Assembly: GCA_947472705.1 (NCBI GenBank)
Contig: CANJDA010000004.1
Span: forward strand, 1 to 32,179
Reading direction: 5' to 3'
From: Flavobacteriaceae bacterium
GTDB lineage: Bacteria; Bacteroidota; Bacteroidia; Flavobacteriales; Flavobacteriaceae
Length of the DNA stretch: 32,179 nucleotides
In this document: piece by piece, positions 1 through 32,179 of the stretch
Numbering within the stretch: the first letter of the stretch is position 1
Layout of the letters: the number at the start of each line of letters is the position of its first letter
The notes under the pieces: generated by a model
Database searches by the model: none
What the model was told of the DNA's origin: nothing
What the model saw: only the letters and a program-made list of their open reading frames with translations
Position numbers and translations under genes: made by a program

Positions 1-742
1 CATTTGCAATATTAGCGGTAATAAGTGACCCTCCTTTTTCCGCACTTTCTATTACTATAGTTGCTTCACTCATGCCGGCAACTATTCTATTTCGTCTTAC
101 AAAGTTTTCCTTATCTGGATTTGAACTGCTCCAAAATTCAGTGATAAAACCTCCATTTTGTTCCATCTTGGCAACATATTTTTTATGCGATTTTGGATAA
201 ATTTGATTTAATCCATGCGCCAACACACCAATGGTTTGCAAATTATTTTCCATCGCAGCTTGATGTGCCACAATATCAACTCCATAAGCAAAACCGCTAA
301 CGATAATAGGATTGAAAATAGCTAAATCTTCTATGAGTTTTTTGGTAAATTCAGCACCATAGGTAGTAACTTGTCTTGTACCAACAATGCTAATTAATTT
401 GCGCTTTTGAAAATCAAATTTACCTGAGGCAAATAATAAAACTGGACCATCAATGCAATGCTTTAATCTTTCAGGATAATCTTCATTTTGAAAATATAAA
501 ACGTTGATTTTTTCATTTTCGATATAACGCATTTCTAGTTCGGCTTTTTCAAAAACCGCCTTGTCCTTTAATTTTTTTTGCAATACATTACCAATACCAT
601 CAATTCCTTTGAGTTGAGATGGTTTAGTTTTGAATACATCTTCTGCTGAACCACAATGGCTTATCAGTTTTTTGGCTACAATATCTCCGACACCTTCTAC
701 TCGTAATAAGGCTAAATTGTAAAAAAGCTCGTTTGTTTTCAT
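1..742 (-). CDS. dprA: DNA-processing protein DprA, 3' part missing (runs off left edge)
   Basis: Minus-strand reading from ATG at 742: MKTNELFYNLALLRVEGVGDIVAKKLISHCG...SIVGTRQVTTYGAEFTKKLIEDLAIFNPIIVSGFAYGVDIVAHQAAM...FITEFWSSSNPDKENFVRRNRIVAGMSEATIVIESAEKGGSLITANIAN, with the DprA Rossmann-fold motifs (VGTR, SGFAYGVD, RNRI.AG.S). Not in the ORF track because it is open at the edge. Confidence 0.95.
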   Translation of the reverse strand, partial: MKTNELFYNLALLRVEGVGDIVAKKLISHCGSAEDVFKTKPSQLKGIDGIGNVLQKKLKDKAVFEKAELEMRYIENEKINVLYFQNEDYPERLKHCIDGPVLLFASGKFDFQKRKLISIVGTRQVTTYGAEFTKKLIEDLAIFNPIIVSGFAYGVDIVAHQAAMENNLQTIGVLAHGLNQIYPKSHKKYVAKMEQNGGFITEFWSSSNPDKENFVRRNRIVAGMSEATIVIESAEKGGSLITANIAN

Positions 743-808
743 ATCAATAAAATACTACAAAATAAATAATTTTATTTTGGATTGTTAATAAAAATTGTGG
801 ATAATTTT

Positions 809-837
809 TTGATACTACTATTGTTTCTTTAAATTTG
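809..837 (+). promoter_or_regulatory. Bacteroidota-type promoter candidate (TTG-N18-TAAATTTG)
   Basis: TTG at 809-811 and TAAATTTG at 830-837 match the Bacteroidetes -33/-7 pattern (TTG / TAnnTTTG); ATG at 843. Confidence 0.5.
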
Positions 838-842
838 TCGGT

Positions 843-1790
843 ATGAAGATTGAACAATACATTTCCCAATTATTATACCGATATCAATGTGTTACTGTTC
901 CAGGTTTTGGAGCGTTTCTCACTGAATTTCATTCGGCGCAATTGGATGAAAATGCTCATTCTTTTTACCCTCCCAAAAAACTGATTTCTTTCAATCCTTT
1001 CCTAAAAAACAATGACGGATTATTAGCCAATCATTTGGCACAAGCCGAAAAGGTTTCTTATGAAGTTGCTGTAAATGCAATTCAGAATGAAGTGTCAGAT
1101 TGGAAAACTAAAATTCAAGAATTGGGTCGTTTATCAGTAAAAAACATTGGCGATTTTTCGCTAAATGCTGAAAAAAATATTGTTTTTGATCCGGTTGATC
1201 AAATTAATTATTTAAAAGAATCGTTTGGCTTAAGTTCCTTTATTTCTCCTGCGGTTAAACGAGAAGTATACAAAGAACAAGTTGAAGTACTTGAAGAAAA
1301 AGCACCTATTGCTTTCACTCCAGAAAAAAGAAGAAGTTATAAAGCCTTGAAATATGCTGCTATTATAACCCTTTCATTAGGGTTAACAAGTGTATTAGGA
1401 TATAAGTTATATGATAATTATTTAGAACAGGTGCAACAAGAAACCTTGTTGGTACAATCGAATGTTCAGAAAAAAATTAATCAAAAAATTCAGGAAGCTA
1501 CTTTCTTTATTGAGAATCCATTACCAGCGGTAACTCTAACTGTTCCATCAGAAAAAGACACGCCTTACCATGTTGTTGCTGGCGCTTTCCGATTAGAATC
1601 CAATGCTGAAAATGCCTATCAATCGTTATTAAAATTAGGCTTTAAAGCCAAAAGATTACCTGCCAACAAGCATGGTTTACTGCCCGTACTTTACGGAAGT
1701 TACTCTTCTTATAACGAAGCACAAGAGGCCATGAAAAGCATTAAACGCCTTGACAATAAAGATGCTTGGTTATTAATACAAGAATTATAA
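843..1790 (+). CDS. HU-like (HU-CCDC81 type) N-terminal region, TM helix, C-terminal SPOR domain protein
   Basis: N-terminus MKIEQYISQLLYRYQCVTVPGFGAFLTEFHSAQ... resembles Bacteroidota HU-CCDC81/SPOR proteins; one TM (YAAIITLSLGLTSVLGYKLY); C-terminal SPOR-like YHVVAGAFRLESNAENAYQSLLKLGFKAKRL...GSYSSYNEAQEAM. Confidence 0.85.
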   Translation: MKIEQYISQLLYRYQCVTVPGFGAFLTEFHSAQLDENAHSFYPPKKLISFNPFLKNNDGLLANHLAQAEKVSYEVAVNAIQNEVSDWKTKIQELGRLSVKNIGDFSLNAEKNIVFDPVDQINYLKESFGLSSFISPAVKREVYKEQVEVLEEKAPIAFTPEKRRSYKALKYAAIITLSLGLTSVLGYKLYDNYLEQVQQETLLVQSNVQKKINQKIQEATFFIENPLPAVTLTVPSEKDTPYHVVAGAFRLESNAENAYQSLLKLGFKAKRLPANKHGLLPVLYGSYSSYNEAQEAMKSIKRLDNKDAWLLIQEL

Positions 1791-1794
1791 AATT

Positions 1795-1818
1795 ATCCCG
1801 ATTTCTCGGGATTTTTTA
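1795..1818 (+). terminator. Rho-independent terminator
   Basis: ATCCCGA-TTTC-TCGGGAT followed by TTTTT, just after the stop at 1790. Confidence 0.85.
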
Positions 1819-1850
1819 TTTGTTGTAATTACCTTTGCCAAAAATATGTT

Positions 1851-2360
1851 ATGACTCCAAAACATCCTTCTGAATCTTTAACGATTTTGACCGATTTGGT
1901 CTTGCCTAGTGAAACCAATCCTTTAAATAACCTTTTTGGGGGTGAGTTATTAGCCCGAATGGACAGAGCTGCAAGCATAGCCGCAAGAAGACATTCTCGA
2001 AGAATTACTGTTACAGCTTCGGTAAATCATGTGGCTTTTAACCGTTCTATTCCTCTAGGAAGTGTTGTTACCATTGAAGCTAAAGTCTCACGAGCATTTA
2101 ATTCATCCATGGAAATTTTTCTTGATGTGTGGATTGAAGATAGAGAATCAGGTATTCGAACTAAAGCCAATGAAGCCATTTATACTTTTGTCGCAGTAAA
2201 CGAAACGGGAAACCCTTTAACCGTTCCTCAAATAGAACCACAAACAGAACTAGAAAAAGAGCGATTTGACGCTGCTCTACGAAGAAAACAATTGAGTCTT
2301 GTTTTAGCAGGGAAAATGAGCCCTCATGACGCAACCGAACTAAAAGCGCTGTTTGTTTAA
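1851..2360 (+). CDS. Acyl-CoA thioesterase (hotdog fold)
   Basis: TNPLNNLFGGELLARMDRAASIAARRHSRRITVTASVNHVAFNRSIPLGSVVTIEAKVSRAFNSSMEI is typical of YciA/BACH-family thioesterases. Confidence 0.9.
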   Translation: MTPKHPSESLTILTDLVLPSETNPLNNLFGGELLARMDRAASIAARRHSRRITVTASVNHVAFNRSIPLGSVVTIEAKVSRAFNSSMEIFLDVWIEDRESGIRTKANEAIYTFVAVNETGNPLTVPQIEPQTELEKERFDAALRRKQLSLVLAGKMSPHDATELKALFV

Positions 2361-3623
2361 TTACATATTATAAAGCCAAGAAGCTGGGTTATTATAATTT
2401 GTGTTTTGGAGAATTAGGAATTTCAAAACCGTTTTTCCAGTGTCACCATTGGTTCTAATTTTCCCTAATGATTGTTTGGTACTAACTTTATCGCCTACAC
2501 TCACATTTACGCTGCTCAAGTTTTGGTAAACCGTAAAGAAATCTCCATGCTGTATGAACACGGCGATATTTAAAGGCGATATTTTATAAATCTTTGTTAC
2601 TTCTCCTCCAAAAACTGCTCGAGCTGAAGACCCAGCTTCGGTAGTGATTTCAACACCACTATTGTGTACCGTTAAGGTTTTATAAACTGGGTGAGGCTGA
2701 TCACCATAAGGCAACGAAACCACTCCCTTTTCAACTGGCCAAGGCAATTTTCCTTTATTGGCTCTGAAATTATTAGCTATTAATTGCCCTTCTGGGGTTA
2801 ATACAATTTTTGAAGAAGTTTCCACTGCTTTTGTATCCTCTGCCGTTGTTGTTTTTGGATTGGCTTTGGCTTTGGCTGCCGCCGTCTTTTTGTTGGCTGT
2901 CGCAATACTTTCTCTAATTAATTTTTGAATCTGAGCATCAATTTTTTTGGTTTCTTGTTGTTTTTTCTTGATTTCAGCAACAATTTTCCCTTTTTCTTTT
3001 TTGATTTGGGTGGCTATTTTTTCCTGCTCTTGCTTTTCTTTTTCAAGTCCTTGTTTTTCTATTTCGTTTTCGGCAATTAATTTTTCTTTTACCGTTTTTT
3101 GAGCGCCAATTTTAGTATTGTAATCTTCTAGTTGCGTTGTTTTTCCTTTTATTTCTTCTCCTTGCATTTTTCGATAACTCGCATATTGTTTCATATACTG
3201 CGCTCTTTTATAAGCCTGAAGGAAGTTTTGTGAAGAGAGCAAGAACATGGCTCTACTTTGTTCAGAACGGCTTTTATAGGATTTTAAAATCATCTCAGCA
3301 TAATCTTTACGAAGAATATCTAAATCCCGGTTGAGTTGGTTTATTTTTAGCTGATTGACATAAATATCATTACTTAATAATTTGGTTTGCTTTTCGGTGG
3401 TTTTAATCAGTTTTTCTTTTAAACCGATTTTTTCTTTTTGAAGCATCAATTGGGTAACTACTGATTTTTCTTTGCTTTTTACCGATTGCAATTGCTGTTC
3501 TTTCTCTTGAATCTCAAGTTGAATTTTAGCTTTACGTTCTTCGAGCTGCTCCTGTGTAGGCACTTGGCACCACGCTTGTGTTGCTAAACAAAAAAATAAA
3601 AAGGTCACAAAAAATCTTGGCAT
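2361..3623 (-). CDS. Murein hydrolase activator EnvC family / M23-type peptidase-like protein
   Basis: Signal peptide, long coiled coil, C-terminal LytM/M23-like domain (LPWPVEKGVVSLPYGDQPHPVYKTLTVHNSGVEITTEAGSSARAVFGGEVTKI). Confidence 0.9.
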   Translation of the reverse strand: MPRFFVTFLFFCLATQAWCQVPTQEQLEERKAKIQLEIQEKEQQLQSVKSKEKSVVTQLMLQKEKIGLKEKLIKTTEKQTKLLSNDIYVNQLKINQLNRDLDILRKDYAEMILKSYKSRSEQSRAMFLLSSQNFLQAYKRAQYMKQYASYRKMQGEEIKGKTTQLEDYNTKIGAQKTVKEKLIAENEIEKQGLEKEKQEQEKIATQIKKEKGKIVAEIKKKQQETKKIDAQIQKLIRESIATANKKTAAAKAKANPKTTTAEDTKAVETSSKIVLTPEGQLIANNFRANKGKLPWPVEKGVVSLPYGDQPHPVYKTLTVHNSGVEITTEAGSSARAVFGGEVTKIYKISPLNIAVFIQHGDFFTVYQNLSSVNVSVGDKVSTKQSLGKIRTNGDTGKTVLKFLILQNTNYNNPASWLYNM

Positions 3624-3644
3624 GGGCTTAATGTTTTGGCAAAT

Positions 3645-4460
3645 CTAATTTATAAAAATTCTTTCATATCCTTCGGGAACACTATAAGGGAATGTAAGTT
3701 CTTCATTAAAAGTAACTGAATTATATTCGATTGAAATAGCAGTCTTCCCTTTTTTCTGAACGGCATTAATCATCAAATTTGCTGGTAAAATAGCCGTGGC
3801 ATAACCTTGAAAATTGGGATAATTCACTTCAAATTCTCTTTCTTTTTCAACTTGAATAATCTCTTGTTTTTTGAGTAAATAATGATCCTCATCAAACAAA
3901 AATGATTTTTCGGTATTATTATCTTTAGTGCTCAACTGATACGATTTATCCAATAATAGCATCGTGAAATTTTCTTTTGTCAAATCATCTATTGGTTGTC
4001 CAATTAAAAGATTTTGAATTTTAGTAAAATCTAAATCAGTTCCTAGCCATTCACTCAAAGCTTGATAATTCCCTTCAAAATAGGTGCCGTTTATTTTTTC
4101 ATAATACTTCACTTCATCGGGCGTAATCAAGGCTTTGGCCATTGTAATTCCAATAAATCGAATACTGACTAAAATCTTCTCGTCCTTTTTGATTTTGATT
4201 TCGGCAGAAACGCTTTGAGATTGCTTTTCGTCTTTATAATTAGCACTCGATCTTATGTATAACGTAGAAAAATCATTTTTATTACTGTAATGTTTTTGAA
4301 TAATATTTTCCGAAGTAACCTCATTGCTGTCTTTAACTGCATTAGTTATTACAGGTTTGTTCTCTGCTAAAACAGTTTTCGATTTACAAGACACGAGCAT
4401 TTGCGAACTGGAGAAGCAAACTAAAAAAATTACCAAGCGGAAATAAATCAAATTTTTCAT
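3645..4460 (-). CDS. DUF4292-type lipoprotein
   Basis: Lipobox-like LVSCKSK; overall sequence and position between TPR and EnvC genes resemble Bacteroidota DUF4292 proteins. Confidence 0.75.
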   Translation of the reverse strand: MKNLIYFRLVIFLVCFSSSQMLVSCKSKTVLAENKPVITNAVKDSNEVTSENIIQKHYSNKNDFSTLYIRSSANYKDEKQSQSVSAEIKIKKDEKILVSIRFIGITMAKALITPDEVKYYEKINGTYFEGNYQALSEWLGTDLDFTKIQNLLIGQPIDDLTKENFTMLLLDKSYQLSTKDNNTEKSFLFDEDHYLLKKQEIIQVEKEREFEVNYPNFQGYATAILPANLMINAVQKKGKTAISIEYNSVTFNEELTFPYSVPEGYERIFIN

Positions 4461-5812
4461 TATCCCTTTTTGTTTTTTATTAGCTCATTGGCTTTGGTAA
4501 AATAACTTTCTTTCTTTTTCAAATTCCCCAATCCATTATAAGCTTCTCCTAATTGAATATTGAAATTGATTTCCAAGGCAGTGTCATCAACTACAAAATC
4601 TAGCCCTGATTCTAATAAATTAGCTGCTTTTTTAAAGTTTTTTAATTGATTATAGGCCAATCCAGCATAATAATAATACTGGGGTTGCGTTGGAAAAATC
4701 TGCGTCAAATCCTCTGCTCTTTTGGCTAAAATGTCAAATTGTTGGTTTTCAGTATAAGCTTGAAGTAGTAATTGTTGTGCTTCTGTATCTTCTTCAGCGT
4801 TTTTTAAATGCATTTCTAAATATTTAATCGCTTTTATCCAATCAGCTTTAGCATAATAAAACTTGGCTATTTCTTTGGCAACCTGTACTCCTTTATCATT
4901 ATCAAAATAGGAAATGGCTTTGTCTAAATCAAGTTCGTATTTTGGGTTGTTTTTGGCAAAAATTAAAAATTCGTTGAGGATTCTGTGCTTTATTTTTTGG
5001 TCTATTTTTTTGCTTGACAATACGATGTTCATCGCTTTAACAGCATTGTCACCATCGTTATTATTTAAGTGAAACTTAAACAAACTCACCTGTGCCCAAT
5101 CGGATGTTGGAATAGCGGCTTCTAATTTCTTTGCAATTTCTAGTGCCTTTTCTTCTTGATTGCTTTGCGAATACAAATAAATCAAGGAAATGTAATTGGA
5201 TTCATCTTTTGGGAATTTTTTTATTTGCTCCAAAAGATTGTTTTTTTCTGCCGATTGGTATTTGGCATCTTTTAAAATATCAGCCTTATACAATTCCCGT
5301 TTATCCGTCTTACCGTATTTGGTATTCAGTTCGTTAATGAGTTCCAGTGCTTTATCATACTGTTGGGTATTCATATATAACGACGTCAAATCTTCTTTGT
5401 AATCATCGTTAAATGTTACCAATTTTTCCACTATGCTGATGGCTCGATTGTAATCTTGAGTGGCATAACAAACATCATACATCCCTACAAAAGCCCAACG
5501 GTTTTTGGGGTCCATTTTGGTTACCTTTTCAAAATTATCATAGGCCTCTTTGTATTTTTTTTGGGCCAAATAATTTTTCCCAAATTCAAAATAAACGATA
5601 GGATCTTCGGGATTGGCTTCTTTACATTTTTCTAGAGCTTCAATTGCTTTGTCATAGTTTTCGATGCTTTTTTGCTTTATTGCTTCGTAGAAATTATCTT
5701 CAAATCCATTGTCTAAAACTACTACATCATGTTCGGGTTCTTTTTGACCCAAAGTAATATTGGGAAGGCATAACATTCCAATTAATAAACTATAAATTCC
5801 TAATTTCTTCAT
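4460..5812 (-). CDS. Tetratricopeptide repeat protein
   Basis: Signal peptide plus multiple TPR-like repeats (EDPIVYFEFGKNYLAQKKYKEAYDNFEKVTKMDPKN, QPQYYYYAGLAYNQLKNFKKAANLLESGLDF). Confidence 0.9.
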   Translation of the reverse strand: MKKLGIYSLLIGMLCLPNITLGQKEPEHDVVVLDNGFEDNFYEAIKQKSIENYDKAIEALEKCKEANPEDPIVYFEFGKNYLAQKKYKEAYDNFEKVTKMDPKNRWAFVGMYDVCYATQDYNRAISIVEKLVTFNDDYKEDLTSLYMNTQQYDKALELINELNTKYGKTDKRELYKADILKDAKYQSAEKNNLLEQIKKFPKDESNYISLIYLYSQSNQEEKALEIAKKLEAAIPTSDWAQVSLFKFHLNNNDGDNAVKAMNIVLSSKKIDQKIKHRILNEFLIFAKNNPKYELDLDKAISYFDNDKGVQVAKEIAKFYYAKADWIKAIKYLEMHLKNAEEDTEAQQLLLQAYTENQQFDILAKRAEDLTQIFPTQPQYYYYAGLAYNQLKNFKKAANLLESGLDFVVDDTALEINFNIQLGEAYNGLGNLKKKESYFTKANELIKNKKG

Positions 5813-5820
5813 GTTGATTT

Positions 5821-6831
5821 TTATTCTAGAACCGAATAATCTCCAATACTTATACTTTTAAAATCACCATCAAATGTAGCGTGATTTCCAATCATGGCAT
5901 TATCTAATTTCGCATTTTTAATATGAGCATGAGTTTGAACCAAACTATTTTGGATTTTAGTATTGGTTACATGAGTGCCTTTCCCTAAAGAAACATTTGG
6001 CCCCACAACCGAATTAATCAATACTACATCTTCTCCAATGTAACATGGAGGTATGATGGTTGAATTTTCTATTCTCACATCATAATCTACCAAATGTTCT
6101 CCGTCATTGTGCAAAAAGGTAAGCATTCTTGAGTTGGTCTCTACTGTCACGTCTTTGTTACCACAATCCATCCAAGCATCAACCTCTCCAGGCACAAATT
6201 TCATTCCTTTGGCCATCATTTGCTTAATGCCATCGTTAATTTGGTATTCCCCACCGTGAATGATATTGTTGTCTAAAACATACTGCAGCTCATTCTTTAA
6301 AACAGCAGCGTCTTTAAAATAATATATTCCAATAACCGCTAGGTCAGAAACAAATTCTTTTGGTTTTTCTACCAACTCTACTATTTCATTAGCTTCGTTT
6401 AACTGAATAACTCCAAAGGCTTCTGGTTGGTCTACTTGCTTAACCCAAATTACGCTGTCAGCGCTTTGATCTAAATCAAAATCGGCACGAATTAAAGTAT
6501 CGGCATAAGCTATTACTGCTGGTCCGCTCAAAGAATCTTTGGCACACATAATGGCATGACCCGTTCCTAAAGCTTCGTTTTGGTAATATATTTTTCCTTG
6601 TGAACCCAGCTTTTCGGCAATGGCTATCAAATCTTCTTCTACTTTTTTACCGAAGCTTTCATGTATTATAAAAGCAATCTCGTCTATCTTTTGACCCAAA
6701 ACTCCTGCAATGTCTTCTACCAAACGGTGAACAATGGGTTTTCCAGCAATAGGAATTAATGGTTTTGGAATGGTTAATGTATGTGGGCGAAGTCGTGAAC
6801 CACGGCCCGCCATTGGAACTATTATTTTCAT
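5821..6831 (-). CDS. Sugar nucleotidyltransferase (NTP_transferase, left-handed beta-helix C-terminus)
   Basis: MKIIVPMAGRGSRLRPHTLTIPKPLIPIAGKPIVHRLVEDI signature; C-terminal hexapeptide-like repeats. Confidence 0.92.
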   Translation of the reverse strand: MKIIVPMAGRGSRLRPHTLTIPKPLIPIAGKPIVHRLVEDIAGVLGQKIDEIAFIIHESFGKKVEEDLIAIAEKLGSQGKIYYQNEALGTGHAIMCAKDSLSGPAVIAYADTLIRADFDLDQSADSVIWVKQVDQPEAFGVIQLNEANEIVELVEKPKEFVSDLAVIGIYYFKDAAVLKNELQYVLDNNIIHGGEYQINDGIKQMMAKGMKFVPGEVDAWMDCGNKDVTVETNSRMLTFLHNDGEHLVDYDVRIENSTIIPPCYIGEDVVLINSVVGPNVSLGKGTHVTNTKIQNSLVQTHAHIKNAKLDNAMIGNHATFDGDFKSISIGDYSVLE

Positions 6832-6850
6832 TTAAATCTTATTTTAACTT

Positions 6851-6930
6851 CAACATTCGCTATTCAAAATTCGTTGTTCAACATTTGAATTTTGAACATT
6901 CAACTTGGAATTATGAATCTTGAAATGTTT
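6851..6930. repeat. Left copy of hairpin-rich repeat flanking the four-helix-bundle gene
   Basis: 6887-6930 matches 7367-7410 at 38/44 positions; 6863-6885 (TTCAAAATTCGTTGTTCAACATT) matches 7320-7342 (TTCAAAATTCGTTATTCAACATT) at 22/23. Internal inverted pair TTCAAAATTC / GAATTTTGAA. Confidence 0.8.
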
Positions 6931-6939
6931 TTATTACTC

Positions 6940-7299
6940 TTATTTTTTACTTCTTGATGTTGCTATACTTTTTACAAAAATGGATATTAATTCGTCATTT
7001 TCTTTTAGTATGACAATCAAATCTTCTTCTTCCTTTATATATAATTTTGCTTTATAAATAATTTTCAAACAAGAATGTGTTTCTCTCAATTCTTTTAAAA
7101 CAAGCGACATTTTATGAATAAAATCATTTCTAGATTCTGCACTTTGAGCTTCACTATAATTTAAAGAAGGTGCTGTTCCCGATCTTACAATTTGACCCGA
7201 CAAATGATTTCCTGCTTTTGTTGCTTTTAAATGGTCTGTAATATTGATTATTTGAACTGCAAAATCAATTAGCCTTTCATGTAAATCATATTTTACCAT
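6940..7299 (-). CDS. Four helix bundle protein (S23 / rRNA intervening-sequence protein family)
   Basis: MVKYDLHERLIDFAVQIINITDHLKATKAGNHLSGQIVRSGTAPSLNYSEAQSAESRNDFIHKMSLVLKELRETHSCLKII is a clear match to the S23/IVP four-helix-bundle family (L...Q..RS.....N..EA..A.S..DF..K...ALKE..E). Confidence 0.92.
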   Translation of the reverse strand: MVKYDLHERLIDFAVQIINITDHLKATKAGNHLSGQIVRSGTAPSLNYSEAQSAESRNDFIHKMSLVLKELRETHSCLKIIYKAKLYIKEEEDLIVILKENDELISIFVKSIATSRSKK

Positions 7300-7319
7300 A
7301 GTTTGTTTTAATTAAATAC

Positions 7320-7410
7320 TTCAAAATTCGTTATTCAACATTCATCATTCAACATTCAGCTATTCAGAATTTTGAACACTCAACTTGGAATGTTCAATGT
7401 TGAAGTGTTT
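7320..7410. repeat. Right copy of hairpin-rich repeat flanking the four-helix-bundle gene
   Basis: See left copy; also contains TTCAACATTC...GAATGTTCAATGTTGAA inverted segments able to form a stem. Confidence 0.8.
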
Positions 7411-7413
7411 TAA

Positions 7414-7848
7414 CTACTTCACCCCTGTACTACCAAAACCGCCTTCTCCTCTTGTGGTTTCAGACAATGCTTCTACCGCAATCCATTCGGCACGTTCGTG
7501 TTTGGCTATGATTAATTGGGCAATTCTTTCCCCGTTTTCCACTATGAAATTTTCATGGGATAAATTTACTAAAATCACACCGATTTCCCCGCGATAATCG
7601 GCATCAACTGTACCGGGTGAATTTAAGACGGTGATTCCTTTCTTGGCTGCCAATCCACTACGAGGTCTAACTTGAGCTTCATAACCTATTGGCAATTCTA
7701 TAAATAATCCTGTTTTAACAATAGCTCTCTCCAATGGTTTTAGGGTTATGGGTTCCGAAAGATTGGCACGCAAATCCATTCCAGCTGAGGCTATGGTTTC
7801 GTAATTGGGTAAATCGTGTTGCGATTTGTTGATGATTTTGATGGTCAT
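7414..7848 (-). CDS. dut: dUTP diphosphatase
   Basis: Conserved dUTPase motifs: [60 protein letters not shown]. Confidence 0.97.
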
Positions 7849-9314
7849 TATTTTGTCTTTCTTTTTATGATTCGTACTAATGTTTCTTTTTCGCTATAGT
7901 AAATGAAATATAAGAACACCACTAACAATCCTATTTTTAAAAAATAATTATTTCGTAGCACGGGAATGTAAAATGAAACCACGGAAAACACTATGGTTAG
8001 TCCAAGGTAACTGAATATTTTATTAAAATCATACGGAATAGGATAGCTTTTTTGTCCCAATTTATAGGATATCACCATCATGCTTCCATAGGCAGCAATC
8101 GTGGCAATGGCCGATCCATAGTAGCTCATGGTTGGGATTAAAAAATAATTTAGAATCAACGTAACGGCGGCACCAACTAACGAAATATAAGCCCCTATTT
8201 TGGTTTTGTCTATTAGTTTATACCACACAGATAAATTGGTATAAATTCCCAAAAAGAAATTGGCAAAAACAATCAGCGGTACTACTTTCATGGCATCCCA
8301 ATAATTGGCATTGGGTACTAAAACGTGTTTTAACAAATCGGCAAACACAATAACAAACAAGGTGATAAACGAACCAAAAATCACAAAGTATTTGGTAATG
8401 GTAGCATAGGTTTGTTGCGCATTTTCGTTACTAGCATGGCTAAAGAAGAACGGTTCAATCCCTAAGGTATAAGCCGTTCGAAACAGCACCATAAACATCC
8501 CAATTTTATAACAGGCAGAATACGCTCCAATGTCTGACATGGGAACATGCATCCAGTCTAACAGGATTTTATCAAAATGCTCGTTGATGGCAAAAGCGAT
8601 TCCGGCAAACAATATAGGCAAACCGTAGTTCATCATTTTCTTCCACAAGACCACATCAAACTTCCAAGAAATATGAAGGTAGTTCGGAATCAACATCAAC
8701 AAGGTAAATAAACTTGCCACAACATTGGATATGAAAATATAGCCAATTTGGAAATTCTCTATATAAATGTGACTCAAAAATCCGTTTGGGTTATTGGTAA
8801 CTAATTTGGGAAGAAAGGCCAAAAAGAAAACATTGAGCAGTAAGTTTATCGTAACGTTTGCCATCTTAATGGTGGCATATTTCATGGGTCTTCTTTCCGC
8901 TCGTAACTTTGAAAAAGGGACTATGGCTAAGGCATCAAAAGTTAAAATCCAAATGGTATAGGTGATATATTGCACATTGATGCTAGACCAACTGGCTAAA
9001 GTATTTCTAAACAATAATGCCAAACCTAAAAACCCTAATGTAGACCAAAATAAAGATACCGTGGCGGTGGAAATAACCTTCTTTTTATCGTCTTCGGAAT
9101 TGTAAAATCGGAAGAAAGAAGTTTCCATACCATAAGACAGCACCACATTGAAGAACACCAAATACGCAAAGATGACCGAGACCTCACCCATCTTGCTTTT
9201 ATCAGGCAAATAATACACAAACAGCGGATTCAGTATAAAACTGATAATCCTAGGAAAAACGGTCGCCAGTCCGTAAATAAGGGTTTGTTTGAATAGGTTT
9301 TTATAAAGGCTCAA
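7848..9314 (-). CDS. Polysaccharide biosynthesis/oligosaccharide flippase family membrane protein
   Basis: Many TM helices; N-terminus [31 protein letters not shown] typical of Wzx/MATE-like flippases. Confidence 0.88.
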
Positions 9315-9361
9315 TGAGAGTGTTTTTTAGGTATCGAACAAAAATAACTATTAAATTCGTT

Positions 9362-9395
9362 CCAAAAAAAAAGAGCGAACAAATGTTCACTCTTT
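9362..9395 (-). terminator. Rho-independent terminator downstream of atpG
   Basis: Minus strand AAAGAGTGAAC-ATTT-GTTCGCTCTTTTTTTTT (arms 9370-9380 and 9385-9395, one G-U type mismatch), T-tract past the stem in the minus direction. Confidence 0.85.
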
Positions 9396-9440
9396 CTATA
9401 AAATATCTTTTGAAGATTATCTTTTCAAAACTTCTTTTTC

Positions 9441-10301
9441 TTATCCTTTCAAAGCTTCTGCTCCACCTACAATCTCTAAGATTTCATTGGTAATTGCAGC
9501 CTGACGTGCTTTGTTATAAGTCAGTTTCAATTGGTTTCTTAATTCCGTTGCATTATCCGTTGCTTTGTGCATTGCGGTCATACGCGCTCCATGTTCGGAA
9601 GCAAAAGAATCTCTAATGGATTTGTACAATTGTGTCTTTAATGATTTTGGAATCAAAGTCAATACAATTTCTTCTTTGGCAGGTTCAAAAATATAGTCTG
9701 CTGCTGCTACAGGTGTGTCTGTTGCTACAGGTGCTAATGGCAAAAACTGCTCTGTCTGTACTATTTGAGTAGCGGCGTTCTTGAACTGATTGTACACCAC
9801 TTCAATTTTATCATACTCACCCGAAATAAATTTCTCAGTCAACACATCTGCAATAGCAGCTACATTGTCAAAAGTAAGTTGGTCAAAAACTTCGCTTCTG
9901 TTGGCAATAACAGTATTTGTTTTTCGTAATACATCGTTTCCTTTTTTACCAATAGCAAAAATATCAACTTGTTTTCCTTCGTAACTATCGGCTATCGATT
10001 TGGCTTGCTTAATGACATTGGTATTGAAAGCACCACACAAACCACGATTTGAAGTAATAGCTACAACTAAAACTTTGTTTACTTCGCGTTGAGTTGTGTA
10101 TTGTCCACCTGCACCGCCTTCTAAAGTAGCGCTTACGCTTTGTAATAATTCCGTTAATTTTTCGGCATAAGGGCGCATTGCTGTAATAGCATCTTGTGCT
10201 TTTTTCAACTTTGCGGCAGAAACCATCTTCATCGCCGATGTAATTTGCATCGTCGACTGAACGGAAGTAATTCTATTACGGATTTCCTTTAAGTTTGCCA
10301 T
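9441..10301 (-). CDS. atpG: F0F1 ATP synthase subunit gamma
   Basis: MANLKEIRNRITSVQSTMQITSAMKMVSAAKLKKAQ...SNRGLCGAFN...ATDNATELRNQLKLTYNKARQAAITNEILEIVGGAEAL. Confidence 0.98.
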   Translation of the reverse strand: MANLKEIRNRITSVQSTMQITSAMKMVSAAKLKKAQDAITAMRPYAEKLTELLQSVSATLEGGAGGQYTTQREVNKVLVVAITSNRGLCGAFNTNVIKQAKSIADSYEGKQVDIFAIGKKGNDVLRKTNTVIANRSEVFDQLTFDNVAAIADVLTEKFISGEYDKIEVVYNQFKNAATQIVQTEQFLPLAPVATDTPVAAADYIFEPAKEEIVLTLIPKSLKTQLYKSIRDSFASEHGARMTAMHKATDNATELRNQLKLTYNKARQAAITNEILEIVGGAEALKG

Positions 10302-10305
10302 TTTT

Positions 10306-10380
10306 TAAATTTGAAAATGTGATAATTTGAAAATTTGAAAATGCTTTACACCATCTTCAAATTTTCAAATACTCAAATTA
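10306..10380. repeat. AATTTGAAAAT-type repeats with inverted arms between atpA and atpG
   Basis: Direct repeats of (A)ATTTGAAAAT in 10308-10343; 10324-10342 AATTTGAAAATTTGAAAAT pairs with 10361-10379 ATTTTCAAATACTCAAATT (17/19). Confidence 0.8.
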
Positions 10381-11958
10381 TTAATTATATTTTGCTGATA
10401 ATTCTTTAGCCGTTTTCTCTAAAACATCAGTAATAGTATCATCTAACTTACCTGCTTTCAAAGCATTTAAAACGTCTCTGTGTTTGTTATTCAAATAATC
10501 GATATAATCTCTTTCGAATTCTTTTACTTTGTTTACCGGAACGTTTCTCAATAAGTTTTTAGAACCTGCATAGATAATCGCTACTTGGTCTTCAACTGTA
10601 TATGGGTCGTTTACGGCTTGTTTCAAGATTTCAACGTTTCTTTTTCCTTTTTCGATTACGTTTAAAGTAACCGCATCCAAATCAGATCCGAATTTAGCAA
10701 ACGCTTCCAATTCACGGAATTGTGCTTGGTCTAATTTCAAAGTACCCGCTACTTTTTTCATCGATTTAATTTGAGCATTACCTCCCACACGAGATACCGA
10801 AATACCTACGTTAATAGCAGGACGAACCCCTGAGTTGAACAAATCTCCATCAAGGAAAATCTGACCATCGGTAATCGAAATTACGTTAGTTGGGATATAG
10901 GCCGAAACGTCTCCCGCCTGGGTTTCGATAATTGGTAACGCTGTTAATGAACCTCCCCCTTTTACAATTGGTTTCAAGCTATCTGGCAAATCATTCATGT
11001 TTTTGGCGATATCATCATCGGCAATAACTTTACACGCTCTTTCTAATAAACGAGAGTGTAAGTAGAATACGTCTCCAGGATAAGCCTCACGTCCTGGTGG
11101 TCTTCTTAACAACAAAGACACCTCACGGTAAGCCACCGCTTGTTTTGATAAATCATCATAGATAATCAAAGCAGGACGCCCTGAATCTCGGAAATATTCT
11201 CCGATAGCAGCACCGGCCATTGGAGCATATACTTGCATTGGAGCTGGGTCAGAAGCATTAGCGGCTACGATAACAGTATATGCCATCGCTCCTTTTTCTT
11301 CTAATGTTTTAGCAATTCCAGCTACTGTAGACGCTTTTTGTCCTATCGCCACATAGATACAGAATACAGGTTGCCCTGCATCGTAAAATTCTTTTTGGTT
11401 CAAAATGGTATCAATACAAACCGTAGTTTTACCTGTTTGACGGTCACCAATAACCAACTCACGTTGTCCTCTACCTACTGGAATCATCGCATCGATAGAT
11501 TTGATACCTGTTTGTAATGGCTCAGTAACGGGTTGACGGAAGATAACTCCAGGCGCTTTTCTTTCTAATGGCATCTCGTATAAGTCACCGCCAATTGCTC
11601 CTTTACCATCGATTGGCTCACCAAGTGTGTTTACAACACGACCCACGATTTGCTCACCTACTTTCAAAGAAGCGATACGTTGAGTTCTTTTTACTATAGA
11701 TCCTTCTTTGATTCCAGTTGATGGTCCTAAAAGTACTACCCCAACATTGTCTTCTTCTAAGTTCAAAACGATAGCTTCTAAACCGTTTTCGAATTGTACC
11801 AACTCACCGTATTGTGCGTTTGACAACCCGTAAACACGAGCAATACCGTCTCCTACTTGAAGTACAGTTCCCACTTCTTCCAACGTAGCACCCGATTGAA
11901 ATCCTTCTACTTGTTTCTTTAATATTGCTGAAATTTCAGCAGCTTTAATTTCCGCCAT
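10381..11958 (-). CDS. atpA: F0F1 ATP synthase subunit alpha
   Basis: [15 protein letters not shown] Walker A, full-length alpha subunit sequence. Confidence 0.99.
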
Positions 11959-11980
11959 TTTGATATCTCTTTAATGGTAT

Positions 11981-12508
11981 TTAATTACTAAACTCTCTTT
12001 TTAATTCCTGTAACCTATTGGCCACAGAAGCATTGTATTGTTTGTCTCCAATTCTCAAGATAAACCCACCAATAATTGCTGGATCTACAATGTTCTGAAT
12101 GGTTATTTTTTTATCTGAAATAGTGGCCACTTTTGCCATAACTTTTGCTTCTAATTCGGCTGTGATAGGAAAAGCAGTAGTAACCTTTGCGGTTTCCATG
12201 CCGTTCATTTCATCAAACTGATGATTGAATTGTGTAGCTATTGAGGCTAATATTTCAAATCTTTTATTTTCTTGTAGCAATCTAAATAGCGACTTGGTTT
12301 CACCTTGAACCGAACTAAAAATTTCGGTCAATGCATTCATTTTTAAATCGGCTGCAATGATTGGGCTAGCCAAAAACTCGCTTAAATCTGAATTGTCAGC
12401 AACCGTAGTAACGATGTTATTCATATCATCATTTACAAGTGTAGCATTTCCGTTTGAAACCGCTATTTCTATTATTGCTTTTGCGTATCTAATCGCTGCT
12501 CTTGACAT
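11981..12508 (-). CDS. atpH: F0F1 ATP synthase subunit delta
   Basis: MSRAAIRYAKAIIEIA...; C-terminal DPAIIGGFILRIGDKQYNASVANRLQELKREF; position between atpF and atpA. Confidence 0.96.
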   Translation of the reverse strand: MSRAAIRYAKAIIEIAVSNGNATLVNDDMNNIVTTVADNSDLSEFLASPIIAADLKMNALTEIFSSVQGETKSLFRLLQENKRFEILASIATQFNHQFDEMNGMETAKVTTAFPITAELEAKVMAKVATISDKKITIQNIVDPAIIGGFILRIGDKQYNASVANRLQELKREFSN

Positions 12509-12513
12509 AACGA

Positions 12514-13014
12514 TTAATTTAGTTTAACATCACCTAACATTTTCTCAATCAATTTGGTTTGAGATTCATTGTTAGCTAATTCGTCTTTTAATAATTTTTG
12601 AGCAATCTCTATAGATAATGAAGAAACTTGTTCTTTCAATTCTACCATTGCTGCATTTTTTTCGCTGTTGATGGCTGCTTTAGCTTGTTCAATCATTTTT
12701 TGACCTTGAACTTGCGCTTCTGTTTTAGCATCATTAATCATTTTTTCTTTGATTTCACGAGCTTCTTTCATCATAGCATCTCTTTCTAATCTAGCATCAG
12801 CTAATAATTTCTCATTATCTGATTTTAGATTTTGCATTTCTTTTTTAGCATTTTCTGCAGATTGTAAAGCATTTTTAATACCTTCTTCTCTTTCATTAAC
12901 TGCATCAAGAATTGGTTTCCATGCAAATTTTTTCAACAATAAAATTAATCCGATGAAAATTAAGGATTGCCAAAAGAACAAACCAAACGAAAAATCATTT
13001 ATTAACTTTTCCAT
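12514..13014 (-). CDS. atpF: F0F1 ATP synthase subunit b
   Basis: One TM followed by charged helix: FFWQSLIFIGLILLLKKFAWKPILDAVNEREEGIKNAL. Confidence 0.97.
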   Translation of the reverse strand: MEKLINDFSFGLFFWQSLIFIGLILLLKKFAWKPILDAVNEREEGIKNALQSAENAKKEMQNLKSDNEKLLADARLERDAMMKEAREIKEKMINDAKTEAQVQGQKMIEQAKAAINSEKNAAMVELKEQVSSLSIEIAQKLLKDELANNESQTKLIEKMLGDVKLN

Positions 13015-13047
13015 ATTATATAATTAAAGTCTTTCTTGTTTAAATAA

Positions 13048-13078
13048 AACAAAAACCACAACCAACCGTTGCGGTTTT
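13048..13078 (-). terminator. Terminator/attenuator-like hairpin between atpE and atpF
   Basis: Minus strand AAAACC-G-CAAC-GGTTG-GTTG-T-GGTTTT then TGTTTTATTT; 10 of 11 stem pairs. Confidence 0.6.
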
Positions 13079-13094
13079 TGTTTGGTTTTTTGTA

Positions 13095-13292
13095 TTAAGA
13101 TACTGCGAATAAAGCAGCAAATCCAATACCTTCAATAAGGGCCGCTGCAATAAGCATCACAGTTTGAATTTTTCCTGTTGCTTCTGGTTGACGAGCGATA
13201 GCCTCTAATGCAGAACCACCGATTCTACCAATACCAAGACCAACTCCGATAACCACTAATCCAGCTCCTACTAAATGAAGATTTCCTTCCAT
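13095..13292 (-). CDS. atpE: F0F1 ATP synthase subunit c
   Basis: 65 aa, GAGLVVIGVGLGIGRIGGSALEAIARQPEATGKIQTVMLIAAALIEGIGFAALF. Confidence 0.98.
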   Translation of the reverse strand: MEGNLHLVGAGLVVIGVGLGIGRIGGSALEAIARQPEATGKIQTVMLIAAALIEGIGFAALFAVS

Positions 13293-13357
13293 AATGTATA
13301 TATATTTAATTAAACATTCTAATTAAAGCGGCTGCACAAAAGGCATTCGCTGTTTTA

Positions 13358-14491
13358 TTAATGATGCCCTTCTTCGTGATGGTGCTCCTCAACGGCTGAA
13401 CCAAAATACAAAGCGGTTAACATCGTGAAAATATAGGCTTGTAATAATGTTACTAAGATTTCGATTAAAGAAATGATAAACGATAAAACAAAAGCCAACG
13501 GACTTCCTATCCAGCTTTTAAAAACAAACATCATCCCAATCAAACTCATCAATACAATATGCCCCGCAAACATGTTGGCATACAAACGAATCATTAATGA
13601 AAATGGCTTGATAATAGCTCCCATAAGTTCTATAGGGGCCAAGATAAACTTCATGGGTACTGGAACACCTGGCATCCAAAAAATATGTTTCCAATAGTTT
13701 TTGTTTGCTGTAAGTGTAGTAATTATAAAAGTTACTACAGCTAATCCAAAGGTAACGGCTATATTTCCAGTTACGTTAATTCCAAATGGAGTCATCCCAA
13801 CTACATTTAAAAACCAAATAAAAAAGAATACGGTTAATAAATGACTCATGTATTTTTTATACTTTTTTTCGCCTATGTTTGGAATAGCAATTTCATCACG
13901 AACAAACAATACTATGGGTTCGAAGAATCGACCAGCTCCAGCAGCTACTCCTCCATTTTTGGAATACGACTTTCCTAAACTTCTGAATAATAAGACCATT
14001 AATAAGGCAACAACCAACATGGTAAACACTCCTTTGGTAATAGAAAAATCTAATGGTTTTGCGTTTGTAGGATGCTCTTCATCGCCAGTTAACGTTCCTG
14101 AAGCATCTGTTTTGTATATTTTTTCGTGGTGTAAAACGTAGTAATTTCCATTTGACTCAGCTACACTTTCTCCGTGATTAAATTTTGAAGAAGAGAAAAC
14201 TTCCAGTTTTCCATTGTCCCAAAGAATAATTAGAAGCGGGAAACCATAATGTTTTCCTGCTGCTTCATCAGCAAATAAAGAAAAATCATGACCGTCTAAA
14301 ACGTGATGGTTTTTAACTTCATCTATTTTTTCTTTCATTGCTTCTTTTTCATCAAGCTTTTCGGTTTTTAACTCAGCCTTAGGAGCCGTTTGTACCGATA
14401 AAGTATCAGATGAATTTGCAAATCCGTTTAGAGAAATTAATGCTAATAATGCAACTAAAATATATAGAAGTGGTTTTTTTGAAAGCACCAT
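13358..14491 (-). CDS. atpB: F0F1 ATP synthase subunit a, with long N-terminal extension
   Basis: C-terminal half contains conserved subunit a region MKFILAPIELMGAIIKPFSLMIRLYANMFAGHIVLMSLIGMMF; N-terminal signal-like segment plus ~110 residues; His-rich C-terminus EEHHHEEGHH. Confidence 0.97.
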   Translation of the reverse strand: MVLSKKPLLYILVALLALISLNGFANSSDTLSVQTAPKAELKTEKLDEKEAMKEKIDEVKNHHVLDGHDFSLFADEAAGKHYGFPLLIILWDNGKLEVFSSSKFNHGESVAESNGNYYVLHHEKIYKTDASGTLTGDEEHPTNAKPLDFSITKGVFTMLVVALLMVLLFRSLGKSYSKNGGVAAGAGRFFEPIVLFVRDEIAIPNIGEKKYKKYMSHLLTVFFFIWFLNVVGMTPFGINVTGNIAVTFGLAVVTFIITTLTANKNYWKHIFWMPGVPVPMKFILAPIELMGAIIKPFSLMIRLYANMFAGHIVLMSLIGMMFVFKSWIGSPLAFVLSFIISLIEILVTLLQAYIFTMLTALYFGSAVEEHHHEEGHH

Positions 14492-14605
14492 AATTATGAA
14501 TTATCTATATTATATTTTTCAAATTTGGTGCAAAAGTACAATTTTAATTAATATTAAAAAGTATAACTTTATTTTTTTTTGAGGAATTACCAATTATAAA
14601 ACGAT

Positions 14606-15004
14606 TTACTGTTTATTGTTTAAAATTCTTATGGTAGCAAGTGTTTCTATTATTAGAAAGTAAATAAAAATTAGAAAAAAATTGGTTTTTTCAATAGACG
14701 TGTACGGAAGATGAATTGCTAAAATAGGCTTAACCAAAAGATAGGCTATTATCATTTTTAAAGTTGTTAGAAATAAGAAAGCATAGCCAACATAGTTTTT
14801 CATGTTTTGAAAGACCATATTTAGTGCGAAAACAATAAATGCAGAGAATAAGGTGAAAAGTAAATAAAGCAATGCTACACTATATTGAAATTGACTTTCA
14901 ATAGTACTTGAAACCAAAAAATATAATAGTGTTTTATGAATGGCGAATCCTATAAGTCCTGCTATTAATACAATTAATAGTGAATGATATTTTTTTAATT
15001 TCAT
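14606..15004 (-). CDS. Small 4-TM membrane protein in the AtpI position (possibly DUF6168)
   Basis: 132 aa with four hydrophobic segments, between AtpZ-like gene and atpB. Confidence 0.75.
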   Translation of the reverse strand: MKLKKYHSLLIVLIAGLIGFAIHKTLLYFLVSSTIESQFQYSVALLYLLFTLFSAFIVFALNMVFQNMKNYVGYAFLFLTTLKMIIAYLLVKPILAIHLPYTSIEKTNFFLIFIYFLIIETLATIRILNNKQ

Positions 15005-15007
15005 TTA

Positions 15008-15235
15008 TTATTCTGATTTATTAATGTCTTTTAATTGACGGTTAATGTTGTAAAACGAAATACCAACACCAATAAGGGTGAGTATTTTTACATATACATT
15101 ATATGGGTTTGGATATTTTTGATCTAACCAGTTCCCTAAATAGGAAAACAAGAAGATAATTACTCCCATTTGGATTGGAATAGTAATCAGGGCCAACCAT
15201 TTATTAGGCGATTTTTTCTTCTGGGGATTGATCAT
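15008..15235 (-). CDS. AtpZ/AtpI family protein
   Basis: 75 aa, two TM helices, PNKWLALITIPIQMGVIIFLFSYLGNWLDQKYPNPYNVYVKILTLIGVGISFYNINRQL. Confidence 0.85.
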   Translation of the reverse strand: MINPQKKKSPNKWLALITIPIQMGVIIFLFSYLGNWLDQKYPNPYNVYVKILTLIGVGISFYNINRQLKDINKSE

Positions 15236-15608
15236 TACTAACCATGTTTTTTACATGAGGTTTCATTACACAAGTGGCGCTAAATTCAGCTCCAGGTTCT
15301 ACGGATAGTTTACCACATATTACTTCGCCTTTAATATGCGCTTTTGATTTAATATTTAGTATTTCTTGTACTTGAATTTTGCCTTCAAATATACCTTCTA
15401 TGTCTGCATTTTTACAAACAATATCACCTTTTACACTTGCTGCTGGGCCAATAACTATTTTCCCTTTAGATTGAAAATTACCTATTAAGTGACCATCCAA
15501 TCGGAAATCAGCTGGAGACATAATGTCCCCTTTAATAGTAGTTCCTTCAACTATTCTATTTGTTTTACCTAAAAGATCGGTATATGATTTTGGACTTTTT
15601 TCAAACAT
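15204..15608 (-). CDS. Bactofilin family polymer-forming protein
   Basis: NRIVEGTTIKGDIMSPADFRLDGHLIGNFQSKGKIVIGPAASVKGDIVCKNADIEGIFEGKIQVQEILNIKSKAHIKGEVICGKLSVEPGAEFSATC, typical bactofilin beta-helix. Confidence 0.95.
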   Translation of the reverse strand: MFEKSPKSYTDLLGKTNRIVEGTTIKGDIMSPADFRLDGHLIGNFQSKGKIVIGPAASVKGDIVCKNADIEGIFEGKIQVQEILNIKSKAHIKGEVICGKLSVEPGAEFSATCVMKPHVKNMVSNDQSPEEKIA

Positions 15609-15613
15609 GTTTT

Positions 15614-18511
15614 TTATCCTTTCTTTTCTTTCCCAATCTGTGGGGTTGGTGGCAATCCCATTCCTTTTGTTTCTCCTTTTGATGGTGCTCCTGGAGGCAT
15701 ATTCCCTTCAGGGCCTTTTGGGTTTCCTCCTGTGGCATTTTCTCCTTCTGGCTGGTCGGAAGCAGTGGTTTTAGCTGCTTCTTTTGGCTGTTTTGGTTCG
15801 GGAGCTTTTTCATATGTCCCATCCCAATTAGGCTGTTCAGGGTTTTCAACTAAATTTCCAGCCAAGAATTCGTCTAAATTCTTTTTGATTTGAACAATTG
15901 TATAGTTTTCGACAGACATAATGATAGGTTCGTCTTGAACTTTATATTCTTTAAACTCTTTTAATACTGATGTGATTCCTATGGCTAAATCTTTAGAAGT
16001 TGCCCCATGAATAACAACAAAATTATCGGTCATCGTATAAATATCATAAGAAATAGTTAATTTTTGTAAATCTCTATCTTTAATAAATTTTTTGATTTTT
16101 TCTACCAATATTTTGGTGTTCTTATCTTCAAAATCTTTAGTTTGATAAAGTATTTTCCAGTTTTTAGAATCGTTTTTAGATAATTGCAACGCTTGTAATT
16201 TTGGTAAATCAACCGCTAAAAGAGATGCTGCTTTTTTACCTTCTTCACTATTCGGATAAGTAAGTGCAACATAATTTAACGCTTTACTAAATTCATCAAC
16301 TCCTTCTAACTTGCCAACAATTTTAGCTTTTAATAATTCAAATTTTGGTAAAATCTCTTCTCCGTTGTATCTTTCAATAGCGTTTTCTGTTGCCGTTAAA
16401 ACTGCTTTAAATTCAACGTTCTGATATTGTTTGTATATTTTTTCATAAGTCCCATTTGGTGAATCAATGTCTTCTCCTGCTTCGCTCGAGGGGTTACTTA
16501 AAATTTGGGCGTATCTAGAATTCGGATATTTAGCTATGATTTCTGCTTTCATGGCCTCTGCTTTATCTTTATTATCTAAAATTTGGTAGAGCTTGTACAA
16601 ATTATACATGGTTGGTAAAACCAATCTTTCTTCAGGATTATTTTTTAATAACTTTTCAAATTTGGCAACTGCCAGTTGATTTTCTTTAAATTTTTCTTTG
16701 TAGATAACCCCTAATTGGAAGTAAGCAAAGTTTCTTTCTTTTGACAAACTATCAATTACTTTTTCAGAGGTTGGTAATTGACTGATATAATATTCAGTGG
16801 CATACTTATCGACTTTTGACGCTATATTTTTATCTTCCTTTGTAGCATCTTTATCATCCCCTTCTTTCGTGTTATTTTTTTCTTCATCATCATTAGATGT
16901 GGTATTGTTTTTATTGGCTGATGTACGCCAATTGTCCTCTAAGTTTCTTTTGCCCCAATTTTTTAAAAATTCTTTTTTTCCATAAGCAACAGTAGTTGGA
17001 TTATAGAAATAAAAACTATTGCTGCCTGCTGAAGCTATATCTTTCATTGATGAAGCATCATCATTTTTAATATTATCGTTTTTAAAATCAACTCCGCCAC
17101 CTTTGCCTTCGTTTAATTCTTTATTTTCCTTTATTTTAGCTGTTTTCTCTGCTAATTTTTTTGCCGCTTCTTCTTTCTTTTTTAGATCTACTATGAACTT
17201 ATCAAAGTAAGCAGTTTTAGCTTCATTTGACATGTTATACAAAGAAATGATACTATCATTACGTTGCGCAATACCTTCGTATTTAATTACATCATCAAGG
17301 TTTTCTCTTTTCTTTTTTATTGAATAAAACTCCCGTGATCTTGGCTTTAATTGTACCAATGTACTGTCATAATACTTCCCAGCAGTTACATATTTTGCTG
17401 TATTAAAATAAATATCAGCTAAGTTTCTGTAGTTAGAAGCAATTAAGTAAGTGTCTCCTGATTTCTTTTTTAGTGAAGCGTTATAATATTTTTTAGCTTG
17501 AGGATAGTTTTTTCCATGATCATAAAACAAGGCCATTTGATGATTCAATACATCTAGATAAGGACGGTTTTCTCTATCAACTAATAAATCATTGTATTTT
17601 TTTAAGAAAGCAATTGTATCGCCTTTTTCATAATCGAATTGACTGGCTTGCCTGATATGAGCATGAATTACATATTGACGAGCTGCTTTTCTATGCATGT
17701 CTATAACTGATTGATAAGCTGCATAAGCACTATCCTTTTGTCCTTGTTGTTCAAAGAGTTGTGCCAATATAAATCGGTAACGTGCTTTTTCTTCTTGTGA
17801 TTTGGTAAATTGAGTAGCTATTTTAATTTTGGCTATAGCACTGTCTTTTTCTTCTAAATTTATAAATGCTTGTGCTAAAGCAGCATTAGCATCGGCAAAA
17901 ATTTGATCTTTGAATTTAATTTCGCTTAGTAATTTTCGAAGATTATTAACCGCTAAAGCATCATTCTCTAAGCGCATATTGGTTTTTTCTCTCCAAATTT
18001 TCACTTCATAAATTTTATCACTATTCGGATATTTATAAAGCACATAATTAAAGGCTTCTAAAGCTGGCACAAACCGTTGATCATAATACCTTGCCTTCCC
18101 AAGCATTAAGTGAGCTTCATCCATTTGTGGGTTTTTTTCAGAACCCTGTATGTTCATCGAATGTTTTTGAATGGCTTTGGTGGCTTTGGTTTCTGCTCTT
18201 TCAAAATTGGTGTTTTTGCTTTCTGTAGTTAAACTTTTCTCTTGAGTAATTTGCATTCTTTCTACCGGAAGTATTTCCCAAAAATTATCTTGATTTTGTC
18301 TAATCACGTCTTCTACACCTTTATCCAAGGCAATTCCACCATTATAAAGAATGTTGTATTTGGTACTTAATGCGTGTGAATTTCTGGAAAGAAAAGAGTT
18401 CCTTTTGGTAGAACAGGCTATCAAAAAAACTAATAATCCCGAGAAGACAAAATATTTAATGGTACTGGTTTTCAAAGCAAAACGTTTTTTGTTATAACGT
18501 GAAAATGTCAT
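15614..18511 (-). CDS. sprE: SprE/PorW-type TPR lipoprotein (gliding motility / type IX secretion)
   Basis: Long TPR lipoprotein beginning MTFSRYNKKRFALKTSTIKYFVFSGLLVFLIACSTKRNSFLSRNSHALSTKYNILYNG; architecture and adjacency to bactofilin as in flavobacterial SprE. ORF track start at 18574 overlaps the upstream gene; the ATG at 18511 gives a proper lipoprotein signal. Confidence 0.85.
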   Translation of the reverse strand: MTFSRYNKKRFALKTSTIKYFVFSGLLVFLIACSTKRNSFLSRNSHALSTKYNILYNGGIALDKGVEDVIRQNQDNFWEILPVERMQITQEKSLTTESKNTNFERAETKATKAIQKHSMNIQGSEKNPQMDEAHLMLGKARYYDQRFVPALEAFNYVLYKYPNSDKIYEVKIWREKTNMRLENDALAVNNLRKLLSEIKFKDQIFADANAALAQAFINLEEKDSAIAKIKIATQFTKSQEEKARYRFILAQLFEQQGQKDSAYAAYQSVIDMHRKAARQYVIHAHIRQASQFDYEKGDTIAFLKKYNDLLVDRENRPYLDVLNHQMALFYDHGKNYPQAKKYYNASLKKKSGDTYLIASNYRNLADIYFNTAKYVTAGKYYDSTLVQLKPRSREFYSIKKKRENLDDVIKYEGIAQRNDSIISLYNMSNEAKTAYFDKFIVDLKKKEEAAKKLAEKTAKIKENKELNEGKGGGVDFKNDNIKNDDASSMKDIASAGSNSFYFYNPTTVAYGKKEFLKNWGKRNLEDNWRTSANKNNTTSNDDEEKNNTKEGDDKDATKEDKNIASKVDKYATEYYISQLPTSEKVIDSLSKERNFAYFQLGVIYKEKFKENQLAVAKFEKLLKNNPEERLVLPTMYNLYKLYQILDNKDKAEAMKAEIIAKYPNSRYAQILSNPSSEAGEDIDSPNGTYEKIYKQYQNVEFKAVLTATENAIERYNGEEILPKFELLKAKIVGKLEGVDEFSKALNYVALTYPNSEEGKKAASLLAVDLPKLQALQLSKNDSKNWKILYQTKDFEDKNTKILVEKIKKFIKDRDLQKLTISYDIYTMTDNFVVIHGATSKDLAIGITSVLKEFKEYKVQDEPIIMSVENYTIVQIKKNLDEFLAGNLVENPEQPNWDGTYEKAPEPKQPKEAAKTTASDQPEGENATGGNPKGPEGNMPPGAPSKGETKGMGLPPTPQIGKEKKG

Positions 18512-18563
18512 AAATAGTATAACTAACGGGTAAAAATACGTTTCTTTTTGATATGGCAAAAAA

Positions 18564-19262
18564 TTAGACTGCAAAAAATGCCTCTAGCTCTTTCAAAGTT
18601 TCTGGAGAGGTTTGAATATCTTTAACCACTTCTCCTAAATGTAGGGCAACAATTCGGTCACATACCTCAACAGTATGGACTAAATCATGACTTGAAACCA
18701 AAATGGTTACCTTCGGATCTTCGGCTAATTCTTTTATTATTTTTTTCAAACGATTAACTGTCGTTGGGTCTAAATTAGCAAACGGTTCATCTAAAATAAT
18801 CACTTCGGGATTGCCTATTAAAGTAGCAATTATGCCCACTTTTTTCATATTCCCTTTGGATAAATCCCTTAAATATTTTTTACTGTTTAGAATTTCGCCA
18901 TTGAAAAATTCGTGATGTTTTGAAAGCATTGCATCAACATCGGCTTTATTTTGACCACGTAAATCACCTATAAAATAAAAATATTCTTCGGCGGTTAAGT
19001 AACCAATCAAGAAACTTTCATCAATAAACGCTGCCGTAAATGGTTTCCAAGCTTCACTTGTATTTACCTGAACCTCATTGTTTTTTATATAACCTGTACT
19101 GGGTTGAATTAAATCTAAAAGTAAGCTAAAAAAAGTAGTCTTTCCAGCTCCATTATTGCCTACCAATCCAAAACTTTGTCCTTTTGGGATTTCAAGATTT
19201 GGCATGTTTAATACTACGGTTCCTGCGTTGTATCTTTTGGTTAAATTGGTAACTTGTATCAT
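18564..19262 (-). CDS. ABC transporter ATP-binding protein
   Basis: Walker A LVGNNGAGKTT, signature LSKGNMKK, Walker B VIILDEPFANLDP. Confidence 0.96.
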   Translation of the reverse strand: MIQVTNLTKRYNAGTVVLNMPNLEIPKGQSFGLVGNNGAGKTTFFSLLLDLIQPSTGYIKNNEVQVNTSEAWKPFTAAFIDESFLIGYLTAEEYFYFIGDLRGQNKADVDAMLSKHHEFFNGEILNSKKYLRDLSKGNMKKVGIIATLIGNPEVIILDEPFANLDPTTVNRLKKIIKELAEDPKVTILVSSHDLVHTVEVCDRIVALHLGEVVKDIQTSPETLKELEAFFAV

Positions 19263-19281
19263 GATTTAGTGTGTTATATTT

Positions 19282-20748
19282 TTAATTTTTTTGTTTGTAA
19301 GCTGCTATGGTAGCATATTTTTCGGTTTTATATACTTTCTCAATTATGGTGAACATTTTGTTTCTAAAAGCAAAGCCCAAAACACCCGCCAAACCGACTA
19401 ACAAACAACCGAATTCTGCGTTATAAATAAAATAACCCAACGCATAAAGTAACATCGGAACAAGAATTTTTGGTACCGCTATCAATACGTTTTTAAAACT
19501 AAAGGCTTGTTTTTGACCAAATGCTTTTCCGGCTGTTAAATCAATAGCCGTATTATTATATGCCCCGCCTAATAATACTAAATGCGAGTTTACACCAATA
19601 TTATAAATTGCTCCAACTACAATAAGTAAATAAATTTTCCATCCGAAATACAAATAGAATGAGGCTATTACTGTAGATATGACTGTAGCTATAACCATCA
19701 GCCACCATTTGGAACTCAAATATTCACGATAACTGATGTTTTGACTCATCATTAACTGATAATAAGCACTGTCCCAACTTGGTACAAACTGGCCAAAATT
19801 CAATAAAAATCCACCGGAAACGAAAATGCCCCCAAAGACCTGCATTGCTGGATTGTTATAGGCTTCTATACTATTGGTAAAAAACAATAATCCATAAAAG
19901 ATAAAAACACCACTAGCAATTAAGGTTCCTCTTGGTCTCTTATTTCGCTTTATCATTTTGATGTCATTTTTAAGAAAGGTTCCCAGAGTCCCAAATTGAT
20001 TCAACCAAGTAAAGTTTTCTGTTTTGGCTTCGTCACTCTTTTTAGCCAAACCAGTATCCAAATTCAGGTTGTTTTTAAAATAAACGAAAGTGAAATAATA
20101 TAAAACAGCAGCCAGCATTAACGCTAATAGAAACAAATACAAGGTGCTGTACATTCCGTAAAAGAAGGGTTGCGTATAAAGCGTTACATCAAAAAGTTTG
20201 TAATATTGAGCCGCCCCTAATCCAGCTACTACTATCAATAAAGGGTAAAAAACACTATTTTTATTATTGATTAAAACGGTGATGAAATTATTAACATAAA
20301 TCAAAGCCCATACACCCAATAGCCATAAAACAGCATTAAATCCATACCCTTGAAGTAATAATACAATGGTAAAAGGGATAAAGAAAAAAGCGTGAAGAAT
20401 ATTGAAAAAAGAAATAATTGTTTTACCCAAAGTATAGTGAACAATAGTATTTTTTTTGATAGGTAAGGTCAATAAAGGCTTAATATTGGTTACGGGCATT
20501 TGTTGGAAAAAATAGCGAATTACCAAATCGGCAACCAAATAGTAAATCAAAAATTTATTGACTGTTGCTAAGGGTTCCATATGGGCTTCTTCTTTTAATA
20601 GGAAGAAAACTCCAATGCCACCAGCAATAAAAATAACCATGAAATAAATGGCCATAAAACCCATTATTATTTTCAAGGCCAAATTTGTAGCAAAAGAAGC
20701 CGAACGAAAAAAGGATTTCCATTCAAGTTTGATGAAATGTTGGAACAT
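19282..20748 (-). CDS. ABC transporter permease-like membrane protein (DUF5687 type)
   Basis: Many TM helices; MFQHFIKLEWKSFFRSASFATNLALKIIMGFMAIYFMV; adjacent ATPase. Confidence 0.82.
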   Translation of the reverse strand: MFQHFIKLEWKSFFRSASFATNLALKIIMGFMAIYFMVIFIAGGIGVFFLLKEEAHMEPLATVNKFLIYYLVADLVIRYFFQQMPVTNIKPLLTLPIKKNTIVHYTLGKTIISFFNILHAFFFIPFTIVLLLQGYGFNAVLWLLGVWALIYVNNFITVLINNKNSVFYPLLIVVAGLGAAQYYKLFDVTLYTQPFFYGMYSTLYLFLLALMLAAVLYYFTFVYFKNNLNLDTGLAKKSDEAKTENFTWLNQFGTLGTFLKNDIKMIKRNKRPRGTLIASGVFIFYGLLFFTNSIEAYNNPAMQVFGGIFVSGGFLLNFGQFVPSWDSAYYQLMMSQNISYREYLSSKWWLMVIATVISTVIASFYLYFGWKIYLLIVVGAIYNIGVNSHLVLLGGAYNNTAIDLTAGKAFGQKQAFSFKNVLIAVPKILVPMLLYALGYFIYNAEFGCLLVGLAGVLGFAFRNKMFTIIEKVYKTEKYATIAAYKQKN

Positions 20749-20801
20749 ACTGTTTGGTTTAGGTTTTGGAATTAGTTTTTAAAGATAGGAAAATGTTACA
20801 A

Positions 20802-21494
20802 TTATTTTACCATTTCATATTCGGGGTAAGTTGCTTTGAGATACTCTTCAGCTCGTGAAGGGATTAGCCCCAAAACAATATACATGGTTAAAGATAACAA
20901 TATCAAAAGAAAACTGAATAAGGCCAACGTCCAATTGTGATAGTGTTTCCCAGTAAAATGAAATACCAATTGTATCGGTATATTTGTTAAACCGGCAAAA
21001 GAACTATAGCCAAAAATGATTTCTTTCAACAGCCATTTTTTGCCACTTTGCAGATTTTTCTTTTTATTTTTTCTGGAAATCATTCCCAATCCTAGCAAGA
21101 AAAGTACTAGTAGCCAAATGAATATAGCTTGAATAGCAATCATATCTTCCTGAAATAATTTCAGTAAATAATAAACGATTCCTATGGCCGAAACTGTTCC
21201 TATGATTTTTGGTATACTAAAAAAGGTTTTCAATTCGTTAAAAACCAACTTGTTATACTTTCTTTTCAAAGTCCATGTGCGTTTATTCACGACGTCCATA
21301 AACCCAAAAACGCCAAACTTCCTAAACTCCATTTGTAATGCTTCTTCAAAAGACAATTTTGGGTTTTCTTCCCATTGTTCTTCTATGGCATTGGCCAAAT
21401 GGTCAACCAGTTCGGTTTGCAAATCGTAATATTCTACATAATGTTGGCGGGTAAAAGCATACAGCCTTTCTATTTGTTCAGCGGAGAGTTTCAT
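20802..21494 (-). CDS. Membrane protein with HAAS-like N-terminal domain (paralogue 1)
   Basis: N-terminal MKLSAEQIERLYAFTRQHYVEYYDLQTELVDHLANAIEEQ followed by four-TM region. Confidence 0.75.
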   Translation of the reverse strand: MKLSAEQIERLYAFTRQHYVEYYDLQTELVDHLANAIEEQWEENPKLSFEEALQMEFRKFGVFGFMDVVNKRTWTLKRKYNKLVFNELKTFFSIPKIIGTVSAIGIVYYLLKLFQEDMIAIQAIFIWLLVLFLLGLGMISRKNKKKNLQSGKKWLLKEIIFGYSSFAGLTNIPIQLVFHFTGKHYHNWTLALFSFLLILLSLTMYIVLGLIPSRAEEYLKATYPEYEMVK

Positions 21495-22120
21495 TATACT
21501 TCAAATCGGGTTTTATAACTTTTAACGAGTGCTATATATGTATAAAAAGTAATAACGGCAAAACCGAGTATTATCGAATAGTAAAAGAAAAGCCAGTTAA
21601 TATCATGGATTTTATCTTGGATTCTAAATACCATATTAGGAAAGTAATTCAGTATACAATACAATCCTAAAATTTTATCCGCCACAGAAAACTTTTCGCC
21701 TTTTGTAAAATGTTTATACAAAAAAATTCCACATGAAGGAACAATAAAAACAAAACTCATAATCTGAAAAAGGGAATCATAATCAAAATTTGAAAACCAA
21801 TGAGTTAAACCGTAAAAGAAAATGTAAATCAAAATGAACATCCCAATAAAAATAGGTTTAATAATGCTTTTTAACAAAATTACCATTGCTCTTCTTCCCG
21901 CTAATTCCATATACTTTCTATTAGATTGCAAAAATTCATTCTTATGTTCTAACATATAGTTTTTAAAAGCATATCTAAAAATATCATTATCTGTTTCCAT
22001 TTTATGCTCTACAGCCGAAGCAATATGATCCATCATTTCATAGCGGATATCAAGATACATTACACCACTATTTTTTAAATAAGTATCGATAAATAAAATT
22101 TCTTCTTTAGTTAATTTCAT
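21494..22120 (-). CDS. Membrane protein with HAAS-like N-terminal domain (paralogue 2)
   Basis: N-terminal MKLTKEEILFIDTYLKNSGVMYLDIRYEMMDHIASAVEHK resembling paralogue 1, then TM region; overlaps PadR gene by 4 bp. Confidence 0.75.
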   Translation of the reverse strand: MKLTKEEILFIDTYLKNSGVMYLDIRYEMMDHIASAVEHKMETDNDIFRYAFKNYMLEHKNEFLQSNRKYMELAGRRAMVILLKSIIKPIFIGMFILIYIFFYGLTHWFSNFDYDSLFQIMSFVFIVPSCGIFLYKHFTKGEKFSVADKILGLYCILNYFPNMVFRIQDKIHDINWLFFYYSIILGFAVITFYTYIALVKSYKTRFEV

Positions 22121-22455
22121 AAAGAATCTAATTTAGGTTGCACTAATGTTTGCATGTTTCTGATAAAATCTTCTAATTCTGCCAGCCTATTTACTGTTTC
22201 TGTGGTGCCTTTCTCCGTAAGTTTATAATATTTTCTCAGTCGATTGTCTACATTTTCTACTTCCACTTCCAAAACACCATCGGCTTCCAGTTTATGTAAC
22301 GCTGGATACAAAGCTCCTTCGGTAATTTTTAATTCTCCTTTGGTAATTCCTTTTACTTTCTGTGTAATTTCATAGCCATACATTCTGCCGTTTTCTTCCA
22401 ATAGTTTCATCACTATAGTGGTTAAACTTCCTTTGTATAATTGTGAATTTTTCAT
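22117..22455 (-). CDS. PadR family transcriptional regulator
   Basis: MKNSQLYKGSLTTIVMKLLEENGRMYGYEITQKVKGITKGELKITEGALYPALHKLEADGVLEVE, typical PadR wHTH. Confidence 0.96.
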   Translation of the reverse strand: MKNSQLYKGSLTTIVMKLLEENGRMYGYEITQKVKGITKGELKITEGALYPALHKLEADGVLEVEVENVDNRLRKYYKLTEKGTTETVNRLAELEDFIRNMQTLVQPKLDSL

Positions 22456-22477
22456 TGCCTTTTCATTTTTATGAAGT

Positions 22478-22520
22478 CAAATATACATAAGTTTTTTATA
22501 TACATAAATAACTTATGTAT
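22478..22520. promoter_or_regulatory. Candidate PadR operator overlapping a TAnnTTTG promoter
   Basis: Perfect inverted repeat ATACATAAGTT (22483-22493) / AACTTATGTAT (22510-22520), third half-site-like ATACATAA inside spacer; minus-strand TATATTTG box at 22478-22485 overlaps the left arm. Confidence 0.7.
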
Positions 22521-22576
22521 AAAATATAAATTTTACCAAACGTTTTTGGTTTAGTAACTTTGCCAAAAATAATTTC

Positions 22577-23632
22577 ATGTCAGCTTTTTATAAATTACAC
22601 ATCAAAGAAGTAAAACACGAAACAGCAAATGCTATTTCTGTTGTCTTTACCATTCCGGCCGAGTTAAAATCGGCATATCAATTCACCGCAGGTCAATACG
22701 TCAATCTAAAACTTACTCTTGATGGACAGGAAATTCGCAGAGCCTATTCCGTTTGTTCTTCGCCTACTAGTGGTGAATTGCGCATCGCTATCAAATCAGT
22801 AAAAAGTGGTCATTTTTCTAAATTTGCCAACGAGAATTTAAAAACGGGTGATATATTAGAAGTGAGTCAACCCGAAGGAAGATTTACTTTTGAACCTAAT
22901 TTTTCCAACCTAAAAAATTATGCTGCTTTTGCTGCGGGAAGTGGTATTACTCCTGTTCTATCCATTTTAAAATCGATTTTGGAAAGCGAACCTAAGAGCA
23001 CTTTTGTATTAGTTTATGGTAATAAAACACCACAAGAAACTATTTTTTATAACGAATTACACGAACTGCAACTGAAATATGTAGGTCGCTTTTTTGTACA
23101 CTATGTTTTCAGTCAAGCCAAAATAGAACATGAACTTTTTGGCCGTATCGACAAGTCAGCGGTCAACTTTGTTTTAAACAATAAACACAAAGAAAAAGAG
23201 TTTGATAAATTTTATTTATGCGGTCCAGAGGAAATGATTACTTTGGTTTCCAATGTATTTAAAGAACACAGTATTGCTGAAAAAAATATCAAATTTGAAT
23301 TGTTTTCTACTTCAACAGCAAACGAAAATAAAGCTGCCGAAAATCATACTGGCCATACCAAAATTACGGTTATGGTAGATGATGAAGAAACGACTTTTGA
23401 AATGTCGCAAAAGCAAACTGTTTTAGAAGCGGCTTTAAAACAAGGAATTGATGCACCTTATTCTTGTCAAGGAGGCATTTGTAGTTCTTGTTTAGCTAGA
23501 ATAACCAATGGCACTGCCGAAATGAAAAAGAATTCGATTTTAACCGATGGCGAAATTGCCGAAGGATTAATTTTGACGTGTCAAGCACATCCAACATCCA
23601 CAGAAATTTATGTGGATTATGATGATGTATAG
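22577..23632 (+). CDS. PaaE-like ferredoxin--NAD(P)H oxidoreductase (FAD/NAD binding plus C-terminal 2Fe-2S)
   Basis: RRAYSVCSS flavin motif, AAGSGITPVLSILKS, C-terminal CQGGICSSC...C 2Fe-2S ligands. Confidence 0.93.
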   Translation: MSAFYKLHIKEVKHETANAISVVFTIPAELKSAYQFTAGQYVNLKLTLDGQEIRRAYSVCSSPTSGELRIAIKSVKSGHFSKFANENLKTGDILEVSQPEGRFTFEPNFSNLKNYAAFAAGSGITPVLSILKSILESEPKSTFVLVYGNKTPQETIFYNELHELQLKYVGRFFVHYVFSQAKIEHELFGRIDKSAVNFVLNNKHKEKEFDKFYLCGPEEMITLVSNVFKEHSIAEKNIKFELFSTSTANENKAAENHTGHTKITVMVDDEETTFEMSQKQTVLEAALKQGIDAPYSCQGGICSSCLARITNGTAEMKKNSILTDGEIAEGLILTCQAHPTSTEIYVDYDDV

Positions 23633-23662
23633 ATAAAAGAAAATAGACTAATAGTGCCTAGA

Positions 23663-23690
23663 AAAAACTTCCAAAACCGGAAGTTTTTCT
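23663..23690. terminator. Bidirectional rho-independent terminator
   Basis: AAAAACTTCC (23663-23672) - AAAACC - GGAAGTTTTT (23679-23688), between convergent genes ending at 23632 and 23695. Confidence 0.9.
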
Positions 23691-23694
23691 ATTT

Positions 23695-24732
23695 TTATAA
23701 AGATTGGATTTTCTTCACAATCGTTTCGGGAGTAATCGTTCGCATGACGTCTTCATAGCCTTCCACTTTTTTGTTTCCATAAACAGATGTGGGCAACAAT
23801 GGGTATTGTTCTCGGTCTGATGTTAAACAATTTTCCATCGGTTGATTAAACGGTTTAAAACCAGCAAAAGGATGAGTAGCGCCCCAAAGTGTAATGACTT
23901 TTATGCCCAACATTGCCGCTATGTGGGAATTTCCACTATCCATTGAAAGCATCACGTCTAGATTTGAAATGATTTTTAGTTCTTGATTTAATTTCAGTTT
24001 TCCAGCAATGACAATACAGTTTTTTTTGTCTTTGGCTAATGTATTTAACTTGTTAATTTCTTCGTTTCCTCCACCAAAAAGGAAGATTTTATAATACTGA
24101 TTTGACGCTAAAACTTCAATAACTTTTTGCATTAAATCAAGTGGATAGACTTTGCTATCGTATTGGGCAAATGGAGCAATTCCAATCCAATTCTTATTCT
24201 CTTTTTCGCCTGAAACTTTAATGATGTCATCAGACAAAATTGCTTTTTCAGGAAATATTGGATTGGTTAAATCAATAAAAAAACCAAGTTGGTTAAAAGT
24301 CTCAATATGTCTTTCCACCATTGACTTTAAAGGCTTAAAAATTTTATTTTCAAGACGAGTTAAAGCATTTTTGTCAGCTCTTCCTTTATTGGTAAAAGCC
24401 ACTTTCTTTCCGCTTAAAGCAAATAACGTTCTGATAACTTTAGAACGCAAAACGTTGTGTAAATCAGCTACCACATGAATATTTAATTGCTTTAAATCAG
24501 AATACAATTTCAGCAAACCGAAGAATCCTTTGTGTTTCCCTTTTACATCAACAGCAAAGAAACTTACATTGGGAATACCCTCAAAAAAAGGTTGAAAAAG
24601 GGGCCTCGAAACGACTGTGATCTTAACATGGGAGTTCTGCTGCACTAAAGCTCTGACAACAGGAACCGTCATCGCAACATCGCCCATGGCAGATAATCGG
24701 ATGACGGCTATATGTTGGATTTTGTTTGACAA
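23695..24732 (-). CDS. Glycosyltransferase family 9 (heptosyltransferase-like)
   Basis: IAVIRLSAMGDVAMTVPVVRALVQQ; C-terminal LDVMLSMDSGNSHIAAMLGIKVITLWGATHPFAGF. Confidence 0.94.
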   Translation of the reverse strand: MSNKIQHIAVIRLSAMGDVAMTVPVVRALVQQNSHVKITVVSRPLFQPFFEGIPNVSFFAVDVKGKHKGFFGLLKLYSDLKQLNIHVVADLHNVLRSKVIRTLFALSGKKVAFTNKGRADKNALTRLENKIFKPLKSMVERHIETFNQLGFFIDLTNPIFPEKAILSDDIIKVSGEKENKNWIGIAPFAQYDSKVYPLDLMQKVIEVLASNQYYKIFLFGGGNEEINKLNTLAKDKKNCIVIAGKLKLNQELKIISNLDVMLSMDSGNSHIAAMLGIKVITLWGATHPFAGFKPFNQPMENCLTSDREQYPLLPTSVYGNKKVEGYEDVMRTITPETIVKKIQSL

Positions 24733-24746
24733 AAGATTGTCGGGAA

Positions 24747-25352
24747 TTATTTTTTGTTTTGGTACAAAACAGGATTCAAATCATCATCGTTGTACATCTT
24801 CATTTGCTTGTACACTTTCATGAATTTGTCACCGTTTTCAATATCAGTCAACAAGTCATTGATAGAAATAAACATATCGCTTTTTTGGTCTAATAACACA
24901 TTTAATTTCTCTTGGCATTTGGCTCTGTGTTCAACGGTAGCTTCAGCACGAGTAGCCTCTTCATTCATGTGGTAGATTTTCAAAGCCAATATTGACAAAC
25001 GGTCAATCGCCCAAGCCGGACTTTCGGTATTGATTTTGGCATTAGGTTTTACCTTAACGTCTTTGTGTTTCTGCAGAAAATAGCTGTCAATGTATTCCAC
25101 CATATCAGTACGCACTTGATTGGAAGCATCGATTTTTCTCTTCAAAACCAAAGCGGCAACAGGGTCAATATTGGGGTCACGAATGATATCTTCATAATGC
25201 CATTGTACTGTATCTACCCAGTTTTTGGCATACAATAAATATTCAATAGTTCCTTTGGTGAAAGGGTTTATTGTAGGTTGGTATACATCATCATTAATAT
25301 GGTAATCTTTGATGCTTTGTTCGAAAATAGGAAATGCAAATTGTGAAAACAT
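24747..25352 (-). CDS. DUF4254 domain-containing protein
   Basis: Start reassigned to ATG at 25352 (MFSQFAFPIFEQSIKDYHINDDVYQPTINPF...); the 271-aa ORF extends into the upstream divergent gene. DUF4254 beside GT9 is a recurrent Bacteroidota pairing. Confidence 0.85.
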   Translation of the reverse strand: MFSQFAFPIFEQSIKDYHINDDVYQPTINPFTKGTIEYLLYAKNWVDTVQWHYEDIIRDPNIDPVAALVLKRKIDASNQVRTDMVEYIDSYFLQKHKDVKVKPNAKINTESPAWAIDRLSILALKIYHMNEEATRAEATVEHRAKCQEKLNVLLDQKSDMFISINDLLTDIENGDKFMKVYKQMKMYNDDDLNPVLYQNKK

Positions 25353-25484
25353 AACAGTAAAATTTATTTTATTTAATTTCGTTCCATTCGCCTTGAAGGC
25401 TTGGGTCATAAAATTCGACCAAAAGGTCTCGGGTGCAAAGATAGTTTTTATACTTTTACCGAAACATACAAATTTTTGTCGTCC

Positions 25485-26138
25485 ATGCATATTCATTATA
25501 TTTCTGAACAAAACAGTATTCTTAATCATTTTTTGGCCCAAATTCGTGATGTAATCATCCAAAAAGATAGCATGCGTTTTAGAAAAAATATTGAACGAAT
25601 AGGTGAAATAATGGCTTATGAGCTAAGTAAAACTTTGGAATATAAAAATGTGGATGTACAAACTCCCCTAGGGATAAAACATACCACCACCGTTGCCGAA
25701 CCAGTTGTTTTATGTTCTATTCTTCGTGCCGGATTGGCTTTGCATATGGGTTTTATGAACATTTTTGATAATGCCGAAAACGGTTTTGTTTCTGCTTACC
25801 GACATCATTATGACAACGATGATAAATTTGACATTTTGGTAGAATACCAAGCAGCCCCTTCTTTTGAAAATAAAAATTTGATTCTGATTGATCCAATGTT
25901 AGCCACAGGTCAATCTATAGTAGCGGTTTTACACAAATTACATTTAGAACAAAAACCAAAAGAAATTCACATTGCAGTTGTCATTGCGGCTCCTGAAGGC
26001 ATTGCTTACCTTGAAAAAAACCTTCCCGATAATTGCCATCTATGGGTTGCCGCTTTAGACGAAAAACTCAACGAGAAAAACTATATTGTTCCTGGTCTTG
26101 GGGATGCTGGTGATTTAGCCTACGGCAATAAATTATAG
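25485..26138 (+). CDS. upp: Uracil phosphoribosyltransferase
   Basis: Start reassigned to ATG at 25485 (MHIHYISEQNSILNHFLAQIRD); PVVLCSILRAGLALHMGFMNIFDNAENGFVSAYR; PRPP loop LILIDPMLATGQSIVAVL. Confidence 0.92.
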   Translation: MHIHYISEQNSILNHFLAQIRDVIIQKDSMRFRKNIERIGEIMAYELSKTLEYKNVDVQTPLGIKHTTTVAEPVVLCSILRAGLALHMGFMNIFDNAENGFVSAYRHHYDNDDKFDILVEYQAAPSFENKNLILIDPMLATGQSIVAVLHKLHLEQKPKEIHIAVVIAAPEGIAYLEKNLPDNCHLWVAALDEKLNEKNYIVPGLGDAGDLAYGNKL

Positions 26139-27062
26139 TTGTGTAAAAAAGGCTATAAAACTTCCTGCAATTGCAAATAGTAATACAATTTCTTGGTACA
26201 TTTTACTTTGAGAATACTCTATGTTATTAGTACACATAACCGATAAGGGAAGAAAAGTGAAAAGTAACATGGCATTGTTTTTTTCAGGAGACATTACAAA
26301 AACAATTACTCCAATTAAAAATCCGAAAATTAGTTTCTTATATGAGGCCTGCAATATTAGTGGTCTGTTGGACAAAGATAAAATCATTGAAAAAAGAAAA
26401 TAAACGGCAAGAACTACATAAAATGAAAGAGCCGCATTTTGATAGTTGTTTGTAAAATAATTCAGTTCAAAATTCACTTGTGTTTGACTCAAAAAATAGT
26501 CAATCCAGGTTTTGTTAAAAACAATTGCAGCCATTAAAAATAAGATGGCTGAAGTAAAGAAAGCTACAAAAGGCAAAAGCCAATTTCTATAATCTCTAGA
26601 AGCATGAAAAATAATGGAAATGTAAACCAAGATTATAAAAAGAATACACCAAAAATGAAACAAACTGGCGATAAAAATCCACATCGCGGCATCAAAAATT
26701 TTTTCTTTTGGGGCCTTTAAGCTTTGAAGTGAAATCAGTCTCCTAAAGGAAAGTAATAAAAAAAAGTTGGCCAACATTAAGTTAGTATTACTAAAAACTG
26801 ACGGGAAAAGAATTAAAAACAATAGAAAAAATAAAATAGTATAGCTGCTGTCTTTAGTCAATCCATTTTTTTTGGCCATAAAATTTACTAGGAAAAAGGA
26901 GGCTAACAATAAGACAATAAACAGCCCGTTTTTTGATAATCTATTGGTTGCCAATACAGTACCCAAATTGCTGGTTTGGTATAAAAAAAAGGTAATTAAT
27001 AACAGAACTACAATCAGTGAATAATTCAAGATAGTAGATTTTTTAAAAATGCTTGTTATCAT
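26133..27062 (-). CDS. Polytopic membrane protein (DUF6427-like)
   Basis: 309 aa with many TM segments; position beside upp and the small membrane protein is recurrent in flavobacteria. Confidence 0.7.
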   Translation of the reverse strand: MITSIFKKSTILNYSLIVVLLLITFFLYQTSNLGTVLATNRLSKNGLFIVLLLASFFLVNFMAKKNGLTKDSSYTILFFLLFLILFPSVFSNTNLMLANFFLLLSFRRLISLQSLKAPKEKIFDAAMWIFIASLFHFWCILFIILVYISIIFHASRDYRNWLLPFVAFFTSAILFLMAAIVFNKTWIDYFLSQTQVNFELNYFTNNYQNAALSFYVVLAVYFLFSMILSLSNRPLILQASYKKLIFGFLIGVIVFVMSPEKNNAMLLFTFLPLSVMCTNNIEYSQSKMYQEIVLLFAIAGSFIAFFTQL

Positions 27063-27082
27063 GTGGATATTTTATACATTTG
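27053..27082 (+). promoter_or_regulatory. Bacteroidota-type promoter candidate
   Basis: TTG 27053-27055, N19, TACATTTG 27075-27082, upstream of ATG 27108. Confidence 0.5.
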
Positions 27083-27107
27083 TGCTGTAAATATAACATT
27101 TTATAAA

Positions 27108-27338
27108 ATGAAAGCATTTTTTGAAGGCATTCAAACATTATTTGTAGACTTTTTATTTAAACCATGGGATTGGTTACGTTCATTGGAATTAAGCAACTGG
27201 TGGTTGGCTAATATTGTTAGCTGGGCATTGATGCTAATTTGTGCCAAGTACATTGTTTACTGGTGTAAAGAATTAAAAAAACATCAAGATAATAACGAAG
27301 AAAACCAAGATACCACGGCTCATTCTTTTTTAAAGTAA
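27108..27338 (+). CDS. Small membrane protein (DUF6341-like)
   Basis: MKAFFEGIQTLFVDFLFKPWDWLRSLELSNWWLANIVSWALMLICAKYIVYWCKELKKHQDN; start reassigned from 27063 to 27108, behind the promoter-like box. Confidence 0.75.
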   Translation: MKAFFEGIQTLFVDFLFKPWDWLRSLELSNWWLANIVSWALMLICAKYIVYWCKELKKHQDNNEENQDTTAHSFLK

Positions 27339-28604
27339 ATCGAAGCCAATATCTTTTCTAAAATACATCTTATCAAAATACAGCTTGTCTATATTTTGAT
27401 AAGATTTTTTTATTGCTTCTTGGAAAGTTTCACCAAATGAAGTAACCGCCAAAACTCTTCCACCATTAGTCACTACTTTACCGTTTTCTAATTTAGTTCC
27501 AGCGTGAAAAACAAGAGAATCTTGCACATTTTCAATACCTGTAATTTCAAATCCTTTTTCATAATCTTCAGGATAACCGCCTGAAACTACCATAATTGTT
27601 GTAGCGCTTCTCTCGTCAATTTCTAAAACTATTTCGTTCAGATTTTGATTGGCAACCGCTTGAAACAATTCTACTAAATCGGTTTTAATTCTTGGCATTA
27701 CTACTTCCGTTTCTGGGTCGCCCATTCTTACGTTATATTCAATAACCATAGGTTCTCCCTTGACTACAATTAAACCAATAAAAACAAAGCCTTTATATTC
27801 TATTTCATCTTTTTTCAACCCCTCAATTGTAGGTTTTACAATACGAGTTTCAATTTTATTTAATAAAATGGAATCTGCGAATGGCACAGGAGAAACAGCT
27901 CCCATTCCTCCAGTGTTGAGGCCTGTATCGCCATCTCCTATTCTTTTGTAATCTTTGGCAGTTGGCAGTATTTTATAATTTTTACCATCGGTCAATACGA
28001 AACAACTTAGTTCAATTCCGTCGAGAAATTCTTCAATAACCACTTTTGAACTAGCAGATCCAAATTTTGCATGTACCAACATATTTCGTAATTCTGATTT
28101 TGCTTCTTCTAAATCATAAATTATTAGTACACCTTTCCCAGCTGCCAAACCATCAGCTTTTAAAACATATGGGGGTTGTAATGTTTCTAAAAAAAGGCAG
28201 CCATTGTCAACTGTTTCTGAGTTAAAACTATCATACGCTGCTGTTGGAATTTTATGTTTGATGAGAAATTCTTTGGCAAATTCTTTACTTCCTTCGAGCT
28301 GAGCTCCTATTTTTGAAGGTCCAATAACAGGGATGCTTTTTAGTAAGGCATCTTCTTTGAAAAAATCATATATACCAAGAACTAAAGGGTCTTCAGGACC
28401 TACCACAACCATGTCAACTTTTTCTTCAATGACAAAAGCTTTTATTGTTTCGAAATTATTTGGATTAATAGAAATATTCTTAGCAATTGCTGATGTTCCA
28501 GCGTTTCCAGGTGCAACAAATAATTGTGAACAGCTTGAGCTTTGTAATAATTTATAAGCCATAGCGTGCTCTCTCCCGCCAGAGCCTAGTAGTAGAATTG
28601 TCAT
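27330..28604 (-). CDS. purD: Phosphoribosylamine--glycine ligase
   Basis: MTILLLGSGGREHAMAYKL...VGPEDPLVLGI...PPYVLKADGLAAGKGV...NTGGMGAVSP...EYNVRMGDPETEVVMPR. Confidence 0.98.
   Translation of the reverse strand: MTILLLGSGGREHAMAYKLLQSSSCSQLFVAPGNAGTSAIAKNISINPNNFETIKAFVIEEKVDMVVVGPEDPLVLGIYDFFKEDALLKSIPVIGPSKIGAQLEGSKEFAKEFLIKHKIPTAAYDSFNSETVDNGCLFLETLQPPYVLKADGLAAGKGVLIIYDLEEAKSELRNMLVHAKFGSASSKVVIEEFLDGIELSCFVLTDGKNYKILPTAKDYKRIGDGDTGLNTGGMGAVSPVPFADSILLNKIETRIVKPTIEGLKKDEIEYKGFVFIGLIVVKGEPMVIEYNVRMGDPETEVVMPRIKTDLVELFQAVANQNLNEIVLEIDERSATTIMVVSGGYPEDYEKGFEITGIENVQDSLVFHAGTKLENGKVVTNGGRVLAVTSFGETFQEAIKKSYQNIDKLYFDKMYFRKDIGFDLL
27367..27411 (+). terminator. Plus-strand rho-independent terminator inside the purD 3' coding end
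   Basis: ATCTTATCAAAATA (27367-27380) / TATTTTGATAAGAT (27392-27405), perfect 14-bp stem, 11-nt loop, then TTTTTTTATT on the plus strand. Confidence 0.75.
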
Positions 28605-28627
28605 GTGTTTAGTAGTTAATTGTTTTG

Positions 28628-28635
28628 CAAAAATA
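28628..28635 (-). promoter_or_regulatory. -7 element candidate for purD (TATTTTTG on minus strand)
   Basis: Minus strand TATTTTTG matches TAnnTTTG, 24 nt upstream of the purD ATG at 28604. Confidence 0.4.
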
Positions 28636-28704
28636 GGTTGATTATTTTTTTATTGCTTAGTTTTTTTTTACTTTAGTGCCTTGAAAACATAAAAACTATA
28701 AACT

Positions 28705-30039
28705 ATGAAAAAATTATTACTTTCTTTTTCCCTTTTATTAATGGGTTTTACATCTTTTGCTCAAGCATGGGTAGAGCAGGCAACTGCATTTACTACAGCT
28801 AGTAGAGGAATAGAAGATGTACAAATTGTAGATGCAAATACTGTTTGGTGTACTGCTTATGATGGTGTAACACCAACTAACGCTATTCAAGAATTTACAA
28901 GAACTTCAGATGGTGGTTCAACTTGGACTCCTGGATTAATTGATGTAGGGGACACAACTTTAAGCATCACTAACATAACTGCTGTTGATGCGTTGACTGC
29001 TTGGGTAGGAGTATATGATGGCACAAATGGATTAGGTGCAGTATACCAAACAACCGATGGTGGTGTTTCTTGGAATCAACAAACTATTTCTGAATTTACT
29101 ACTTCTGCAGAATCTTGGTTGGATGCAGTTCACTTCTTTAATGCTAATAATGGTATTGCTTTTGGCGATCCTGAAGGTGGAGAATTTGAAGTATATACTA
29201 CTGCTGATGGAGGTAACACTTGGACAAGAGTACCTGGAACAAGTTTACCAGATCCTGCAGCTGGTGAATATGGCTATAATGGTGGGTATGCTGTTGCAGG
29301 AAACACTATTTGGTTTACAACCAACAAAGGTAAAATATACAAAACTACTGACATGGGTGTAACTTGGTCAAAAATTAATGGCCCTACTGGATTTACTGAT
29401 TTTGGATCAGCTGCCATCAACGGAAGACTTCATTTTAGCAATGACACTACAGGATTAATTATAGGTACTTTAAATGGTTCTGCTACAACCCCAACATATA
29501 AAATATGGAAAACTGTTAATGGTACTACTTGGGATACTGGTACAGTTTACACTGGATATAGATTGTTAACTTACATTCCCGGTACAACAACGATAGTTTC
29601 AACATCTCAAAGTGCAACACCAGGAACTGGTTCTGCTTACAGTATTGATAATGGAGTTACATGGACTACAATTGACACTGGAACTCAAAGAGGTTCTGTG
29701 GCATTCTTAGACGGAAGCACTGGATGGTGTGGTGGATTTAATGTTGATGACGTTCTTGGTGGTATATTTAAATTTGATGGTAACCTAGGTAATCAACAAT
29801 TTGATGCCAATACTGTAAAAGTATATCCAAATCCTGCTTCAACTGTAGTAACAATCTCTGCACAACAACTAGATTCATATAACGTAAAAGTTACTGATAT
29901 TACGGGAAAAGTAATGTTAACTAGAGAGTTCAGTACTGTTGAAAATACAGTAGATGTTTCCAATTTTGCTGCTGGTGTTTATTTCTTTGAAATTAATTCA
30001 GGAAGTAAATCACATACTGTTAAGATTATGAAAAATTAA
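28705..30039 (+). CDS. T9SS type A sorting domain-containing protein with Asp-box/YCF48-like beta-propeller repeats
   Basis: Signal peptide MKKLLLSFSLLLMGFTSFAQA; repeats RTSDGGSTWTPG, TTDGGVSWNQQ, TADGGNTWTRV, TTDMGVTWSKI, SIDNGVTWTTI; C-terminal VKVYPNPASTVVTIS...YFFEINSGSKSHTVKIMKN. Confidence 0.93.
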   Translation: MKKLLLSFSLLLMGFTSFAQAWVEQATAFTTASRGIEDVQIVDANTVWCTAYDGVTPTNAIQEFTRTSDGGSTWTPGLIDVGDTTLSITNITAVDALTAWVGVYDGTNGLGAVYQTTDGGVSWNQQTISEFTTSAESWLDAVHFFNANNGIAFGDPEGGEFEVYTTADGGNTWTRVPGTSLPDPAAGEYGYNGGYAVAGNTIWFTTNKGKIYKTTDMGVTWSKINGPTGFTDFGSAAINGRLHFSNDTTGLIIGTLNGSATTPTYKIWKTVNGTTWDTGTVYTGYRLLTYIPGTTTIVSTSQSATPGTGSAYSIDNGVTWTTIDTGTQRGSVAFLDGSTGWCGGFNVDDVLGGIFKFDGNLGNQQFDANTVKVYPNPASTVVTISAQQLDSYNVKVTDITGKVMLTREFSTVENTVDVSNFAAGVYFFEINSGSKSHTVKIMKN

Positions 30040-30060
30040 TACTGAATAAATAGTATTTTT

Positions 30061-30089
30061 AAGGGCTGACATTTGTTAGCCCTTTTTTT
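30061..30089 (+). terminator. Rho-independent terminator
   Basis: AAGGGCTGAC (30061-30070) / GTTAGCCCTT (30075-30084) then T-run to 30088. Confidence 0.9.
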
Positions 30090-31412
30090 ATGACTTTTAT
30101 GATCAAGTTTTTTGATTTATCGCTCTTTATAACTGGTTTCCCAATGAAGGAGGCTAAATCTAAATTGGCTAAAATTGAAGCTGTTTTAGAAACAGATTAT
30201 GAAGATTACGTTCTCCAAAAGAAAAATGATATTGTTGAATTTCATTTGAAACATAATATCTCATATAGAGAAATAGTTGGTAAAACTGCTTTTGAAAACT
30301 GGAAAGAATTGCCAATTATGACCAAAAAAGATTTTCAAAAACCTTTATCCAAAAGGATTTCTAGAGGATTTAAAGAAAATGTTTATATCAATAAAACCTC
30401 TGGCTCAAGTGGAGACCCTTTTATTTTTGCCAAAGATAAATTCAGTCATGCCCTTACATGGGCCAATATTATTTCGCGTTTTGGATGGTATGGGGTTGAT
30501 TTTAACACTTCTTTACAAGCTAGATTTTATGGAATTCCGTTGGATTTTATTGGCAATACCAAAGAGCGTTTCAAAGATTTTTTAAGTCATCGTTATCGGT
30601 TTTCTATTTTTGATTTATCTGACAACGTTTTAGAAAAAGTGCTTCTAAAATTTGGTGATAAAAAATTTGATTACATCAATGGATATTCAAGTTCTATCGT
30701 TTTATTTGCCAAATTTTTACAACGAAAAAACATAGTGCTAAATACGGTTTGCCCCACATTAAAATGCTGTGTTGTAACTTCAGAAATGCTTTTTGATGAC
30801 GACAAACAATTGCTTGAAAAACAATTTGGCGTTCCGGTCATCAATGAATATGGCGCATCAGAACTGGATTTAATTGCTTTTCAAAACCCAAATGGTGAAT
30901 GGCAAGTAAATTCAGAAACACTATTTGTTGAAATTTTGGACGAAAACAATAATGTGTTACCCAACGGTAAAGAAGGCCGAATAGTTATTACATCATTATA
31001 CAACAAAGCACATCCTTTCATTAGGTATGACATTGGTGACATTGGAGTTTTGGATGAAAAAAGCACTTTAAAAAAACCTATACTGAAAAAATTAATAGGG
31101 AGAACAAACGACATCGCCATTTTACCAAGTGGTAAAAAATCACCCGGACTAACTTTTTATTATGTAACTAAAAGTATTATTGAAGATGACGGAAACGTTA
31201 AAGAATTTGTAATAAAACAAACCAAAATTGATACTTTTGACATTGAATATGTAAGTCAAAATAAATTGACTTTGGACCAAATCAAAAATATAGAAAAAGC
31301 CATTGCCACTTATTTAGAAAACGGTTTAACCTTCACTTTCACAAGAAAAGAAAAACTAGATCGTGGTAAAAGCGGAAAGCTGAAACAATTTGTTTCGCTT
31401 ATAAAATACTGA
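30090..31412 (+). CDS. Phenylacetate--CoA ligase family / CapK-like adenylate-forming protein
   Basis: NKTSGSSGDPFIFAKD adenylate-forming P-loop, NEYGASELDLIAFQN, RYDIGDIGVLD, IGRTNDIAILPSGKKSPG. Start uncertain (30090, 30099 or 30144). Confidence 0.87.
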   Translation: MTFMIKFFDLSLFITGFPMKEAKSKLAKIEAVLETDYEDYVLQKKNDIVEFHLKHNISYREIVGKTAFENWKELPIMTKKDFQKPLSKRISRGFKENVYINKTSGSSGDPFIFAKDKFSHALTWANIISRFGWYGVDFNTSLQARFYGIPLDFIGNTKERFKDFLSHRYRFSIFDLSDNVLEKVLLKFGDKKFDYINGYSSSIVLFAKFLQRKNIVLNTVCPTLKCCVVTSEMLFDDDKQLLEKQFGVPVINEYGASELDLIAFQNPNGEWQVNSETLFVEILDENNNVLPNGKEGRIVITSLYNKAHPFIRYDIGDIGVLDEKSTLKKPILKKLIGRTNDIAILPSGKKSPGLTFYYVTKSIIEDDGNVKEFVIKQTKIDTFDIEYVSQNKLTLDQIKNIEKAIATYLENGLTFTFTRKEKLDRGKSGKLKQFVSLIKY

Positions 31413-31474
31413 AACAACATTCATTGAACACCTATAAAAATAATTTTCAGTGAAGTAAATAATTCAGCAAAAAT

Positions 31475-32179
31475 ATGAAAATCACCATAGTTGCAGGCGC
31501 AAGACCCAATTTTATTAAAATCGCTCCCATTATTAAAGCGATTGAAAAAAAACAAGAAGAAGGAATTGCCATATCTTATCGTTTAGTGCACACCGGACAA
31601 CATTATGATAAAAACCTTAGTGATACTTTTTTTGAGGAACTAAATATTCCGCAACCACATGCAAATTTAGAAGTTAAAAGTGGCTCTCAATCAGTGCAAA
31701 CAGCTGCTATTATGATTGCTTTTGAACAAGAGCTTATTCAAAATCCTTGTGATTTAGTTTTAGTTGTTGGCGATGTTAATTCGACTATGGCTTGTGCTAT
31801 TGTTGCCAAAAAATTAAATACAAAAGTCACACATGTTGAAGCGGGTATTCGTTCAGGAGATATGACTATGCCTGAAGAAATCAATCGAATTGTAACGGAT
31901 AGTATCACTGATTATTTCTTCACCACTTCTAAAACTGCTTCTGAAAAACTTTTGAAATATGGTGCAAATCCAGATAATGTTCATTTTGTTGGCAATGTGA
32001 TGATTGATACATTATACCAAAATTTAGACAGAATTGTAGCGCCATCTTTTTGGAAAGAAATGAATCTAAAACTCAAAAATTATATAGTGTTGACTTTACA
32101 TCGTCCGGCAAATGTAGATGAAGAAAAATCTCTGATAAAACTCTTAATGGGAATAGACAAACTAGTTGAAGGGAAAAAA
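31475..32179 (+). CDS. wecB: UDP-N-acetylglucosamine 2-epimerase (non-hydrolysing), truncated by right edge
   Basis: MKITIVAGARPNFIKIAPIIKAIEKKQ...HTGQHYDKNLSDTFFEELNIPQPHANLEV...VVGDVNSTMACAIVAKKL...THVEAGIRSGDMTMPEEINRIVTD...LTLHRPANVDEE. Open at edge, absent from ORF track. Confidence 0.95.
   Translation, partial: MKITIVAGARPNFIKIAPIIKAIEKKQEEGIAISYRLVHTGQHYDKNLSDTFFEELNIPQPHANLEVKSGSQSVQTAAIMIAFEQELIQNPCDLVLVVGDVNSTMACAIVAKKLNTKVTHVEAGIRSGDMTMPEEINRIVTDSITDYFFTTSKTASEKLLKYGANPDNVHFVGNVMIDTLYQNLDRIVAPSFWKEMNLKLKNYIVLTLHRPANVDEEKSLIKLLMGIDKLVEGKK

Follow-up and report, generated by a model that had tools for sequence, protein, structure and literature searches.

In Salmonella, the intervening sequences (IVSs) of 23S rRNA genes include short forms without an ORF. 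IVSs have been described as units with an S23p ORF and terminal inverted repeats that are excised by RNase III, and proposals of their mobility and horizontal transfer go back 30 years (PMC4990558). In the Coxiella IVS, GACAGAT heptamers lie beside the ORF, and the S23 protein has been reported as a homopentamer toroid (PMC4990558). Avd, an accessory protein of diversity-generating retroelements (DGRs), is reported to be homologous to the S23p family (PMC10053308). Arrays of TAACTGA heptamers were found in Beggiatoaceae, cyanobacteria, and Bacteroidetes, with no stated link to S23p (PMC4679880). A search of the open-access literature, with subscription papers and most preprints outside of its scope, returned no publication connecting heptamer arrays with operon-borne S23p genes. 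We know of no function for S23p/IVP genes outside of rRNA IVSs and of no explanation so far for the cyanobacterial heptamer repeats.

The window, a stretch of 32,179 nucleotides from a Flavobacteriaceae genome, contains a four-helix-bundle gene of this family (S23p/IVP, PF05635, TIGR02436; positions 6940 to 7299, minus strand) that encodes 119 amino acids. The gene does not lie in a 23S rRNA gene but at the junction between an upstream dUTPase gene (dut, 7414 to 7848, PF00692) and a downstream sugar nucleotidyltransferase gene (5821 to 6831, PF00483, NTP_transferase), both also on the minus strand. An earlier note, made from the letters of this DNA, had placed an S23/IVP-type gene between two related repeats here, with both neighbors intact and in the same orientation, and the analysis agrees with it on each count. 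The window protein exceeds the cut-offs of PF05635 (47.8 bits, Pfam cut-off 33.8) and TIGR02436 (80.5, NCBIfam cut-off 24). Its AlphaFold2 model takes on four helices with a pLDDT of 94.6, and the top PDB matches of the model belong to the S23 family (2rld, TM 0.81; 2gsc, TM 0.82), which points to the S23p four-helix-bundle fold as the predicted structure. Rfam gave no match. Neither a transposase nor an integrase, as already noted, nor a reverse transcriptase was found among the nine proteins tested around the gene. Carriage by phages or plasmids was considered and rejected, as only one weak phage match and 12 plasmids were found.

That the protein is an Avd-like accessory protein of a DGR is extremely improbable. 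The fold is the same (4dwl, TM 0.68; DGR complex 8ub7, TM 0.66) and the homology has been reported (PMC10053308), but S23 proteins are closer in structure, no reverse transcriptase is found among the nine proteins tested in the window, and the flanking repeats are heptamer arrays instead of a template/variable repeat pair. This candidate is disfavored on these grounds.

The 5′ flank of the gene (upstream in the mRNA sense, 7304 to 7412, minus strand) is an array of heptamer words that corresponds to a hairpin and is complementary to the 3′ flank. The 3′ flank (6845 to 6938, minus strand) is a second copy of the hairpin and both a direct and an inverted repeat of the first. The repeat pairs listed in the earlier note were recovered: 6887 to 6930 and 7367 to 7410 match at 38 of 44 positions with an offset of 480, and 6863 to 6885 and 7320 to 7342 match at 22 of 23 positions with an offset of 457. 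When the 23-nt core was searched in its own genome with up to three mismatches, the only matches were the two flanks and one solo copy, and a control pattern returned zero. Both flanks fold better than their shuffles (z of -3.4 for the 5′ flank and -3.2 for the 3′ flank). The flanking repeats are not due to chance.

Either flank on its own is an imperfect palindrome, a point absent from the earlier note, and because each repeat is palindromic, the copies are direct and inverted repeats at the same time. The flanks had been regarded as direct copies. The direct matches are real, but the essential relation is the inverted one, as illustrated by three orthologous loci (L084, L089, and L090) that carry one arm per side without a direct repeat. 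Structure prediction for the complete cassette lets the two flanks pair around the gene, with 38 nt of the 5′ flank involved. According to this prediction, the inverted repeats at the ends of the dut cassette could form a stem around the ORF.

A scan of GTDB genomes yielded 27 Flavobacterium orthologs with 68 to 88% identity, and all 27 lie at the dut–nucleotidyltransferase junction with repeat arms. In 28 of the best 30 dut loci in the genus, the junction is empty, spans 54 to 176 bp, and contains neither a hairpin nor a scar; the nearest dut locus (L037, dut 94% identical) has an empty junction. The gene occurs sporadically among Flavobacterium dut junctions and is not fixed among relatives. 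Most filled loci carry a hairpin on either side, and the form with one arm per side is found in the three loci named above. On a simple reading, the basic unit is arm–gene–arm, and the hairpin is an arm fused to an arm minus the gene. About nine hairpin units are arranged in tandem upstream of the gene in L072 (F. paronense). In L071, an unrelated HTH-like ORF of 132 amino acids lies between two dut-type hairpins (2415 to 2813), directly upstream of the four-helix-bundle gene.

Recombination between the direct copies had been suggested to excise the gene, and such an event was not seen at these junctions. The one readable deletion, in L064 (sister of the filled L070), removed the gene together with the 5′ flank and left behind a portion of the 3′ flank. 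As the main model, simple direct-repeat excision is rejected on the basis of this locus and the one-arm orthologs.

The dN/dS values relative to the window gene range from 0.07 to 0.23, and the four-helix protein is therefore under purifying selection. A stop or frameshift is present in at least six of the 27 orthologs (L066, L071, L085, and L089; L088 and L091), and the gene is therefore dispensable. Filled and empty states change at least 10 times on the tree of three neighboring proteins. For the four-helix protein, the grouping of L070, L087, L088, L089, and L090 seen in the neighbor tree is rejected (p-AU 5.6e-5). This tree conflict suggests that the gene reached the same junction horizontally and is good but not final evidence, because the protein is short (119 amino acids).

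A new copy was found in another Flavobacterium operon. The operon of genome G040 reads marR, cassette, fadB, cassette, fadA, gene names that we presume from their translations, with the second cassette 3 kb away and the two four-helix proteins 97% identical. In the relatives G042, G022, and G107, the fadB–fadA cassette is present and the marR–fadB junction is plain. The cassette pair of G040 represents one recent new copy. A target-site duplication or insertion boundary was looked for at the marR–fadB and dut junctions and was unreadable, because the intergenic DNA of the relatives is too diverged for filled and empty sites to be aligned. Among pairs of cassettes at different sites, more similar proteins have more similar flank words (Mantel r 0.089, 0/500 permutations); the overall correlation is small, since the majority of the pairs are distant. 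A cosine above 0.15 is reached by 2% of these pairs below 50% identity, 23% at 60 to 70%, and 57% at 70 to 80% (7 pairs only). The status of a cassette, as first proposed from the repeats, is borne out by the scarless empty sites, the tree conflict, the recent second copy, and a build that recurs around hundreds of relatives. Mobility is well supported, but movement is rare at the dut junction, where the gene is mostly kept, as all 27 close orthologs retain it there.

These data also bear on the reading as an ordinary vertical operon gene, in which the hairpins would serve RNA stability, attenuation, or translation control and the gaps would be losses. In its favor, all close orthologs are found at one site, L064 represents a readable loss, and some solo hairpins are orthologous between species (C10 of this genome with L428; L432, L434, and L435). 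The reading is nevertheless very unlikely in view of the 10 or more filled/empty changes, the tree conflict and the new copy in G040, the flank words that are unrelated between subfamilies, and the disrupted orthologs.

The genome of the window is 83% complete and has five family genes, all in operon-like settings and each with different flanking words. Judged from the neighbor translations, one of them presumably lies at the groES/groEL junction and one between two CoA-transferase subunits. S23p/IVP genes are present in 119 of 121 sampled Flavobacterium genomes, with up to 17 per genome. The generality set comprises 247 family members with flanks from four phyla, mostly Flavobacterium, extended by a Bacteroidota sample and by chosen genomes of Ignavibacteria, Planctomycetota, and Kiritimatiellota. 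Its common build is a co-directional operon junction, quasi-tandem words of ~7 nt, and a 3′ flank that is reverse-complementary to the 5′ flank, with words that differ from one subfamily to the next. Eight plasmid loci, which share this build, add Cyanobacteriota and Chloroflexota, and it thereby extends over dozens of gene junctions and at least six phyla.

Inverted complementarity between the own 5′ and 3′ flanks (SW≥14) is found in 61% of the 247 cassettes, compared to 3.4% with the flank of another cassette and 0.2% in displaced windows. For 41 representatives at 50% identity, the corresponding values are 41.5%, 0.8%, and 0%, and 598 other genes of this genome reach 1.3%. About 40% of all cassettes and about 60% of the non-redundant ones fall below the inverted-repeat threshold. 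Two of this genome's five cassettes (L003 and L004) score 7.5 to 8, and their words are visible nonetheless. The 5′ flanks display a self-match excess at lags 7, 14, and 21 (0.085, 0.052, and 0.036) that is absent in displaced controls, and 21 cassettes from outside of Bacteroidota display an excess of 0.101 at lag 7 and 0.084 at lag 14. In the small non-redundant set, the 7-mer score is weak relative to a noisy shuffle threshold of its own (18%), although the lag-7 excess does not change (0.091). Within the words, conserved and variable positions exceed uniform decay. Both neighbors are co-directional with the gene in 216 of 226 cassettes and in 30 of 32 non-redundant ones, compared to 55 to 59% for genes of this genome.

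The median array holds 5.6 to 5.7 words per flank (mode 4 to 6), a count that is only suggestive because an array needs ~3 units to reach the score cut-off of 12. Together with the conserved and variable word positions and the close structural matches to S23 proteins, reported as a homopentamer toroid (PMC4990558), this number would suit a TRAP-like autoregulator. Here, the S23p ring would wrap the tandem 7-nt words in the flanks of its mRNA, each subunit taking one word, to control the operon, and mobility would be secondary. Such a regulator is quite unlikely, as the unit count is partly set by the length cut-off, arrays of 8 to 20 words or with a period of 8 nt also occur, and the neighboring genes are functionally unrelated.

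Eight plasmid loci were read, from Bernardetia (Bacteroidota, L436), Cyanobacteriota (L437–L442), and Chloroflexota (L443). Four of the eight (L438 and L440–L442) have an inverted-repeat score of at least 31. On a Nostoc plasmid (L441), near-perfect heptamers are arranged as four AATTCGT, the gene, and four ACGAATT. On a Pseudanabaena plasmid, a four-helix-bundle gene lies between csx2 and cas1 (L439, 1507 to 1875). A gene of another family, DUF559 (PF04480, 104 amino acids), is bracketed by a strong GC-rich inverted repeat, ACACCCCTAAAGTCCCC, on C40 of the window's own genome (L324, 3859 to 4173) and is possibly another type of single-gene cassette.

Hairpins with the same words but no gene are dispersed over these genomes. 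From 767 kb of this genome, 24 solo arrays were taken, and 12 of them match its five cassettes (SW≥18), whereas five random other cassettes give a mean of 1.0 and 0/2000 draws reach 12. The window itself contains a gene-less element, built from a different word family and with inverted arms, at an ATP synthase gene junction (10302 to 10380, minus strand, MFE -26.1), and its AATTTGAAA words are those in the flanks of another of the genome's four-helix-bundle genes (L004). Of 24 genomes with the cassette, 18 contain the dut hairpin, compared to 2 of 24 genomes without it (Fisher 4.6e-6), and solo copies are present in 11 and 2 genomes, respectively (p 0.008); both p-values are optimistic because the genomes are related. 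As to the possibility that the repeat is widespread with no association to the gene, raised in advance as an objection, copies without the gene exist, but the association is present.

For a second word family, all 14 genomes that have its cassette also contain the words, as do 54 of the 107 genomes without it (p 2.4e-4). Its copies are most numerous in G056 (74), G105 (35), G120 (20), and G007 (19). No matching cassette was found among the loci read in the six examined genomes richest in these words (the family genes of G105 being partly covered); the three family genes of G056 carry other words. A strict cognate relation between gene and words is not supported, because the word-richest genomes are without a cassette of those words. 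The fetched solo copies are mostly ~85-nt hairpins between genes, and some are orthologous in place among several species. In three species (L432, L434, and L435), solo dut-type arms lie just upstream of an apparent ribulose-phosphate epimerase gene (rpe), seemingly around its promoter, and the arrangement in L427 looks similar. In G007, an array of word-bearing units repeats with a period of ~204 bp (L424; C22, 133967 to 134806).

The hairpins may then be autonomous repeats, spread by host or other factors, with the four-helix-bundle gene as a passenger between two of them. This composite is unlikely. It is compatible with the gene-less copies, which are common also in genomes without a matching gene such as G056, with the unrelated ORF between two hairpins in L071, with the arms that bracket the apparent rpe promoter, and with the Beggiatoaceae TAACTGA arrays, published without a stated S23p link. 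If the gene were a passenger, however, the same protein family would not recur with unrelated words across at least six phyla. The words also follow the protein to other sites, as seen in the rise from 2 to 23 to 57% similar pairs with identity, and half of the solo arrays match the genome's own cassettes.

The dut cassette is probably a small selfish element of the 23S rRNA IVS kind in an operon junction. The evidence in hand consists of the build, its recurrence in multiple phyla, the junction position, purifying selection, patchiness, the tree conflict, the new copy, and the gene-less derivatives. Weighing against this reading are the cassettes below the inverted-repeat threshold, the word-rich genomes with no matching cassette, the unreadable insertion boundaries, and the shortness of the protein behind the tree conflict. 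As a unit, the element consists of two inverted arrays of ~7-nt words that enclose an S23p/IVP gene. From the evidence, we infer a mechanism in which the cassette would be transcribed with the operon and the arms would pair into a stem that sets off the gene as a loop, as in IVS RNA before the RNase III cut. The ring-forming S23p protein may bind the words in the arms of its own element and, with host machinery, help the element to persist and spread. Intergenic co-directional placement means that insertion would be harmless to the neighbors.

A wider proposal is more tentative, and we consider it possible but on balance doubtful: free-standing S23p/IVP genes in at least six phyla would be the coding part of a class of mobile elements without a recognizable nuclease or recombinase. 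The oligomeric S23p protein would recognize the heptamer words of its element and cause copies with and without the gene to spread into operon junctions, and the 23S rRNA IVSs would be the rRNA-inserted minority. If the protein drives spread, DNA would have a spreading route without a known recombinase on the element, and the cyanobacterial heptamer repeats would be tied to a protein family. The shared and measurable build, with its inverted heptamer arrays and subfamily-specific words, makes S23p function open to simple tests. The wider recurrence of this build matters more than the single dut locus.

Compared to known systems, the cassette looks like a widespread small mobile element related to the 23S rRNA gene inserts. 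It shares with the IVSs of Coxiella, Leptospira, and Salmonella the S23p/IVP ORF (present in some IVSs), stem-forming terminal inverted repeats, short forms without an ORF, and a sporadic distribution with horizontal transfer. As in the Coxiella IVS, heptamer repeats adjoin the ORF (PMC4990558). In contrast to the IVSs, the cassettes lie in protein operon junctions, their arms are arrays of subfamily-specific words, and many different cassettes occur per genome. The protein is under clear purifying selection here, whereas the Coxiella S23p is reported as probably not made. Avd of the DGRs has the same four-helix-bundle fold, but a reverse transcriptase, a template repeat, and a variable repeat were not found near the cassette gene.

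REPIN/RAYT systems likewise have short palindromes dispersed between genes and a gene with such repeats on either side. The link of the dispersed copies to the gene flanks is mixed here, with the dut hairpin in 18 of 24 genomes that have the cassette and 2 of 24 that do not, and another word family that is abundant also where a matching gene is absent. The cassette differs from these in that no HUH (Y1) transposase is found at the locus (the gene and nine neighbors) and the four-helix-bundle protein is without a known catalytic site. In addition, a genome holds several different gene cassettes, and the word families are also abundant without a matching gene. With the cyanobacterial STRR and TAACTGA repeats (PMC4679880), the arrays share tandem 7-nt intergenic words and a patchy occurrence. 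In the literature searched, these repeats were presented with no tie to S23p genes, whereas on the cyanobacterial plasmids read here, inverted heptamer arrays bracket such genes.
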